64,000 nucleotides of DNA, taken from contig NZ_OW711693.1 in NCBI RefSeq assembly GCF_940670685.1, positions 2,294,001-2,358,000 of the forward strand, in the 5' to 3' direction. The translations under genes were made by a program, and so were the position numbers. Under the pieces are notes generated by a model, which made no database searches, was not told the origin of the DNA, and was given only the letters and a program-made list of their open reading frames with translations. This DNA comes from Anaeropeptidivorans aminofermentans (GTDB lineage: Bacteria; Bacillota; Clostridia; Lachnospirales; UBA5962). Of this stretch, positions 1-64,000 are shown piece after piece. How positions within the stretch are numbered: position 1 is the stretch's first letter; every line of letters starts with the position of its first letter.

Positions 1-1
1 C

Positions 2-721
2 GATATAAATACGGCCATTAATACGGCTGTTGCCGACGAGCTTGAAGGATTTTTTGAAAGGCTTAATAATTCCTCTAGTGTTGAAGATGAAATTTATGCT
101 ATAATAAGAGATACCTATGCAGAGCATAAGAAAATCATTTTCAATGGAAACAGCTATTCGGAAGAATGGGTTAAAGAATCAGAAGAAAGAGGATTATTAA
201 ACCTTAAAACCACTGTAGACGCCGCTCCCCATTTAATAAACAGCAAAAATATAGCGCTTTATGCCCGCCAGAAGGTTTTCAGTGAAACGGAAATCAGAAG
301 CCGTTATGAAATAATTCTAGAAAACTACTGTAAAACCATAAATATTGAAGCCTTAACAATGCTTGATATGGCATATAAAAGTATAATACCTTCCGTAAGC
401 ATGTATATAGGAGAGCTTTCTGATATCGTCCTTAAAAAAAGAGCATTTATGGAAAATTTAAGCTGCGAAGCGGAATCCGAGCTTATAATAAAGCTTTCTT
501 CCCTTCAGGACTCCCTCTATAAAAAGGTTAAAAATCTTGAAGGCGATTTAATAAAAGTTAGAGAACTGGATGGAAAATTAAAGGAAAAAGCCGATTTCTA
601 CAGAAATTATATTTTTATCGGCATGCAGGAATTAAGAGCCGTTGCAGATGAAATGGAGCCTCTCGTATCTGAGAAGCATTGGCCGTTTCCTACTTATAGC
701 GATATCCTTTTCAGTGTTTAA
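2..721 (+). CDS. glnN: Glutamine synthetase type III, C-terminal part (cut by window edge)
   Basis: Frame 2 is open from the window edge to the TAA at 719-721 and gives the last 239 residues. Type III glutamine synthetases (about 700 residues) make glutamine from glutamate, ammonia and ATP. The fragment shows family hallmarks: a KIIFNGNSYSEEW segment, a TTVDAAPHL segment, and the terminal WPFPTYSDILF motif. An internal ATG at 359 is not the real start, because homologous sequence continues without a stop to base 2. A hairpin with a T tract follows 10 bases after the stop, so this is the end of its transcript. Family identity is confident; the catalytic N-terminal part lies outside the window. 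Confidence 0.92.
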   Translation, partial: DINTAINTAVADELEGFFERLNNSSSVEDEIYAIIRDTYAEHKKIIFNGNSYSEEWVKESEERGLLNLKTTVDAAPHLINSKNIALYARQKVFSETEIRSRYEIILENYCKTINIEALTMLDMAYKSIIPSVSMYIGELSDIVLKKRAFMENLSCEAESELIIKLSSLQDSLYKKVKNLEGDLIKVRELDGKLKEKADFYRNYIFIGMQELRAVADEMEPLVSEKHWPFPTYSDILFSV

Positions 722-730
722 TATATCTAA

Positions 731-759
731 AAAATCTCCCGTAATTACGGGAGATTTTT
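731..759 (+). terminator. Rho-independent terminator of glnN
   Basis: A perfect stem, AAAATCTCCCGTAATTACGG and onward, ends in a run of T just after the glnN stop codon. Confidence 0.85.
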
Positions 760-828
760 AAATATACACTTGAATTTATCAGCTATTTGGAGTTTAATAA
801 TACTATCTTATTATAATTAAACGGGCAG

Positions 829-1095
829 GTGGCTACTATAAAACAATTGTTAAAATTACTGATTATTTTGCCCTTCATAATATTACAGATGACTGCATAT
901 GCATTTGCCGAAAAAATCCCAGTTGTTTATTATGAAGAACCAAACATTAAAACTTCTGCTAAAGAAATTGAAAAAAATATACCGGAAGAAAAATCAGATT
1001 TTCCTGAAAGTCTTTATTTCATAGGTTTTATTCCCGTTATTTTTGTATCTATTCTGCTGATTCTATTAATAAAAACAAAGAATAAGATTAATTAA
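829..1095 (+). CDS. Small secreted or membrane-anchored protein of unknown function
   Basis: An 88-residue product with a typical signal peptide (basic start, hydrophobic run at about residues 8-22, AYAFAEK cleavage-like site). It then has a short acidic/lysine-rich ectodomain and a second hydrophobic helix (about 63-83) followed by a lysine-rich tail. This architecture suggests a small protein tethered on the outer face of the membrane. No family is recognised. The start is uncertain: GTG at 829 lies inside the AGGTGG ribosome-binding-like sequence, and TTG at 847 is an alternative. It sits alone between the glnN terminator and the converging ATPase gene, whose 3' end overlaps it by 8 bases. 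Confidence 0.5.
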   Translation: MATIKQLLKLLIILPFIILQMTAYAFAEKIPVVYYEEPNIKTSAKEIEKNIPEEKSDFPESLYFIGFIPVIFVSILLILLIKTKNKIN

Positions 1096-2098
1096 ACTGT
1101 ATGCTTTCCCTGTCCAGCGTTTTTCCTTCTCTTAAGTTCTGACGCATATGCTGAATAGTCGAATCAATATCTTCAAGCCTTGACAGGAGAGATTTTTCTT
1201 CAGGGCTTGTTTCTATTATTTTACTGATTCCGCCGTTTTTTATTATAATACGCTTGTCCGCCATTAAAGCAAGCAGCGGGTCATGGGTAGCCATAAGTAC
1301 AATCTTATCTTCCGATACTAAAAGCTTTAATGCTTTTTTTCTGTCAATGCCCGCATTTTCTATTTCGTCAATAAGAACAATGGGAGACGAACTTAATATA
1401 GCCGTATCGGCAATCATTAAAGCCCTGGACTGCCCTCCGCTTAAACTTGTAACCGGGGTATCAAAATTAAACTTTTCCCCTGCAAGATTATTTGCCTCAA
1501 ATATTATTCTGTCTATAACATCTTCAATATCTTCAACAAGCCTGCTTTTCGCATGAAGCTCCAAAAACTCCCGAACGGTTAAGTCCATGATAAAGTTCAT
1601 ATTTTGTGAAAGCTGGGCCACGAGACGGTTATTTGAAGAAAATCGCCATTTTTTATCAGGCTCGGAGCCGTTTATGAGTATTGTTCTGTTGGTTGGCGTA
1701 TCCTTCTGGGCCGTCCATTCAATATCGCCTAAGAGCCTGCTTTTTCCCGAGCCGGTTGGTCCTACGATAGATACAATCTGAGAACTTTCCACCGTAAAGC
1801 TTTCAAAGCCTTCAGGGGTTCCTGATTTATCCGTTCCCGGAAGAATCGTAAGGGAGCTTACCCTTTCTTCATTCCCTACCCCCAAAAATTCAGACATCTG
1901 CTCTATATAAATAATCATATCGGAAATCAGCTTTTCCTTATTTATGGCATTATCCTCAATCTCGGCATCTGTAAAGCCTTCCAGAAATTCAGGGAATGTT
2001 TTATCTTCGTAGCCTGATATATTAAGTTTATTTTCTTCAAAATATGCGGATACAAAAGGATATTTGCTTTCAAGCTCTCTTATGGTTAAGTTTCTCAT
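1088..2098 (-). CDS. ABC-type ATPase with N-terminal DUF1858/ScdA-like domain, no permease partner
   Basis: 336 residues. Residues about 1-70 (LTIRELESKYPFVSAYF onward) look like the small helical domain seen in DUF1858/ScdA-N proteins. An ABC ATPase domain follows, with Walker A GPTGSGKS at 113-120, a Q-loop near AQLSQNMNF, signature LSGGQSRALM, Walker B IVLIDEIENAG and H-loop MATHD. The C-terminus is a short helical extension. It is the last gene of a three-gene minus-strand operon; its ATG overlaps the GTPase stop codon by one base. No membrane subunit is encoded nearby, so a role as a soluble motor for the neighbouring GTPase and binding protein is more plausible than classical import. 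ATPase identity is certain; function is inference. Confidence 0.85.
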   Translation of the reverse strand: MRNLTIRELESKYPFVSAYFEENKLNISGYEDKTFPEFLEGFTDAEIEDNAINKEKLISDMIIYIEQMSEFLGVGNEERVSSLTILPGTDKSGTPEGFESFTVESSQIVSIVGPTGSGKSRLLGDIEWTAQKDTPTNRTILINGSEPDKKWRFSSNNRLVAQLSQNMNFIMDLTVREFLELHAKSRLVEDIEDVIDRIIFEANNLAGEKFNFDTPVTSLSGGQSRALMIADTAILSSSPIVLIDEIENAGIDRKKALKLLVSEDKIVLMATHDPLLALMADKRIIIKNGGISKIIETSPEEKSLLSRLEDIDSTIQHMRQNLREGKTLDRESIQFN

Positions 2099-2796
2099 TA
2101 TTTATCATCCTCAAGCTTTATTTTTCTTACATTACCCATCTGGAAGGCTTCACCAATCCTTGTTTCTCCCAAGCAATAGGAGCATAAGGCCGAAGGCATA
2201 GGGAAACGAAGCTTCATACCCTGTACAGAATCGATATCCTGGGCTTCGTCATATATCAAAGTTCCAAGCTCATAGGCTCCCTGCCCAGTAAGGCCGTTTA
2301 CATGCATGGTTACGGCCGAAGGGTTTACAGAGCTCACGCGGGATGCAAAAACTTCTCTCTCTGCCTGAGATACGATATCGCCTTTCGTAATAACAACGAT
2401 ATCTGCTGATTTCAGCATAGGGCCTATTTTCTTAGGGGTATTGATTCCAGATAAATTGTCTATTACGCAAATCCCTTTAATATCCTTGATATAAGGGGAA
2501 CATCTGTTGCAAAGACCTGCAGATTCCGTAACAAGAAGGTCAAGACCTTCTTTATTGCCCCACTGAACCACTTCTTCAATATTGGAAGCAAAGAAATGGT
2601 CAGGACATAAGGCCCCTGAAAGGCCTTTTTTAACCGGTATGCCGGCTCTTTCATAAGCAATGTCATCATCTGTATAAAGGCAGTCAAATTTTACTACGCC
2701 GACTTTAATATCTCTTTTTTTAAAAGAAGCTATAGTTTTCAATATAACAGAGGTTTTCCCCGATGAGGGAGGGCCTGAAAAAACAATTAAATTCAT
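2098..2796 (-). CDS. HypB/UreG/CobW-like GTPase with paired cysteines
   Basis: 232 residues of the SIMIBI class of NTPases. P-loop GPPSSGKT lies at 8-15, a VTESAGLC switch-like segment at 89-96, and a TKGD guanine-recognition motif at about 137-140. Five cysteines stand out: C64, C96-x2-C99 right after the switch, and C205-x2-C208 near the C-terminus, an arrangement fit for binding a metal ion. HypB and UreG deliver nickel to hydrogenase and urease, and CobW-type proteins handle zinc or cobalt. No target enzyme is next to it here. It is translationally coupled to both neighbours (1-base gap upstream, 1-base overlap downstream). A metallochaperone role is inference; the fold is well supported. 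Confidence 0.8.
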   Translation of the reverse strand: MNLIVFSGPPSSGKTSVILKTIASFKKRDIKVGVVKFDCLYTDDDIAYERAGIPVKKGLSGALCPDHFFASNIEEVVQWGNKEGLDLLVTESAGLCNRCSPYIKDIKGICVIDNLSGINTPKKIGPMLKSADIVVITKGDIVSQAEREVFASRVSSVNPSAVTMHVNGLTGQGAYELGTLIYDEAQDIDSVQGMKLRFPMPSALCSYCLGETRIGEAFQMGNVRKIKLEDDK

Positions 2797-2797
2797 C

Positions 2798-4048
2798 CTA
2801 TATCTCCTTCCTTGAGGCCTCGTAGAATAAGTTTTCAGTATATTTAAGGAGACTTCCTATATCGTTATTATTAATGAAATCCCAGCCAATCCACATGAAT
2901 TTCTTATCTGCTGAGATATTATTTTCTACCTGAGGGTTTGTTGAAGGGAATTTTCCGTTTACAGAGAAGATTTCTCCAATTTCCTTTGAGAAAAGAAAAT
3001 CAACAAAGGGCTTCGTCTTATCCTTTGTAGCCTTTTTCGTCAAAAGGAAAACAGGGCTTATAATAGCGCCGTCCTTAGGCCAAACAGGCTTGAAAGGTCC
3101 CTTTTCATCAATCATCTGAGTGAAGAAATAAGGCATAACTGTAATCACAGGGGTTTCCCCTTCATTTGATCTTGTGTGGGATTTTACCATCTGGGCAGGG
3201 TGCATACTTCTAAGCAAAGTCTTCCCAAGCTTTTCAATACCCTCTTCACCGTAAAGCTTATAGATATTTAATAAAACAGCATTAAATAAATCCAAATCCT
3301 TCATAGGTAAAGATACAGTGTTTTCAAATTCACCGGAAAGCAAATCTTCCCAGCTTTCAGGGAACTTTCTGTCTCCAAGAACCTGCGTATTTACCATAAA
3401 GATTGCCGGAACAATTCCTATTACCGAATACTGCCCTTTCGGGTCTTTCAAATCGATATAATCATTATCAAAATCCTTATTAAGCTTCTTAACACCTGTT
3501 ATATCCTCAAAAACGCCTTCTTCTTTGAATTTTCCCATAAGCTCTTTATCAAAGAATAAGTCAAACCCTGCCGAAAGAAAAAGGTCTGAAAGAACCTCAG
3601 CGTTATCTTTATTGGATGCAATTCTTTCTTTTATCCAGTCCACTCCAAGGTTTGCTGATTTCAAATCATAGTCTGCCTCAAATCCTAAAGAAGCGCTGTT
3701 TTCTTCAAGCCATTTTTCAAAGGCTTCTACAAGAGGTATTCTTATAGGACAAGGCAAAATACCTTCTATTTTTATATCCCCCGAAGATTCTTTCTTTATC
3801 TGGGCAAGACCTGTTGAAAGAGACGGGCGATTCTGTTCTATTGCCTCAGCCATTTTTTCCGCAAAAAGTTCAGGATTTATTTTCTTGCTTTTTAAAGCCG
3901 TTTCAAGGGTAATTGTTTTACCGAGGGTCTTTCTCATCATTTCATTTTTTAAATTTTCAAATCCGTTTAATGCTAAAATCTCTATTGTCTCAGGATATTT
4001 TTCCGTAATATCATAAACTTTATCAGTAAGATTAAAATATTTATTCAT
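2798..4048 (-). CDS. Cytoplasmic solute-binding-like protein with N-terminal DUF1858-like domain
   Basis: 416 residues. Residues about 1-70 (LTDKVYDITEKYPETIEILA) match the outline of the DUF1858/ScdA-N helical domain, but the usual cysteines are absent. From about residue 95 the protein reads like a type 2 periplasmic binding protein of the iron/thiamine family (DLFLSAGFDLFFD, FPESWEDLLSGEF, LTKKATKDKTKPFVDFLFS). There is no signal peptide or lipobox, so it should stay in the cytoplasm. It is first in the operon, with a strong GGAGG site 7 bases before the ATG and a promoter upstream. The product would be a ligand- or cofactor-binding partner of the GTPase and ATPase encoded after it. Confidence 0.8.
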   Translation of the reverse strand: MNKYFNLTDKVYDITEKYPETIEILALNGFENLKNEMMRKTLGKTITLETALKSKKINPELFAEKMAEAIEQNRPSLSTGLAQIKKESSGDIKIEGILPCPIRIPLVEAFEKWLEENSASLGFEADYDLKSANLGVDWIKERIASNKDNAEVLSDLFLSAGFDLFFDKELMGKFKEEGVFEDITGVKKLNKDFDNDYIDLKDPKGQYSVIGIVPAIFMVNTQVLGDRKFPESWEDLLSGEFENTVSLPMKDLDLFNAVLLNIYKLYGEEGIEKLGKTLLRSMHPAQMVKSHTRSNEGETPVITVMPYFFTQMIDEKGPFKPVWPKDGAIISPVFLLTKKATKDKTKPFVDFLFSKEIGEIFSVNGKFPSTNPQVENNISADKKFMWIGWDFINNNDIGSLLKYTENLFYEASRKEI

Positions 4049-4090
4049 TATTATTCCTCCCAGTACACTTTGTTAAAATAGTATAACATT

Positions 4091-4120
4091 ATTATAAAAA
4101 TAATTATGTTGTTTTTGCAA
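4091..4120 (-). promoter_or_regulatory. Probable promoter of the binding protein-GTPase-ATPase operon
   Basis: On the minus strand TTGCAA (4120-4115) and TATAAT (4096-4091) are separated by 18 bases, about 45 bases upstream of the ATG. Confidence 0.5.
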
Positions 4121-4128
4121 CTTAAAAT

Positions 4129-4165
4129 GAAAAAGGGGTATTTTCATGAAAAAAACCCCCTTTTT
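4129..4165. terminator. Hairpin with T tracts on both strands between divergent promoters
   Basis: AAAAAGGGG pairs with CCCCCTTTTT around a loop. T tracts follow on either strand. It lies upstream of both flanking promoters, where no gene ends, so it may insulate the divergent units from read-through. Confidence 0.6.
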
Positions 4166-4216
4166 GTTTTAATCAAATTGAACTTCCTTTGATTATCTCC
4201 TTTGATTATTTTTTCG

Positions 4217-4245
4217 TTGACATACTAATTAATTTTGTATATGAT
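4217..4245 (+). promoter_or_regulatory. Sigma-A type promoter of the amino-acid permease gene
   Basis: TTGACA at 4217-4222 and TATGAT at 4240-4245 are separated by 17 bases. AAGGAG at 4271 precedes the ATG at 4282. Confidence 0.8.
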
Positions 4246-4281
4246 TAATAATCAGTCAAATAATGCTTACAAGGAGAACAT

Positions 4282-5664
4282 ATGGAGACAAGAAAATACG
4301 GTTTACTGACATCAATAGCCATGATTACAGGGATAGTCATCGGCTCGGGTATATTTTTTAAAAGTGATAATATTCTCATTGAGGTTAATGGGAATATTAT
4401 AAGCGGTGTTATAGCGTTTATTGCTGCCGCCGTAAGTATCATATTCGGTTCTCTTACGATTTCTCAACTTGCTTCTCGTACAGACCGCCCGGGAGGAATT
4501 ATTACATATGCGGAAGAATTCTGTTCTGTAAATGCAGGCTGTGTATTCGGATGGTTTCAAAGCTTTCTTTATATTCCAAGTATTATAGTTGTTGTTGCAT
4601 GGGTATCAGGCGTATATACATGCATATTATTCGGAATAAACGATACATTGGAAAATCAAATGCTTATTGGAACCGGCTTTTTGCTTGTTTTAGGCATAAT
4701 GAATCTTCTTTCTGCCAAGCTTGGCGGATATTTTCAAAATGCGTCTATGATAATTAAGCTAATTCCTTTGATTTTTGTTGCAGTATTAGGGATTTTTTAC
4801 GGCAAGGAAAGCCCCTCTTCATTTTCTTCATTGCAGGAAGGGGCAGGCTCCGCAGGTTTTATCGGTGCTATCCCGGCCATTGCTTTTTCCTTCGATGGCT
4901 GGACGGTTTCTACCTCTATTTGCCATGAAATAAAAAACAGCAAAAGAAATCTGCCTATTGCCCTTGTAGTTTCCCCTTTATTAATCTTATTATTATATAT
5001 TCTTTATTTTGTAGGCAGCTGTTTTCTTCTGGGAACGGATAAAATCATAGAAATGGGCGATGCCCATGTGTATGAAATATTCAATCTGCTTTTTGGTGCC
5101 ATAGGAGCGAAACTCCTTCTTATTCTTGTTATTATATCTGTTTTAGGAACCCTTAACGGGCTGATTTTAGGCTCTTACAGGCTGCCGTATGCTATGAGCC
5201 TAAGGGGTATGATTCCAGGATATAAATTTTTAAGCAAAAATGCAGAGGGTATCGGCGGCGTACCGCTTAATTCAGCTGTTTTCAGCTTCATTGTAGCTAT
5301 CATATGGATGATGTTTCATTATATAACTCAAAAATTAAATATGCTTCCAAACTCTGACGTGTCTGAAATATCCGTTGTTACGAATTATGCAACTTATATC
5401 ATTTTATATATTTCGGTAATACGTCTCGCTCTTAAAGGAGAAATTAAAGGCATATTTAATGGATATATATTCCCTGCTTTTGCCGTAATAGGCGCAGTAA
5501 TAATAATTTTTGCAGGTGCCGGAAGCCCCTTCTTTATATATTACAGTCTCTTCTGCCTTGCAGTCATAGCCGCAGCATATATGTACTCAGTAAAAAATAA
5601 AGAAAGAATTATTCAAAGTGCAAATTCAGCACATAATGGACAGGCTATAGTAAATCTAAAGTAA
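4282..5664 (+). CDS. APC-superfamily amino-acid permease
   Basis: 460 residues with about 12 hydrophobic segments. The N-terminal TGIVIGSGIFF motif (about 16-26) is the substrate-binding unwound helix signature of the amino acid-polyamine-organocation family. The next conserved block, GSLTISQLASRTDRPGG, and the later FSFDGWTVS segment fit LAT/SteT-like exchangers that carry neutral amino acids. The protein acts in the cytoplasmic membrane; substrate specificity cannot be read from sequence alone. It is monocistronic, with a strong promoter and an AAGGAG site 5 bases before the start, and transcribed away from the binding protein operon. A bidirectional terminator separates it from nifJ. Confidence 0.88.
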   Translation: METRKYGLLTSIAMITGIVIGSGIFFKSDNILIEVNGNIISGVIAFIAAAVSIIFGSLTISQLASRTDRPGGIITYAEEFCSVNAGCVFGWFQSFLYIPSIIVVVAWVSGVYTCILFGINDTLENQMLIGTGFLLVLGIMNLLSAKLGGYFQNASMIIKLIPLIFVAVLGIFYGKESPSSFSSLQEGAGSAGFIGAIPAIAFSFDGWTVSTSICHEIKNSKRNLPIALVVSPLLILLLYILYFVGSCFLLGTDKIIEMGDAHVYEIFNLLFGAIGAKLLLILVIISVLGTLNGLILGSYRLPYAMSLRGMIPGYKFLSKNAEGIGGVPLNSAVFSFIVAIIWMMFHYITQKLNMLPNSDVSEISVVTNYATYIILYISVIRLALKGEIKGIFNGYIFPAFAVIGAVIIIFAGAGSPFFIYYSLFCLAVIAAAYMYSVKNKERIIQSANSAHNGQAIVNLK

Positions 5665-5700
5665 ACCAGTAACAAAGCCGCATATTTGCTTAGCTCAATA

Positions 5701-5789
5701 TATAGTAATATACTTTAAATAGGCTGACAAAAAGCTATTTTACTATAGCGAATATGCTTTAGTTACTTCTTTATAAGAAATTAACTATA
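5701..5789. repeat. Degenerate family A palindromic element(s)
   Basis: 5701-5747 begins TATAGTAA and ends TTTTACTATA. The overlapping 5742-5789 segment, read on the minus strand, begins TATAGTTAATTTC and carries GAAGTAAC as in intact family A copies. Both look like internally deleted copies. Confidence 0.4.
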
Positions 5790-5800
5790 AATTTCATCAC

Positions 5801-5834
5801 AAAAGAAAAAGCCGCTAAGCGGCTTTTTCTTTTG
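5801..5834. terminator. Bidirectional terminator between the permease and nifJ
   Basis: AAAAAGCCGCTAAGCGGCTTTTT is a perfect stem with A/T flanks and serves convergent genes ending at 5664 (+) and 5851 (-). Confidence 0.85.
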
Positions 5835-5850
5835 TATATTTTTATAATTA

Positions 5851-8800
5851 TTATTGTTGTTCTGCCAATCTCTTGTACTGGTTGTATCTTCTCTTTGCGT
5901 CTTCTTCAGCTCTTGCAAAAAGCACATCTGCTTCTCCGGGGAATGCACGCTGTAAGGAAGAGTAACGAACCTCTCCTTCAAGGAATTCTCTGAAGCTTGC
6001 TGTAGGCTCCTTAGAATCGAGAATGAAAGGATTCTTGCCCTGTTCCTCAAGAAGAGGATTGTATCTGTATAAATGCCAGTAGCCTGCTTCTACCGCCTTC
6101 TTAGTCTGCGCCTGAGTAAGACCCATACCAGCCTTTATACCGTGGTTGATACATGGTGCATAAGCGATAATAAGTGAAGGTCCTGGATAAGCTTCCGCTT
6201 CAACAATCGCTTTGATCGCCTGGTTCTGATTTGCACCCATACCGATCTGGGCAACATAAACATAGCCATAGCTGATAGCCATCATGCCTAAGTCCTTTTT
6301 CCTTATCTTCTTACCGGAAGCTGCAAATTTTGCAATGGCACCGGTTGGTGTTGACTTAGAGGACTGTCCGCCTGTATTTGAGTAAACTTCTGTGTCAAAT
6401 ACAAGAACATTTACATCTTCACCGGAAGCAAGAACGTGGTCAAGGCCGCCGTATCCGATATCGTATGCCCAGCCGTCACCGCCGAATATCCACTGAGATT
6501 TCTTTGATAAGAACTCTTTATTCTTAAGAATTGCTTCTTTAAGCTCTTTTGCTTCTCCATCTAAGGATAAGCCTTCAAGAACTTCAATGAGGCTTGATGT
6601 AGCGGATTTATTTGCAAGGCTCTTAAATTTCGTTTCATTCCATTTTTCTACTGCTTCTGAAAGCTTATCGCTTCCAGCAAGCTCGGATACTTTTTCAAGC
6701 TTCATAGCAAGGCCTTCGCGGATTTTATTAGCGCCTGTGTACATACCGTAGCCGTATTCAGCGTTATCCTCGAAAAGGGAATTAGCCCATGCGGGACCCC
6801 TGCCGTCTTGGTTTACTGTATAAGGAGTTGAAGGTGCGCTTCCGCCCCAGATTGATGAACAGCCTGTTGCATTTGCAATATACATTCTATCTCCGAAAAG
6901 CTGAGTAACAAGTTTTGCATAAGGTGTTTCTCCGCAGCCTGCACAAGCGCCGGAGAACTCAAGAAGCGGCGTTTCAAACTGGCTTCCCTTAACGGTTTCA
7001 CGGTTTGCAGGGTTTTCTTTTTGGGAAAGCTTCTGTGCAAAATACCAGTTTTCCATCTGATTAAGCTGTGTTTCAAGAGGCTTCATTACGAGAGCCTTCT
7101 CTTTCGCAGGGCAAACGTTAGCACAGTTGCCGCAGCCTGCACAGTCAAGGGTATCTACCTGAATTCTAAATTTATAACTTTCAAAGCCCTTACCTACAGC
7201 CTGCTTGGTTTCAAAGCCTGAAGGTGCGTTTGCAAGCTCTTCTTCCGTTGCAAGGAAAGGTCTTATTGTAGCATGAGGACAAACATATGCACATTGATTA
7301 CACTGGATACAGTTTTCCATAATCCATTCAGGAACGTCAACAGCGATACCTCTCTTTTCGAAAGCAGCTGTTCCCTGTGGGAATGTTCCGTCTTCACGGC
7401 CTACAAATGTACTTACAGGAAGCTTGTCTCCTAACTGAGCGTTCATAGGGAATACGATATTCTTTATGAAATCAGGTACATCGGCTTCAGCTTTTTCTTC
7501 TTCTGTAGCATTTGCCCAGCTTGCAGGTACTTCAACCTTTTTAACCTTGTTGATGCCTTCTTCAACAGCGGCATAGTTCATGTTTACAATCTTATCGCCT
7601 TTTTTGCCGTAAGAGGCGTAAATAGCCTTCTTCATGTAATCAACGGCTTCTTCAATAGGAATAATGTTTGCAAGTTTGAAGAAAGCAGCCTGAAGAACAG
7701 AGTTAATTCTGTTGCCAAGACCTAACTCTTTCGCTATTTCTGTAGCGTCTATCGTATATAATTCAATGTTATGCTCTGCGATATAGCGTCTCATCGCTGC
7801 TGGAAGCATCTTATCAAGCTCTTTTTCGCTCCACTGGCAGTTCAAAAGGAATTTCCCGCCGTCTTTCAGGTCAGAAACCATATCGTATTTATCAACATAG
7901 GAAGGATTATGGCATGCAACAAAGTCTGCCGTATTAACTAAATATGTTGAACGGATGGGCTTATGTCCGAAACGAAGATGAGACTGGGTAATACCCCCGG
8001 ACTTCTTGGAATCATAGTGGAAATAAGCCTGCGCATACATATCTGTATGATCACCGATAATTTTAATAGAGTTTTTGTTAGCTCCGACAGTACCGTCGGA
8101 ACCAAGGCCCCAGAATTTGCAGCTGATAGTGCCTTCTGCTGAAACGTCGATTTCTTTTCCAACAGGAAGAGAAAGGTCCGTAACATCATCAACAATACCG
8201 ATGGTAAACTTCTTCTTTGGATTTTCAGCAGCAAGGTTTTCATATACTGCCATCATCTGAACAGGAGTAACGTCCTTAGAGCCTAAGCCGTAACGTCCGC
8301 CGATGATTAAAGGTCTTGTTTCTTCTTCAAAGTAAGCTGTACATACGTCCTGATATAAAGGCTCGCCTAAAGCACCCGGCTCTTTTGTTCTGTCAAGAAC
8401 AGCTATTTTCTTAGCTGTCTTAGGAACAGCGCTTAAGAAATGCTTAGCGGAGAAAGGTCTGTAAAGATGAACTTTAACACAGCCAACCTTTTCGCCTTTC
8501 GCCATTAAATGGTCGATGGTCTCTTCGATAGCATCACATGCGGAACCCATACAGATGATTACTCTGTCTGCGTCTTCTGCGCCGTAATAGTTAAAGAGCT
8601 GATAATTTCTGCCTGTAAGCTTATTGATTTCAGCCATATAGTTTTCAACGATTTCAGGTACTGCATCATAGAACGGATTGGAGCTTTCTCTTGCCTGGAA
8701 GAAGATGTCTGGATTCTGAGCCGTACCTCTTAAAACAGGTCTTTCAGGATTTAATGCTCTTTTTCTGAAAGCATCAATCGCGTCCATATCGGTTATTTTC

Positions 8801-9375
8801 TCTAAGTCCTCATAGTCAAGGCACTCTATTTTCTGAATCTCATGAGAAGTACGGAAACCGTCAAAGAAATGTAAGAACGGTACCCTTCCCTTAATAGCAG
8901 ATAAGTGAGCAACTGCTCCTAAATCCATAACCTCCTGAACGTTAGCTGATGAAAGAAGGGCAAAACCTGTCTGACGGCATGCCATAACGTCGGAATGGTC
9001 ACCAAATATAGAAAGAGCATGGCTTGCAATTGCACGGGCAGAAACATGAAGAACTGCCGGTAAAAGCTCACCAGCCATTTTGTACATATTAGGAATCATA
9101 AGAAGGAGTCCCTGAGAAGCAGTGTAAGTAGTCGTAAGGGCCCCTGCCTGTAAAGAGCCGTGAACTGTTCCTGCTGCGCCTGCCTCAGACTGAAGCTCTA
9201 CAACAGATACAGTCTGTCCAAACATATTCTTTTTTCCGTTAGCTGCCCATTCGTCAGTATGTTCAGCCATTGGAGATGATGGTGTTATAGGATAAATCCC
9301 CGCAACTTCGGTAAATGCATAGGATACATATGCCGCTGCTGCGTTACCATCCATTGTCTTCATTACCTTTGCCAT
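5851..9375 (-). CDS. nifJ: Pyruvate:ferredoxin (flavodoxin) oxidoreductase
   Basis: 1174 residues, the full length of the single-chain enzyme that converts pyruvate and CoA to acetyl-CoA and CO2 while reducing ferredoxin. The order is: N-terminal pyruvate/TPP domain (YPITPSSPM, about 29-37), transketolase-like C domain, gamma domain, then two 4Fe-4S clusters (CIQCNQC near residue 690 and CAGCGNC near 745). The proximal-cluster Cys pair in CAGCGETPY lies near 810, and the TPP-binding domain (GCSSIWGG, GGDGWAYDIG) and a late APCINHG cysteine near 1075 close the protein. It is cytoplasmic and central to anaerobic fermentation. AAGGGGG precedes the ATG. Monocistronic, bounded by its own promoter and terminator. 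Confidence 0.97.
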   Translation of the reverse strand: MAKVMKTMDGNAAAAYVSYAFTEVAGIYPITPSSPMAEHTDEWAANGKKNMFGQTVSVVELQSEAGAAGTVHGSLQAGALTTTYTASQGLLLMIPNMYKMAGELLPAVLHVSARAIASHALSIFGDHSDVMACRQTGFALLSSANVQEVMDLGAVAHLSAIKGRVPFLHFFDGFRTSHEIQKIECLDYEDLEKITDMDAIDAFRKRALNPERPVLRGTAQNPDIFFQARESSNPFYDAVPEIVENYMAEINKLTGRNYQLFNYYGAEDADRVIICMGSACDAIEETIDHLMAKGEKVGCVKVHLYRPFSAKHFLSAVPKTAKKIAVLDRTKEPGALGEPLYQDVCTAYFEEETRPLIIGGRYGLGSKDVTPVQMMAVYENLAAENPKKKFTIGIVDDVTDLSLPVGKEIDVSAEGTISCKFWGLGSDGTVGANKNSIKIIGDHTDMYAQAYFHYDSKKSGGITQSHLRFGHKPIRSTYLVNTADFVACHNPSYVDKYDMVSDLKDGGKFLLNCQWSEKELDKMLPAAMRRYIAEHNIELYTIDATEIAKELGLGNRINSVLQAAFFKLANIIPIEEAVDYMKKAIYASYGKKGDKIVNMNYAAVEEGINKVKKVEVPASWANATEEEKAEADVPDFIKNIVFPMNAQLGDKLPVSTFVGREDGTFPQGTAAFEKRGIAVDVPEWIMENCIQCNQCAYVCPHATIRPFLATEEELANAPSGFETKQAVGKGFESYKFRIQVDTLDCAGCGNCANVCPAKEKALVMKPLETQLNQMENWYFAQKLSQKENPANRETVKGSQFETPLLEFSGACAGCGETPYAKLVTQLFGDRMYIANATGCSSIWGGSAPSTPYTVNQDGRGPAWANSLFEDNAEYGYGMYTGANKIREGLAMKLEKVSELAGSDKLSEAVEKWNETKFKSLANKSATSSLIEVLEGLSLDGEAKELKEAILKNKEFLSKKSQWIFGGDGWAYDIGYGGLDHVLASGEDVNVLVFDTEVYSNTGGQSSKSTPTGAIAKFAASGKKIRKKDLGMMAISYGYVYVAQIGMGANQNQAIKAIVEAEAYPGPSLIIAYAPCINHGIKAGMGLTQAQTKKAVEAGYWHLYRYNPLLEEQGKNPFILDSKEPTASFREFLEGEVRYSSLQRAFPGEADVLFARAEEDAKRRYNQYKRLAEQQ

Positions 9376-9866
9376 TTAATAGTCCCCCTTTAAACTTGGC
9401 AATAAAATATTAAAATAATTTTATACAGCGTTTTAAATTAAATTTCACTCTCTTTTTTTGACAATTATTTATCAAAACCAAAGAACATTGTATACATACT
9501 AATTATAACATAAAATCCCCATTAGTAAACCTAAAAGAGAAGTTTTTTAGCCACAAAGATAATTATGAGTAAGTTTTGTCTAACAGCAAAAACTCTTGTG
9601 AGCTTGCATAGCATAATATGAAAATAATGCTATATTTTTGAGGTTTTAGACAAACTTTCAAAAATCAATGTAAATTTTGTAGAATATATAGCATTATTAA
9701 AAAAATAAATTTTACAGAGGCAATTTATAATATAAGCTTTTTCGTAAGACAATGAAATTTGGATTATAACCCAATCCAACCGTTACGCTCTAAATTCGCA
9801 AGGCAGGCTTGAGCCGCGTATGCCTTCTTCTCCTAGTTCGTTCTTTTCATAAATAAATAATAATTA
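9376..9866. other. Gene-free upstream region of nifJ with an imperfect inverted repeat
   Basis: AT-rich. It holds the nifJ promoter and an 88-base element at 9571-9658. The outer arms of that element, AAGTTTTGTCTAA and TTAGACAAACTTT, are nearly complementary and enclose a second small TAGCAT/ATGCTA pair. No open frame or known RNA was recognised in the rest. Confidence 0.5.
9502..9529 (-). promoter_or_regulatory. Probable nifJ promoter with extended -10
   Basis: Minus strand: TTTACT (9529-9524), a 16-base spacer, then TGTTATAAT, an extended -10 ending at 9502, about 127 bases before the nifJ start. Confidence 0.45.
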
Positions 9867-9891
9867 AGCCCGGGTAATTATTTCCCGGGCT
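9867..9891 (-). terminator. Terminator of the D,D-carboxypeptidase gene
   Basis: AGCCCGGG and CCCGGGCT arms flank a 9-base loop about 28 bases past the stop codon. The tail on the minus strand is TTAATTATTATTT. Confidence 0.75.
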
Positions 9892-9919
9892 AATATATTA
9901 TTTTAATTTATCTATCGGA

Positions 9920-11335
9920 TTAATACCTTCTTCTTAAAGTATAAAGGTCACGTCTTCTGCGGCGGCGTCTTATTCCCCTGAAAAATGAAATTATAAGGAA
10001 TAGTACCGCAATTATCATAATCCAGCCGGGTATTGCCTTTAAGGTAAAGGCGTTATCTATAAAAAGCCTGTAATAATACTGCACATCTGTTTTAAAGGTT
10101 CTTTCTTCGGCATCTCTTGAAGCAATTATATTTCCTTTAAAAATAACCTCATTATCAAGCTTATATGAAATCGTACCTAATACATCGCCTTCTTTTATAG
10201 GCAGAAGTAGTTTAATCTTGCTTTCGGAAGCTTCTTCTTCATTATCCTTTTCCTCATTTTTTTCAGGAATAGCTATTTTATGCTCCTTATAAATGATTTC
10301 TTTTTCTATTCGGGAAAGCTCTTCTTTAGAGAAATATCCGATAAATTCATCTTCGCCAAGCATATCCATGGTTTTGCTTTCACCAAGCTTAGGGTCATAA
10401 AGCTCGGCGGCTTCAAGAACCGCATCTTTTTGCTGTATGGTTTCATAATCGTAATTATCAAATCCGTAATCAAAAAGATCTAAGGTGTCTGCCCATCTTT
10501 CCTTTTCTTCTTCCTCACCAAAAACGATGGCAATAAGCTTTTCCCCGTCTTTTGCGGCAGAAGCTGAAAGACAGTAACCCGCCTGATTTGTAAAGCCGGT
10601 TTTTATGCCGTCAGCATAGGGATAATCCATAAGGAGAAGATTTGTCGTCTTCCAGTCATATTCTGCTGTTTTCATGTCTCCGGTTTTTTTATTGCCGGCG
10701 CCGTTACCCTTGTATTCCAATTCTTTAACTGTTTTAGCAATAGCCTCATGCTCCATAGCGGCTCTGCAAATAATCGCTATATCTCTTGCGCTTGTATAAT
10801 GGTCATCATCGTGATAGCCATGGGGATTTTTGAAATTTGAATGGGTTGCCCCCAGCTCATTTGCTTTCTTATTCATCAGGTCAGCAAAAAAAGGTTCCGC
10901 CTCTTCATAAGGCATATTGGGATTTTTAGTTATTTTCTTTGCCACAGCCGATGCGGCAACGCAGGCAGATTCATTTCCCGAAGGTATTAAAAGCGCCCTT
11001 AAAAGGTTTTCTGCCAAAATGCTCTCTCCTGGCAGATGCCCTGCTTTGCTTGAATCCCATGGGACGCTGTTTACTTCGTTTCCCATTACAATTATTTCAT
11101 CCAAAGGTATATTTTCAACAAACAATATCGCCGTAAGCACCTTTGTAATACTTGCAGGGTAAACTTTAAGGTCCGCATTTTTTTCATACAGGACTTTTCC
11201 CATTTCTCTTTCTATTAATATGCCGCTTTTTGCCTTTATGTCAGGGGGCTCTGCTGCAAAAGCGTTTACAGTAAGCATATTTATAATAAGAACAGCGTTA
11301 ATTAATAATGTTAATATCGTATTTTTTCTTCTCAT
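9920..11335 (-). CDS. D-alanyl-D-alanine carboxypeptidase (DacF/PBP5 family, S11)
   Basis: About 471 residues. The chosen ATG at 11335 is preceded by GGAAAGG at a good distance; an upstream TTG at 11362 would add nine residues. A signal peptide (about 5-28) is followed by the serine peptidase motifs SITK (about 62-65), SGN (about 119-121) and KTG (about 245-247). A PBP5 C-terminal domain and a terminal hydrophobic helix follow, with a strongly arginine-rich cytoplasmic tail. The enzyme removes the terminal D-Ala of peptidoglycan stem peptides and so limits cross-linking. In spore formers such proteins act in vegetative wall or spore cortex; which one cannot be decided here. spoIIP lies next upstream, but a 480-base gap argues against an operon. 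Confidence 0.92.
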   Translation of the reverse strand: MRRKNTILTLLINAVLIINMLTVNAFAAEPPDIKAKSGILIEREMGKVLYEKNADLKVYPASITKVLTAILFVENIPLDEIIVMGNEVNSVPWDSSKAGHLPGESILAENLLRALLIPSGNESACVAASAVAKKITKNPNMPYEEAEPFFADLMNKKANELGATHSNFKNPHGYHDDDHYTSARDIAIICRAAMEHEAIAKTVKELEYKGNGAGNKKTGDMKTAEYDWKTTNLLLMDYPYADGIKTGFTNQAGYCLSASAAKDGEKLIAIVFGEEEEKERWADTLDLFDYGFDNYDYETIQQKDAVLEAAELYDPKLGESKTMDMLGEDEFIGYFSKEELSRIEKEIIYKEHKIAIPEKNEEKDNEEEASESKIKLLLPIKEGDVLGTISYKLDNEVIFKGNIIASRDAEERTFKTDVQYYYRLFIDNAFTLKAIPGWIMIIAVLFLIISFFRGIRRRRRRRDLYTLRRRY

Positions 11336-11776
11336 GTTCATAGCCTTTCCATATCTATCCAATACTTTTTATACAATTATAATATTTTTTGTCATATTTG
11401 ACAATAGTGCATACCTTACAGATAGCAATTATACGCATCAAGCTTGAAACAATATCCCATACGTGCTTTATAAATATCGCTTTAATATAGCCATTTTTTA
11501 ATAAAAACCTTATTTTAAGGATTACCACATGTATATTTCTTAAACTTAAAAATTGTCTTTTGATTTTCAAGTTCAAGAGGTTATCTTTAAGCCTATAGTA
11601 TAGTCAATTTACTTTTATTCCGAGGTGCATATTTGGATTGAGCGGCTTAAAATAAGAGAAAAGCAAATTGATAATGATACTATTTCATATTGAATCAAGT
11701 ATAAATAAACTTGATTTTAAATTTATTTACTATATTTATCTTTTATATGGATTTCTCCAATTAGTAAATAAATTAT
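11336..11776. other. Gene-free stretch containing one family C element
   Basis: AT-rich intergenic DNA. The only clear structure is the palindromic element at 11594-11683; short open frames lack ribosome-binding sites. Confidence 0.5.
11594..11683. repeat. Family C palindromic element, copy 1
   Basis: The left end TATAGTATAGTCAATTTAC and the reverse complement of the right end (AATAGTATCATTATCAATTT) match over most positions. The centre contains a GGCTTAAAATAAGAGAAAAG block shared with the other copies. Confidence 0.65.
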
Positions 11777-11800
11777 AAAAAGCCGCTAAATGCGGCTTTA
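11777..11800 (-). terminator. Terminator of spoIIP
   Basis: AAAGCCGCATTTAGCGGCTT with a T tract on the minus strand, just after the stop codon at 11813. Confidence 0.85.
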
Positions 11801-11812
11801 TTAGTAATTGTT

Positions 11813-12946
11813 TTAATTAAAAATAACATCTTCTATAAGATAGGCAAGAATCTCCATTGAATTAAAAGCTTCTTCCTTCGTATTATATTGGCAGCCAATT
11901 TCCACAAGGAGGGATTTAGGAAGCATGAAGGTCGAAAATCGATAAGTTTTTAAATACATCTTTCTTGTAGAATCCGGAAAATATTTATTTGCCGCCATCT
12001 GCATATTAAAGCTCAAAGCAAGGTTTGTATCCAGATTGGGATTTTTAAGGCTTTCTATTTCCGTTACTTTTCCGCCGTCATTAATTGCCGAAAGCCCGTT
12101 TACAAACATAAATTTTGCATAGGGTTTGCCGTTTATATAGTTTACAAGCTGAGGATCAGGCTCTATACCGTCTCTGTGAATGTCTATAGCAAGCTCTATG
12201 GAAGGATTTTCCTTAAGTATTTTCTGTACTTCTACCTCCATTCTTTCATAAGAGCCGTCTCTGCTGCTTTTGCCGTCAATTACATCATAAACTCCCGTAT
12301 GGTGTATCGCTTCTATTCCATATTGGTTTTTAAGTATCCTTTGAAGCTCTCTTCCTGCACCTACGACCCCTTCATATAAATCAGAGGTATCACTGTCGGA
12401 AAAAAACTCTGTGCCGGCATGGGTATGGAATATTAAAACCTGCGGCTCAGAGCTATTCTTTTCTATGGAAAGATCAGCGGCCAAAAATTTATCTACATCA
12501 AATTTATCTTTGATTATACCTGCGCTTGCGTCCTTATTGTAAAGCTTATGAATCATATAGTCTACGTCTCTTAATTGCTCTAAATCATCGTATGTAATAT
12601 TTTCTTTTGCTCCGTCTTCATAAAGAGGGGTGAACTCTTCCTCCTCCTGATAGATTACCTCGTCAAGACCGATAATGCCATCGTCTTTCTTGTATATATC
12701 AGGGTCGTTTTCAACTGCTTTCGTATCCTGCTCAAGCCACACCTCTTTATCCTCGTCAAGCTTTAATCTGGGGGTGTCTTCTGTATGGATATAAGAATAT
12801 GGCAGAGAGCCATAAAGCAATATTTTTGCAATTGCAATGTCTTTACTAAGCATAAGGCCCGGTATAGCCAGAAGAGCTGCCGGAAATATTAATTTTCTTA
12901 TATAAGCCTTCCAAGGCATTTTTTTCTTTTTTCTGTATCTTTGCAT
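11813..12946 (-). CDS. spoIIP: Stage II sporulation protein P
   Basis: 377 residues, membrane-anchored by one N-terminal helix (about 18-45) with the rest outside. SpoIIP is an N-acetylmuramoyl-L-alanine amidase and endopeptidase that, with SpoIID and SpoIIM, thins the septal peptidoglycan so the forespore can be engulfed. Family marks are LIFHTHAGTEFF (about residue 172), GAGRELQRILKNQYGI, AIDIHRDG (about 256) and LLVEIGCQYNTKEEA near the end. GGGAG lies 8 bases before the ATG. It is usually driven by sigma-E in the mother cell; the promoter was not assigned here. This is one of the clear markers of an endospore former. Confidence 0.95.
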   Translation of the reverse strand: MQRYRKKKKMPWKAYIRKLIFPAALLAIPGLMLSKDIAIAKILLYGSLPYSYIHTEDTPRLKLDEDKEVWLEQDTKAVENDPDIYKKDDGIIGLDEVIYQEEEEFTPLYEDGAKENITYDDLEQLRDVDYMIHKLYNKDASAGIIKDKFDVDKFLAADLSIEKNSSEPQVLIFHTHAGTEFFSDSDTSDLYEGVVGAGRELQRILKNQYGIEAIHHTGVYDVIDGKSSRDGSYERMEVEVQKILKENPSIELAIDIHRDGIEPDPQLVNYINGKPYAKFMFVNGLSAINDGGKVTEIESLKNPNLDTNLALSFNMQMAANKYFPDSTRKMYLKTYRFSTFMLPKSLLVEIGCQYNTKEEAFNSMEILAYLIEDVIFN

Positions 12947-13189
12947 CAGCCATGCTCCCTAAATAAAAAATATATCTTCCACTCAATGTCTGATTCTTAA
13001 GCATTTTTATAAATATATGCTTAAACCTAATTTTTTATTCAGGGGCTGATAGCCTTAAAATTCACCTTAAGACCTATTTCTAGACAATGAATTTTCAGAT
13101 TGCAAAGCAATCCGGACTATCCCTGTCTAAGCTTACAGGATATCCTTTAAGTGAATCTTCCTCTTCTCTAAACCTGTGTTCAGCATAAC

Positions 13190-13211
13190 AAAAAAAGCCG
13201 CTTAGGCGGCC
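13190..13211 (-). terminator. Terminator of the CarD-like gene
   Basis: GCCGCCTAAGCGGC followed by a run of seven T on the minus strand. Confidence 0.85.
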
Positions 13212-13223
13212 CGTCGATAAAAA

Positions 13224-13709
13224 TTAACTCCACTTTATTGCATAGGAAAACAATATATCTTCTGCTTCTTCTTTCCCTACATTTTGCGCAAGAACAATTT
13301 CACTAATAACAATCTGTTTTGCATTCGAAAGCAGCTTCTTTTCAACGCTTGACAGTCCTCTGGCCTTTTCTCTGAGATAAAGGTTTCTATATACTTCAAC
13401 GACCTCAATAAGCTTGCCTGTTTTTATTTTTGCTAAATTGCATTTATATCTTTCATTCCAGTTTTCAGGCATTTCAACGGGGATTTCCGAAACCTTCTCC
13501 AATACGCTCATTACCCTGTTGCTGCTGTAAATTTCTCTTAACCCTAAAACCTCAGCATTTCCTGCTGAAACGCTTATTTTTAAATTTCCAACAGGAATGT
13601 TCATTATATAATATATCCTGGATACGCCGTCAATAAGCTTTTCTTCAAGATCCTCAATAACTCCTGCTCCATACATCGGATATACTACTTTGTCACCTTT
13701 GCAAAACAC
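13224..13709 (-). CDS. CarD/CdnL-type transcription regulator
   Basis: 161 residues matching the CarD_CdnL_TRCF family. The N-terminal Tudor-like domain begins MFCKGDKVVYPMYGAGVIED and contacts the RNA polymerase beta subunit in known members. A helical C-terminal domain (about 65-161, LSSVEKKLLSNAKQIVISE) contacts DNA at the promoter. Family members stabilise open promoter complexes, mostly at stable RNA and growth genes. The gene stands alone between gene-free stretches. The length agrees with the family norm of about 160. Confidence 0.92.
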   Translation of the reverse strand: MFCKGDKVVYPMYGAGVIEDLEEKLIDGVSRIYYIMNIPVGNLKISVSAGNAEVLGLREIYSSNRVMSVLEKVSEIPVEMPENWNERYKCNLAKIKTGKLIEVVEVYRNLYLREKARGLSSVEKKLLSNAKQIVISEIVLAQNVGKEEAEDILFSYAIKWS

Positions 13710-14042
13710 GACTAATCTCCCTTCTTTTTAGCTAAAATGTATAATTGAGTAAAAATTTAGTATTAATTGTTATATAATTAAACTTTTTTACAGTTTGGAC
13801 TAAATTTACTTGTATTTAACTTATATCTTAAAAAAGTGAAAAGAAAAATAAAATAAATTACATCATACAACAAATTTAATTATATTATAACATATTCTTT
13901 ACAAGCATGTTGCCAAAATTTGTTGAAATATTCGCTAAACATATTCAATTTTATCATTAGCAAATTATGTTATTTTTATACATTAATGAAAATATCTCTT
14001 TTAATAGTTATAAAAAAGAAAATATGCTATAATTTAGAAATG

Positions 14043-14255
14043 AAGTAAATTTATTATGTAGAAGTAACAAAAGCCTATTCCAACAGGATGAAAAACACGA
14101 ATTCCCTTCGAAAACATAGTGAAATTTCTTTTATCCCGCTATAAGCGTTTGGCTTTATAGGGCTTAAAATAAGAGAAAAGCAAATTAACTATGCTGCTAT
14201 TTTTATGAATTCGAGGAATATACGGTTTTGTTACGGTTTAACTTTAAATTTACTG
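14043..14255. repeat. Family A element interrupted by a family C element
   Basis: The left part carries GTAAATTTAT, GAAGTAACAAAAGCCTATTC and the AAACACGAATTCCCTTCG stem arm. The right part carries GAATATACGGTTTTGTTAC and AAATTTACT. Between them, at 14116-14200, sits a family C copy. Without it the flanks rejoin into a normal element of about 130 bases. Confidence 0.65.
14116..14200. repeat. Family C palindromic element, copy 2, inside family A
   Basis: The core GGGCTTAAAATAAGAGAAAA and the right end CAAATTAACTATGCTGCTA match copies at 11594 and 61895. Confidence 0.6.
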
Positions 14256-14282
14256 CGGATTTAAAAATGAGGTGATAATGAT

Positions 14283-15074
14283 ATGAGCCTATATGACCAA
14301 AAATATTTGGATATAGCTGAAAATATTATTGAAAATGGATATTTTGATAATAACCGAACGAATGTTAAAACTTATAAACTGCCCCATCAGATTATGCAAT
14401 TTGATTTAAGGAAGGAATTTCCCGTTCTTACCACGAAAAGAATGCCTTTTATAACAGCCGTTAAAGAAATGCTCTGGATATTCAGAGACCAGTCAAACGA
14501 TGTTTCCTTGCTCCATAAGGAAAAGGTTAAAATATGGGATGAATGGGTTTTAGAAGACGGAACCATAGGAACGTCCTACGGCTATATCGTGAAAAAGTTC
14601 CATCAGATAGACAAGCTTATAGAAGATTTGAAGAATAATCCTCAAAGCAGAAGAATGCTGATTAGTTTATGGCAAAATGAATACCTTGATACAGGCGCTT
14701 TATATCCCTGCTGTTTTTTAACTATGTGGGATGTAACCGATGGGTATTTAAACTGCATGCTGATTCAAAGAAGTGGTGACTGGGGATTGGGTATTCCCTT
14801 TAACACTACTCAATATGCCGTTCTTACCCTTATGCTTAGTCAAGTGACAAATTTAAAGCCCGGGCTTTTCACCCATGTAATTAATAATGCCCATTTATAT
14901 GAAAATCAGGTGGAAGCTTTAAAGCTTCAAATTGCCAGAAGAGATGAAGCCTACCCTGCCCCTGAAGTTTGGATAAACCCTGAAATCAAGAACTTTTATG
15001 ATTTTACTTATAAAGATGTAAAGCTTATAGATTACAAGCATCATGATGATATAAAAATGGAGGTTTCCGTATAA
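14283..15074 (+). CDS. thyA: Thymidylate synthase
   Basis: 263 residues, normal ThyA length. The enzyme methylates dUMP to dTMP using methylenetetrahydrofolate, leaving dihydrofolate. Seen: the N-terminal [11 protein letters not shown] motif, the catalytic cysteine C143 in [24 protein letters not shown] (dUMP and folate binding), and [12 protein letters not shown]. Its stop overlaps the ATG of dfrA by one base, so the two are translationally coupled; this pairs dTMP synthesis with recycling of its dihydrofolate product. GAGGTGAT lies just before the start. Confidence 0.97.
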
Positions 15075-15565
15075 TGCTTTCCCTTATTGTAGCAATAGGA
15101 AAAAACAGAGAAATAGGAAAGGGCGGAACAATGCCCTGGCATCTTCCTGAAGATTTGAAATATTTTAAAGAAACAACCATGGGTCATAAAATGATTATAG
15201 GGAAAAACACCCTCTACTCTTTGCCGAAAATTCTCCCAGGAAGGCTTCATATTGTTCTTACATCTTCTCCGGAATCCTTGCCGAAAGATGAAAGAATAAG
15301 GCCTGCAACAAAAATGGAAGCTCTCGTTGATGAATATTCCGATTCCAAGGAAGAGGTTTTCGTATGCGGGGGCGGAAAAATATATGCGGAATTTCTCCCC
15401 TTCTGTCAAAAGCTTTATCTTACAAGGGTTAGCGGCTCCTATGATGCGGATACTTATTTTCCTGAAATAAACTTTTCAAAATACAGGCTGATAAGCAAAT
15501 CAGATACAAAAAAGGATGAAAAATCAGGAACCGAATTTGTATTTGAGGTTTATGAGAAACTGTAA
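15074..15565 (+). CDS. dfrA: Dihydrofolate reductase
   Basis: 163 residues. It reduces dihydrofolate to tetrahydrofolate with NADPH. Seen: SLIVAIGKNREIGKGGTMPW at the start (the active-site loop), LPEDLKYFKETTMGH with the conserved helix, GRLHIVLTS, and FVCGGGKIYAEFLP, the nucleotide-binding glycine motif. Second gene of the thyA operon, followed about 180 bases later by a terminator. A chromosomal thyA-dfrA pair is a common arrangement, so nothing suggests an acquired trimethoprim-resistance gene. Confidence 0.96.
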   Translation: MLSLIVAIGKNREIGKGGTMPWHLPEDLKYFKETTMGHKMIIGKNTLYSLPKILPGRLHIVLTSSPESLPKDERIRPATKMEALVDEYSDSKEEVFVCGGGKIYAEFLPFCQKLYLTRVSGSYDADTYFPEINFSKYRLISKSDTKKDEKSGTEFVFEVYEKL

Positions 15566-15577
15566 ATGTAAAAGATA

Positions 15578-15650
15578 TATTGTCAATTTGTTTTTAAGAC
15601 CCTGTAAGCATTTGGTCTTAGGAGGCATAATAATAAAAAAGCAATAAGAT
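15578..15650. repeat. Family C palindromic element, copy 3 (degenerate)
   Basis: TGTCAATTTGTTTTTAAG, the AAGCATTTGG centre and GGAGGCATAATAATAAAAAA match the family; the right terminus is eroded. Confidence 0.45.
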
Positions 15651-15746
15651 TTTTTGCTTCCCAAAATGCCGTAAACGGCATTTTAATCCAGTCAGGGTTT
15701 TTTTCCTGTTCCAATTGACAATGAAGCCATTTTTTCTGAATTCAAG

Positions 15747-15783
15747 TAAAAACAGCCGGAAAGATAAATTCGGCTGTTTTTTT
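15747..15783 (+). terminator. Terminator of thyA-dfrA
   Basis: AAAAACAGCCG pairs with CGGCTGTTTTT, followed by further T on the plus strand. Confidence 0.8.
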
Positions 15784-15824
15784 GTTGTTAACGGAGCATG
15801 GAATCTGTTAGCCCTTGATTTACA

Positions 15825-16334
15825 CTAAATCTCAATCCAATATCTTCTGGTTATTCTGTCAACGCCGTCAATATTATTTACAATTTTATCCTGTAATATG
15901 CCGCCGTTTTTCTCTATTACACGGGCTGAGCCATAATTATTATCATTGCAAGTAATTAAAATCTTTTGAAGCCCTAAAACCTCTTTTGCATACTTTAGGG
16001 CCATGGCAAGCATAATTGTACCTATCCCCTGGTTCCATTTGGAATATCTTATGCCGTAGCCTATATGCCCGCCAAAGCGCAGCAATGAATCTGTCAGGCT
16101 ATGGCGTATGGATACTTCTCCAATGAATTCGTCTCCATCTACAAGCCATAAATAGGTAGATTTTACATAGCCGTCAGGCAAATTGTTTCCTGTTCTATAA
16201 TTTTCATATTTTTCAAAAATATCATATTTATTGATGTCAAAAAAAGCATACGTGCTTACATCATGCTTACGGTATTCCTCTATAGCCTCTATATAAGACT
16301 GATAATATGCTTTCACCGGTATAATTAATTCCAT
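15825..16334 (-). CDS. GNAT-family N-acetyltransferase
   Basis: 169 residues from the ATG at 16334, which GGGGGAAG precedes at a good distance; an upstream TTG at 16349 would add five residues. The GNAT fold is shown by the acetyl-CoA pyrophosphate loop region YSKWNQGIGTIMLAMALKYA (about 104-123) and by ITCNDNNYGSARVIEKNGG (about 136-154), typical of amino-acid or small-molecule acetyltransferases. The substrate is unknown. It converges on the thyA-dfrA operon. Family is confident, function is not. Confidence 0.85.
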   Translation of the reverse strand: MELIIPVKAYYQSYIEAIEEYRKHDVSTYAFFDINKYDIFEKYENYRTGNNLPDGYVKSTYLWLVDGDEFIGEVSIRHSLTDSLLRFGGHIGYGIRYSKWNQGIGTIMLAMALKYAKEVLGLQKILITCNDNNYGSARVIEKNGGILQDKIVNNIDGVDRITRRYWIEI

Positions 16335-16401
16335 TATGTCTTCCCCCAAGTTTCTTTAAATAATAAAATAGCCCTCTTTTAAAATGAGCTTGATATATAA
16401 A

Positions 16402-16436
16402 ATTAAACGAATAGTCTATGCTATTCGTTAATTTTT
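16402..16436 (-). terminator. Terminator of the membrane protein gene at 16446
   Basis: AACGAATAG and CTATTCGTT arms; the minus-strand tail is TTTAATTTTATAT. Confidence 0.65.
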
Positions 16437-16445
16437 GATGATTTC

Positions 16446-17051
16446 TTATACCTCTATTTTTCTTCCGGTAGAGGAAAGAAGAACCTGGGCAGGCAGGTAA
16501 GTTATTTGTATTAATTTAAATACGCTCTCACTCATTTGAGGTGTAAGAAGCGCCGATGCCAGATATATAATGCTCGAAACATAAAACAGCACCATACCAA
16601 GTATAATCAATATATTATTTGGCGAGGGAAATTCCTTTTTTGCCATAATAGAACCGGTAAGGCTGTAAAAGCCTGAAACAAAATACGCCCCTAAGAGGCC
16701 TGCCGTAATATTTTTAAATATCAAAAAGAAAATCAGGAAAACAACCGCTGAAGCCGCCACCTGTATTTTTACTCTTATCAATTGGGTGTATCGGTAGTTA
16801 TAAAATGTATGAATGATTGCAAAAATTAATATGCCAACATCGATGTTATAGGAAAAGAAAAACCAGTCCGCAATTATTGTAAGGCCTGCGGCGGCTCTTA
16901 AAATATTTACGTCTTTTTTGCTTTTGGCCTCTTTATCTTTAATGTAAAGGGCATTAAAAAAGCATACAATTATAATTATAAATCTAAGTAATCTTTGGGA
17001 ATCCAAATTAATCACTCTTTCATTAGTTGATATGGGGGCCGGATAAATCAA
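16446..17051 (-). CDS. Six-helix membrane protein, possibly YhhN/TMEM86-like
   Basis: Up to 201 residues with about six hydrophobic segments. The spacing, and the segment GLTIIADWFFF followed by FAIIHTFYNYRY, recall the YhhN/TMEM86 (lysoplasmalogenase-like) family, but the match is weak and no activity should be assumed. The start is uncertain: the TTG at 17051 has no good ribosome-binding site, and later GTG or TTG codons around the NLDSQRLLRF segment are possible. It follows the LD-carboxypeptidase gene by 18 bases and probably shares its transcript, which ends at the hairpin at 16402-16436. Confidence 0.55.
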   Translation of the reverse strand: MIYPAPISTNERVINLDSQRLLRFIIIIVCFFNALYIKDKEAKSKKDVNILRAAAGLTIIADWFFFSYNIDVGILIFAIIHTFYNYRYTQLIRVKIQVAASAVVFLIFFLIFKNITAGLLGAYFVSGFYSLTGSIMAKKEFPSPNNILIILGMVLFYVSSIIYLASALLTPQMSESVFKLIQITYLPAQVLLSSTGRKIEV

Positions 17052-17069
17052 ATAAATTTTAATCCAAAA

Positions 17070-17981
17070 CTATGGATAGATCCATATTCTGTTTCCTTTT
17101 ATTTTGCACCGGGCGCCTAAAGCCAAAGTTGCCGACGGAAGCTTATGGCCGCAGCAAACATTGGATACGGCAGGCTTCCCAAGCGGTTCAATATAGTGCC
17201 GTATTATTTCCATTACTTCTTTATAGTAATCCTCATCATGATTTTTCCGCATTAAAAAATAACCTATTAAAAATCCTGAAACCTTGGAAAGACAGCCGGT
17301 ATTTTTAAGCTGATTCAGCATTTTATCTATTTTATAAGGCTCTTCGTCCACTTCTTCTAAAAAAAGTATTTTATCTTTTATATCTATTTCATAAGGTGTG
17401 CCTATAGAGGAAGTTATCATGGACAGGTTTCCTCCTGTAAGGACCCCTTCTGCTTCTCCGTCTATAAAGGCGAAAAGTTCTTCGGAAGGCGGGTTTTGAA
17501 ATTCCCCTGAAAATTTTTTAAAAATATTATCTTTTAAGCTCATAAAGCTGTAGGATTCAAGGCTTTCCTTATACAGCTCAGAAGCAAGCATAGGGCCGTG
17601 AAAGGTAATAAATCTGCAGTTTTTATTTATATAGGCAAGAAGGACGGTAATGTCACTGTATCCTGTAAATATTTTAGGATTGGCTTTTACTGCTTTCCAG
17701 TCTATTTTATCAATAAGCCTTTGACTTCCGTAGCCACCTCGAAGACAAAAAATTCCGCTGATAGACCGATCCTTGAACATTGTGTTAATATCGTCTGCTC
17801 TTAAGAAATCGTTTCCTGCAAGAAAGCCTTCCTTTGCTCTTGCACTTCGGCCTTCTACAGGAACAAGGCCCATGTCTTCTACGGTTTTTATAACTTTATC
17901 CATAATAGCGCTTTTAACGGGGCCTGCCGGCGCTATAAGCCCGACACGGTCGCCGTTTTTAAGGGTTCTGGGATATAGCAT
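17070..17981 (-). CDS. S66-family LD-carboxypeptidase / MccF-like peptidase
   Basis: 303 residues, family-typical length. The catalytic triad can be placed: nucleophile Ser109 in TGYSDITVL, the glutamate in LFLEEVDEEPYKID, and the histidine in CCGHKLPSATLALG. LdcA enzymes cut the L,D bond of muropeptide tetrapeptides during wall recycling; the related MccF cleaves microcin C-type compounds and gives immunity. The sequence cannot decide between these. Upstream AGGAGG supports the ATG at 17981. The membrane protein gene downstream is probably co-transcribed. Confidence 0.88.
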   Translation of the reverse strand: MLYPRTLKNGDRVGLIAPAGPVKSAIMDKVIKTVEDMGLVPVEGRSARAKEGFLAGNDFLRADDINTMFKDRSISGIFCLRGGYGSQRLIDKIDWKAVKANPKIFTGYSDITVLLAYINKNCRFITFHGPMLASELYKESLESYSFMSLKDNIFKKFSGEFQNPPSEELFAFIDGEAEGVLTGGNLSMITSSIGTPYEIDIKDKILFLEEVDEEPYKIDKMLNQLKNTGCLSKVSGFLIGYFLMRKNHDEDYYKEVMEIIRHYIEPLGKPAVSNVCCGHKLPSATLALGARCKIKGNRIWIYP

Positions 17982-18042
17982 AGGACCTCCTTTAAAAACC
18001 TTTAGATTGCATTTAAACTAAACAATGTTTTCGGAAGTGAAT

Positions 18043-19158
18043 TTAATAACTTCCTTTTTTATTATGTATAAGCATTTTCATTTCATAATTTTCATCTTTA
18101 TAGTTTTGAGCAACCTCATAAAATTTCTCCATGACTTCATGAGATAATTTAAGCAAAACAGGGTCAAAATGCGTTCCCGATTCTCTGTGAATTATATCCA
18201 TGGCAAAATCATGGTTAAAAGGCTCTTTATAAGGGCGTTTAGAAATAAGAGCATCATAGACATCGGCAATAGCCATAATCCTTCCTGCAAGGGGTATTTC
18301 CTCCCCCTTCAGTCCGTAGGGATAGCCGGTTCCGTCCCACCATTCATGATGGGATATCACAAGCTGCCTTGCAATATAAAGAAAATAAGAATCATCTCCA
18401 AGCTCACCAATGGCAGAATCTAATATTCTTGCTCCAAATACCGTATGCTGTTTTATTATATTAAATTCATCAGCTGTAAGCTTACCGGGCTTTCTTAAAA
18501 TATTATCAGGAATAGCAACTTTTCCTATATCGTGAAGCTTTGCGGATTTTACTAAGTTTTCCTTAAAGTCCTCCGTTACAATATATTTAGGATGACTTAA
18601 TTTCATAAGATTATTTACTAAAAGCTCGGCAAAAATAGTAGTTCTTTTAATATGGGCCCCTGTTTCATTATCCCTTGTGGCCGTAACATTTGCAAGAAGC
18701 TCCAAAGCAATATCCTGAGTCTTTAAAAGCTGAAGGGTTTTATTCTCAACCATTTTTTCAAGGTCTTTCTTGTAGCTTTGTAGCTCTGTATGAAGCTCTA
18801 TTCTGGCCATAACAACACTTGGGCTTATAGGTTTAAGCACATAATCTACCGCCCCAAGCTCAAAGGCCCTTTGCTCCTTATCACGGCCTTCCGAAGCAGT
18901 TAAAAAAATCACTGGAATTTCTGCCCATCTGTAATCTTTTTTAAGATTTTGGATAAACTCATATCCGTTCATTTCAGGCATTTCTATATCCAGCAATATT
19001 AGGTTCGGTATCCTTTTCTCTAAAAAATGAAGAGCCCTATATGCTGAGGGCGAAGCGTATACTTTGTATTTGTCTTTTAAAATTTCTTGCAAAAGCTTAA
19101 GATTATTGGGGTCATCATCGACTACCAATATTACTTTCTTCTCATCGTCATATTGCAT
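18043..19158 (-). CDS. Response regulator with HD-GYP phosphodiesterase domain
   Basis: 371 residues: receiver domain (about 8-125, phosphoacceptor Asp57 in LLDIEMPEMNGYEF), a coiled linker (about 125-150), and an HD-GYP domain. HD lies at 209-210 (LHDIGKVAIPDNIL), HHE at 270-272, GYP at 278-280, then AIADVYDAL. HD-GYP domains hydrolyse cyclic di-GMP (some cyclic GAMP), so phosphorylation by a kinase would alter second-messenger levels. No histidine kinase gene is adjacent, so its input is an orphan here. All metal-binding residues visible in the motifs are intact, suggesting an active enzyme. Confidence 0.93.
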   Translation of the reverse strand: MQYDDEKKVILVVDDDPNNLKLLQEILKDKYKVYASPSAYRALHFLEKRIPNLILLDIEMPEMNGYEFIQNLKKDYRWAEIPVIFLTASEGRDKEQRAFELGAVDYVLKPISPSVVMARIELHTELQSYKKDLEKMVENKTLQLLKTQDIALELLANVTATRDNETGAHIKRTTIFAELLVNNLMKLSHPKYIVTEDFKENLVKSAKLHDIGKVAIPDNILRKPGKLTADEFNIIKQHTVFGARILDSAIGELGDDSYFLYIARQLVISHHEWWDGTGYPYGLKGEEIPLAGRIMAIADVYDALISKRPYKEPFNHDFAMDIIHRESGTHFDPVLLKLSHEVMEKFYEVAQNYKDENYEMKMLIHNKKGSY

Positions 19159-19239
19159 GCTTAAACCCTTTCTTCAAAGGACAGGATGAAAAAAACAATC
19201 CATTACCCCCATTGTTATACTTGAATTGCCATGAAATGA

Positions 19240-19322
19240 TAGCATTGTCAATTTACCCTTACTTTATCTTATACTTTCTGAAGCCATATACTTACAACGG
19301 GGTAAAAGTAAATTGACTACAT
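19240..19322. repeat. Family C palindromic element, copy 4
   Basis: Left TAGCATTGTCAATTTACCC and right GGGGTAAAAGTAAATTGACTA are inverted copies, making this the most symmetrical member. Confidence 0.65.
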
Positions 19323-19360
19323 AAAAAGAATTCTTCCGCTGTATCTGCTAAAACAATTAT

Positions 19361-19945
19361 TTACATGATTATGTTTACTGTGCCTTCTTTTCTGGCATGT
19401 GCTTTCGGATGGGGCTGATCGGGATAGCCGAGTACAAGACCTCCGCATATTTTATGGTTTTCAGGAACCCCAAGCGCCTCAGCAATCTCCCTAATCTCCT
19501 TATATCCGTTAAGCCTTACCAAAATATTTATCCAGCAGCTTCCGATACCCATAGAATGAGCAGCAAGCATCATATTTTCCATTACACAAGTGCTGTCTGC
19601 CATGGCGTTTAAATAGCCCTCTTCATTGGAAACAATTATAAACGTAGGTGCCTTGAAAAATAATTCCGTATCGGGATTTTTGGCTCTTTTTTTCATCTCT
19701 ATAACGCTTTCAGGTGTATTATCGTCAATCTCAATTTTATCTAAAGCGTTTATTACGTCTTTGTTGAGTTTCTCTACTTTCTCTGAATTATATAGCACTG
19801 TAATCTTGTAGCTTTGATTATTTTTACCTGAAGGAGCGTAAGTTCCGGCAAGTATAATATTATCAAGTTCTTCCCTGCTTATTTGACGGTCTTTAAATTT
19901 TCGTATGCTTCTTCTTGTCAAAATATTATTTAATACTTCGTTCAT
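19361..19945 (-). CDS. Nitroreductase-family FMN protein
   Basis: 194 residues. The N-terminal TRRSIRKFKDRQISREELD and APSGKNNQSYKITV segments are the FMN-phosphate binding parts of the nitroreductase fold. MLAAHSMGIGSCWINI and the C-terminal GYPDQPHPKAHARKEG agree with small NfsA/NfnB-like homodimers. Such proteins reduce nitro compounds, quinones or flavins with NAD(P)H; the native substrate is unknown. GGAGG in the CCTGCCTCC complement lies ahead of the ATG. It is followed by a pseudogene upstream and a family C repeat downstream. Confidence 0.88.
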   Translation of the reverse strand: MNEVLNNILTRRSIRKFKDRQISREELDNIILAGTYAPSGKNNQSYKITVLYNSEKVEKLNKDVINALDKIEIDDNTPESVIEMKKRAKNPDTELFFKAPTFIIVSNEEGYLNAMADSTCVMENMMLAAHSMGIGSCWINILVRLNGYKEIREIAEALGVPENHKICGGLVLGYPDQPHPKAHARKEGTVNIIM

Positions 19946-20007
19946 TGCCCTGCCTCCTAATTAATCATTATTTTATGGTAAGAAATTCGCTTGCCTTTGT
20001 TGATAAT

Positions 20008-20347
20008 CTAGTTAAAATTATCTTCCTGATTCCAATTCCTGGATTTAACTGTACCAAATTCTTTGGGGTATCGTTTTTTAAGTTCATCAATATTTCTTTG
20101 AAAAATCTCTTAAAGAAAAATATCAAGTGCTGCTGCAGTTTCTGCAATGGCCTCAAGCGATATCATCTGATTCTTTCACAAGGCAGTCTTTGTCCAGCTC
20201 ACGGCCTTGTAAAAGCCATTTCTTACTATATCTATTGCCTATCCCGACTCACTGCATAAACCTATTACGCCATTAATTAATTTGCCTTTTTTCTCATTGG
20301 GGATTGAGGATTATCATTGCTAATTTTTGATATTCATTAATCATCAT
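20008..20347 (-). pseudogene. Decayed MazG-like nucleotide pyrophosphohydrolase gene
   Basis: Reading the minus strand across frames recovers the small MazG-like phosphohydrolase pattern: MINEYQKLAM at the start, then INGVIGLCSESG, AIDIV, a GRELDKDCLVKE segment in another frame, AIAETAAALDIFL, and EIFQRNIDELKKRYPKEF near the end. In-frame stops and at least two frameshifts break it, so no full product can be made. A GGAAAGG site still precedes the ATG. Intact relatives of about 110 residues hydrolyse nucleoside triphosphates and are common in phage and accessory DNA. A separate intact mazG is present at 41259-41987. Confidence 0.75.
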
Positions 20348-20389
20348 AACAACCTTTCCTTTTCCGCTTCATATAAGACGATATACCCA

Positions 20390-20911
20390 TTAGCTATAGT
20401 TTACCAATTCATAGGATGGATGATACAATCCTGTCGGTTCGTAAAAATGTTTGCCGATATACTGAAACTCTAGCTTTGTCAGAAGTTTTTCCGATGCCTT
20501 ATTTAACGGGTGATGCCCTGCGTACAGTCTATCTGCTTTTAAAACAGTGAAGCTGTAATCTATGACGGCTTTCACAGCCTCGTAAGCATATCCAAGCCCC
20601 CAATATTTTTTTCGCAGATGAACACCAACTTCATAGGAACCTGTTTTGGTTCTAAATGGCCGTATACCGCAGCATCCAATTATTTCATTTGTTGCAAGGT
20701 CAAAAATAGGCCAGTATTGTATATTAAATAAATTATTATTTTGAATTTCTGTATCTAAGCGGCGAATAATATCCTGCTGTGTAAATTTTCCGTCTGCACA
20801 AATAAATTGAGTAACTTCTTTTTCTCCCCACAATTGGGAAGCCAAATCTAAATCATCAGCAGTCCACTTTGAAAAGCCAATCCGATTTGTTTTCATAAAA
20901 TACTCACGCAT
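20390..20911 (-). CDS. RimJ/RimL-type GNAT acetyltransferase
   Basis: 173 residues. GSYEVGVHLRKKYWGLGYAY (about 111-130) contains the acetyl-CoA loop, followed by EAVKAVIDYSF and the HHPLNKASEKLLTKLEF block typical of the RimJ/RimL ribosomal-protein acetyltransferase branch. The target is unknown; many members modify small molecules or antibiotics. AGGAAG lies 9 bases before the chosen ATG; a second in-frame ATG five codons on is possible. The gene stands alone next to the MazG-like pseudogene, in a region that has seen gene decay. Confidence 0.85.
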   Translation of the reverse strand: MREYFMKTNRIGFSKWTADDLDLASQLWGEKEVTQFICADGKFTQQDIIRRLDTEIQNNNLFNIQYWPIFDLATNEIIGCCGIRPFRTKTGSYEVGVHLRKKYWGLGYAYEAVKAVIDYSFTVLKADRLYAGHHPLNKASEKLLTKLEFQYIGKHFYEPTGLYHPSYELVNYS

Positions 20912-21179
20912 ATTTTAACACTTCCTGTTATATAAATCTTCTGGGATTATATAGTGCTTCTTCTACAGTTTAGAATCGTGTTATTCTTTGGTTCTATGTT
21001 AAACGTACCCTGAGGATTCTATAATTAAAACTTTTGTTTCCTAAAGGTTTATTTAAAATAATTATACACTATTTTCCATATATATGACAATATATGAAAA
21101 TTTACTTTTTTTATCAAATATTACTATTTGTATAATAATTATGATAAAATAAGTTAAAAAGCAAAAAGGAGCGTTCAAT

Positions 21180-21857
21180 ATGAAATATGAAATTAAAGGA
21201 GATAGCTTTCCTGTACTTATTTGTACTTTAAATACGGGAGAAACCATGGTTTCCGAAAGCGGTGCCATGAGCTGGATGAGCCCCGGTATAAATATGGATA
21301 CATCGACAGGCGGCGGTCTTTTAAAGGGCATTGGAAGAGCATTAAGCGGAGAATCCATATTTTTAAATTATTTTACGGCAAATAGCGATAATCAGCAAAT
21401 AGCCTTTTGCTCAAGCTTTGCAGGAAGCATAATCCCCTATGAGATAAGCCCAGGCAAAGAGCTTATAGCCCAGAAAAGAGCCTTTATATCAGGCACTCCC
21501 GGAGTAGATATTAATATTCACTTTCAGAAGAAATTCAGCGCAGGCTTTTTTGGCGGAGAAGGTTTTATTCTCCAAAGATTTTCAGGAAATGGTATCGTAT
21601 TTTTAGAAATTGACGGAAGCATAATGGAATATGACCTTGCTCCGGGCCAATCCCTTCTTATAGATCAAGGCAATTTAGCCGCAATGGAACAGAGCGTATC
21701 CTTTGATATTGAAACCATCAAGGGATTAAAAAATGTCTTTTTCGGAGGAGAAGGCATGTTTATAGGCCGCCTTACCGGTCCCGGCAAAGTATGGCTTCAA
21801 ACCATGCCTGTAAGTAAGCTTGCCAATATGATACTTTCTCATATGCCTTCTAAATAG
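21180..21857 (+). CDS. AIM24 / TIGR00266 family protein
   Basis: 225 residues with the glycine-rich beta repeats of this family (GETMVSESGAMSWMSP, TGGGLLKGIGRALSGESIF, FFGGEGFILQRFSGNGIVFL, FFGGEGMFIGRLTGPGKVWL). The repeats form a triple double-stranded beta-helix in known structures. The biochemical role is unknown; the yeast relative supports mitochondrial inner membrane organisation. No signal peptide or helix suggests a soluble cytoplasmic protein. AAAGGAGC lies 9 bases before the ATG. Monocistronic. Confidence 0.9.
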   Translation: MKYEIKGDSFPVLICTLNTGETMVSESGAMSWMSPGINMDTSTGGGLLKGIGRALSGESIFLNYFTANSDNQQIAFCSSFAGSIIPYEISPGKELIAQKRAFISGTPGVDINIHFQKKFSAGFFGGEGFILQRFSGNGIVFLEIDGSIMEYDLAPGQSLLIDQGNLAAMEQSVSFDIETIKGLKNVFFGGEGMFIGRLTGPGKVWLQTMPVSKLANMILSHMPSK

Positions 21858-21956
21858 ATTTAAATTTTGCTTTTTTTGGTGTATACTATATACTATATTC
21901 ATAGAATTGTATCGCTTTTTGCTTATCTGCTTTTTGCTTAAAAGCAGATAAGTATT

Positions 21957-22086
21957 TATAGTAAATTTCTTTTAAAGAAGGAACAAAATCCACTTATTCA
22001 AAACCATGGCTTCCTTTCAGAAACAGTACAGTTTTGAGTTGTTAAAATATACAGTTTTGTTACTTTTGAATTTCAAATTTACTATA
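21957..22086. repeat. Family A palindromic element, copy 2
   Basis: Begins TATAGTAAATTTC and ends AAATTTACTATA. Inner arms GGAACAAAATCC and CAGTTTTGTTAC, with a hairpin centre (GGCTTCCTTTCAGAAACAGT). It ends 29 bases before the flavodiiron protein start. Confidence 0.75.
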
Positions 22087-22115
22087 TATTATAAATCTTT
22101 GATAGGAGGACAAAA

Positions 22116-23318
22116 ATGCATTGCGTACAAAACATTACCCCTGATATATTTTGGGTAGGCGACGGAGACAGGCGCCTTGAAAGATTTGAAAATATGTTTC
22201 CCCTGCCTAACGGCGTTAGCTATAATTCCTATATTATAAAGGATGAAAAAATCGCCCTCATGGATACAGTAGATGCTTCCATAACAAGGCAGTTCTTTGA
22301 AAATATAGAGTATGTTTTAGGGGATAAAAAGCTTGATTATCTCGTAATAAACCATATGGAACCGGACCACTGTGCAAATATCGGTGAGCTTTTAATCCGC
22401 TATCCTAATGTAAAAATAGTAGGAAACAAAAAAACATTCCAATTCATATCCCAATTTTATGATTTTGATATCTCTAATAATATGATTGAAATATCTGAAG
22501 GGGATGAAATTTTCCTTGGTAAGCATACCCTTAGATTTTTTCTTGCGCCCATGGTTCACTGGCCTGAAGCAATGTTTTCATACGAAAAATCGGAGGGAAT
22601 CCTCTTTTCGGCAGATGCCTTCGGGAGCTTCGGTGCATTTACAGGAAATCTTTTTGCAGATGAAACAGATATTGAAAATCTCTACATTGACGAATATCGC
22701 CGCTATTACAGCAACATCGTAGGAAAATACGGTCCTCAGGTTCAAAATGTCCTGAAGAAGCTTGCCGGCGTGAATATAAATATGATATGCCCTCTCCACG
22801 GGCCTGTATGGAGAGAAAACCTTCCTTTTATCCTTGATAAATATAATTTATGGAGCACTTACACGCCTGAAAAAAACGGTGTCGTATTATTCTATGGCTC
22901 CATGTACGGCAATACGGAAAATACAGTAAGCCTTCTTGCAAACCTTCTTTCTCAAAAGGGCATAAAGGATTTAAGAATACATGATGTTTCAAAAACCAAT
23001 CCGTCTTATATAATTTCCGATGTCTTTAAATACAGCCATATGGTAATTGCTTCCCCTACCTACAATAACGGACTATACCTTCCTATGGAATCTTTAATAC
23101 ATGAAATGGCTGCTTTAAATATTCAGAAGAGAAAGGCATCCATTATAGGAAACGGCTCATGGGCCCCCATGGCGGATAAAAGAATTCTTCAGCTTGTAAG
23201 TGAAATGAAAAACATGGAAATCGTCGGAACTCCTCTCGTTATCCATTCAAGCCTTAAAGAAGAACAGCTTCCTGCACTTAAAGAACTTGCAGAAGCAATA
23301 TATCAATCTATGGAATAA
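22116..23318 (+). CDS. A-type flavoprotein (flavodiiron protein, FprA/NorV-like)
   Basis: 400 residues in two domains. Residues 1-about 245 form a metallo-beta-lactamase-like diiron domain with the ligand motif H80-x-E82-x-D84-H85, a later H in APMVHWPEAM, the D in FSADAFGS and the H in CPLHGP. Residues about 250-400 form a flavodoxin domain (LFYGSMYGNTENT binds FMN). These enzymes reduce oxygen to water or nitric oxide to nitrous oxide and protect anaerobes; the preferred substrate is not readable. There is no C-terminal rubredoxin domain, so electrons come from a separate protein. AGGAGG precedes the ATG by 6 bases. Its likely terminator (24077-24110) is separated from it by an insertion sequence. 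Confidence 0.93.
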   Translation: MHCVQNITPDIFWVGDGDRRLERFENMFPLPNGVSYNSYIIKDEKIALMDTVDASITRQFFENIEYVLGDKKLDYLVINHMEPDHCANIGELLIRYPNVKIVGNKKTFQFISQFYDFDISNNMIEISEGDEIFLGKHTLRFFLAPMVHWPEAMFSYEKSEGILFSADAFGSFGAFTGNLFADETDIENLYIDEYRRYYSNIVGKYGPQVQNVLKKLAGVNINMICPLHGPVWRENLPFILDKYNLWSTYTPEKNGVVLFYGSMYGNTENTVSLLANLLSQKGIKDLRIHDVSKTNPSYIISDVFKYSHMVIASPTYNNGLYLPMESLIHEMAALNIQKRKASIIGNGSWAPMADKRILQLVSEMKNMEIVGTPLVIHSSLKEEQLPALKELAEAIYQSME

Positions 23319-23321
23319 ATC

Positions 23322-24060
23322 ATGACCACCCTTAAAAGGGTGGTTTGAGCTAGGCCTGTAAGGCCTTGTTACCGGCCAGCATCTCAAGATGCTGGCTTTC
23401 ACTTAAGTTCAAGCCCCTATGCCCTTGCCTCTTTTGCTTAGCCCTTAAGGGCTATTTGTATTACCAGCTAACCCCTAAAGGGGTCTTCATATTCTTTGAC
23501 ACTCAGCTTATCTAGAGCAATGTCATGTTGCTCTTGTTCTCTGATGTATTTCTGGATGGTAGCTTCGTTCAGTCCTACCGTACTGACATAATAGCCAACT
23601 GACCAAAAATGCCGATTCCCAAACTTGTACTTCAAATTTGCATGTCGATCGAAAATCATCAGGGCACTTTTCCCTTTTAGATATCCCATAAAACTTGAAA
23701 TGCTGATCTTTGGTGGAATGCTCACTAACATATGCACATGATCTGGCATCAGGTGACCTTCGATCAGTTCTACGCCTTTGTAGCCGCATAACTCTCGAAG
23801 AATTTTCCCAATCGACTCTCGATATTGATTGAAGATGATTTTACGTCTATACTTTGGAGTGAACACAATGTGATATTTGCACATCCACTTTGTGTGGGAC
23901 AAACTATTATGTTGGTTTGCCATTGAAACACCTTTCCTTTCTGCATAGTGGCTTGAACACTCACTATTCTATTGGAAAGGTGTTTCTTGTGGTAGAACCT
24001 TTTGGTCCTCTACCCGCATAGCGGGTAGTTTTTTGTTTCGCACGCTATGCGAGCTCAACT
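23322..24060 (-). mobile_element. IS200-type insertion sequence (IS200/IS605 family)
   Basis: A single tnpA gene with no tnpB, flanked by hairpins instead of terminal inverted repeats. Near the downstream end are ACCACCCTTAAAAGGGTGGT (23325-23344) and GCCAGCATCTCAAGATGCTG (about 23377-23397). Near the upstream end are CTACCCGCATAGCGGGTAG (24010-24028) and a small CGCA/TGCG stem. The length of about 740 fits IS200. The exact cleavage sites cannot be set from one copy. Confidence 0.7.
23468..23923 (-). CDS. tnpA: IS200-like transposase TnpA (Y1 HUH)
   Basis: 151 residues, full length for the family. The HUH metal-binding motif is H62-V-H64 in PDHVHML, and the catalytic tyrosine is probably Y126 in IQKYIREQ. 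TnpA works as a dimer on single-stranded DNA, nicking at hairpin-marked ends. The N-terminal HTKWMCKYHIVFTPKYRRK and SVGYYVSTVG segments are highly typical. There is no frameshift, so the element may be functional. Hairpins around the start are known in IS200 to limit expression. Confidence 0.95.
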   Translation of the reverse strand: MANQHNSLSHTKWMCKYHIVFTPKYRRKIIFNQYRESIGKILRELCGYKGVELIEGHLMPDHVHMLVSIPPKISISSFMGYLKGKSALMIFDRHANLKYKFGNRHFWSVGYYVSTVGLNEATIQKYIREQEQHDIALDKLSVKEYEDPFRG

Positions 24061-24076
24061 GGCTTAAGCCATAAAG

Positions 24077-24110
24077 AAAAGAGGCAAACCAAAAGGTTTG
24101 CCTCTTTTAA
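24077..24110 (+). terminator. Terminator, probably of the flavodiiron protein gene
   Basis: AAAAGAGGCAAACC pairs with GGTTTGCCTCTTTT. It lies just beyond the insertion sequence and fits the transcript from 22116. Confidence 0.75.
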
Positions 24111-24160
24111 TGCAGAAAGGTGCGGTAAATTTTTAATCAAGCAACTTTTGCTAAAAATAT

Positions 24161-24295
24161 ATAATAAAATTCTTATAAAGAAGTAACAAACCGATTCATT
24201 AAAAACTCAAAAACACGGATTTGCTCCGGACACAGTACATTTTTGAGCCCTATATAATATACGGTTTTGTTACTGTTTAATTTTAAATTTACTAC
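24161..24295. repeat. Family A palindromic element, copy 3
   Basis: AGAAGTAACAAACCGATTC and ACGGTTTTGTTACTG inner arms, and the AAACACGGATTTGCTCCGG stem shared with copies at 14043 and 54067. The left terminus is degenerate; the right ends AAATTTACTAC. Confidence 0.7.
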
Positions 24296-24298
24296 AAA

Positions 24299-24324
24299 GG
24301 CCGCCGGCAATAAAACCGGCGGCC
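24299..24324 (-). terminator. Terminator of recJ-apt
   Basis: GGCCGCCGG and CCGGCGGCC arms with a short TTT tail on the minus strand. Confidence 0.6.
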
Positions 24325-24348
24325 TGAAAATAAGTTAAAATATATTTT

Positions 24349-24861
24349 TTAATATTTTACTATTGATTCTATATTATAGCCTTCAAGCTTCTCTCTGCCG
24401 TTAAGGCCAAGAAGCTCTATGAAAAAGTTCAAGGAAACGACTTCGCCCCCCGCTTCCTCTATCAGTTCACAGATAGCCTTGCAGGTTCCGCCGGTGGCAA
24501 GCAAATCGTCTACGATAACAACCTTTTGGCCGGGCTTTATGGAATCAATGTGCATCTCTATGGTTGCTTTTCCATATTCAAGCTCATATTCTTTGCTTAT
24601 GGTTTTATACGGAAGCTTTCCTTTTTTTCTGATGGGAATAAAGCCCTTATTGAGATTATACGCAAGGGGGACACCGAAAATAAATCCCCTTGACTCAGGC
24701 CCTACAATAATATCAAAATCTATTTTTTCTAGGGATTTATCAAGTGCATCAATAGCCGCCCTTAAAGCCTCAGGCTCTTGGAGAATCGTAGTGATATCTC
24801 TGAATAATACGCCCTTCTCCGGAAAGTCGGGTATGGTTCTAATAATCTTAGTAAAGTCCAC
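24349..24861 (-). CDS. apt: Adenine phosphoribosyltransferase
   Basis: 170 residues. It salvages adenine to AMP with PRPP. The PRPP motif KVVIVDDLLATGGT (about 120-133) and the N-terminal IRTIPDFPEKGVLFRDITT are diagnostic, as is the GPESRGFIFG loop. The start is a GTG at 24861 preceded by GAGGGG. It lies 14 bases after recJ, the usual neighbour in Firmicutes (there often followed by relA), and is probably co-transcribed. Confidence 0.96.
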   Translation of the reverse strand: MDFTKIIRTIPDFPEKGVLFRDITTILQEPEALRAAIDALDKSLEKIDFDIIVGPESRGFIFGVPLAYNLNKGFIPIRKKGKLPYKTISKEYELEYGKATIEMHIDSIKPGQKVVIVDDLLATGGTCKAICELIEEAGGEVVSLNFFIELLGLNGREKLEGYNIESIVKY

Positions 24862-24875
24862 AATAACGCCCCTCT

Positions 24876-26654
24876 TTATTTTGAAATTCTAAAATCTTTA
24901 ATATTCATCTGAACCGACACATTGTTATTATACTCGTTTATATTTATATAGTAAACAGCATCTATTGTTAAATTTATGTTTAATATTACGCCGTTTAGTA
25001 TTTTTTCACTGTCATATTCATCAAAGGAGGCCTGTATGGACTTGGCAAAATACTCATACTTTCCAAATAAAAGGCCCTTGATATATCTTCCGTCCTCTGT
25101 TCTGAAGGTAAAAATAATCGTATCCTTATCTGCAATTACCCTTAAATCCCATACCTTAAGCCCCTTTGTTCCAAATATAGGCTCATGGTTTCCTTTGCCG
25201 AAGGGGCTTAAGTAATTAAGCTCCTGAGCAAGTTTATAGGTTACAAAGTCTAAAGGTAAGGCAGCGTCTATACGGATTATTTCATCAAAATCTTCTTCGC
25301 TGAGATTACAGTCCTCGTTAAGGCGGATATAAAGCTCTTCAAGGTTTTCATTTAAAAGGCTCATTCCTGCTGCCATGGCATGACCGCCGAATTTTATAAA
25401 AAGCTCCTTTGCTTTATAAAGCCCTTCATAAATATTATAGCCTTCTATAGATCTTGCGGAGCCTTTTACTACCTCTCCTTCTCCTGTAAATACAATGACG
25501 GGATGATGGTATTTTTCCTTTATCCTTCCGGCTACAATGCCGGCTATGCTCTCGTGGATTTCAGGGTTATATATGAAATAAACTTTAGCTCCTGACATAT
25601 CGGAATTTTCTATTTCTTCAACAGCCATAGAAGCCGCTTTCTGGGTAAGGCTTTTACGCTCTTCATTAAGCCCTGAAAGGTATTTTGCATATTCACGAGC
25701 CTTTTCTTTGTCTTCTTCGACAAAAAGCTCTACGGCCTTAGATGCCGTTTCAAGCCTTCCTCCTGCGTTAATACAGGGGCCTATGACAAAGCCTATGGTA
25801 AATTCGCTGATATGCTTCCCCTTGCAGAGCCTTTCTTCCAAAAGGGCATCAAGGCCTATATTCAAGGCTCCTTTATTGTTGAGTAAATCAAGACCGTTTT
25901 TCGCAATAATTCTATTTTCATCGATTAAATCTACAATATCGCAAAATGTCGCTATGGCGGCAAAGATTAAAAGCTCATCATGGCAAGGAAGCTCTTTTAC
26001 AAAATGCTCATAAAGAACCGTAATAAACCGATAGCAAAGCCCTGCGGCACACATGCTTTTAAACGGGTAAGGGCAGGCTCTCTGTTTTGGGTCTATAACG
26101 GCTGACGCTTTTGGGACCAAATCAATAATTCCCTCATCTGTTTCCATAAAGCCCGGCTCATGATGGTCTATGATGATGGTTTCAAGGCCTAATTGCGATG
26201 CGTAGTCTATTTCTTTTACAGAGGCAATGCCGTTATCACATAGAATGACAAGCTCTGCTCCCTGCTCTTTTAACGTATCTAGGGCCTCGCAGTTAAGGCC
26301 GTAACCTTCGGAAACCCTGTCGGGTATGTAGAAATCCGCGTCAAACCCAAGCCCTCTTAAGCCTTTCAGAAGGATTACCGTTGACGAAACTCCATCAGCG
26401 TCGTAATCCCCGTAAATAAAAATTTTTGAATTGTTTTGATATGCCCTGTCTAAAACATCAATGGCTTTATTTACATCTTTTGCCTCGGTGAAATCCCTAA
26501 GCTTATTCAGATTAGGGTTTATGTATTTATTGAAAAGCCTCGTGGTATTAATATTTCTGTTTACAAGGACCTTCGCCATAATTTCACTGATATTCAAGGC
26601 TTTGGCCATAGCCTTTATATCTGCTTTATTATTTTTTATCAGCCATTTAGCCAT
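24876..26654 (-). CDS. recJ: Single-stranded-DNA-specific exonuclease RecJ
   Basis: 592 residues from the ATG at 26654, which has GGGAGG at 26661-26666. An in-frame upstream codon at 26747 would give 31 more residues but runs into the preceding gene and lacks homology. DHH-family motifs are complete: YGDYDADGVSST, the DHH in IIIDHHEPG, and GHAMAAGMSL of DHHA1, followed by an OB-like C-terminal part. RecJ degrades single-stranded DNA 5' to 3' in recombination and mismatch repair. Start overlap indicates coupling to the SCIFF maturase gene just upstream (16-base gap), an arrangement that may be only local. Confidence 0.95.
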   Translation of the reverse strand: MAKWLIKNNKADIKAMAKALNISEIMAKVLVNRNINTTRLFNKYINPNLNKLRDFTEAKDVNKAIDVLDRAYQNNSKIFIYGDYDADGVSSTVILLKGLRGLGFDADFYIPDRVSEGYGLNCEALDTLKEQGAELVILCDNGIASVKEIDYASQLGLETIIIDHHEPGFMETDEGIIDLVPKASAVIDPKQRACPYPFKSMCAAGLCYRFITVLYEHFVKELPCHDELLIFAAIATFCDIVDLIDENRIIAKNGLDLLNNKGALNIGLDALLEERLCKGKHISEFTIGFVIGPCINAGGRLETASKAVELFVEEDKEKAREYAKYLSGLNEERKSLTQKAASMAVEEIENSDMSGAKVYFIYNPEIHESIAGIVAGRIKEKYHHPVIVFTGEGEVVKGSARSIEGYNIYEGLYKAKELFIKFGGHAMAAGMSLLNENLEELYIRLNEDCNLSEEDFDEIIRIDAALPLDFVTYKLAQELNYLSPFGKGNHEPIFGTKGLKVWDLRVIADKDTIIFTFRTEDGRYIKGLLFGKYEYFAKSIQASFDEYDSEKILNGVILNINLTIDAVYYININEYNNNVSVQMNIKDFRISK

Positions 26655-26670
26655 TTTTACCTCCCGTTTC

Positions 26671-28026
26671 TCAGGCAAGGCTTTCGGCAACCTTAAGCAT
26701 GATAGCGCATTCGGTTCTCTTTCTTTGAAGAATGCAGCCGATTTCATAGGGCTTTAAGATATCGTTATTTGTATTATAGGCGTTGGCCGCACAGCCGCCG
26801 CTGCAATAAAACCGCGCCCAGCATTTTTTACAGTCTTCCTTGGCAAATATATTGCAGTTTTCAAATTCCTTCCGCATATCCTGCTTCTGAACACCCTTCC
26901 AAACATCGCCCATTTCAAAATCTTCGTTTCCTACAAATTGGTGGCATGGATAAAGAGCCCCTTCCGGCGTTACGGCAAGGTATTCCGTTCCTGCGCCGCA
27001 GCCTACAAGACGCTTGGCAATACAGGGCCCTCCCGTAAGATCAATCATAAAATGGAAGAAATTATAGTCTTTTCCGTTTTTCATATCCTCTAATATATTA
27101 TTGGCAAGAACCTCATATTCTTTACAGATAGCCGGAATATCCTCTTCTTTAAAGGTATAGGGCTCTTCATCAGGCCCTACAACAGGCTCTACGGAGATTT
27201 GCTTAAAGCCTAAATCCGCAATATGGGCAACATCTTTGGAAAAGTCCATATTATTCTTTGTAAACGTGCCCCTTAAATAATAATTTTCCTGCTTTCTGCT
27301 TTCGGCTGCCTTTATAAACCGAGGCACGATTAAATCGTAGCTTCCGGAGCCGCCTATACATTTTCTCATATGGTCGTTTACTTCTTTTCTGCCGTCAAGG
27401 CTCAAAACAAGATTATGCATATTTTCATTTATAAATTCAAGCTTTTTTTCATCAAGAAGAACACCGTTTGTAGTCATCGTAAAACGAAAGTTTTTATTGT
27501 GGAGCTTTTCCTGCTCTCTTCCGTATTTTACGATTTCTTTTACGACGTTAAAGTTCATCAGAGGCTCTCCGCCGAAAAAGTCAATCTCAAGGTTTCTCCT
27601 GTTGCCGCTGTTTTTAATGATAAAATCAATTGCGGCCTTTCCTACTTCAAGGCTCATGAGAGACCTTTTGCCGTGGTATTCTCCTTCGTCGGCAAAGCAG
27701 TATCCGCATCTTAAGTTACAGTCATGGGCCACATGGAGGCAAAGGGCCTTCACAACTGGATTTCTTTTATTCACCATCGGAAGGACTTCCTCATAATAAT
27801 CTTTGGAGAATAAAAGCCCATTATCTTCTAAGCTCTTTACTTCGTCATAGGATTCTTTTATATCGTCCTTTTCGTAAGTAGCTTCAAGCTTTTTCATTAT
27901 ATCATCAAAAGAATTTTCCTCATAAAGGCCTATAATCTCATAAGCCAGTTCGTCAACAGCATGAACAGCACCGCTATTAATATCAATAACAATGTTAAAT
28001 CCGTTCTGCTTGTATCTATGTATCAT
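26671..28026 (-). CDS. scfB: SCIFF peptide maturase (radical SAM, SPASM)
   Basis: 451 residues. An N-terminal peptide-binding domain (about 1-80) is followed by the radical SAM core with C103-x3-C107-x2-C110 (CNLRCGYC), then a cysteine-rich SPASM region (CGAGTEYLAVTPEGALYPC and CKKCWARFYCSGGC, ending near the final EIGCILQ). This family forms thioether cross-links from cysteine in the small SCIFF peptide, which is encoded just upstream at 28138-28278, so substrate and enzyme are paired. GAGGTGAG precedes the ATG. The pair is nearly universal in Clostridia; its biological function is not settled. Confidence 0.95.
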   Translation of the reverse strand: MIHRYKQNGFNIVIDINSGAVHAVDELAYEIIGLYEENSFDDIMKKLEATYEKDDIKESYDEVKSLEDNGLLFSKDYYEEVLPMVNKRNPVVKALCLHVAHDCNLRCGYCFADEGEYHGKRSLMSLEVGKAAIDFIIKNSGNRRNLEIDFFGGEPLMNFNVVKEIVKYGREQEKLHNKNFRFTMTTNGVLLDEKKLEFINENMHNLVLSLDGRKEVNDHMRKCIGGSGSYDLIVPRFIKAAESRKQENYYLRGTFTKNNMDFSKDVAHIADLGFKQISVEPVVGPDEEPYTFKEEDIPAICKEYEVLANNILEDMKNGKDYNFFHFMIDLTGGPCIAKRLVGCGAGTEYLAVTPEGALYPCHQFVGNEDFEMGDVWKGVQKQDMRKEFENCNIFAKEDCKKCWARFYCSGGCAANAYNTNNDILKPYEIGCILQRKRTECAIMLKVAESLA

Positions 28027-28137
28027 TTGCTCACCTCAAAATAAGCTTAAAATTAAAAAAGTCTGCGATACTATAAAGAACCGCAAGCTTTTTTATAGAT
28101 AATATTAAGTTTGCACTTTAGTGCTAAATATGTAAAA

Positions 28138-28278
28138 CTATCTATTCTCGCAGGACTGGTTTGCCACTGTGCAAGATGTTTTGCAGGCTGACTGGCATGA
28201 TGTCTGACACTCTCCGCAACCGCCTTTTGCCATGGTATTTTTTAAAATAAGAGTGTTTAATGTTTTAATGTGTTTCAT
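28138..28278 (-). CDS. scfA: SCIFF ribosomal peptide precursor (six cysteines in 46 residues)
   Basis: 46 residues starting MKHIKTLNTLILKN, with Cys at 21, 24, 28, 32, 36 and 43 (CGECQTSCQSACKTSC core), ending NQSCENR. This is the SCIFF signature and the substrate for the maturase downstream. The ATG at 28278 has AGGAGG 8-10 bases upstream. A longer in-frame reading to 28506 lacks a ribosome-binding site and overlaps the membrane protein gene. The leader (about 1-20) should bind the maturase; the cysteine block becomes the thioether product. Confidence 0.95.
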   Translation of the reverse strand: MKHIKTLNTLILKNTMAKGGCGECQTSCQSACKTSCTVANQSCENR

Positions 28279-28343
28279 AAGCAATAAGCCTCCTAATAAT
28301 ATATATCTTAGGATAGTATACCATAAAAGATATATTTTGTATA

Positions 28344-28724
28344 TTATTTTTTCATGTTGATTCCGATTACGCCCCCTAAACCGCCACTTGCAATGGATAA
28401 AATAATAAGGGTCATAAGCCTCGAATTCATCGTAAAGCCCTTTTGCACCCATGTCATAATCGCTACAAGTATAAGGGCATAAATGAGGCCTGCTATCATT
28501 CCCCACATCCAGCCTTTGCTGTTTGCGCCTTTGGCGGCGTCAAAACCTGCAACCATGGCAGAAATTATGCTTGTTATAGTTACAACAAGAGATATGCCTT
28601 CTTCCCCCATATCGGTATAAGTAAGCAAAATGGCGTATCCTATAAACACGATACATGTAATTGCATAAGCGATAAGAACGCCTGATATGATACTTGATCC
28701 CTGAGCTTTAATATCGTTTCTCAA
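28344..28724 (-). CDS. TIGR04086-family membrane protein
   Basis: 126 residues with four hydrophobic helices (about 10-35, 40-60, 70-92, 100-122). GFDAAKGANSKGWMWGMIAGL is typical of the TIGR04086 family, which regularly sits next to the SCIFF genes in Clostridia. The association suggests a role near SCIFF, possibly in export or membrane association, but that is inference. AGGAGGTTAT precedes the ATG. It is first in the likely SCIFF transcript. Confidence 0.85.
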   Translation of the reverse strand: MRNDIKAQGSSIISGVLIAYAITCIVFIGYAILLTYTDMGEEGISLVVTITSIISAMVAGFDAAKGANSKGWMWGMIAGLIYALILVAIMTWVQKGFTMNSRLMTLIILSIASGGLGGVIGINMKK

Positions 28725-28752
28725 AATATAACCTCCTCAACATAAGATATAT

Positions 28753-28791
28753 TTATAGATAACAAATCTTTCTAAAGTTTGTTATCTATAA
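28753..28791. repeat. Palindrome upstream of the SCIFF cluster
   Basis: TTATAGATAACAAA and TTTGTTATCTATAA arms around an 11-base centre. It lies in the leader of the TIGR04086 gene; possible operator or attenuator. Confidence 0.5.
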
Positions 28792-28996
28792 GCGGACGCT
28801 CCCTTGAAAAATGATTTGCAATCACACGCTTTTATTCTTTTTCAAGTTCGCTTATTATAATATATTGTACTGGCAATGACTCTTAAATATGATAAAATAA
28901 AGATACTAAAATCAACAAATTTATAAACATATTTATTGATTTTAAGGGGGTTCTAATTTACAAACCCTTTATAAAATAAATTTTCAGGGGGCTTTT

Positions 28997-29839
28997 ATGA
29001 ATTATATTGACCTGCATACCCACTCTGTTTTTTCCGACGGTACCTTTACCCCTTCTGAGCTTATTGAACGTGCAAAAGCATTGGGGCTTTCAGCCATTGC
29101 ACTTACAGACCATGATACTATCGACGGTCTTTCCGAGGCTATAGAAGCTTCCAAAAGGCTTAATATAGAATTCATAAATGGTGTTGAAATAGCAGCAGAT
29201 TATAAGGACACGGAAATTCATATAGTAGGATTACTCTTTGACAGAACCAGCACTATCCTTTCTGATTCCCTTTTAGAAATGGAAAAAAGGCGTGAAATAA
29301 GAAATAAAGAGCTCGTACTGCTTTTTAACGAAGAAGGCATTAAAATGAAGTATGAAGACATTTTAAATAAATCAGACGGCAAAATCATCACAAGGGCACA
29401 TTTTGCCAGGTTTCTCATGGAAGAAGGCTATGTAGAAAGCATAAATGACGCCTTTTTAAAATACCTCTCTCCCGGGAAGAAAACTTATATGAAAAGAGAA
29501 CTGCTTTCTTCTTCAGAGGCCATTGAACTTATACACAAGGCCGGAGGAATTGCCATTCTTGCCCATCCGGGGGAATATGGTTTTTCAGAAAAACAGCTTG
29601 AAGAAATGGTTCATGAGCTTAAAAAGCAAAATATAGATGCAATAGAAGCAATTTATACAACCAATTCTATTTATACGGAATCTTTCCATAGGGATTTGGC
29701 AAAAAGATATCATCTTAAAATAAGCGGCGGAAGTGATTTTCACGGCAGCAATAAGCCTGAAATAGAGCTTGGAAAAGGCTTTGGAAACCTTAAAATACCC
29801 TATGAAATACTTAATAAATTAAGGGATAGGGCATTGTAG
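28997..29839 (+). CDS. PHP-domain phosphoesterase (YciV / RNase AM-like)
   Basis: 280 residues. The PHP metal motifs are complete: DLHTHSVFSDGTF (about 5-17), LTDHDTIDG, NGVEIAA, a middle ITRAHFAR, the LAHPGEYG, and a late GGSDFHGSNKP. Members act as 5'-3' exoribonucleases on short RNA or as nucleoside 3',5'-bisphosphate phosphatases. Cytoplasmic. GGGGG lies about 8 bases before the ATG. The gene stands alone; tandem family B repeats follow it. Confidence 0.88.
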   Translation: MNYIDLHTHSVFSDGTFTPSELIERAKALGLSAIALTDHDTIDGLSEAIEASKRLNIEFINGVEIAADYKDTEIHIVGLLFDRTSTILSDSLLEMEKRREIRNKELVLLFNEEGIKMKYEDILNKSDGKIITRAHFARFLMEEGYVESINDAFLKYLSPGKKTYMKRELLSSSEAIELIHKAGGIAILAHPGEYGFSEKQLEEMVHELKKQNIDAIEAIYTTNSIYTESFHRDLAKRYHLKISGGSDFHGSNKPEIELGKGFGNLKIPYEILNKLRDRAL

Positions 29840-29924
29840 AAACTCCCATGATATTATATTAATTCATAGAAATATCTGAGAAAAACTCGATTTATGGTAT
29901 TCGTAAAAACTACCATTATGGTAT

Positions 29925-30092
29925 AATATGAATAAAATCAAGCTTTGCTTAATTTTATTCACGAATACATTTTCTGCAGAAAATGTATGAGGAAAATTAC
30001 GCTTATGATATAATGTAACTAAACTCAGGCTCTGTCTGAGTTTATTCACGAATATATTTCCCAAAGGGAAATATATAAGCAGGCTTTGGATT
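29925..30092. repeat. Two tandem family B paired-hairpin repeats
   Basis: Two units of about 75-80 bases. Each has a TATAAT-like start, then hairpin 1 (TAAAATCAAGC/GCTTAATTTTA; TAAACTCAGGC/CTGAGTTTA), the joint TTCACGAATA, and hairpin 2 (CATTTTC/GAAAATG; ATATTTCCC/GGGAAATAT). The arms differ between units but stay paired. A third TTATGGTATAA start follows at about 30092. Confidence 0.7.
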
Positions 30093-30170
30093 ATGGTATA
30101 AAAATCCTTTGTTGCTGCCAATACCAAATTGCTTCAATCAGCATTAAAATTTTACTTAGGAGATGATACT

Positions 30171-30758
30171 ATGATTATCCAAAACAGCCAGGGCATATCG
30201 TCAAAATTACGCATACTTACAAGGTCTGCCTTGATGGCAAGTATATTTATTATTTTTGCCCAGATACGTTTTCCTTTGCCTTTTACCCCTGTTCCCATTA
30301 CATTGCAGACCTTGGGAATTATCCTTTGTGCGTCCTTATTAAGACCAAAGGAAAGTCTGTATCCTGTTATTTTATACATATTGATGGGCGCAATAGGCCT
30401 GCCTGTATTTGCCGGCGGTAATTCTGGTCCGGCGTATTTGCTTGGCCCTACAGGAGGATTTATCATAAGCTGGATTCCTTCTGTGTTTATTATGAGCTTC
30501 ATTACGGAAAAAGCCCTTACATCAAAATACGCTTCAAAAAATATATACGCTTATATCATATATTTATTATCAATTGTAATTTTTACTCTTATGGTATATT
30601 TCATCGGCATAATATGGTTTATGGCAAGTACAGGCTCTAATCTTATGGCTTCCATCTCTGCTTGTATGCTTCCTTTTATCCCCGGAGATATCATAAAGGG
30701 ATTGATTGCTTTAATAGCTTTCCCCTATATTAGAAATATCCGCCAAAATATAATGTAA
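30171..30758 (+). CDS. bioY: BioY biotin transporter (ECF S component)
   Basis: 195 residues from the ATG at 30171, which TAGGAG precedes; an earlier TTG at 30129 lacks support. Five to six hydrophobic helices carry family signatures: RFPLPFTPVPITLQTLG, YILMGAIGLPVFAG and GPTGGFIISW. BioY binds and imports biotin with the shared EcfAAT energy module, which is not in this window. No BirA-type operator was recognised. The next gene follows 20 bases later with its own ribosome-binding site. Confidence 0.93.
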   Translation: MIIQNSQGISSKLRILTRSALMASIFIIFAQIRFPLPFTPVPITLQTLGIILCASLLRPKESLYPVILYILMGAIGLPVFAGGNSGPAYLLGPTGGFIISWIPSVFIMSFITEKALTSKYASKNIYAYIIYLLSIVIFTLMVYFIGIIWFMASTGSNLMASISACMLPFIPGDIIKGLIALIAFPYIRNIRQNIM

Positions 30759-30778
30759 TTTATTAAGGAGGAATTTAG

Positions 30779-31420
30779 TTGAAAATTATAGACTTAACCC
30801 ATGCTATTTCCGAAGAAACGCCTTTCTATCCGGGAACACGGGGGCCGATTTTAAAAGTAGAATGCACCCATGAAGAACATGGATATAAAGAAACAATGCT
30901 AAATATGCTCTCTCACACAGGAACCCATATGGATTCTCCGCACCATATATTTAAAGATGAAATTTCCCTTGATGAAATGGATATTTCAAGTTTTGCAGGA
31001 AAAGCTGTAATTATTGACTGTTCCTCTTTAAATTCCGGAGAAAAAATAACCATGGACCATATAACGCCTTATAAAGATAAGATTAAAGAGGCAGAATTTA
31101 TTATTTTCAGAACAGACTGGGATAGATACTGGGGTAAAGATAAATATTTCGGAGATTATCCCACTATCAATATGGAGGTTGCCGATTTCATATTAAATTC
31201 AGGGAAAAAGGGCGTCGGAATAGACACCATAGGGATAGACTCCATTTCCGACAGTAATCTTCCCATACATAAAAGACTTTTAAAGGATAATCTCTTTGTA
31301 ATAATAGAAAACTTGACGAATCTGTCTAAGGTAGGAGAAGATATATTCACATTTTACGCTCTTCCTTTAAAATTTGTTTCTTCTGACGGTTCTCCCGTAA
31401 GGGCTATTGCGGTTTTATAA
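30779..31420 (+). CDS. Cyclase / kynurenine-formamidase-like metal hydrolase
   Basis: 213 residues. The motif SHTGTHMDSPHH (about 46-57) is the HxGTHxDxP metal site of the cyclase family, with TDWDRYWG and GIDTIGIDS segments further on. Members hydrolyse N-formylkynurenine, isatin or related amides; the substrate here is unknown. The start is a TTG with AAGGAGG 8 bases upstream, a clear case of a non-ATG start. Probably co-transcribed with bioY, with no evident metabolic link. Confidence 0.88.
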   Translation: MKIIDLTHAISEETPFYPGTRGPILKVECTHEEHGYKETMLNMLSHTGTHMDSPHHIFKDEISLDEMDISSFAGKAVIIDCSSLNSGEKITMDHITPYKDKIKEAEFIIFRTDWDRYWGKDKYFGDYPTINMEVADFILNSGKKGVGIDTIGIDSISDSNLPIHKRLLKDNLFVIIENLTNLSKVGEDIFTFYALPLKFVSSDGSPVRAIAVL

Positions 31421-31530
31421 AGATATTTCCGTAATATACTTTTTATAAGGGTTACAGGTAGATTTATGAGCTGATTCTTGCCGCTCTATAGAACACACAA
31501 AAAATGGCGCCATACCGCCCTGTAAAATAT

Positions 31531-31573
31531 TAAAGCTGCCTGAAAGGTTATTTACCTCTTCCGGCAGCTTTAA
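31531..31573. terminator. Bidirectional terminator between the cyclase and AraC genes
   Basis: AAAGCTGCC and GGCAGCTTT arms with AT-rich flanks serve the convergent genes. Confidence 0.75.
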
Positions 31574-31581
31574 TTTTATAT

Positions 31582-32481
31582 TTATTTTATAAACCTGTTG
31601 CGATACTCCTTAGGTGTGCAGCCAAGTCTTTTCTTAAAGCTTTCTATGTAATAGCTGGGCCCTCCGAAGCCTGACATTTCAGCTATTTCGCCAACGGATA
31701 AATCCGTGTTTTGAAGCAGCTCTATGCTTTTATTTATTCTATAATTATTTACAAATTCAAATATAGTGCATTTAGTCATTCTTTTAAAGAACCTGCAGCA
31801 TTCGCCCTTGCTTAATCCTGCTACATCGGCTATATCTTGAAGGGATATTTTCTCTCGGTAATTTTCATGGATATATGACATTATGCTTTTTACCCGCCTA
31901 TAATTAATGCAGTCTTCCTCGTCCTCACCATTATTCGAAATATCACATTTTTTTGTAAGCAGCCGCCAAATAGAGGCAATATATATGCAAATATCAAATT
32001 CATATCCAAAGGGTTTATTTGCGTAAAGATTGCAAATCTCCCTAATATAACCCAATATTTCAGCACTATCAAAAGAAAGATTATCTAAAACTATACTATA
32101 GAAATCTTTTCTTTTTATATAGGGATTTACATATTTATCTACAAAGCCGCTATCACTGAAAAACTCAAGCATTTTCACATCAAAGGCAATATAGGAATAA
32201 GAGCTGTCCTGTTCTGTATAGGGCTTAGCCATATGAAGACAGCCGCCGTTTATAAAAATCCCCTGGCCCTTTTCAAGAATAAATTCCTTTTGCCTGACGC
32301 TAAAAACAATGCTGCCCTTTTCTACAATGCAAAGCTGAATATCATCATGCCAGTGCCAGTCTACAAAACCCAGTATTTTTTTATCCATCTGATTAAGAGA
32401 AATTGAAACAGGAAAGGACTCTTCTCTTTTTAAGACTTCCCCAATGTTCATAGCATTGGTATTTGCTTCCTTTGTCTGCAT
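31582..32481 (-). CDS. AraC-family regulator with N-terminal cupin domain
   Basis: 299 residues. The N-terminal half is a cupin-like sensing domain (HWHDDIQLCIVEKGSIVF, with metal or sugar binding histidines). The C-terminal 100 residues form the two-helix-turn-helix AraC domain (SLQDIADVAGLSKGECCRFFKR, then MSGFGGPSYYIESFKKRLGCTPKEYR). Such regulators commonly control sugar or stress genes. No obvious target is adjacent, as both flanks are gene-free or convergent. Confidence 0.9.
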   Translation of the reverse strand: MQTKEANTNAMNIGEVLKREESFPVSISLNQMDKKILGFVDWHWHDDIQLCIVEKGSIVFSVRQKEFILEKGQGIFINGGCLHMAKPYTEQDSSYSYIAFDVKMLEFFSDSGFVDKYVNPYIKRKDFYSIVLDNLSFDSAEILGYIREICNLYANKPFGYEFDICIYIASIWRLLTKKCDISNNGEDEEDCINYRRVKSIMSYIHENYREKISLQDIADVAGLSKGECCRFFKRMTKCTIFEFVNNYRINKSIELLQNTDLSVGEIAEMSGFGGPSYYIESFKKRLGCTPKEYRNRFIK

Positions 32482-32532
32482 TAGCCGCTCCTTAATTTAT
32501 TAAATTATCTTGCCTGAGCTAAAATACAATTT

Positions 32533-32662
32533 TATAGTAAATTTCACAGAAGAATGCAATAAAAACCTATTTTTCATAAACGGCTTAAACACATAAAATC
32601 CTTATGTTTAAGCCATTCAAAATATACGATTTTTATTACTGTTTAATTTGAAATTTACTATA
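32533..32662. repeat. Family A palindromic element, copy 4 (130 bases, near-perfect termini)
   Basis: TATAGTAAATTTC and GAAATTTACTATA are exact inverted termini. Inner arms GCAATAAAAACC and GATTTTTATTAC. The centre CGGCTTAAAC/GTTTAAGCC forms a second stem. This is the reference copy for the second subtype. Confidence 0.8.
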
Positions 32663-33381
32663 ACCAAGCAATTTGCTTTATTGAGCTATTTCTTCGATAT
32701 ATTTAAAGTTATTTCAACATGCGACCAATTTTAATTATATCAAAAACCTTACCCTTTGTAACTATATTATCCCATCTTTAAGTAATTTTACTGTTTATTC
32801 CATTTTTTCAAAATACCTTTGTCTATTGCTGTTAAATTTATAATAATATTTGAAAAAAATCATCAGGAAATATATGCATTATATCTTAAAACCTTATTAT
32901 ACTGTTGGAGATTATTTGTCTTATTTTCTATAGTTGAATTTTAAGGTTTTAAGTCTATATTTTTATTATCGGCAGCAAAACTTTATTAACCTTAGAAAAA
33001 TACTTATTTTTTGAAACACAAGTCAAATTCTAAGCATCTCCACATGTATTTCGGAAATGTCAATCTCTCTAATCTCCATATTATATAACCCCTGTATCAA
33101 AAAACTAAATAATCATGCGCCCCTCTTTTTAATAAGAAAATTATACCATGTGCTCAGGCGTATTGCTACATAGCTTTACAAATCCTATAATAGTATCTAT
33201 TTATAGCAGATAAAAGTTTTCAGAATATTTTCAAATAAACAGTTTTTGGAATATGGAAGTATTAATAAGATAGACGCCTAATATTTAAATACCGTATAAT
33301 TAAAATATAAAAAGACAATACTTGCACCTGTATTGACGGGTATTCGTAAATTAAATTTGCTATTATCCTTATAAGGAGGTC
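32663..33381. other. Gene-free AT-rich stretch
   Basis: No convincing gene. An 18-codon minus-strand start (33079-33023, MEIREIDISEI) resembles the beginning of an acetyltransferase but stops at once. The last 20 bases hold the AAGGAGG site of the next gene. Confidence 0.5.
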
Positions 33382-34269
33382 ATGAAAGTGAATGCACTCG
33401 TTCAACTAAATCGGGCTATGGAATATATAGAAGAAAATCTTATGAATGAAATTGATATTAAAAAACTGTGCCAAATTTCATATTGTTCAGAGCACCACTT
33501 TAGGAGAATGTTTTCTTTTCTGTCTGGAATGCCTTTAAGCGAATATATTCGCCGAAGAAGATTATCTTTAGCCGCAGCTATATTAAAAAACAGCGATGAA
33601 AAGATTATTGATCTTGCTTTGCAGATGGGATATAACTCACCCGACGCATTTGCTAAGGCATTTCAAAACATGCATGGCGTGTCCCCGTCGCAAGCTAAAA
33701 AGAGCAATGTTATTTTGAAAGCATTTCCGCCAATGACCTTTCGTTTAACAATTCAAGGAGGGAATGAAATGAATTATCGAATCGTAGAAAAAAAAGCTTT
33801 TCTCATAGCCGGGATAAAAAAACGAATACCCTTAATTTATGAAGGTATCAATCCCCATATGGATTCTATGTGGGCAAGCCTTACAATGGATGATTTTGCA
33901 GAGCTTAAAGCACTTTCAAATGTGGAGCCAAAAGGAATATTATGTATATCTGCAAATTTTCAAGAGGGGCGTTTCTTAGCCGAAGGCGATTGCCTTGACC
34001 AATATATAGGCGTCGCTACAACAAATGATGTACCTGAACGATGGGAAACTTTATCCATCGATGCTTCTGCTTGGGCAGTATTCACAGTGGTAGGAGAATT
34101 CCCAAAAGCTTTACAGGATACATGGGGCAGGATTTTTGCCGAGTGGTTTCCTACATCCGGTTTTGAATCTACAGGCGGACCGGAAATCTTATGGAATGAA
34201 AGCCCTGATACGTCGAAACCTGATTATAAAAGCGAAATTTGGATTCCGGTAACGAAGCTTAAGGCATAA
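33382..34269 (+). CDS. AraC-family regulator with C-terminal GyrI-like effector domain
   Basis: 295 residues, MarA/Rob-like order: N-terminal AraC DNA-binding domain (about 5-110, IDIKKLCQISYCSEHHFRRM and ALQMGYNSPDAFAKAFQNMHG) and a C-terminal GyrI-like domain (about 130-295, YRIVEKKAFLIAGIKKRIP, ending SEIWIPVTKL). This layout is typical of sensors of toxic or hydrophobic small molecules. AAGGAGG precedes the ATG by 5 bases. A terminator lies 150 bases after the stop. No efflux gene is adjacent. Confidence 0.92.
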   Translation: MKVNALVQLNRAMEYIEENLMNEIDIKKLCQISYCSEHHFRRMFSFLSGMPLSEYIRRRRLSLAAAILKNSDEKIIDLALQMGYNSPDAFAKAFQNMHGVSPSQAKKSNVILKAFPPMTFRLTIQGGNEMNYRIVEKKAFLIAGIKKRIPLIYEGINPHMDSMWASLTMDDFAELKALSNVEPKGILCISANFQEGRFLAEGDCLDQYIGVATTNDVPERWETLSIDASAWAVFTVVGEFPKALQDTWGRIFAEWFPTSGFESTGGPEILWNESPDTSKPDYKSEIWIPVTKLKA

Positions 34270-34417
34270 ATTAAGAAATTTAGAAAAATGATTATTATTT
34301 TATGAAGACTTAAATATTAAAGGGTAAAATATCTAGATACAGAATGATTTTATAAAAGAGAAATTGCTAAGGATAATGTATCTTTACAGAATGACTCTCT
34401 ATGTAAAATTATAGGAT

Positions 34418-34450
34418 AAAAAATGGCGGCTTTAAAAGCCGCCATTTTTA
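34418..34450 (+). terminator. Terminator of the AraC-GyrI regulator
   Basis: AAAATGGCGGCTTT and AAAGCCGCCATTTTT arms. Confidence 0.85.
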
Positions 34451-34831
34451 TTAATTATGAAAAGACACTAATTTAGGGAACAGAACAAATAAGTTTAAGG
34501 ATACCTGTAAACTCTGGAAGTAATGGTTTAGTCCAATTTTTATTGGAACAGTATATTAGCCGATAGTTTTCAAGCCCTGTATCAGCTACTCCATAAAAAA
34601 CTTATTTAGGCTCTATTACCTACGCCCCTTTAAAGTGTGCTTTTGATATCTACTGTCTTTTAAAAGTATTCAGTATTCTTTCACAATCGGCTTAGCTATT
34701 ATTACATTATATTTTTCTCTGAAATGCATTTTTTTAGCTGCTCCACTTAAGCATACTGTGGAACTATATTTTAACTCTGTATATTTTTAAATATACTTAA
34801 TGCTATTTCCTCATTGCTTTAGGAAAGATAA
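34451..34831. other. Gene-free stretch, possibly a decayed gene
   Basis: No intact frame with a start. Minus-strand fragments such as AAKKMHFREKYNVIIAKPIV look coding-like but are broken by stops, and no family is recognised. Confidence 0.3.
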
Positions 34832-35701
34832 TTAATGGGTATAAGCAATCATCGGCTCTTTCCGGCTATAAGTCTCAATGGCGCTATCCAACTTTTTAAG
34901 CATCTTTTGCCTGTCCTTTGGAAGTTCACCCCATACACGAAATTCTAGCTTATCATGAAATCCATCATACAAAACCGGCTTTTCTCCTATCAATTCTAAA
35001 AGCCTGCGGGCCTCCTCGAGATTTTCAACCTCATTTGCCGGAATAAACCGGCCGGCTGAAATATCCTGATATAATGCTACGCTTCGGGATAAAAATAAAG
35101 AGAAATTAATAATCCGCTCCGGCTGTGTATGATTAAAAAACTCAGCCAACTTTTCTGCGTTTTCAATTCCTCGCCCCATTCCTGCGATTCCTGTCATAAT
35201 ATGGGCATCATACAAAAGCTCTGCATCTTTCATACGCTGAATTTCTCTATAGGCCTGCTCTATGTTATGATCTTTTCGCATAAATATCAAAACATCGTCA
35301 ATGCCGCTCTCAATCCCTAGATAAAGATGTCCGACCCCAGCTTTCTTTAATTGATAAAGCTCCTTATCCGTTTTATTTCTAATATCTGTTACGGTAGCGT
35401 CCATATTGACCATCTGGCAATTAGGAAAATAATGATAAATCTTCTCTAAAATACATAGCAGCCGTGATGTCTCCATTCCGAAGGCGTTCCCGTCACCCAG
35501 AAATACTTGCTTTGGGTTTCCGCCTACTGCTCTTACATGACGCAGCTCTGCTTCTATTTGCTCTAGCGGAAGCAGCCGATAATTTAAATGCTTGAATAAG
35601 TTACAGAATTTACATTGATTATAGGCGCACCCTACCGCCGTCGCCAACATAAATGAGGATTTTTCCATAGGCGGACGGCAAATTTGGCCTTCGTACTCCA
35701 T
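34832..35701 (-). CDS. Orphan radical SAM protein (Elp3/MiaB-like)
   Basis: 289 residues. The iron-sulfur motif is CAYNQCKFC (about 27-35), a C-x4-C-x2-C spacing one longer than the classical motif and found in a subset of radical SAM proteins. GHLYLGIESGIDDVL and NMDATVTDIRNKT belong to the Elp3-like TIM barrel. There is no TRAM, B12 or SPASM domain, and the protein is short. Reaction and substrate are unknown. No neighbour offers a clue; both sides are gene-free. Confidence 0.85.
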   Translation of the reverse strand: MEYEGQICRPPMEKSSFMLATAVGCAYNQCKFCNLFKHLNYRLLPLEQIEAELRHVRAVGGNPKQVFLGDGNAFGMETSRLLCILEKIYHYFPNCQMVNMDATVTDIRNKTDKELYQLKKAGVGHLYLGIESGIDDVLIFMRKDHNIEQAYREIQRMKDAELLYDAHIMTGIAGMGRGIENAEKLAEFFNHTQPERIINFSLFLSRSVALYQDISAGRFIPANEVENLEEARRLLELIGEKPVLYDGFHDKLEFRVWGELPKDRQKMLKKLDSAIETYSRKEPMIAYTH

Positions 35702-35937
35702 CAGGCTGCCTCCTTTTTCTAATTATATTCAGTATTATTTTATCATTAGATTTCTAGTTATTCAATTGCCTTCTTCTGTATTCTGCTTTCTTTTGGTAAA
35801 AGGAAAATTCTTTGTTGAACAGCAATAGTTTTTTGCATAAAAAGGCCGCCTATTGATTGCTACCAATAAGCAATGTTAAAATATTATCCTAAATAATCAT
35901 CCGTTTTGAAACAATATCTTTCAAATAATAAGTTCGT

Positions 35938-35971
35938 CAAAAAAAGGCATTTCACATTGTGAAATGCCTTA
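35938..35971. terminator. Terminator after the 38-residue gene
   Basis: AAGGCATTTCAC and GTGAAATGCCTT arms with A/T runs on both sides. Confidence 0.8.
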
Positions 35972-35986
35972 AATTTATTAATCTGC

Positions 35987-36103
35987 TCTATTCGCTTTTT
36001 TATGCCCTGCTTTGGCCTTTCCCTGAATTTCTGGAACGGTATCAGCATCGTCTTTTTTATGAGGCTCATTAGAGCCCGGTCTTTTCATCCCTTGCTTAGC
36101 CAC
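35987..36103 (-). CDS. 38-residue basic hydrophilic protein, probably a conserved clostridial small protein
   Basis: Read from a GTG at 36103: VAKQGMKRPGSNEPHKKDDA, followed by a segment containing VPEIQGKAKAGHKK. The product is highly charged, proline/glycine-containing and has no hydrophobic core, suggesting an intrinsically disordered protein. The beginning (AKQGMKRP) and VPEIQGKAK block agree with short hypothetical proteins I recall from Clostridia, from memory only. The ribosome-binding site is weak (GGTGAAACC). A strong terminator follows 16 bases after the stop, supporting a real transcript. Confidence 0.5.
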
Positions 36104-36238
36104 GGTTTCACCAACTTTGCAATAAATTTAGTTCATTATTTATTATTTGATAATCGGTGTATTTTTATACCTAGCGGTTATTTTGAAAAAGTTCCTGCTT
36201 AATACCTAAAAAAGCCTGCCTATTTTATAATAGATAGG

Positions 36239-36400
36239 CTAATTTACTTCATTATTATCTGAATTCATCAGGCTTATAAGCTCATTGTATTGTTCATTCG
36301 TCATTCGGTCCGCTAATAAAAACACGTCCATTTTATTAAGCATATCTTCTTTGTTATACTGACCTCTGGTAATTAAGGTTTTTAATCTTGTATAAGTCAT
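36239..36400 (-). CDS. Small phage tail-module protein (XkdX-neighbour type)
   Basis: 53 residues beginning MTYTRLKTLITRGQYNKEDM, ending NSDNNEVN. GAAAGGG lies before the ATG. The sequence style (short helix, NKEDMLNKMDVFLLADRMTN, then EQYNELISLM) is typical of the tiny proteins encoded after tail-fibre genes in phages of Firmicutes. It follows the 88-residue phage-type gene by 14 bases. Confidence 0.6.
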   Translation of the reverse strand: MTYTRLKTLITRGQYNKEDMLNKMDVFLLADRMTNEQYNELISLMNSDNNEVN

Positions 36401-36414
36401 AATATCAACCCTTT

Positions 36415-36681
36415 CTATATTTTCAGTTCAGTTATGGAAACTAAGTATTCTATATTTATTGCTGTGTCCAATATAGCCTGTTCGGTTTCGGTTAGAGTCA
36501 CTAGTAGTGGTTCCGGGGGTATTTCCACTGGATCCCATGTGCCGTTATTATATCTTTGTCCTAAAAGACTGATATCGTAAGTGTCAATTGGCACAATATT
36601 AATTTCTGTCATTTCGCTTGCTACTTGCTTTATGCCTGTGCATATTTTTTGTTCATTTAATTCGGCATAGTAAAATTCCAT
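36415..36681 (-). CDS. Phage tail-associated small protein
   Basis: 88 residues: YYAELNEQKICTGIKQVASE, IDTYDISLLGQRYNNGTWDP, then a short C-terminal helix. This is a common layout for proteins encoded immediately downstream of tail-fibre genes in prophages. GGAGGTGG precedes the ATG. Its role in the virion is not established. Together with its neighbour and the truncated gene upstream, it is the end of a lost prophage tail module. Confidence 0.65.
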   Translation of the reverse strand: MEFYYAELNEQKICTGIKQVASEMTEINIVPIDTYDISLLGQRYNNGTWDPVEIPPEPLLVTLTETEQAILDTAINIEYLVSITELKI

Positions 36682-36691
36682 GTTACCACCT

Positions 36692-36827
36692 CCTAATAAA
36701 ATTCAATTACCTGCCAATCAAATGCTATAAAGTTATATCTTCCACCACTTGAGTATGCCTTAATCATTCTCTGAAATACGGAGTCTTCAGATCCACTTGT
36801 ATCATACTTAGGTGTAATCGATATTGT
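36692..36827 (-). pseudogene. C-terminal remnant of a phage tail or baseplate gene
   Basis: The minus-strand frame SITPKYDTSGSEDSVFQRMI through FIAFDWQVIEFY, then TAG, runs straight into the Shine-Dalgarno site of the 88-residue gene. Upstream the frame meets a stop after only about 42 codons and no start. It looks like the last part of a tail protein whose body has been deleted. Confidence 0.55.
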
Positions 36828-37055
36828 TTAGCTCTTTATTCATGCTCTGTACTACTATAAATTGAGTTTTACAAAATTGAATTTATATGTTTTGTTTTAA
36901 TTGGGATTGGCTCTATTAGTTTTAATCGCTATTGATTAAATGTCATTGCCACGTATCACACTTTTCAATCGATATTGTTTAGCTCCTTTATTTAAGATAT
37001 TTAGATGTAGGTTGCTTAGGCTCTACTCTTTTCAATCATCTTGTTTAGCTCTTTA
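36816..37055. repeat. Irregular short direct repeats (AATCGATATTGTTTAGCTC type)
   Basis: Copies at 36816-36840, 36962-36994 and 37028-37055, with a weaker one at 36920-36940. On the minus strand the consensus reads AGAGCTAAACAATATCGATT, followed by GAAAAG in two copies. Spacing is uneven (108, 43, 67), so it is not an ordinary CRISPR array. Confidence 0.5.
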
Positions 37056-37059
37056 GCCT

Positions 37060-37713
37060 ATGTATTGCTCCTGATATTCTTTGAATTACATATAAACCTT
37101 AGCTAAATACTTTTTAATCCCCTTGTTATCCTTTTCTTATCTTGAAATTCTTTGTTACGTTTTCTGAATTTTTATTATATTGTATTGATTTTTTACAATT
37201 ATTCCACTCTGTAAAAAGCCCATGATATTTTAATTACATCTATTGTACAGTGAATCCAATCTACCGTATTTCTCATTTCAAATCATAATGTCTAAAAACA
37301 CTTATTTATATTGTTTAAAATCCAATGCTCCTTCTACCTTTGGGAAATGTATAATTTTCGTTTTCTATTTTATTTATGTTTGTATATTACCTATAAACTC
37401 TTAATTATTAAATGTATAACATGACTTTAGTGACCTCCATTTTTATAAATAGTGTTATCAAAATTACCGTGCGTAAATTACCTTATTTTTACATTCGTTT
37501 TTACCCTTTTCCTATGTAAATTTACGCACGATTATTTTACCCAATGCGTAAAAATGCGAAAACTTTTACACACACGCACCGATTTTCACCAACAAATAGC
37601 CACATTATCTTTCTGGGTTCATTTTGTTTGTTTTTCATGTTCTTTTCCTAAAATGCTATATGTAGTTGGTTTCATCTCGTTTAATACTATATATAGTATG
37701 TTTTAAGCAAAAA
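37060..37713. other. Gene-free stretch with GTGCGTAAATT-type repeats
   Basis: Very AT-rich. GTGCGTAAATTACC (about 37468) and GTAAATTTACGCACG (about 37516) are inverted, followed by ATGCGTAAAAATGCG (about 37544). Near 37685 lies the palindrome ATACTATATATAGTAT. A plus-strand frame at 37452-37706 has no ribosome-binding site and is not counted as a gene. Confidence 0.45.
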
Positions 37714-37743
37714 TAAAGAGCCACATCGCTGTGACTCTTTTTC
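37714..37743 (-). terminator. Terminator of rplM-rpsI
   Basis: GAGTCACAGCGATGTGGCTC and a TTTATTTTT tail on the minus strand. Confidence 0.8.
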
Positions 37744-37760
37744 TTGATTTTCTTTCCCGT

Positions 37761-38153
37761 TTATCTCTTTGAGAACTGAGGAGCCCTTCTTGCGCCCTTC
37801 AATCCATATTTCTTTCTTTCTTTCATTCTTGGGTCACGAGTTAAGAAGCCGGCTTTCTTTAATGCAGGGCGAAAATCAGCATCTGCTTCAAGTAAGGCTC
37901 TTGATACTCCGTGGCGGATCGCTCCGGCTTGGCCTGTGAAACCGCCGCCGAAAACGTTAACTAAAACATCAAATTTTGTTAATGTATTAGTTAATTCGAG
38001 AGGTTGTCTAATGATAACTTTTAAGGTTTCAAGACCGAAATATTCATCAATATCTCTCTTATTTATGGTAATTTTACCGTTACCCGGTACTAAATATACT
38101 CTTGCTACTGAAGATTTCCTTCTTCCTGTGCCATAATATCTGGCTGCTGCCAT
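37761..38153 (-). CDS. rpsI: 30S ribosomal protein S9
   Basis: 130 residues, complete. [20 protein letters not shown] at the start and the basic C-terminus ending [17 protein letters not shown] are invariant features; the terminal KR tail reaches the P-site tRNA. It lies 21 bases after rplM, in the universal L13-S9 operon. Confidence 0.98.
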
Positions 38154-38174
38154 GATAATCCTCCTTTCAAACTA

Positions 38175-38612
38175 TTAGCAATTGATTTCTAATTTTTCAG
38201 GCATCTGTGCTTCATGTCCATGCTCTTCGCCTTTGTAAACTCTAAGCTTTTTAAGCATCTGAGCGCCAAGTGCCTTCTTAGGAAGCATTCCCTTAACAGC
38301 ATGGGTTATTACAAATTCTGGCTTTTTATTAAGCATTTCTTTAAGAGTGATCTCTTTAAGACCGCCAGGATAGTTGGAATGACGGCGATAAAGTTTCTGG
38401 TCAAGTTTTTTGCCAGTTACTTTTATCTTGTCGGCATTAATAACTATAACATAATCACCTGTATCAAGGTGAGGTGTATAAATCGGTTTGTGTTTTCCTT
38501 CTAAAATTTTAGCAACCTCAGACGAAATACGTCCCAAAGTCTGGCCGCTAGCGTCAACAACATACCATTTTCTTTCTATTTCTCCGGCTTTAACGGTATA
38601 AGTCGTTCTCAT
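38175..38612 (-). CDS. rplM: 50S ribosomal protein L13
   Basis: 145 residues. The beginning of the protein with [20 protein letters not shown], then [16 protein letters not shown] and [20 protein letters not shown], identify L13, an early assembly protein of the large subunit. AGGGAGG precedes the ATG. It is followed by rpsI. Confidence 0.98.
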
Positions 38613-39032
38613 TTGGATTGAACCTCCCTAACGTTTATAACAATCTATCAAACTATTCCAAAATCCGGGGCTAACGGTTAATGAAATGGGTTATCAAACA
38701 GAAACATTATATTATATTTAACTTCAAGTGTCAACAACAAAATTCTATTTATCAGGCCAAACTGCAGCTTAGAACTTTTAAATGTTTGTATAGCGCAGAC
38801 AAATCTTCGGGCCAATGGTCACCACGGCTTTGTAATATCTCCCCGCCCGATATGATGAATATACTTCAATTATTCTAAATTACAGAAAGCTTTCCGGCTG
38901 ATACGGACCATTTAGCTTCATGGTCCCTTATATTTAATCAAACAGATTTAATATTAAATTTGTAATGTATTTAATTTAATATTTATTTTTTAGCCTTCTT
39001 CGCACCCGTCTAATATTATAGATGCAGCATTA
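38613..39032. other. Gene-free stretch between rplM and the tRNA terminator
   Basis: It contains the rplM leader, a small stem GGACCAT/ATGGTCC at 38905-38926, and a more GC-rich piece (38750-38870) that reads as a short broken minus-strand frame. No gene can be supported. Confidence 0.4.
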
Positions 39033-39065
39033 ATAAAAAAACAGACCTGTATTTGATACAGGTCT
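39033..39065 (-). terminator. Terminator of the tRNA pair
   Basis: AGACCTGTATCAAATACAGG with the matching TCT arm end and seven T on the minus strand, just after tRNA-Val. Confidence 0.85.
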
Positions 39066-39069
39066 TAAG

Positions 39070-39142
39070 TGGGCATTATAGGGCTCGAACCTATGACATC
39101 TTGCTTGTAAGGCAAGCGCTCTCCCAGCTGAGCTAAACGCCC
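39070..39142 (-). tRNA. tRNA-Val (anticodon TAC)
   Basis: A 73-base cloverleaf. Acceptor GGGCGTT pairs with the 3' end AATGCCC plus A. The D arm reads AGCTCAGCTGGGAGAGC, the anticodon stem-loop TTGCCTTACAAGCAA, and the T arm ATAGGTTCGAGCCCTAT. CCA is not encoded. Confidence 0.95.
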
Positions 39143-39149
39143 GTAAAGA

Positions 39150-39223
39150 TAGCGGAGGAGGGATTTGAACCCCCGACACTGCGGGTATGAACCGCATGCT
39201 CTAGCCAACTGAGCTACTCCGCC
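39150..39223 (-). tRNA. tRNA-Met (anticodon CAT)
   Basis: A 74-base cloverleaf. Acceptor GGCGGAG pairs with CTCCGCT (first pair G-U) plus A. D arm AGCTCAGTTGGCTAGAGC, anticodon stem-loop TGCGGTTCATACCCGCA, T arm CGGGGGTTCAAATCCC. The lack of three G-C pairs at the anticodon stem base suggests an elongator rather than an initiator. CCA is not encoded. Confidence 0.93.
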
Positions 39224-39286
39224 AAACAGTAACTAGAACATTATAACACAAAAGATAATTATGTCAATATACTTTTTAAATACTTT

Positions 39287-39571
39287 TTATTCGACAGTAG
39301 ATTCATCGATAAATATGATTTCATCGCTTTTAAAAAGGCCAAGCCGCTCCCTGGCTATTTTTTCAACGTATGCGTCTGTGAGGTTATATTCCATCTCGAG
39401 CCTAAGCTTTTCCTGCACGGCCTTTTCAGCCTCAATTTTTTCATCAAGGCTTGTCTCTATAGCTTTAAGCTCACTATATACCGTATATTGATGATAGGTG
39501 AAAAAGCCTGTTACAATAATGCAAAACAGGCTGCAAATGAATATAAATGCTCTTGTAATTTTTCTGAACAT
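39287..39571 (-). CDS. divIC: Septum formation initiator FtsB/DivIC-like protein
   Basis: 94 residues. A short cytoplasmic tail, one membrane helix (about 8-28), an external coiled coil (about 30-65, LKAIETSLDEKIEAEKAVQE), and the C-terminal YVEKIARERLGLFKSDEIIF signature. DivIC pairs with FtsL and DivIB at the division septum. It is last of the yabP-yabQ-divIC series, 8 bases after yabQ, the standard Firmicutes order. The tRNAs follow. Confidence 0.88.
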   Translation of the reverse strand: MFRKITRAFIFICSLFCIIVTGFFTYHQYTVYSELKAIETSLDEKIEAEKAVQEKLRLEMEYNLTDAYVEKIARERLGLFKSDEIIFIDESTVE

Positions 39572-39579
39572 AATATCAC

Positions 39580-40107
39580 CTATGTTTTCTTTAGTATAAC
39601 CCTGATACTGTTCTTTAATTTTCTTTTCTTTATTTTGGCATAGCGTTCATATTTTTGCAAGTGTTTTTTTGTGACATTCTTAGCCCACTTTGCAAAAGAC
39701 AAGATATGCTTCGCCGGTATCTTTAATATTTTTACAATTACCTTTAAGGGAAAAAGTATTATTTTAACAGCAGTTTTAATTACCTTAGCTAAAAAATCTA
39801 TAACTGTCATAGCAATTTTAAGCACGAGGGGGCTAACAAGGAGAAAATAAAAAATCATACCTAAAAAAACTCCTAATATGGAGTAAAACCTGATTTCCCC
39901 GTTGTTATATGTAAATATAATATAAAACACAAATATAGTAACGATTACCCAGTAAATAATATCTTGAATATTTGCAATAAACTTTCCGTGTTTTATAATC
40001 CTACGTATTATTCTTAAAATATCATACACAAAGCCTATAACAAAGCCTGTTATTATCATAAGCAAAAAAAGCCTGAGCTGAAAGCCTATAGATAATATCA
40101 TAGGCAA
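39580..40107 (-). CDS. yabQ: Spore cortex biosynthesis protein YabQ
   Basis: 175 residues with an N-terminal membrane part of about four helices (IGFQLRLFLLMIITGFVIGF, then VYDILRIIRRI) and a lysine-rich cytoplasmic C-terminus. YabQ sits in the outer forespore membrane and is needed for cortex formation in Bacillus. Its position between yabP and divIC confirms the call. Expression is probably mother-cell specific; no sigma-E or sigma-K promoter was assigned. Confidence 0.88.
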   Translation of the reverse strand: MPMILSIGFQLRLFLLMIITGFVIGFVYDILRIIRRIIKHGKFIANIQDIIYWVIVTIFVFYIIFTYNNGEIRFYSILGVFLGMIFYFLLVSPLVLKIAMTVIDFLAKVIKTAVKIILFPLKVIVKILKIPAKHILSFAKWAKNVTKKHLQKYERYAKIKKRKLKNSIRVILKKT

Positions 40108-40110
40108 TCC

Positions 40111-40398
40111 CTACTTAAATATCTTTCCAAGGAAGGAAGATTTGCCTTTGGAATAAAGGGAACTGTCTTCATAGCCAAGGTTTTCTATCTCGCCGTCTAC
40201 CTCAAGCTCTCCGGCATCGAGATTAAGCTTATTCACATGAAGGCCGTTGCCTCTGAGAATAAGGACGCCCATTTCAGTTTCACATACAATACTATCCTCA
40301 TCAAAGGAAATGACCTCTAAAACTCCTGTAATATTTATATTTTCTCGCCTATCCATAATAACCTGATGACGGCTTAAGCTTTTTCTGTCATCTGCCAT
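40111..40398 (-). CDS. yabP: Sporulation protein YabP
   Basis: 95 residues, YabP/YqfC family: RHQVIMDRRENINITGVLEV, ISFDEDSIVCETEMGVLILR, then GNGLHVNKLNLDAGELEVDG. A small soluble beta-rich protein involved in spore coat or cortex assembly. Only 3 bases separate it from yabQ, so the two are coupled. GAGGAGGTCATG precedes the start region. Confidence 0.9.
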   Translation of the reverse strand: MADDRKSLSRHQVIMDRRENINITGVLEVISFDEDSIVCETEMGVLILRGNGLHVNKLNLDAGELEVDGEIENLGYEDSSLYSKGKSSFLGKIFK

Positions 40399-40517
40399 AA
40401 AACATGACCTCCTCTTAAGGTTTTAATTTACTTTATACAGTATATAAGTAAATGGGCCATGTTATGCCTAAAATTTATAGGGGTGTTTTATAATATCGGA
40501 ATAAAGCCCCTGATGCT

Positions 40518-40760
40518 TTATTCCAATGTTTTAAACATATTCGGGGCTTCTTCTTTTCTTACATTTTCTTTTGTGCTTAAAACCTCAACCTTCGTAATAT
40601 TGCTCCCAAAGCGTATTTCTATAATGTCCCCTTCTTTTACTTCAAGGCCTGCTTTGGCTATTTTACCGTTTACAGTGACCCTTCCGGCGTCACATGCTTC
40701 GTTTGCAACAGTTCTTCTCTTTATTATTCTTGAAATCTTTAAATATTTATCCAGTCGCAT
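40518..40760 (-). CDS. S4-domain RNA-binding protein (HslR/YabO-like)
   Basis: 80 residues from the ATG at 40760, with GGAGG five bases upstream; a start four codons earlier is unlikely. MRLDKYLKISRIIKRRTVAN, ACDAGRVTVNGKIAKAG and EIRFGSNITKVEVLS define the S4 fold. Members bind stalled 50S subunits carrying peptidyl-tRNA and aid rescue. It keeps the conserved place between hup and yabP. Confidence 0.93.
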   Translation of the reverse strand: MRLDKYLKISRIIKRRTVANEACDAGRVTVNGKIAKAGLEVKEGDIIEIRFGSNITKVEVLSTKENVRKEEAPNMFKTLE

Positions 40761-40772
40761 ATATACCTCCAA

Positions 40773-40796
40773 AAAAAGGCATCCTAAAGGATGCCG
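40773..40796 (-). terminator. Terminator of hup
   Basis: GGCATCCTTTAGGATGCC and seven T on the minus strand. The T tract abuts the ribosome-binding site of the S4 gene, so partial read-through is likely. Confidence 0.8.
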
Positions 40797-40826
40797 TATG
40801 TCGCAGATTCAAAATTTAAATGCTTA

Positions 40827-41102
40827 TTATTTGTTAACTGAGTCTTTAAGAGCCTTTCCAACCTTAAATCTAACAGCCTTGGAAGCAGGTATAACCATAG
40901 TCTTTCCGCTTCTTGGGTTTCTTCCTTCTCTTTCTTTTCTCTCAGCAACCTCTAAGGTCATAAAACCAACTAACTGAACCTTTCCGCCATTAGCTAATTC
41001 TTCAGTTACAGCTTCTTCAAACGCCTTTAAAAATTTCTCGGTATCTTTTTTTGTTAATTCAGATTTTTGTTGAATAGCTGCGATTAATTCAGTTTTGTTC
41101 AT
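40827..41102 (-). CDS. hup: HU-type DNA-binding protein
   Basis: 91 residues. MNKTELIAAIQQKSELTKKD at the start, GFMTLEVAERKEREGRNPRS with the DNA-clasping arm, and the final VRFKVGKALKDSV are characteristic of HU. A dimeric nucleoid protein that bends DNA. AGGAGG lies before the ATG. It has its own terminator and is probably transcribed far above its neighbours. Confidence 0.97.
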   Translation of the reverse strand: MNKTELIAAIQQKSELTKKDTEKFLKAFEEAVTEELANGGKVQLVGFMTLEVAERKEREGRNPRSGKTMVIPASKAVRFKVGKALKDSVNK

Positions 41103-41258
41103 TAGTAATCCTCCTTAAATATTATTTCATTACTCATTATAGAAAGCACTCATTAAAGAATTCATGATTGAGAAAATGCCTAAAACTAAACCTTAAAAAT
41201 TTATAAAACCAAGTAAGTTTCTTACGGCAGAACATCTCAGGAAACGATGAATAAACGT

Positions 41259-41987
41259 CTATTCTTTAATGTTTTCAAATCTATTTATAAACGTTTCTGT
41301 GGCATTTGTCAAGGAAAATTCAGCATTTAATTCTAAATATCTGAAAATATTTACCATATGAAGCAAAGCGGTGTCCAATTTTTGCTTTTCGCCAATTTTC
41401 GACAAGATAAAATTCGATTCAAAAATCTCTGAAAGCACCTTTTGAGACTCTTCTAAATTGGGAACCGGAAGCCCTTCCGCCTCGGCCTTTTCCAATACCT
41501 TTTCAGCTCTGATGAGAGCAGGAAGCTCCTTTGGAATTTTTTTAAGCTTATCCACTGGGGACTTATACTTTTTTTCTATATCCTTATTCTTATTCCAAAG
41601 CTCCAATACATCGTCGGAAGAAACTGCAGTATCGTCACCAAATATATGTGTATGCCTTGTTATCATTTTACGGCAAACCTGATCTATAACGTCCTCTATA
41701 TTAAAACTTCCTGCATTTTCTGAAAGCTTTGCCATAAAAATCACCTGAAAAAGCACGTCTCCCAGCTCCTCACAGAGCGCTTCCTCACTGCCTTTATTTA
41801 CGGCTTCTATGACTTCATAGGATTCTTCAAGAATATATTTCCTCAAATCCTCCCTTTTCTGTGCCTTATCCCAAGGGCAGCCGTTTTCAGATAAAAGAAC
41901 ATCAAGAACATCCTTGATATCATGAAAATTAAATTTTACATCTTTATCAATAGGAAGTCTAAGCTTCTTATTTTCAATTTCTGTCAT
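41259..41987 (-). CDS. mazG: Nucleoside triphosphate pyrophosphohydrolase MazG
   Basis: 242 residues from the ATG at 41987 (GGGGGTG upstream); a longer form to 42026 lacks a site. Two MazG helical segments are present. The first is complete, with ENGCPWDKAQKREDLRKYI, EESYEVIEAV and CEELGDVLFQVIFMAKLSE (the EExxE-x12-ExxD metal motif). The second, C-terminal half is more divergent. MazG removes aberrant or stress nucleotides. It lies between spoVT and hup, as in many Clostridia. Confidence 0.93.
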   Translation of the reverse strand: MTEIENKKLRLPIDKDVKFNFHDIKDVLDVLLSENGCPWDKAQKREDLRKYILEESYEVIEAVNKGSEEALCEELGDVLFQVIFMAKLSENAGSFNIEDVIDQVCRKMITRHTHIFGDDTAVSSDDVLELWNKNKDIEKKYKSPVDKLKKIPKELPALIRAEKVLEKAEAEGLPVPNLEESQKVLSEIFESNFILSKIGEKQKLDTALLHMVNIFRYLELNAEFSLTNATETFINRFENIKE

Positions 41988-42496
41988 ATCATCACACCCC
42001 CACTTTAAGGATATGATACAAGGCAAATAAAATCAAGCTTTTCTTCATTTTATTTAATACTAAACTTAGGAAAACACTTGCTTTCGCTAAAACAGGTTTT
42101 CAGCTATATTTCTATGTGAAGTATTTTGTCTTTGCAAAACCCACTCAGAAGTTTTGTTTCGCAAATTCTATGCCCCCCATAGCCGAATATCTTTCGCCTC
42201 TATCTCCGGGCCGCCGGATTTTTAACCCATGCCAAATAAATCCGGTCAAAAGCATTAAGGTCAGAAGCACTAAAACCCGTATATCAATCCTTTTATATTT
42301 TGCGGATCAAGAAGCCCTACAGTAACACTTCCCCCTGCAAAGAGGCTTTTTCTTTGCAAGGGGAAGCTTAACTTGCTTATATAGTAAAATAACCTGCTGT
42401 TTTAAGCTTTTTGAATAGAGTCCATAGTCTTAAAGTATAATATATATTTTAAAGCTATGAATACACACTGGTTTACAGATTTAAGGCAATCTACCT
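41988..42496. other. Gene-free stretch between mazG and spoVT
   Basis: It contains a possible family B remnant (42011-42062, AATAAAATCAAGC with a matching ATTTTATTT) and a GC-richer segment with ATCTCCGGGCCGCCGGATTT. A long inverted repeat, CTTCCCCCTGCAAAGA/TCTTTGCAAGGGGAAG, spans 42328-42366. No gene is seen. Confidence 0.45.
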
Positions 42497-43042
42497 TTAC
42501 TGCTCCATTTGCTTTCCTAAAAACCCTGCTGCTGTTTGGGCAAGCTTATTTTCAACTTCGCCCATTTTTTTATCGTTTGACAAAAAAACGACTGCGCCTA
42601 TAACATCACCTTCGGATATGATAGGGGAAATAAGCTGATTGGAATACATCTGTTCATCATCATCTTCCAAAATAGGAGCAAAGCCTTGCTCTCCCCTGCT
42701 GGAAATAATGGTGTTTCTTGTGTTTATAGCCTTTTCGAGGGCAGCTGATATATGCTTATCCATAAACTCTTTTTTAAGCCCTCCTGAAATCGCTATCACA
42801 TGGTCCTTATCAACGATACAAGTCACATGTCCGCTGGATTTGGATAAGCTTTCGGCATATTCCTTGGCAAACGCTCCAAGCTCTCCTATAGGCGAATACT
42901 TCTTAAGTATTATTTCTCCCTCTCGGTCCGTAAATATTTCCAAAGGGTCGCCTTCCCTTATTCTTAATGTACGTCGAATTTCCTTGGGTATAACAACCCT
43001 GCCTAAATCGTCAATTCTTCTGACAATACCCGTCGCTTTCAA
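42497..43042 (-). CDS. spoVT: Stage V sporulation protein T
   Basis: 181 residues. An N-terminal AbrB-type swapped-hairpin DNA-binding domain (about 1-50, KATGIVRRIDDLGRVVIPKE then IRRTLRIREGDPLEIF) is followed by a GAF-like C-terminal domain. SpoVT modulates sigma-G dependent genes in the forespore. The start is a TTG with AAGGAGGAG upstream, so the ribosome-binding site decides it. First gene of the conserved spoVT-mazG-hup-yabP series. Confidence 0.95.
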   Translation of the reverse strand: MKATGIVRRIDDLGRVVIPKEIRRTLRIREGDPLEIFTDREGEIILKKYSPIGELGAFAKEYAESLSKSSGHVTCIVDKDHVIAISGGLKKEFMDKHISAALEKAINTRNTIISSRGEQGFAPILEDDDEQMYSNQLISPIISEGDVIGAVVFLSNDKKMGEVENKLAQTAAGFLGKQMEQ

Positions 43043-43445
43043 AAAAACTCCTCCTTGTGTTTAATCTTTTCTGTCATCTATAGTAACCACAGTGAAACTG
43101 GAAAATGCGGCAGAAATAATTTTTATTCCTAAGCACATACTAATCAAATTCTAAAGAGACTATAAATTCTATTAGTATAATTAAATTATCAATAAGACAA
43201 TTTATTGCAGGCAGGATTTCTTATCTAAAGATGAGCATATCTAACGTAGCATTTTCCTAGGTTACTATAAGGCGTATCTTCTGAATTTTACTCTTGGTTT
43301 AAAAATTATTGTGGCCATAAATAAGACTTCATAAAAGCCAAAAAGGCAAAAAAGTATTAAATCCAAGGTATTTGAAAATACACCAGTCTGTAATGCCTAT
43401 CCTTATTTATCTTTAAATAAAGCTAAATAAGTTCTCCTTAACGCT

Positions 43446-43481
43446 TATAGTAAATTCCTTTTCTAAAATTAATTTACTATA
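43446..43481. repeat. Solo family A termini (36-base palindrome)
   Basis: TATAGTAAATTCC followed after 10 bases by AATTTACTATA. It looks like an internally deleted family A element. Confidence 0.6.
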
Positions 43482-43803
43482 GATCCGGGTTATAATAATC
43501 AGCTTGAAAATGATGTAGGTTTAAACCTGTAAATCATTTTAAACAAGCGCCCATTGCAGTTATGCTTATTAAATTTAAAAACTATACTTCATTTTGCAAT
43601 TTTAATAAGTTTCTTTAAGTTTATTTCCGACTTTAAACTTATGAACTGTAAATGGGATTAATTTGTTTCTAGCTTATTATTTATCACTACTGGAATTTTT
43701 ATTCATATGGGCAGGTAAATTTTATTTAATTTTATATTTCTTTTCCTTTTCATAAAAATAAACCCTTTTTCAATTAAATCTTTTAAATTATTATGTAGTT
43801 ATA

Positions 43804-43875
43804 TAGTTAACAAAAATAAAAACCTTTTTGTTAACTATAAAAAGGCGTATCCAATTTGGATACGCCTTTTATAGC
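43804..43875. repeat. Two adjacent strong hairpins
   Basis: TAGTTAACAAAAA/TTTTTGTTAACTA, directly followed by TATAAAAAGGCGTATCC/GGATACGCCTTTTATA. No gene ends here, so an RNA or palindromic element is possible. Confidence 0.6.
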
Positions 43876-44017
43876 ATGCGGTCAATCTTTTAGTACCTCA
43901 GGTGGAATAAACTTTCTCTGGGAGAATTGATATCTGTAATTGCTTGCGTCGCCATTGCAGCTAATTATATTTCCACAGTTAAAAACTTATTAAAGCCCCA
44001 TAGAACTTTAATAAAAG

Positions 44018-44042
44018 AGGCTGCCGACTTTGTCGGCAGCCT
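44018..44042 (-). terminator. Terminator of the gpsA-peptidase operon
   Basis: AGGCTGCCGAC and GTCGGCAGCCT arms with TTTTATT on the minus strand. Confidence 0.85.
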
Positions 44043-44047
44043 TAATA

Positions 44048-45082
44048 TTAATTTTCTAAATAAAGTGCAAGAAGCTTAAGGGTATTTTCTACGGCCTCGT
44101 AATGGCTTCTTTCCATGCCGTGGCTTGCCCCTACGCCCGGGCCTATAAGGCCGCCTTTAATGTTATTGCCGCCTTTTAATGCAGCAGAAACGTCCGACTG
44201 ATACATGGGGTATATATCTACGGCATATTGAATATTATTTTCCTTTGAAAGGTTTATGAGCTTCGTTGTAATATCATAGTCATAAGGGCCTGAGGAGTCC
44301 TTAGCGCATATGGATACGTCATATTCGGTGCAGTTAAGGTCAAGGCCTATGCAACCCATATCTACGGCTATAAGCTCTGTAATGTCTTCTGGGATATAGC
44401 TCATGCCATGGCCTACTTCTTCGTAAGAGCTGAAGAGAAGCTTTAATCCGTATTTTAATTTAATATTATTATCCTTAATGTATTTTAAAAGGCCCAAAAG
44501 TATTGAAGCGCTTAATTTATCGTCAAGGAAACGGCTCTTTATAAAGCCGCTTTCAGTTATCTGAAGCTTAGGGTCATAGCAAATAAAATCCCCGGTTTCG
44601 ATGCCAAGAGCTAAGGTATCTTTTTTGCATTTCACCTTTTCATCAAGCCTTACATGCATATTGTTTTCGTCTCTCGGAAGGATAAGGGCATCAGGAAAAA
44701 CATGAGCGGCAGGGCTGTTGGATAAAATTGTTCCTGTGTAAACCTTTCCGGAGCGTGTATGAACATTGCAGTATTCTCCGTCGAGGGTAGGAAGCATAGG
44801 GCCGCCAATTTTAGTAAAGGCAAGGCTTCCGTCTGCTTTTATGCTTCTTACCATAAGGCCTAAAGTGTCTACGTGAGCCGCAAGGCCGATGGTTCTTTCG
44901 TTTGATGCAAAAACCTCAACAATGAGATTGCCCTTTTCAGTATATATTGCTTTGTATCCCAATTTTTCTACTATGTTTGCAAGCTTTTTCATTACGTTTG
45001 CGGTAAATCCTGAAGGGCTGTCAACAGAAATTATTTCCTTGAGGCAATCTAATATATATTCCTTGTCAAAAATCATTGCCAT
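44048..45082 (-). CDS. M42-family metallopeptidase (glutamyl aminopeptidase / cellulase M family)
   Basis: 344 residues. Metal ligands can be read: LAAHVDTLGLMV, the SRFLDDKLSA aspartates, SSYEEVGHG glutamates, AVDMGCIG and SHGMERSH near the end. M42 enzymes are large tetrahedral cytoplasmic aminopeptidases that finish peptide breakdown. The start overlaps the gpsA end by 10 bases, so it is translationally coupled in the der-plsY-gpsA operon, although no functional link is evident. A second in-frame ATG two codons later is an alternative start. Confidence 0.93.
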   Translation of the reverse strand: MAMIFDKEYILDCLKEIISVDSPSGFTANVMKKLANIVEKLGYKAIYTEKGNLIVEVFASNERTIGLAAHVDTLGLMVRSIKADGSLAFTKIGGPMLPTLDGEYCNVHTRSGKVYTGTILSNSPAAHVFPDALILPRDENNMHVRLDEKVKCKKDTLALGIETGDFICYDPKLQITESGFIKSRFLDDKLSASILLGLLKYIKDNNIKLKYGLKLLFSSYEEVGHGMSYIPEDITELIAVDMGCIGLDLNCTEYDVSICAKDSSGPYDYDITTKLINLSKENNIQYAVDIYPMYQSDVSAALKGGNNIKGGLIGPGVGASHGMERSHYEAVENTLKLLALYLEN

Positions 45083-46101
45083 ATTAATCTTCCTCCTATC
45101 GTATCCTCTGAATTATGCTCCTGCTTTTTATTCCTTGTCATTAATTCCTCAACTGCTAAAACAGGGCTTTTCCCATGATTCAGTACATTATTTATTTCGG
45201 CCGTAATAGGCATTGGTACATTATATCTCAAAGAAAGCTCATAAGCAGCATTGGAGGTATTTACCCCTTCAACAACCATATGGATTTCCTTAAGGGTCTC
45301 TTCCAGGCTCTTTCCCTGGCCTAAAAGTATTCCGGCCCTTCTGTTTCTTGAATGCATGGACGTACATGTAACAATAAGATCGCCTATGCCTGAAAGGCCA
45401 AAAAATGTGTTTATTTCCGCTCCCATAGCAGCTCCAAGCTGAGATATTTCCTTAATTCCTCTCGTCATAAGAGCGGCCTTTGTATTGTCTCCGAAGCCCA
45501 TGCCGTCGGATATGCCTGCTGCAAGGGCTATAACGTTTTTAAGGGCGCCGCCAAGCTCCACGCCTATAATATCTGTATTGGTATATACTCTGAATTCCTT
45601 ATTCATAAAAACGTCCTGCACCATTTCCGCAAGAGCAAGGTCTGAAGATGAAGCTACTACTGTGGTAGGAAGCCTTCTGGATACCTCTTCTGCATGGCTT
45701 GGCCCTGAAAGAACCGCTACGGCGGCTTCTGGATAAACCTCTTTTATTACCTCCGAAAGCCTTTTTAAAGAGCCGTCTTCGAGCCCCTTTGAAACATTTA
45801 CAATGGATATTTTTTCAGGCATAAGGCCTTTAAAGCTTTCCATGGTGCTTCTTACAAACTTTGAAGGAACAGCATTAACAACGAGTTCCGCATTGAAAAG
45901 AGCTTCTTTTTTATCCCAAAACACCTCTACGTTTTCAGGAAGAGGCACTCCGGGAAGAAACTCTTTATTTTCCTTATTTGCAATTATACTCTCGGCCTCT
46001 TCTTTTCTGAAAGACCAAAGGCGGACTTTATGAGAATTATCTGCCAGAAGATATGCCAAAGCAGAGCCCCAGCTTCCTGAACCTAGAACAGTGATATTCA
46101 T
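45073..46101 (-). CDS. gpsA: Glycerol-3-phosphate dehydrogenase (NAD(P)+)
   Basis: 342 residues. N-terminal Rossmann motif VLGSGSWGSALAYLLADN, NVSKGLEDGS, VLSGPSHAEEVSR, GALKNVIALAAGISDG with the catalytic lysine, and GLSGIGDLIVTCTS. It makes sn-glycerol 3-phosphate from dihydroxyacetone phosphate for phospholipid synthesis and works directly ahead of PlsY, encoded 11 bases upstream. AGGAGG precedes the ATG. Confidence 0.97.
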   Translation of the reverse strand: MNITVLGSGSWGSALAYLLADNSHKVRLWSFRKEEAESIIANKENKEFLPGVPLPENVEVFWDKKEALFNAELVVNAVPSKFVRSTMESFKGLMPEKISIVNVSKGLEDGSLKRLSEVIKEVYPEAAVAVLSGPSHAEEVSRRLPTTVVASSSDLALAEMVQDVFMNKEFRVYTNTDIIGVELGGALKNVIALAAGISDGMGFGDNTKAALMTRGIKEISQLGAAMGAEINTFFGLSGIGDLIVTCTSMHSRNRRAGILLGQGKSLEETLKEIHMVVEGVNTSNAAYELSLRYNVPMPITAEINNVLNHGKSPVLAVEELMTRNKKQEHNSEDTIGGRLIWQ

Positions 46102-46112
46102 GAAATACCTCC

Positions 46113-46739
46113 TTATAACTGTTTTTTGAAACTAAACTTATTTTCTTTTCCCTCTATAATCCTTTTGATATTTCCCCTATGTAAATACCAGCTCATAACC
46201 GTTACAACAGCACCCAAAATAGCTGCCTCATAACCGTATCCGAAAGAAAAGACAGCTATGGGTAAAAGCAAAGTAATGGTTAAAGCCGCAGCAGAAATAT
46301 ATCTTGTGAAAATAACAATAATGATTCCTATGGAAAATAAAATAAGCATTATTCTAAAATCAATACAAATAATGATACCAAGGGTTGAAGCGATACCCTT
46401 TCCCCCTTTAAATTTAAGATAAAAGGGAAAGCTATGGCCTAAAACCGCTCCGATACCGCCGTAAAGGCCGGGAACAATAGAAGAATCTCCCAAAAAGGAG
46501 CCTCCGCCCCCAAATATCAAGGAGCATAGCGTATAAGCCAAAACAGCCTTTAAAACATCACATAAAAATACAGCAGCACCGGCCTTAAACCCTAAAACTC
46601 GAAGGGTATTGGTAGTTCCTGCGTTCCCGCTTCCGTAATCCCTAATATCTATTCCTCTGTAAAAAAGCTTCCCTACGATATAAGCGGTCTGAATAAGCCC
46701 TATAGCATATCCTAAAGCAAGGCAAAGAATTCTCGTCAT
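46113..46739 (-). CDS. plsY: Acyl-phosphate:glycerol-3-phosphate acyltransferase
   Basis: 208 residues, multi-pass membrane enzyme. Conserved loops: DYGSGNAGTTNTLRVLG (about 34-50), GHSFPFYLKFKGGKGIAST (about 101-119), and the C-terminal KRIIEGKENKF. It transfers the acyl group from acyl-phosphate to glycerol 3-phosphate to start phospholipid synthesis. Operon der-plsY-gpsA. Confidence 0.96.
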   Translation of the reverse strand: MTRILCLALGYAIGLIQTAYIVGKLFYRGIDIRDYGSGNAGTTNTLRVLGFKAGAAVFLCDVLKAVLAYTLCSLIFGGGGSFLGDSSIVPGLYGGIGAVLGHSFPFYLKFKGGKGIASTLGIIICIDFRIMLILFSIGIIIVIFTRYISAAALTITLLLPIAVFSFGYGYEAAILGAVVTVMSWYLHRGNIKRIIEGKENKFSFKKQL

Positions 46740-46791
46740 AAAGCACCTCTGATTATAAAGAATAGATGATGTTTGATTTTAATTCATTATA

Positions 46792-48111
46792 TTAATCTTT
46801 TCTGTTTCTTACGATAAAATGTATCGGTGTTCCTGTAAAACCGAAGGCCTGTCTGAACTGATTTTCTATATAGCGCTTATATGAAAAATGCATAAGTTCC
46901 GTATCGTTTACGAAAAGCACAAAGGTAGGCGGCTTTACGGAAACCTGGGTAACAAAGTATATTTTAAGCTGCTTTCCCTTATCCGTAGGCGGCGGAGACA
47001 TCGCAACTGCCTCTATCAGCACTTCATTTAGTATACCTGTAGCTATTCTTAAAGAAGCATTTTCCGAAACAATCCTGATTAAGCCAAAAAGCTGATCTAT
47101 TCGCTGGCCTGTAAGAGCGGAAACAAAAAGCTTGGGCGCGTAAGGCATGTATTTAAGTTCCATATCTATATCTTTAATAAACTTATTCATGGTTTTGCCG
47201 TCTTTTTCAATGGCATCCCATTTATTCACGGCAATAATAGCGGCCTTTCCCCTCTCATGGGCAATACCTGCTATTTTCGTATCCTGGTCGGTGATGCCTT
47301 CCTCTGCGTTTATTACGAGAACACATACATCACAGCGTTCAACTGCAGCTATTGCGCGTATGATAGAGTATTTTTCTATATTTTCTTTTATTTTGGACTT
47401 TCTTCTCATTCCGGCAGTGTCTATGAAGACATAGTTATGGCCGTCCTTTTCGTAAGGGGTATCGATGGCGTCTCTGGTGGTTCCTGGAATATCGCTTACA
47501 ATCAGCCTGTCTTCTCCAAGAATCCTGTTTATAATAGAGGACTTGCCTACGTTTGGCTTTCCTACAATGGCTATTTTGATAGTCTCGTCGTCTTCTTCCT
47601 CGTCACCTGTTTCAGGGAAGAACTTTACAACCTCATCAAGCATATCCCCAAGACCCAAAGCCTGCCCTGCAGAAATAGGAATAGGCTCAGAAAGCCCTAA
47701 GGAATAAAATTCATATATATCTAAGTTGGCCTTTCGCATGTCGTCAACCTTGTTAACGGCAAGAACGAGAGGCTTTCCTGATTTTCTAAGCATGTTTGCT
47801 ACCTGCTCATCGGCGTCTGTGATGCCTGTTTTTACGTCTACAACAAATAAAACCACATCAGATGTCTCTATGGCGATTTCGGCCTGTTTCATCATCTGTC
47901 TTGTGATTATATCTTCCGCATCGGGGTCTATTCCCCCTGTGTCTATAATTGTAAATTCTTTGCCAAGCCATTCAACATCGGCGTATATTCTGTCTCTTGT
48001 TACTCCGGGCGTATCCTCAACGATGGATATTCTTTCTCCCGCCAATCTATTAAATAAGGTTGATTTTCCTACATTAGGCCTGCCAACCACTGCTACAATA
48101 GGTTTTCCCAT
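46792..48111 (-). CDS. der: Ribosome assembly GTPase Der (EngA)
   Basis: 439 residues: two tandem GTPase domains (G1 motifs GRPNVGKST at about 9 and GKPNVGKSS at about 183, with DTPGVTRD and DIPGTTRD switches, two NKxD motifs) and a C-terminal KH-like domain ending [16 protein letters not shown]. Der matures the 50S subunit and is essential in most bacteria. It follows the DUF512 gene by 11 bases, a conserved arrangement. Confidence 0.98.
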
Positions 48112-48122
48112 TTTTTCCTCCG

Positions 48123-49454
48123 CTATTTTGAAAATATGGCATTGATAAAATCTGCCCCTGTATTTTCAACTGACTCTATTTTTATATTAAGGCTTGATTC
48201 CATATCCATAAGGCTTATATCATCAAGAAAAATATCTTCGTCTCTTTTAAGGGCATTTTTAGGTATCAGGAGCTTTCTTCCAAGGTCTTTTCCTGAAAGG
48301 GTTTTTATGATGTCATTGCCTGTTAAAAGCCCCGAGACTGTAATATTATGCCCAAAAAAATCATTATTTACGGCATATACATTTATATTAATGCCGAACC
48401 TTTTTTGAATCTCGCCGCATAGCTCTTTCATTAAGCCTTCTGCGGCACATCCTGTAACTATGGATATTTTTTCCATTTGTTTTACTATTCTAAGCTTATC
48501 AATTTCATTATAGAACTCATTTCTAAAGGAAGCAGCCATGCCAACCCCGTTTTCTATCTGAGGAAAGTCTTCATAATAGTCCACTTCCGGAAAATCGTAT
48601 CCGGCAGTTAAATAAAATTCATCGGAAGCATAGACGAAGCTTGTCTTATGCTTTTCCTTGATTTTTTTCTGCCAGTAATTTACCTGCTCTATGACTTTTC
48701 TTGCGTCTTCTTTCCCAAAGGGCGTAAGCGGATAAAGCCTATCCCTATATTTTGATATCCCTACAGGCACTATGGAAAGAGATTTTCCGTGGGGTATATA
48801 TTCAGATAAATCCGATATGGTTTTATCTAAATGCTCTCCGTCGTTTATGCCGTTACATAAAACCACCTGATAGTTCATCTCAATATTTCCGGCAGCTATT
48901 TTATCCATGTAATATTTAAGCTTTTCCGAATTGGGATTCTTTAGCATAAATCTTCTAAGCTCCGGATTTGTTGCGTGAACGGATATATTAATAGGTGAAA
49001 GATGATAAAATATAATCCGATCTAAATCCTTTTCGCTCATATTTGTAAGGGTGACATAATTTCCCTGTAAAAAGGAGAGCCTGGAATCATCATCTTTAAA
49101 ATAAAGCGTTTCTCTCATTCCCTTGGGAAGCTGGTCTATAAAGCAGAAGATGCATTTATTCTTACAGCTTTTGGCGCAGTCCATAAGGCCGGATTCAAAA
49201 ACAATGCCCAAATCTTCATCAATGTCTTTTTCTATTTCCAAAAGCCATTCTTCACCAAAATGCTTTTCTATTAAAACTTCTATATACTCGTCTTTTATGG
49301 CATATCTATAATCAAAAATATCTTGGATTTCACTATCATTTACGGCTAAAAGAATATCTCCTTTTTCTATGCCCATTTCTTCTGCGATGCTTAAAGGCTC
49401 AACCTTTATGATGACATTTTGATGAGCACTCATATTATTCTTGTCGTTTTCCAA
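48123..49454 (-). CDS. DUF512-family radical SAM-like protein with PDZ domain
   Basis: 443 residues: N-terminal PDZ-like domain (about 12-60, [17 protein letters not shown]), a radical SAM-type motif C97-x3-C101-x2-C104 ([10 protein letters not shown]) with an extra C93, then the DUF512 region with [18 protein letters not shown], and the conserved GITTxxx-like late segment [20 protein letters not shown]. The function is unknown, yet it is strongly linked to der in Clostridia. The gene sits between pgeF and der within a packed operon. Confidence 0.88.
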
Positions 49455-49457
49455 AAT

Positions 49458-50273
49458 TTATCTCTCCATTATTTCTATCATCGCAGCCATGGAGCCTCTG
49501 TCCTTTCCCATAAACCTGTGAGAATAAAACAAATCAGGGTTGCACTTTGTACACATAACTGCCACTTCAATGTTCTCAGGCTGAACTCCTGCTTCCACAA
49601 GATGCCTTTTATTTATATTCTTTAAATCAATATTAAATTTATTCCTTTTTTCATCTTTCACAATATATTCGCCTGCAAATCTTATTTTGTCGTAAAACTC
49701 CTCGGCAACAGGATAATCTACTTCAAAACAGCATTTTCCTATGGCAGGACCAATAGCACAGAGTAAGTCTTCAGGATTTGTTCCGAAAGTTTCCTGCATT
49801 TTTTTAATTGTAACTGCCCCTATGTTATCGGCAGTTCCTCTCCAGCCTGCATGAGAAAGGCCGATGGCCTTATTTTTAGGATCCACAAAATAAATAGGCA
49901 CACAGTCCGCATAAAAAGCTGTAAGAACGATTCCCGGGGTATTTGTAATATAGCCGTCGGCATTTTCCAAATTGCTTTTCTTTAAAAAGCCCTGCCCCTT
50001 ATCCTCCAAATCAAGAACTTTTATATTCGTACCGTGAACCTGCTTTGAAAAGCTTATGCCCTCATAGGATAAACCTGTTACCTCGCATAACCTTCTATAA
50101 TTTTCGTATACATTTTCTGCCTTCTTTTCTTTTGAAAAGGCAAGATTCAGACTTTTGCAATTTCCTTCAGACACGCCGCCTACTCTAGTGGAAAACACAT
50201 GCTTTACAAAATCAACTCTGTCAAAAATTTCAAATGTGATGTATTTGATTCCCTTTTCAAATCTTATTTTCAT
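49458..50273 (-). CDS. pgeF: Peptidoglycan editing factor PgeF (YfiH, laccase-domain)
   Basis: 271 residues, cytoplasmic. FSTRVGGVSEGNCKSLNLAF, ADCVPIYFVDPKNKAIGLSH with HAGWRGT, and HRFMGKDRGSMAAM are the metal-site segments of the family. PgeF corrects UDP-MurNAc with L-Ser in place of L-Ala; purine nucleoside phosphorylase activity is also reported for relatives. Only 3 bases before the DUF512 gene. Confidence 0.94.
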   Translation of the reverse strand: MKIRFEKGIKYITFEIFDRVDFVKHVFSTRVGGVSEGNCKSLNLAFSKEKKAENVYENYRRLCEVTGLSYEGISFSKQVHGTNIKVLDLEDKGQGFLKKSNLENADGYITNTPGIVLTAFYADCVPIYFVDPKNKAIGLSHAGWRGTADNIGAVTIKKMQETFGTNPEDLLCAIGPAIGKCCFEVDYPVAEEFYDKIRFAGEYIVKDEKRNKFNIDLKNINKRHLVEAGVQPENIEVAVMCTKCNPDLFYSHRFMGKDRGSMAAMIEIMER

Positions 50274-50282
50274 TTTTAGCTC

Positions 50283-50630
50283 CTAAAATGCATTTTCTAT
50301 ATGCTCTATATTACTAAAGCTCCCTGTTATTTCTAATACGTCAAACCTGAAATCTCCATCAGGCAGATTATTTTCTGAAATAAAAGTGAGGGCTGTTTTA
50401 CGGATTTTATCCTGCTTTCTTGCATCCACAAATTCCCTGGGATAGCCGTAAGAGGTGTTTTTTCTGTATTTAACCTCTATAAAAACATATAAGCTGTCTT
50501 TTTTTGCTATAATATCGATTTCACCGTAACGGGAATGATAATTTCTTTCTGCAATAATATAGCCTTTTTCTTTTATGTAATTTATTGCCGAAAGCTCCCC
50601 TGCTTCCCCTTTATTTATTTTTAGGGACAT
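50283..50630 (-). CDS. YraN / UPF0102 nuclease-fold protein
   Basis: 115 residues from the ATG at 50630 (AGGTGA upstream); a longer frame to 50726 lies inside the neighbouring gene. NKGEAGELSAINYIKEKGY, ERNYHSRYGEIDIIAKKD and FIEVKYRKNTSYG contain the E-x-D-x(n)-ExK nuclease-like core. The role is unclear. It overlaps the FlhB-like gene by 20 bases. Confidence 0.92.
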   Translation of the reverse strand: MSLKINKGEAGELSAINYIKEKGYIIAERNYHSRYGEIDIIAKKDSLYVFIEVKYRKNTSYGYPREFVDARKQDKIRKTALTFISENNLPDGDFRFDVLEITGSFSNIEHIENAF

Positions 50631-50925
50631 ATTTCTTATCACCTGCTTTATCCAGACGGGTAATAAACACAAGAATCTGAGCCACAGCTTCATAAAGCTC
50701 AGGCGGAATATAATCCCCCAAATCAATGTTCATAAGGTCTTCTGCAAGGGCCTTATCTTCTATGACAGGGATTTTTTCACTATCGGCCTTGTCGATTATT
50801 TTTTCCGCCACATATCCTTTACCTTGAGCAATTACCTTGGGTGCTATATCCTTAGGGGAATATTTAACGGCAACGGCCTTTTTTTGCTTATTTATATTTT
50901 TATTTGAAAACATAAAATCACTCAC
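50611..50925 (-). CDS. FlhB C-terminal domain-like protein (YlqH)
   Basis: 104 residues from a GTG; an ATG four codons later (50913) is equally possible. KKAVAVKYSPKDIAPKVIAQ, GYVAEKIIDKADSEKIPVIE and DYIPPELYEAVAQILVFI correspond to the cytoplasmic autocleavage domain of the flagellar export protein FlhB, without its membrane part; the NPTH cleavage site is missing. Standalone copies lie beside rnhB in many Firmicutes. Function unknown. Confidence 0.85.
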   Translation of the reverse strand: MSDFMFSNKNINKQKKAVAVKYSPKDIAPKVIAQGKGYVAEKIIDKADSEKIPVIEDKALAEDLMNIDLGDYIPPELYEAVAQILVFITRLDKAGDKKYVPKNK

Positions 50926-50964
50926 AGTATAAAAGCAATAAAATAAACGGAAACTTTATAAATT

Positions 50965-51726
50965 TTACAATATATTCGTAACAAAGGACCTTCTATGTAT
51001 AGGCGTAAGACCGTATTTTTTAATGGCTTCAATATGCTCTTTCGTCCCATAGCCTTTATTTTTATCAAAGCCGTACTGAGGGTAAGTTTCGGCATATTTA
51101 TACATCATTTCATCTCTCATTACCTTGGCTATGATGGAAGCTCCCGCTATGGTGATGCTCCTTTCGTCGCCTTTTATGATGGCCTTTTGCTCAATATCCA
51201 CGCCGTCTATATTTACCGCATCAATAAGCAGTATATCCGGCTTTACTTTAAGATTATTGACTGCATATTTCATTGCCAGCTTCGTTGCATTTAAAATATT
51301 TATTTCATCTATAACATCCGGCTCCACGATGCCCATGCCGACATCGGAAGCGCTTTTTTCCAGCTGCCAGAAAATTTCGTTGCGCCTTTTTTCCGAGAGC
51401 TTTTTAGAATCGTTTATTCCTTCTATTAAAATATCCTTGGGGTATATAAGGGCGCAGGCCACTACAGGGCCTGCTAAAGGCCCCCTGCCGACTTCATCTA
51501 TGCCGGCTATGTATTTATATCCGTTTTCAAGATAAAGGTTTTCAAATAAGCTTATTTCCTTCAATCTCACAAGCTCTTCATAGTAAGAATCAAGCTTTTT
51601 CTTATATCCTGATATAAGCTTTTTTACACCTTGTCTTTCATCATTATCATATTTCATTATAAGAGGTTTAAGCTCCTGCATCTGGCAGTCCTTAAACTCA
51701 TCTTTTATTTCGGCAATCGGCTTCAT
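50965..51726 (-). CDS. rnhB: Ribonuclease HII
   Basis: 253 residues. After an N-terminal extension of about 65 helical residues, the nuclease begins with YIAGIDEVGRGPLAGPVVAC; the acidic residues of IDEVG and LLIDAV plus the later GDERSITIAGASIIAKVMRD complete the active site. It removes ribonucleotides and RNA from RNA-DNA duplexes. The longer N-terminus is usual for Gram-positive RNase HII. Confidence 0.96.
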   Translation of the reverse strand: MKPIAEIKDEFKDCQMQELKPLIMKYDNDERQGVKKLISGYKKKLDSYYEELVRLKEISLFENLYLENGYKYIAGIDEVGRGPLAGPVVACALIYPKDILIEGINDSKKLSEKRRNEIFWQLEKSASDVGMGIVEPDVIDEINILNATKLAMKYAVNNLKVKPDILLIDAVNIDGVDIEQKAIIKGDERSITIAGASIIAKVMRDEMMYKYAETYPQYGFDKNKGYGTKEHIEAIKKYGLTPIHRRSFVTNIL

Positions 51727-51949
51727 AATATACCTCTTAATATAAGCTATATAAAGTATACCCTAATTATAGATTATTGTAAATTTAATATTTTTTGCTT
51801 TCAGTGCAAACATAGATAAGTATTTTCCTTCACAAAATACCGGAAAATTAAGATACCGTTTACAGCACTCTAATTCAAGCCGGATTTTTTGACCATATCA
51901 AAATGATTCCAATCTGCGATATAAAAAAAGACTATTATAGGGTATATTT

Positions 51950-52612
51950 TCATACATTTACCTCGTCTGGACTTATGCTAAAGCTTGAAAAAGGCTCTTC
52001 TTTAGGATAAGGGGCTCTAATCTCCAGCAGCTCTTTGGTTTTAGGGTGGTTAAATTTCATATAATAGGAATAAAGAGCTACATTTCTATATTTATAATCT
52101 TTCTTTCCGTATTTGGTATCCCCTATAAGATAATTCCCCTCTCCCGCCATTTGAACCCTTATTTGATGATGCCTTCCTGTTTCAAGGGATATTTCCAAAA
52201 GGCTCATATCAAGCGCCGAACTATACGCCAAAAGCCTGTAATTTAAAATGGCTTCCTTTGCGTTTTTAGTGTTTTTATTGACTGTCTTTGAAATATTAAG
52301 CCTTCCGTTTTTTAAAAGATAAGATTTTATTTCCTTTTTTTCTTCCGTTCTTCCTTTTGCTACTGCCAGATATTTCTTTTCTATTGCCCGGCCCTCAATC
52401 TGTTTTGAAAGCGCACAGGCAGAAGTTTTGTCTTTTCCAAAAAGAACAAGGCCGCCTACAGGCCTGTCAATACGGTTAATCATATAAATTTCACCGTATT
52501 TCTCATTAAGAAAAGATGATACGTCAGTATCTTCCGTCAGGTCCTTCTGTACAGGCATGCCAAAAGGCTTATTTACAACAACAATATATTCATCTTCATA
52601 TATTACTTCCAT
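51950..52612 (-). CDS. RluA-family pseudouridine synthase
   Basis: 220 residues with no S4 domain. The catalytic aspartate is D49 in MINRIDRPVGGLVLF, followed by KKYLAVAKG and GRHHQIRVQMA near residue 165. It converts uridine to pseudouridine in rRNA or tRNA; the site is unknown. Stands upstream of rnhB with a 220-base gap. Confidence 0.92.
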   Translation of the reverse strand: MEVIYEDEYIVVVNKPFGMPVQKDLTEDTDVSSFLNEKYGEIYMINRIDRPVGGLVLFGKDKTSACALSKQIEGRAIEKKYLAVAKGRTEEKKEIKSYLLKNGRLNISKTVNKNTKNAKEAILNYRLLAYSSALDMSLLEISLETGRHHQIRVQMAGEGNYLIGDTKYGKKDYKYRNVALYSYYMKFNHPKTKELLEIRAPYPKEEPFSSFSISPDEVNV

Positions 52613-52653
52613 AAGATCTCCTTCAAATTCAGAAGATTAAATGCAATGCTAAT

Positions 52654-52740
52654 GCTATAAGCGCAAGCTTTACGCATAAGTTTCCTGTGGGAAATGTATG
52701 CTAGGACAAAATCAAGTATAACTTAATTTTATTTATACTC
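52654..52740. repeat. Family B paired-hairpin repeat (minus orientation)
   Basis: On the minus strand: AAATTAAGT/ACTTGATTTT hairpin, then CATTTCCCACAGGAAACTTA. This matches the two-hairpin plan at 29925. Confidence 0.5.
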
Positions 52741-52756
52741 GAATAAAAGTAAAACA

Positions 52757-52840
52757 GTAGCATCGTAAATTTGCTTTTCCTTGATTTTATGCCTTCTTAG
52801 AGCCTGTTATTTACTGCGGAAGAAAAGCAGATTTACTATA
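52757..52840. repeat. Family C palindromic element, copy 5
   Basis: On the minus strand: TATAGTAAATCTGCTTTTCT, centre AGGCTCTAAGAAGGCATAAA, end GGAAAAGCAAATTTACGATG. Confidence 0.6.
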
Positions 52841-52956
52841 CGTTTATTATAAAAATTGTACCAATTTTAAACACTATATTCAAGACAAGTTTTTAATTGT
52901 GATTTTTCATGGGGATGTTTTAGGTATACAATGTACATATTTTAAAATTCTGCATG

Positions 52957-52984
52957 TAAAAAACCGCTTTTCAGCGGTTTTTTT
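52957..52984 (-). terminator. Terminator of the TipAS-type regulator
   Basis: AAAACCGCTGAAAAGCGGTT with a T tract on the minus strand. Confidence 0.85.
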
Positions 52985-52998
52985 AGTAATATCATAAA

Positions 52999-53742
52999 TT
53001 ATTTTTTACTCTGGGCATAAATTTTCATTGCTTCGGCAAGAAATTCTGATAGACCCGTGCCGTATTTATCTATATTTTCTGTAAAGCGGCTATCGGAAAT
53101 ATAGAGCTCTCCCACCCCGGCAAATGCCTCGAGAGAGTACTGATAGCCAAAATTACGGTTAAAATGTTGATACATTTTTTCCATGGCGTTTTGGGCAATC
53201 CCTGAATCAGGTTTTTCTCCTCTTATTTTGGCAAGCTCTTTAAATAAACGGTCCATGCCTTCTGCAATTCCTTCCTGCTCTTCTTTAGACATAGACTCGA
53301 CATAGGCCTTGCTTCTATCTACAGCTTCATCGCCCCAAAGGCTTCTTGCCTCTTCCTCATATGGGTTATTGCTCATATCAAATCCGCCGAATTTTTCTTT
53401 ATTCGTCATAATTAATTCTCCTTTCATTGCTTTCATGGTTTTATCTAAGGTTTCAAGCATAGCTTCAATTCGGTCTTTCTCATAAAGTAAGTATTTCTTT
53501 TGAAGAGAAAAGGCCTTTTCTCTGTCAAAAGAAGGATCGCTTAAAAGCCTTATAATATTTGCAAGAGAAAATCCGCATTCCTTGAAAAAAAGGATTTGCT
53601 GAAGCCGGTCTATATCCTCATCTTTATACTCCCGATAGCCGTTATCCGGATTACGGCAAGGGCTTAAAAGCCCTATCTTGTCATAATGATGAAGGGTGCG
53701 CACGCTGATTCCCGTTATATTCGCTACTTCGTTCGTATTCAT
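52999..53742 (-). CDS. MerR-family regulator with TipAS antibiotic-binding domain
   Basis: 247 residues. N-terminal MerR winged helix (about 1-70, [38 protein letters not shown]), coiled dimerisation helix (about 75-110), and a C-terminal TipAS domain (about 125-245, [20 protein letters not shown] and [20 protein letters not shown]). In Streptomyces and Bacillus relatives, TipAS/Mta binds thiopeptides or other multidrug ligands and activates its own gene or efflux genes. A clear operator lies just upstream. No efflux gene is next to it, so autoregulation is the visible target. Confidence 0.93.
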
Positions 53743-53773
53743 ACTGTCTCCTCCCTTGCAAAATCAATTCTAT

Positions 53774-53794
53774 ACTATAACGTTACGTTGTAGT
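53774..53794. promoter_or_regulatory. MerR-type operator upstream of the TipAS regulator
   Basis: Near-perfect dyad ACTATAACGT-T-ACGTTGTAGT (one mismatch), 32 bases before the start codon, where autoregulated MerR proteins bind between promoter elements. Confidence 0.75.
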
Positions 53795-53813
53795 CAATAG
53801 ATTATTTTTATTA

Positions 53814-54044
53814 TATAGTAAATTTCTCATAATGAAGTAACAAAACCGATTCCTAGAGACTCAAAACGCCATCTTCCTTAGGAACATCGTCATGTTGCCT
53901 TTACACAGCAGTAAGATAATGAGAATTTCAATATATAAAATAAAGACAATTCACAAAATGCGATTACTATAGTTCTTCTAAAACATATTTTTAAGTTTAA
54001 GCGAATATACGGTTTTCTTACTGTTTAATTTTAAATTTACTATA
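53814..54044. repeat. Family A element, copy 5, with an internal insertion
   Basis: TATAGTAAATTTCTC and AAATTTACTATA termini with GAAGTAACAAAACCGATTCC and ACGGTTTTCTTAC arms. About 100 extra bases sit in the centre compared with other copies. Confidence 0.7.
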
Positions 54045-54066
54045 TATAATTCCCTTAAATTCTCTG

Positions 54067-54205
54067 TGTAGTAAATTTATCATGAAGAAGTAGCAAAAGC
54101 CTATTCCCTTAAGGCTCAAAAACACGGATTTCCTTCGGAAACGGTACATTTTTGAGCCTTCGTGAATATACGGCTTTGCTACTGTTTAACTTTAAATTTA
54201 CTATA
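54067..54205. repeat. Family A element, copy 6
   Basis: TGTAGTAAATTTATC start, AAAACACGGATTTCCTTCGG stem, TTTTGAGCC, ACGGCTTTGCTACTG, AAATTTACTATA end. Confidence 0.8.
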
Positions 54206-54208
54206 TAT

Positions 54209-54236
54209 GAAAAAAGACACTCTAATAAAGTGCCTT
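54209..54236 (-). terminator. Terminator of the UDG-family gene
   Basis: GGCACTTTATTAGAGTGTC and six T on the minus strand, about 190 bases after the stop; a family A element lies between. Confidence 0.6.
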
Positions 54237-54269
54237 TGTTAGTGCTAGATTAGTTAATTCTTATGTTAA

Positions 54270-54401
54270 TATAAAGTAAATTTCACTCAAGGATGTAATA
54301 AAAATCTATTTTTCATAAACAGCTTAAACATATAAAATCTCTATATCTAAGCCATTCAAAATATACGATTTTTATTACTGTTTCATTTGAAATTTACTAT
54401 A
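54270..54401. repeat. Family A element, copy 7 (subtype of copy 4)
   Basis: Very close to copy 4: AATAAAAATCTATTTTTCAT, CAGCTTAAACATATAAAATC, ATACGATTTTTATTACTG, GAAATTTACTATAG. Confidence 0.8.
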
Positions 54402-54419
54402 GCTATTTATAATGCTCCT

Positions 54420-55097
54420 CTATTTTACCCGAGGCATTATATCTTTAATATCTTCTATTGCTATGCTTATATTCCGCATGCCCTGTCCTACAGGATAATA
54501 AACTGGGAAAACCGGGTAGCTTATTTCATCTATTTCTTTCATAAAATATCGCCCTCTGCATCTAGATACGGAAATGGACTTTCCCAATAAAATAGAGCTT
54601 ACTTGATTGCCGAAAGCTATAATATTCTTAGGTTTAAGCATAGCTATTTCTTTTTCTAATAAGGGAAGGTACTCCCTATAAATTTGAGCGGCAATAGGCT
54701 TTGCATCAATTTGGGTGCATTTTCCTAAATTAGTAATATAAACTCTTTTGCGGGAAAGCTTTTGATAAAGCTTATATGCAAATTCATAATCCCATTCTTT
54801 CGGCTTAAGATTTGCAATGTGAAAGTAGGTTTCTTCGGTTAATAAGCCAACTTTAAAAAGCAATTTCCATATATTTTTCGTTCCTATCCACGGGGCTCTT
54901 ATTCCTTTCCATTCCTTTGAAGATGCTATATTTCTCCCTGTAGGATTCATAAAAATAAACATTATATCCGGTTCATAAATACAGCCGGCCCCGTAAATAC
55001 TGTTTAGCTCTTTCGCCCCATACAATAATTGTAATTTGTCATAATCAGAATGCAGAACCGATAATTGCAGATTGCCCGTCAAATTCTTCAATGCCAA
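54420..55097 (-). CDS. Uracil-DNA glycosylase superfamily protein
   Basis: 225 residues. PDIMFIFMNPTGRNIAS corresponds to the catalytic motif 1 region, with IRAPWIGTKNIWKLLFKVG and YITNLGKCTQIDAKPI after it. PKNIIAFGNQVSSILLGKSI is the middle strand, and the second motif appears as VYYPVGQGMRN near the end, where most relatives have HPS or HPA. The changed motifs leave the activity open. It is bracketed by family A repeats on both sides. Confidence 0.7.
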   Translation of the reverse strand: MALKNLTGNLQLSVLHSDYDKLQLLYGAKELNSIYGAGCIYEPDIMFIFMNPTGRNIASSKEWKGIRAPWIGTKNIWKLLFKVGLLTEETYFHIANLKPKEWDYEFAYKLYQKLSRKRVYITNLGKCTQIDAKPIAAQIYREYLPLLEKEIAMLKPKNIIAFGNQVSSILLGKSISVSRCRGRYFMKEIDEISYPVFPVYYPVGQGMRNISIAIEDIKDIMPRVK

Positions 55098-55124
55098 TCC
55101 CTCCGCTTCTATCCGTTTTAAAGT

Positions 55125-55248
55125 ATAATAGCTTTAAGGCAGTAACAAAAGCCTATTTTTCATAAACGACTTAATATAATAGAAGCACTTGTATTAAGCC
55201 ATTCAAATATACGGTTTTTGTTACTGGAATCAAATTATTTTACTATAT
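55125..55248. repeat. Family A element, copy 8
   Basis: AGTAACAAAAGCCTATTTTT, CATAAACGACTTAATATAAT, AAGCCATTCAAATATACGG and TTTTTGTTACTGG; outer termini are degenerate (TATAATAGC and TTACTATA). Confidence 0.65.
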
Positions 55249-55276
55249 AACCCCTGAAGCTCCATAGTCTATGTTA

Positions 55277-56338
55277 TTATCGAATGCTTTGTAAACCTGA
55301 TTTCATAGCAAGCTGCCTAAGAAAAGGATTATACATAGCAGGAGACTTTAAATTTTTTATGAGTAAATTTAATCTGATGCCCTTTATCCTTTGATTGTAT
55401 CTGTCTAAAAATCCATCGATTCCTTCTTCAAGGCTTTGGGCAAGATATAAGGAGCTTTTTAATGCATAGCTTATGCCTTCGGCTGAGCTTGGGCTGATTG
55501 CCCCTGCTGCTTCGCCTACAAGGGCTATATTATCCTTTCCTCCGTAGAGCTGGGAACCCCTTTTAGGGCGATTAATATATGCCCCTTCTGTTTTAAATTT
55601 ATTTTCAAAAGTAAAGCCCAGTTTTATGAGCTTTGCCTTTAATAAATTATACTTATTCCATGTATCTTCTCTGGGTCTAAGGGCCGAGCCTAATAATAAA
55701 TAATTGTCCTTTGGTATAACCCATGAATAAAAATCACTTATTTCTTCATCAAAAATCGCTGTAAAATAAGGCGTATATTCTGTGCATTCATACCATTCCT
55801 GAATTGAAATGTACTTTTCAGGAGAGCTTATATCTTCAGCAATTAATTTTCTTATCTTAGAAGAAGCACCGTCGGCTCCTACAATAATTTTCGTCTTGGC
55901 AAGTATTTCCTGTCCGTTATAAATGTAGCTGATTTCATACCCGCCGGATATTTCAGTAAAACTTTTAAAATATGCGTTTAATCTTTTATCAACCTCATTT
56001 GGAATTATAGAAATCAGCCATTGATCAAATTTATCCCTATCCATATTAAAATAAAATCTCTGATACAGCCTCTCCAGATTATTGTTTAAATCAAGGGTTC
56101 TTACAGCAAAAAGCTGCGGATTAACCAGAATATCTTTCGGTATCCCCAACCCCAGCTGCGCAATCATTTTCTGTGCATCAGGGGCCAATAGTCCTCCGCA
56201 GCATTTATTTTTTATTTTCTTTGGATTCTCATTTTCCATGTCACGTTTATCTATTAATAAAACCTTATATTTACTTCCTATAAGCCGTGCAAGGGTAGCC
56301 CCTGCAGGTCCCGCCCCTACGATTACAATATCATACAT
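55277..56338 (-). CDS. FAD-dependent oxidoreductase (geranylgeranyl reductase / CbrA-like)
   Basis: 353 residues. N-terminal FAD motif IVGAGPAGATLARLIG (about 6-21), a CCGGLL segment, MDRDKFDQWL, the second FAD motif KIIVGADGASSKIRK (about 148-162), and the GEAAGAISPSSAEGISYALK block that contacts FAD. This is the geranylgeranyl reductase-like group, which reduces isoprenoid or unusual lipid double bonds or acts on other hydrophobic substrates. The substrate is unknown. It stands alone. Confidence 0.85.
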   Translation of the reverse strand: MYDIVIVGAGPAGATLARLIGSKYKVLLIDKRDMENENPKKIKNKCCGGLLAPDAQKMIAQLGLGIPKDILVNPQLFAVRTLDLNNNLERLYQRFYFNMDRDKFDQWLISIIPNEVDKRLNAYFKSFTEISGGYEISYIYNGQEILAKTKIIVGADGASSKIRKLIAEDISSPEKYISIQEWYECTEYTPYFTAIFDEEISDFYSWVIPKDNYLLLGSALRPREDTWNKYNLLKAKLIKLGFTFENKFKTEGAYINRPKRGSQLYGGKDNIALVGEAAGAISPSSAEGISYALKSSLYLAQSLEEGIDGFLDRYNQRIKGIRLNLLIKNLKSPAMYNPFLRQLAMKSGLQSIR

Positions 56339-56612
56339 AAATATAACCTCACAAAATAATTATATGTGCAATGGTTTTAAACTAAAAATTTATGATTGGC
56401 ATAGGTTCGTTCCTATAGCCAATTTGCTTTTATTCTGCTTCAAATATTTTACTTTAAAGGGCGTTCCTCCTAAGAAATATATTCATAAACAAAATTAAGT
56501 GCGCTTGATTTTACACTAAGCGAGCTTGGAAAAAAACAAAAGTAAGCTTATAAATCTTTTTAAGTGAGCATCCTCTTATAATTATCAAGCTTATTTTTAA
56601 ATTTCATAACTA
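56339..56612. other. Gene-free stretch
   Basis: AT-rich. A TATAGCCAATTTGCTTTTATTC segment (from 56417) matches the left end of family C, but no right half is present. Nothing else is recognised. Confidence 0.4.
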
Positions 56613-56720
56613 TATTCATATTATATCATAAGCATAGGTTCTGCTCATACATTCCCCTTTGGGAAATGTGTTCGCAGATAAAACTAAGCAGAGCTTAGTT
56701 TTATCCATATTATATCACAT
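56613..56720. repeat. Family B paired-hairpin repeat (minus orientation)
   Basis: On the minus strand: GATATAATATGGATAAAAC, hairpin AACTAAGCTCTGCTTAGTT, then ACATTTCCCAAAGGGGAATG and a second GATATAATATGAATA. The clearest single copy. Confidence 0.7.
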
Positions 56721-56739
56721 CTAATATATTTCATAAATA

Positions 56740-56778
56740 AAAACAGAGTATGCCCTATCTTACTGGCACACTCTGTTT
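56740..56778 (-). terminator. Terminator of ppdK
   Basis: AAACAGAGTGTGCC and GGCATACTCTGTTTT arms on the minus strand. Confidence 0.75.
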
Positions 56779-56862
56779 CTTTATAACGATATTTTAAATA
56801 CAATCTTTCAGGCTATACATTTAAGATATATGGCCTCAATTAAACGCAAGAATACCGGCTGA

Positions 56863-59490
56863 TTAACGTGGGAACTTAAGCGCCGCTTGAGCTGCCGCAA
56901 GTCTTGCGATTGGCACTCTGTATGGTGAGCAGGATACATAGTTCAGGCCAAGCATATGGCAGAACTCAACAGATGAAGGATCCCCGCCGTGCTCTCCGCA
57001 GATACCAAGCTTGATGTTTTCTTTTGTGGATTTACCCTTTTCAACTGCCATCTGCATTAACTGGCCAACGCCTGTTCTGTCAAGACGTGCTGTAGGGTCT
57101 GCTTCATAAATGTTTTTGCCGATGTAGTCGTTTAATATTTTACCTGCATCATCTCTTGAAAGCCCATAGGTAAGCTGAGTAAGGTCGTTTGTACCGAAGG
57201 AGAAGAATTCCGCTTCCTTAGCAATAGCATCAGCTGTAAGGCAAGCTCTTGGAATCTCTATCATAGTACCAACCATATATTGAAGGTCTACACCCGCTTC
57301 TTTAATAACTTCAGCGGCAGTGGAGTCTACGATTTCTTTAACAAATCTAAATTCCTTAATTTCTCCTACAAGAGGAATCATGATTTCAGGAACGATGTTG
57401 TAGCCTTTTTCTTTATTTATTTCGATAGCCGCCTTGATGATAGCAACAATCTGCATTCTTGTAATTTCAGGGAAGGTTACGGATAAACGGCAGCCTCTAT
57501 GACCCATCATTGGGTTAATTTCATGAAGAGCCGCGGCTTTTGCTTTAAGCTCAGCAACTGGCTTTCCGTTCTGCTTGGAAACAGCCTCATATTCTGCCTC
57601 TGTATGAGGAATGAACTCATGAAGCGGAGGGTCAAGAAGACGAATTGTAACAGGTCTTCCTTCCATAGCTTCGTAAAGGCCTTTAAAGTCGCTTATCTGA
57701 TAAGGTATAAGCTCTTCAAGAGCTTTTTCTCTTTCAGAAACAGAGTCTGATAAAATCATCGCACGGAACTTAATGATTCTTTCTTCATCGAAGAACATAT
57801 GCTCTGTTCTTGTAAGACCGATTCCTTCTGCGCCAAATTCAATGGCTTTGCTTGCGTCTTTAGGTGTATCTGCGTTTGTTCTAACCTTTAAATCTCTTAC
57901 TTTATCTGCCCATTCCATGAATTTAGCGAAGTTTCCAGAGATTTCAGGATCAACAGTCTTAATTTCTCCTAAATAAATATTACCTGTGGAACCGTCTAAG
58001 GAAATATAGTCGCCTTCCTTAATTCTGTGTCCGCCAAGGTCGAAATATTTTTCTTCCTCATTCATTTTGATTTCTTCGCAGCCGGATACACAGCATGTTC
58101 CCATACCTCTTGCAACAACGGCAGCGTGGCTTGTCATACCGCCCCTAACGGTTAAAACGCCTTTTGATCTTGCCATACCCTCGATGTCTTCAGGAGAGGT
58201 TTCAAGACGAACAAGAATGCATGCTTCTCCTCTTTCAGATGCTTCTTTCACATCTTCTGCATTGAAGTATACCTTACCTGTAGCTGCTCCCGGGGAAGCG
58301 GGAAGAGCCTTTCCTATAGGATTAGCTTCTTTCAGCGCCTTTGTGTCAAATGTTGGGTGAAGAAGCTGGTCAAGCTGTCTGGGTTCTACTTTAAGAAGGG
58401 CTTCTTCTGACGTAATAAGGCCTTCATCAACCATATCAACAGCTATTTTAAGAGCGGCTGTGGCAGTTCTCTTTCCGTTACGTGTCTGAAGGAAGTATAA
58501 TTTGCCTTTTTCGATGGTGATTTCCATATCCTGCATATCTTTATAATGTCTTTCAAGCTTCTTAGCGTAGTTTACGAATTCATCATAAATAGCAGGCATT
58601 TCTTCTTTAAGCTGTGCGAATGGCTTCGGTGTTCTAACGCCGGCAACAACGTCTTCGCCCTGTGCATTAATCATGTACTCACCGTAGATTTCGTCAACGC
58701 CTGTTGCGGCATTTCTGCTGAATACAACGCCTGTACCGGAATCGTCGCCCATGTTGCCGAAAACCATGCTCTGTACGTTTACAGCTGTACCCCAGTCATA
58801 AGGAATGTCGTTCATTCTTCTGTAGGAGAAAGCTCTTTCATTATCCCATGATCTGAAAACAGCACCAATAGCTTCATAAAGCTGAATCTTTGCGTCGGCA
58901 GGGAAATCCTTGCCCTGATCGTCTCTATATATTTTCTTGAATTCTTCGCAAATATGCTTAAGGTCGTCAACATTTAAGTCTAAGTCGCTTCCGTAGCCTT
59001 TGGATTCTTTATACTCATCAAGAACCTTATCAAATTTTTTCTTTGAAACGCCGATTACAACGTCTGCAAACATCATAATAAATCTTCTGAAAGAGTCGTA
59101 TGCAAAGCGGGGATTTCCTGTGGCATTGGCAAGGCCCTCAACAGCCTCGTCATTAAGACCAAGGTTTAAAACTGTATCCATCATACCAGGCATAGAAGCT
59201 CTGGAACCGGAACGAACAGAAACTAAAAGCGGGTTTGCATTGTCACCGAATTTCTTTCCTGATATTTCTTCTAATTTTACGATAGCTTTGTCAACTTGAG
59301 CCTTTATTTCATCGCTTAATACTTTTCCGCTGGTGTTGTACAAAGTACAGGCTTCTGTAGAAACCGTAAATCCCTGTGGAATAGGAAGGCCTAAATTTGT
59401 CATCTCAGCAAGATTGGCGCCCTTTCCGCCAAGCAGCTCTTTCATTGAGCCGTTTCCTTCGGAAAACATATACACATATTTCGTGCTCAT
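56863..59490 (-). CDS. ppdK: Pyruvate phosphate dikinase
   Basis: 875 residues, full length. Three domains: N-terminal ATP-grasp nucleotide domain (MKELLGGKGANLAEMTNLGL, SVRSGSRASMPGMMDTVLN), the phosphohistidine domain with the catalytic histidine near residue 456 in GGMTSHAAVVARGMG, and the PEP/pyruvate barrel (RTEHMFFDEERI, FSFGTNDLTQLTYGLSRDD). It interconverts pyruvate, ATP and phosphate with PEP, AMP and pyrophosphate; in Clostridia it works in glycolysis or gluconeogenesis alongside PFOR. AGGAGG lies 7-10 bases before the ATG. Monocistronic. Confidence 0.98.
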   Translation of the reverse strand: MSTKYVYMFSEGNGSMKELLGGKGANLAEMTNLGLPIPQGFTVSTEACTLYNTSGKVLSDEIKAQVDKAIVKLEEISGKKFGDNANPLLVSVRSGSRASMPGMMDTVLNLGLNDEAVEGLANATGNPRFAYDSFRRFIMMFADVVIGVSKKKFDKVLDEYKESKGYGSDLDLNVDDLKHICEEFKKIYRDDQGKDFPADAKIQLYEAIGAVFRSWDNERAFSYRRMNDIPYDWGTAVNVQSMVFGNMGDDSGTGVVFSRNAATGVDEIYGEYMINAQGEDVVAGVRTPKPFAQLKEEMPAIYDEFVNYAKKLERHYKDMQDMEITIEKGKLYFLQTRNGKRTATAALKIAVDMVDEGLITSEEALLKVEPRQLDQLLHPTFDTKALKEANPIGKALPASPGAATGKVYFNAEDVKEASERGEACILVRLETSPEDIEGMARSKGVLTVRGGMTSHAAVVARGMGTCCVSGCEEIKMNEEEKYFDLGGHRIKEGDYISLDGSTGNIYLGEIKTVDPEISGNFAKFMEWADKVRDLKVRTNADTPKDASKAIEFGAEGIGLTRTEHMFFDEERIIKFRAMILSDSVSEREKALEELIPYQISDFKGLYEAMEGRPVTIRLLDPPLHEFIPHTEAEYEAVSKQNGKPVAELKAKAAALHEINPMMGHRGCRLSVTFPEITRMQIVAIIKAAIEINKEKGYNIVPEIMIPLVGEIKEFRFVKEIVDSTAAEVIKEAGVDLQYMVGTMIEIPRACLTADAIAKEAEFFSFGTNDLTQLTYGLSRDDAGKILNDYIGKNIYEADPTARLDRTGVGQLMQMAVEKGKSTKENIKLGICGEHGGDPSSVEFCHMLGLNYVSCSPYRVPIARLAAAQAALKFPR

Positions 59491-59780
59491 TTGTAAAAAC
59501 CTCCTGAAATCTCTATATTTTGCTTTAAGGCGTTCATATTTTTATGCATATTTGCTAAACATAATTGCTGGTGTTTTATGCAAAACGCCGCTACAACGTA
59601 TTATACCATATACGGGCAAATTTGGCAGTAACAAAGTAAAATTTGTCAAATTAAATTAGTACAGGCTAATATGCCTTGCCTGCTTTGTGCATAAAACCAA
59701 AAGAGCAATGCAAAAAACAATAAAAATATCCGCCTTAAAAATCACCTGAATTAAATGTTTATTTGAAAGCACTTATTAAA

Positions 59781-61154
59781 TTAAAAGCTTATTCCATCTT
59801 CTACATACTTGACAAGATCTTCTATTTTTATTCTTTCCTGTTCCATAGAATCTCTGTGTCTTACGGTTACGCAGCCGTCTTCAAGAGAGTCAAAGTCAAA
59901 GGTTATGCAATAAGGAGTACCGATTTCATCCTGGCGCCTATACCGCTTTCCTATGGAGCCGGATTCATCATACTCACAATTAAAATGCTTGGAAAGCATA
60001 TTATATACTTCTATACTGCCTTTTGAAAGCTTCTTTGAAAGGGGAAGAACAGCAGCCTTTATGGGCGCAAGAGCTGGATGAAAGCGCATTACTGTTCTTG
60101 TATCACCTTCGGCAACCTCCTCCTCGTCATAGGCTTCACTTAAGAAAGCAAGGGTAACTCTATCTGCACCGAGAGAAGGCTCAACACAGTAAGGAATATA
60201 TTTTTCATTGGTGGTTTGGTCGAAATAAGAAAGGTCCTCACCAGAAAACTCCTGATGCTTTTTAAGGTCGTAATCGGTTCTGTCGGCTATACCCCAAAGC
60301 TCACCCCAGCCAAAGGGGAAAAGGAACTCAATATCCGTCGTTGCCTTGCTGTAATGAGAAAGCTCCTCAGGCTTATGATCCCTTACTCTCATGCTTTCTT
60401 CTTTGATGCCAAGGTCTTTAAGCCAATTAATACAGAAGGCTCTCCAATATTGGAACCATTCCAAATCTGTACCCGGCTCACAGAAAAATTCAAGCTCCAT
60501 CTGCTCAAATTCCCTTGTTCTAAAGGTGAAGTTACCCGGAGTTATTTCATTTCTAAAGGATTTTCCTATTTGGCCTATACCAAAGGGGATTTTCTTTCTT
60601 GTCGTTCTCTGAACGTTTTTAAAATTAACGAAAATACCTTGAGCTGTTTCAGGACGAAGATAAATAGTACTTTTACTGTCCTCCGTAACTCCTGCGAAGG
60701 TTTTAAACATCAGGTTAAACTGGCGTATATCAGTAAAGTCGTGCTCACCGCAGGAAGGGCATTTGATATTGTTATCTTCGATATATTTTTTCATTTCTTC
60801 GTTGGTCCAGCCGTCTACAGGCTCACCGTCATTTCTGAAATCCTCAATAATCTTATCGGCTCTGAAACGCTCATGGCATTTACGGCAGTCCATTAAGGGA
60901 TCGGAAAAGCCTCCCACGTGGCCGCTGGCCTCCCACACTCTGGGATTCATAAGGATAGCACAGTCAACACCTACATTATAAGTGCTTTCCTGTACGAACT
61001 TTTTCCACCATGCCTTTTTTATATTATTTTTAAGCTCTACGCCTAAGGGGCCGTAATCCCATGAATTAGCAAGTCCGCCGTAAATTTCGGAGCCTGGGAA
61101 TATAAAACCTCTGGCCTTTGAAAGAGCAACTATTTTTTCCATTGATTTCTTCAT
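59781..61154 (-). CDS. glyS: Glycyl-tRNA synthetase (dimeric type)
   Basis: 457 residues, class II. Motif 1 region [20 protein letters not shown], a Cys-rich zinc-like block (DCRKCHERF and KCPSCGEHD), motif 2 [20 protein letters not shown], motif 3 [12 protein letters not shown], and a C-terminal anticodon-binding domain. It charges tRNA-Gly. The homodimeric form, common in Clostridia, replaces the GlyQS tetramer. AAGGAG precedes the ATG. A T-box leader lies upstream, with a repeat element between it and the gene. Confidence 0.97.
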
Positions 61155-61434
61155 ATTTATATCTCCTTTCCTTTTTATTATGGCCTTTCTAAAAACAGTT
61201 AAATCATGAATGCTTTGCGATAAATTGGATTTTAAAATTATTTTGATTTACAAAACTTAGTCTTATGGCAAAACATCCCTGATTTAAAATTTCAAGAAAT
61301 GCACAATCTAATTTAATTTTAATATTTTAAAATTATTTGTGAAGCTTTTTAGGCTTTACTATTGTTATTTCGCTTTACATATAATGAAAATTTAAACCCC
61401 AGGATTTTGCAGACCAAAATTTCTTTTATCAATT

Positions 61435-61561
61435 TATAGCAAAATAAGATTAAGGTAAGAACAAAAAACTATTTTTCATAAACGGCTTAAAATATAGAAT
61501 CACTATTTTAAGCCATTCAAAATATACGGTTTTTGTTACGCTAATTCATTGTTTCGCTATA
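61435..61561. repeat. Family A element, copy 9, in the glyS leader
   Basis: TATAGCAAAAT start and GTTTCGCTATA end; CATAAACGGCTTAAAATATA, TTTTAAGCCATTCAAAATAT and ACGGTTTTTGTTACG match the copy 4 subtype. Confidence 0.7.
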
Positions 61562-61573
61562 GTATATAAAGCC

Positions 61574-61772
61574 AAAATAAAAAGCCTTCTATCCAATGCA
61601 GTTAAATGCAAGGGACGAAAGCTTGACTTCCGTGGTTCCACCCTAATTGACCGGCATACACCAGCCCACTTTAAAGTAAGTATGCTCAAAAGCGCCAACC
61701 AGAAAAAATGAACACAGGGCTTTCACCAACTCCCATTCGCTAATGCGGATTCATCCGCGTGTCTTTTTTAAC
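61574..61772 (-). promoter_or_regulatory. T-box riboswitch of glyS
   Basis: The minus-strand T-box sequence AGGGTGGAACCACGG (about 61630-61645) precedes a terminator (AGCTTTCGTCCC pairing with GGATAGAAGGCT, then TTTTTATTTT). Upstream lies a Stem-I-like domain with AGTTGGTGAAAGCCC. Uncharged tRNA pairs with the T-box and prevents termination. The specifier codon was not placed with certainty; glycine is inferred from the gene downstream. Confidence 0.85.
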
Positions 61773-61842
61773 CAGCCTTCTTCATCAAAGCATATATTAA
61801 ATTTCAATATATAGAAACTTTACCATATGATGGAGACTATTG

Positions 61843-62179
61843 TCAATAAGAATTTATACTAAGAGAACTTGAAAATTACATAAACATAAGCTTGTATAGC
61901 AATTTATTTTTATTCTGCCATAAGTATTTGGCTTTAGAAAGCATAAATAAGCGAAAAGTAAATTAATAATAGCGCTCTTTCATATAAATTTAGCTATAGA
62001 CAGTTTTTAAGTAAACGCGTTTTATCGTTTTTCAAGTTTATTGACTGTATAATGCACTTTTTAATAAGTAAAATTCGAAGTTATTTCACAAATCTGAACC
62101 TTTACTTTCTAAGTTCAAGGATATATTTATATTTAAATCGCGTTTTTTAAGTTCCTATTTTTTCATTATAAATGATAAA
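61843..62179. other. Gene-free stretch upstream of the T-box
   Basis: It holds a family C copy (61895-61976) and AT-rich DNA. The glyS promoter is expected near its left end but no clear boxes were assigned. Confidence 0.4.
61895..61976. repeat. Family C palindromic element, copy 6
   Basis: TATAGCAATTTATTTTTATT, AAGTATTTGGCTTTAGAAAG, GCGAAAAGTAAATTAATAAT and AGCGCT; ends are imperfect inverted repeats. Confidence 0.65.
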
Positions 62180-62321
62180 GGCTGATGACAAGTCATCAGC
62201 CCCGGCGTGCATACAGCACAAAACCGAATTGTTTTCCCAAACCAATACAATAAATAATCTCTTAAATGCTGTCTATACATTTAAATAAATAATATTGATT
62301 GTGGAGCCTCATTGAGGCTCC
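62180..62321 (-). ncRNA. Possible small RNA between two hairpins
   Basis: On the minus strand GGAGCCTCAATGAGGCTCC (62321-62303) is followed after about 100 bases by GGCTGATGACTTGTCATCAG(CC), then TTTATCATTT, a terminator-like end. No gene lies between. No known RNA family was recognised. Confidence 0.25.
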
Positions 62322-62415
62322 TAATTATAATAACCAATTCATAAAGAAAAAATTCTAAATACTTAAATAAAAATTAAATTTTGATTTTAATTATTTAAAA
62401 GCCAAGCTATTATCT

Positions 62416-62447
62416 AAAAAATACGCAGACTAAGCCCGCGTATTTTA
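62416..62447 (-). terminator. Terminator of efp
   Basis: AAAATACGC and GCGTATTTT arms with a TTTTTTAG tail on the minus strand. Confidence 0.8.
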
Positions 62448-62464
62448 ATTTTTTAATATAAAGA

Positions 62465-63022
62465 TTATACTCTTCCGAGATATTCTCCCGAACGTGTATC
62501 TATTTTTATAACGTCTCCGATATTTATAAATAAAGGAACATTTATGCTTGTACCTGTTTCAAGCTTTGCAGGCTTTGTTGCACCTGTAGCAGTATCGCCT
62601 TTGAAGCCCGGCTCTGTATCAACTACTTCAAGCTCTACAAAAAGAGGAGGCTCTATACCGAAAACCTTTCCGTTATGGGAAAGTATTTTAACCATTTCAT
62701 TTTCTTTAACAAATTCCAAAGCGTCGCCAACATCAGATGCGTTAACAGCACTCTGTTCGAAGCTTTCAACGTCCATAAAATGGTAAAGTTCTCCGTCGGT
62801 GTAAAGAAACTGCATATCCTTTCTGTCTATATGAGCCTTAGGCATTTTTTCAGATGGGCGGAAGGTTCTTTCAGTAACGCCGCCTGAAATTAAATTTCTT
62901 ATTTTAGTACGTACAAAGGCGGCGCCCTTTCCCGGCTTTACATGCTGAAATTCAATTATAGTATAAATATCGCCGTCAATTTCAACTGTTACTCCATTTC
63001 TAAACTCACTTGCAGAAATCAT
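62465..63022 (-). CDS. efp: Elongation factor P
   Basis: 185 residues, three beta-barrel domains. Lys32 in [18 protein letters not shown] is the tip residue that enters the peptidyl transferase centre and, in Bacillus, carries 5-aminopentanol. [20 protein letters not shown] and [20 protein letters not shown] close the protein. EF-P helps ribosomes through polyproline. AGGAGG precedes the ATG. It follows aroQ and comFB, a common local order in Clostridia, but a strong hairpin separates the transcripts. Confidence 0.97.
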
Positions 63023-63129
63023 AAAATCCTCCTAAATATAAGGTATAAATTAATTTGAGCCCGGTTAAAAAACCTTCCGAACGTCAATTATAGCCGAAAA
63101 TAATATCCATATTTAATTTTAATTTTGTA

Positions 63130-63172
63130 TTATATACTTAGTAAGCTTTTTAAAGCTTACTAAGTATATAAT
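63130..63172 (-). terminator. Long perfect hairpin after aroQ
   Basis: TATATACTTAGTAAGCTTT and its exact inverse AAAGCTTACTAAGTATATA, separated by two bases; it lies between aroQ and efp. Confidence 0.65.
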
Positions 63173-63196
63173 ATAATTTTTCAAAAATCCATCTAT

Positions 63197-63643
63197 TTAT
63201 TGCTGATTAATTAAAATTTCATTTACAGCATCTAGGGCAAGTAAATATCCGTAAGAACCAAACCCGCAAAGCTGCCCTTTACACACCGGTGCAATAACGG
63301 AAGTATGCCTGAACTCTTCCCTTTGATGAATATTTGATAAATGTACCTCAACGGTTGGGATACTTACAGATGCAATACAGTCTCTTATGGCATAAGAATA
63401 ATGTGTATAGGCCCCAGGATTTATTATTATAGCTTCTACGCCTTCATAATAGCAAGACTGAATATAATTGATTATATCTCCTTCGGAATTCGACTGGTAG
63501 CATTCTGCGTCAAAAGAAAGCTCCTCAGCTCTTTCAAGGATTCTTTTATTAATATCGTCTAAAAATTCGCTTCCATAAAAATCCTTTTCCCTGATACCTG
63601 TAAAATTTAAATTGGGACCGTGGATTATTCTTACTTTATTCAT
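63197..63643 (-). CDS. aroQ: Type II 3-dehydroquinate dehydratase
   Basis: 148 residues. HGPNLNFTGIREKDFYGSEF (catalytic tyrosine loop), NPGAYTHYSYAIRDCI, and VEVHLSNIHQREEFRHTS with the catalytic histidine are diagnostic, as is CGFGSYGYLLALDAV. It converts 3-dehydroquinate to 3-dehydroshikimate in aromatic amino-acid synthesis. It lies 14 bases after comFB on the same strand. Confidence 0.97.
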   Translation of the reverse strand: MNKVRIIHGPNLNFTGIREKDFYGSEFLDDINKRILERAEELSFDAECYQSNSEGDIINYIQSCYYEGVEAIIINPGAYTHYSYAIRDCIASVSIPTVEVHLSNIHQREEFRHTSVIAPVCKGQLCGFGSYGYLLALDAVNEILINQQ

Positions 63644-63657
63644 AAACGCACCCCTTA

Positions 63658-63945
63658 TTAAGCTTCTGCGTCTTTCTTTTTATTATGTCTTGGATTTTTC
63701 TTTACTATATCCACAGCTCTCGCTATCGCTGAAACCACGTCTACATCAAATTGCTGCTGAAGTATAGAGACCTTAGAATATAACTGTCCTTTTTCCGTTG
63801 CAATATATTTTGGAGGCAGAGAGTTAAGCGCAACTGCCAGAATATCCATTCTGCATATTTCGCAGTCACAGCCGCCGCAGGATTCTATAACCTTGTCAAG
63901 GCTTTCCAAAACAATTTCCTCCATATAATTTTTAACAACTATCAT
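63658..63945 (-). CDS. ComFB-like protein
   Basis: 95 residues from the ATG at 63945 (GGAGG upstream); an in-frame ATG at 63963 would add six. VVKNYMEEIVLESLDKVIES, CGGCDCEICRMDILAVALNS (four close cysteines, a likely zinc site) and LPPKYIATEKGQLYSKV match the ComFB family, named from the Bacillus comF operon. In cyanobacteria relatives bind cyclic dinucleotides; the role here is unknown. Confidence 0.88.
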   Translation of the reverse strand: MIVVKNYMEEIVLESLDKVIESCGGCDCEICRMDILAVALNSLPPKYIATEKGQLYSKVSILQQQFDVDVVSAIARAVDIVKKNPRHNKKKDAEA

Positions 63946-63962
63946 ATAATTACCTCCGGACA

Positions 63963-64000
63963 TTATATTAATTTCAATTCGTCTGCATCTGTACTGTAAT
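63963..64000 (-). CDS. Possible C-terminal tail of the next gene (cut by window edge)
   Basis: A minus-strand frame reading YSTDADELKLI then TAA runs off the window. Its position just ahead of comFB would suit an upstream operon member, but twelve codons cannot identify it. Confidence 0.25.
   Translation of the reverse strand, partial: YSTDADELKLI

Follow-up and report, generated by a model that had tools for sequence, protein, structure and literature searches.

A dispersed two-hairpin repeat that begins at -10 boxes in Anaeropeptidivorans aminofermentans, probably a mobile promoter-and-leader cassette

The chromosome of Anaeropeptidivorans aminofermentans, which comprises 3,757,330 bp in one contig, contains a family of about 130 small repeat units that are arranged in 68 clusters and occur singly or in arrays of up to ten. 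As judged from sequence, the repeat is best read as a cassette of promoter and leader, private to this lineage and probably mobile, which expands into arrays of hairpins within the 5' leaders of genes. No published description of the family was found in literature searches judged by titles, and the main text of the genome paper on strain M3/9T, a biogas isolate, uses the word "repeat" just once, supplements aside (PMC9682168).

The tandem pair upstream of bioY and the extent of the family

The starting point was a tandem pair of units at positions 29916-30102 of the window, i.e., the whole analyzed stretch of 64,000 nucleotides. In agreement with the original prediction of two tandem units sharing the plan TATAAT, hairpin 1, hairpin 2, each consists of a TATAAT box, a hairpin with 15-nt arms, a CACGAATA joint and a second hairpin, while a third TATAA box closes the pair. 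The units are spaced by 87 nt and are 78% identical over 67 nt. On the plus strand, unit 1 opens with the left extended -10 box TTATGGTATAAT (29916..29927), 1 nt past which hairpin 1 begins (29929..29961; 15-nt arms and a 3-nt loop), followed by hairpin 2 (ATACATTTTCTG/CAGAAAATGTAT, with GA at either flank; 29965..29988) and the tail GAGGAAAATTACGC (29989..30002), which agrees with the family tail GAGCARAACYTAYGC. The middle extended -10 box TTATGATATAAT (30003..30014) forms both the right end of unit 1 and the left end of unit 2. Still on the plus strand, unit 2 continues with its own hairpin 1 (about 30016..30048), the 10-bp core of which (30021-30043) differs in sequence from that of unit 1, and with hairpin 2, ATATATTTCCC AAA GGGAAATATAT (30052..30076). 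The right extended -10 box TTATGGTATAAA (30091..30102, plus strand) lies 69 nt ahead of the start codon of a BioY family gene (PF02632; 30171..30758, plus strand). The TATAAT boxes of the window are direct repeats that all point in one direction, into the element and on towards bioY, and the ends of the family unit are direct repeats of TTATGRTATAAT. When RNA folds were predicted from the expected transcription start, the best structure of window unit 1 was one without hairpin 1; window unit 2 and the unit at 56628 formed the expected structure.

The two reversed copies anticipated near 52654 and 56613 were both recovered by a covariance model. The latter is a single intact unit with a -10 box at each end (56628..56726, minus strand; 101.8 bits), and the gene downstream of it (55277..56338, minus strand, own open reading frame call) has an N-terminal match to PF01494 (FAD_binding_3). 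Downstream of this intact unit lies another that is decayed (56465-56520, minus strand; 15 bits). The former copy is a single decayed unit (52657..52754, minus strand; 48.5 bits) that precedes a pseudouridine synthase gene (PseudoU_synth_2, PF00849; 51950..52612, minus strand). Of the copy suspected near 42011, there is a weak partial relative comprising hairpin 1 without the rest (42005..42085, plus strand; 35.9 bits, E = 1.4e-5 over 476 kb). At chromosome positions 2358166-2358681, about 165 bases outside the right edge of the window, there is a six-unit array.

A whole-genome blastn search with one unit yielded 123 matches; with a covariance model derived from 20 units, 143 were obtained (150 candidates scored), some matches in either search being the palindrome on the reverse strand. 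The genome-wide covariance search that had been proposed thus refutes the notion that no further copies exist, and these matches, together with the finding that none of 500 shuffles equalled the observed covariation, rule out a chance repeat. The count of 68 clusters excludes nhmmer matches below 24 bits and those sharing more than 15 bases with a better match; weak model matches at 795396, 3317943, 3374689 and 3384200 likewise fall outside it. At locus L094:1041-1144 (plus strand), we observed TGGTATAATG in a variant whose hairpin 1, GTGAATGTCTTCTCCC...GGGAGAAGGCATTCAT, is unrelated; this suggests additional hairpin-1 subfamilies that escape the model or receive low scores.

Outside this genome, the family appears to be absent or nearly so. 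Nothing above a weak match was found in 20 relatives, and at E <= 0.001 the model gave weak matches, four in all, in three of 195 other genomes of the order, each of them a plain hairpin or a match with a poor hairpin 2. Among 390 other genomes of the class, one contained a match at E <= 1e-4, already included in those four. Searches over more than 40 genomes used stricter filters that weak relatives may escape. The exact core TTTTATYCACGAATACATTT had no match in 84,980 species genomes, a similar core had none in viral contigs, and blastn found no copy in phage or plasmid collections, all of these being collections from which the own or very near genomes may be missing.

Pairing, promoter geometry and tandem arrays

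Compensatory changes in the stems, a central element of the original prediction, are borne out. In 20 distinct units, 95.4% of the cells in paired columns are paired and 13 of the 26 pairs exhibit double changes, with a covariation score not equalled in any of the 500 shuffles; when the partner is shifted by one to three columns, at most 48% remain paired. There is also support for selection that acts on pairing and not on sequence, as the hairpin 1 of some first units (e.g., in clusters 546550, 2129065 and 38262) is unrelated in sequence and nevertheless perfectly paired, the types including GAAGACCTTCTCCC and GGAAGGGAAGC.

The two hairpins differ in the kind of mismatch that they tolerate. 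In hairpin 1, measured in 63 of the 68 clusters, first units have 31 G.U and 26 A.C mismatches; the former barely exceed the latter, so that there is no sign of selection at the RNA rather than the DNA level. Hairpin 2 is conserved in sequence, and its stem runs through a GA/GA step (57 of 96 distinct units) or a paired GA/TC (17 of 96). In the 57 units with the GA/GA step, the closing pair past it is C-G in 30, T-A in 20, T.G in five and C.A in one, i.e., it covaries, with Watson-Crick pairs in 50 of the 57 vs. 28.9 by shuffling. Mismatches of hairpin 2 favor G.U (39) over A.C (18). From these sequence features, we read hairpin 2 as being under constraint at the RNA level.

A -10 box matching TATAAT in at least five of six positions precedes 57 of the 68 clusters and is perfect in 45; in 35 of these 57 it has the extended form TGN-TATAAT, with TG one base before the box. 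The 15-bp palindrome of hairpin 1 begins one base past the box, and in 44 of 58 first units the last T of the box and the innermost base of the arm are 16 nt apart. TATAAT boxes abutted by a palindrome make up 44 of 1242 in sequence of the own genome vs. one of 751 in 80 loci of other Firmicutes, a descriptive contrast, as the own-genome regions were picked for containing units. A -35 box (at least four of six matches, spacing 16-18) occurs ahead of eight of the 12 arrays of three or more units, with 1.8 expected and none of 2000 shuffles as high. Clusters of one or two units show no such excess (nine of 45 vs. 7.1 expected).

With regard to genomic position, the association with gene ends that had been proposed for examination is one with the 5' side, a gene on the same strand lying downstream of 57 of the 68 clusters and of 35 of the 41 scoring at least 50 bits (gene calls stem from our own open reading frame script rather than from annotation). 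Relative to the unit, the upstream and downstream genes are oriented same/same in 33 cases, opposite/same in 24, opposite/opposite in six and same/opposite in five; the 11 clusters that do not read into a same-strand gene are accordingly antisense (six) or located between convergent genes (five). In co-directional gaps, 33 sense units stand against six antisense ones (p = 1.4e-5), while divergent gaps hold 24 units vs. about 9-10 expected and convergent gaps five vs. about 14 (p = 1e-5 or lower). The suggestion that TATAAT ends serve as outward -10 boxes for neighbors is supported with respect to the -10 role, given the reading into same-strand genes and the -35 boxes of arrays, and fails with respect to the outward direction, the ends being direct repeats. 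A Pfam family was assigned to 36 of 40 downstream proteins scanned (out of 57 same-strand downstream genes), with no common function emerging. The genes are mostly housekeeping genes of unrelated function and encode FtsZ, preceded by a ten-unit array, DnaX, glutamyl-tRNA synthetase (gltX), LexA, IspF, Dxs, IMP dehydrogenase (guaB), PurH, ClpP, FtsK, superoxide dismutase and BioY, among others.

First and inner units of arrays were compared in 15 of the 22 multi-unit clusters, which were picked by hand; periods are 82-90 and linkers are near-identical within an array. A perfect TATAAT is present in all 15 first units vs. two of 52 inner units in a scan with a narrower window, in which two non-stem stretches were skipped; a wider window gave five of 54. 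All 15 first units possess the 15 bp of hairpin 1, one with a G.T pair, whereas inner units retain the inner 8 bp and have lost the outer 5-7 bp. Median identities of inner to first units are 0.33 for the -10 box, 0.23 for the outer arm, 0.88 for the inner arm, 1.0 for the 3' arm and 0.94 for hairpin 2 (Wilcoxon p = 6e-5 for the contrast), as determined without gaps, so that indels depress the values for the -10 box and the outer arm. In most arrays, conservation steps up 5-9 nt past the -10 box. As this is where transcription would be expected to start, the arrays keep the would-be transcript and lose the would-be promoter.

The multi-unit clusters left out of this comparison are 863151, 1840924, 1966393, 2323913 (the window pair), 2542228, 2902113 and 3427965. 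Their first units match TATAAT in 6/6 positions in three cases, 5/6 in two and 3/6 in two, and later units are mixed (two of eight perfect). The middle TATAAT is kept in the window pair and in some others of the seven. Pairs of unlike units, such as that in the window, are more suggestive of two independent arrivals, or of an old tandem, than of amplification in place.

Possible explanations

The explanation that we consider marginally likelier to be right than wrong is that a small dispersed repeat brings a sigma-A promoter with it, or attaches itself to one, and provides the beginning of the mRNA. A unit would then consist of an extended -10 box, one base, a 15-bp palindrome, a joint of the type present in the window pair, a hairpin 2 with tandem G.A, a tail of about 15 nt and a second extended -10 box. 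RNA polymerase would start about 7 nt past the first TATAAT, within the 5' arm of hairpin 1, and a hairpin of about 10 bp and then hairpin 2 would come first in the mRNA of the downstream gene. Known promoter geometry places the expected start at the base with which the inner hairpin opens, and hairpin 1 would thereby become a 5'-terminal stem-loop. From the second -10 box, an alternative start would give a message free of hairpins. Units would have spread to at least 68 places, mostly ahead of housekeeping genes, and then multiplied in tandem inside leaders, the array copies retaining the transcribed part and dropping the -10 box. The effect on the mRNA would most likely be protection of the 5' end and tuning of expression by leader hairpins. 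What speaks against a leader is that transcription from the expected start would leave out the outer five pairs of hairpin 1, for which an RNA hairpin therefore does not account; these pairs may have a role in insertion or, as DNA, in the opening of the promoter. Also counting against this explanation are the best fold of window unit 1, the nearly equal G.U and A.C numbers in hairpin 1, the missing -35 excess in clusters of one or two units, the 11 clusters not oriented towards a same-strand gene and the middle TATAAT retained in the window pair and in some other clusters.

Mobility enters this picture indirectly. Empty sites were sought via relatives, and none was found, the nearest PurH in 84,980 genomes being 65% identical and a close relative thus lacking from that set; we therefore infer mobility from dispersal. 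Derivation from IS200/IS605 elements was rejected, as none of the ends compared by eye for 22 of the 26 Y1 transposase matches in the genome resembles the unit. Three of the 68 clusters lie within about 600 bp of an IS200-type transposase. One of them is cluster 912019 (chromosome 911400-913500), where an IS200-type element occupies precisely the left end of a hairpin unit, the box of which is CATAAT, not TATAAT. In a separate observation, IS200-type (Y1) elements at window positions 23300-24250 (minus strand) and at loci L121-L142 tend to be located directly behind hairpins that resemble intrinsic terminators, with a T run ending in ATT, as holds by eye for seven of ten copies of one subfamily, suggesting that IS200-type elements of this genome target terminators.

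A docking element strikes us as a rather unlikely alternative: hairpin 1, hairpin 2, the tail and the right-hand TTATGATATAAT would insert exactly behind the existing -10 box of a host promoter, and the box rebuilt at the exit would leave the gene with a promoter. Such an insertion would explain the direct repeats at either end, the sense orientation and the tolerance of units ahead of important genes such as ftsZ, dnaX and gltX; arrays are moreover preceded by a host-like -35 box and yet share no common upstream sequence, and in several places a decayed unit is found on the upstream side of an intact one. The missing empty site, the lack of a -35 excess ahead of single units and the dissimilarity of the IS200-type ends examined argue against docking. 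It also appears improbable that a docking element then multiplies as exactly the transcribed portion, via selection for leader RNA dose or via RNA-templated copying, with essential genes being expressed through rows of hairpins, as many as ten units in the case of ftsZ. Retro-copying was rejected, there being no RVT_1 match in the genome at E <= 0.001.

We attach equally little probability to a purely selfish, MITE-like repeat, in which the upstream sense bias would reflect insertion preference and the hairpins would serve mobilization. The missing RNA-like G.U bias of hairpin 1, the restriction of the complete 15-bp palindrome to units with a -10 box and the unrelated functions of the target genes are all compatible with such a repeat. 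It does not account for inner array units that retain the inner hairpin 1 and hairpin 2 while the -10 box and the outer arm diverge, for first -10 boxes that are perfect in each of the 15 arrays, or for the covariation and G.U bias of hairpin 2. A MITE proper was rejected, since the ends are direct and not inverted repeats and no other duplication was seen by eye in 68 pairs of flanks. At cluster 110543 (L070:3038-3180, plus strand), which sits between dnaX and a candidate SRP-RNA-like sequence (own reading), a unit has its left end repeated behind it in inverted form, GCTTAATTTTATTCACATTATA, which gives the shape of a terminal inverted repeat.

Two further explanations are decidedly improbable. 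One is a DNA-level switch, in which supercoiling would drive the palindrome next to the -10 box into a cruciform and the promoter would thereby be opened or shut; it would agree with the fixed distance of one base in 44 of 58 first units, with the joint loss of the -10 box and the outer part of the palindrome and with the about equal numbers of G.T and A.C mismatches, but leaves hairpin 2 and the inner hairpins retained in arrays without -10 boxes unexplained. The other, for which the prospects are similarly poor, is a cis-regulatory RNA, i.e., a riboswitch or protein-binding leader defining a regulon. The sense 5' position and the conserved hairpin 2 with its tandem G.A and covariation point in this direction; against it stand the unrelated target genes, the absence of an intrinsic terminator (G+C-rich stem plus T run) from window positions 29800-30250 and the result of the Rfam search, in which the gathering-score matches of the window were two tRNAs only, none in the window units, and two array stretches gave sub-threshold matches, so that a known Rfam RNA was rejected. 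A CRISPR array was dismissed because the linkers are near-identical within an array and not unique spacers (the type VI CRISPR locus described at 3,579,842-3,590,818, PMC9682168, contains none of the 68 clusters), and a coding minisatellite because periods of 82-90 are not in frame.

Relation to known repeats and significance

With about 130 units in 68 clusters at unrelated intergenic sites, the family belongs to the small interspersed repeats of bacteria in the broad sense that includes MITE- and BOX-like elements. It also resembles mobile promoters, i.e., promoter sequences duplicated ahead of unrelated genes, in that a promoter motif lies in sense orientation upstream of non-homologous genes; the present repeat differs in adding a two-hairpin leader and in forming arrays. 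Correia elements of Neisseria are small repeats able to bring promoters to neighboring genes; unlike in these, the end boxes of the present unit are direct rather than inverted, and two hairpins and tandem arrays are present. REP, BIME and REPIN sequences, associated with Y1 transposases, are likewise hairpin repeats that form tandem arrays, and the present genome contains 26 Y1 matches, but the IS200-type ends examined are unlike the unit. The MIRU minisatellites of Mycobacterium tuberculosis are dispersed intergenic repeats that expand in tandem, from which the arrays described here deviate by periods that do not keep the frame and by having no coding character that we could see.

As compared by architecture, the family is similar to the BOX elements of Streptococcus pneumoniae, which are described as short, dispersed, modular intergenic repeats, folded and transcribed, with a middle module in variable tandem number (PMC3049150). 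BOX elements are over-represented between convergent genes according to the same account (PMC3049150), whereas the present family is depleted in convergent gaps, lies upstream in sense orientation and begins at a -10 box. We regard the small dispersed repeats described here as a new family that is unusual in its link to the -10 box, and do not assign it to the BOX, CRISPR, Rfam or Y1-derived families. Stem-loops at the 5' terminus are reported to stabilize mRNAs such as those of ompA and aprE (PMC3997798). Our repeat would share with them a hairpin at the 5' end of the mRNA, which is expected here from the position of the -10 box, but those are leaders of single genes and not a dispersed family.

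If the preferred reading of a promoter-borne or promoter-docked leader is true, one small repeat has taken over the promoter-leader region of dozens of housekeeping genes, and pairing has been kept beside the -10 box while the sequence turned over. The organism would then offer a natural series of one to ten hairpin modules at matched promoters, in which the effects of 5' structure on mRNA life and output could be studied, and the family would represent a mobile sequence that targets, or carries, the promoter core itself.
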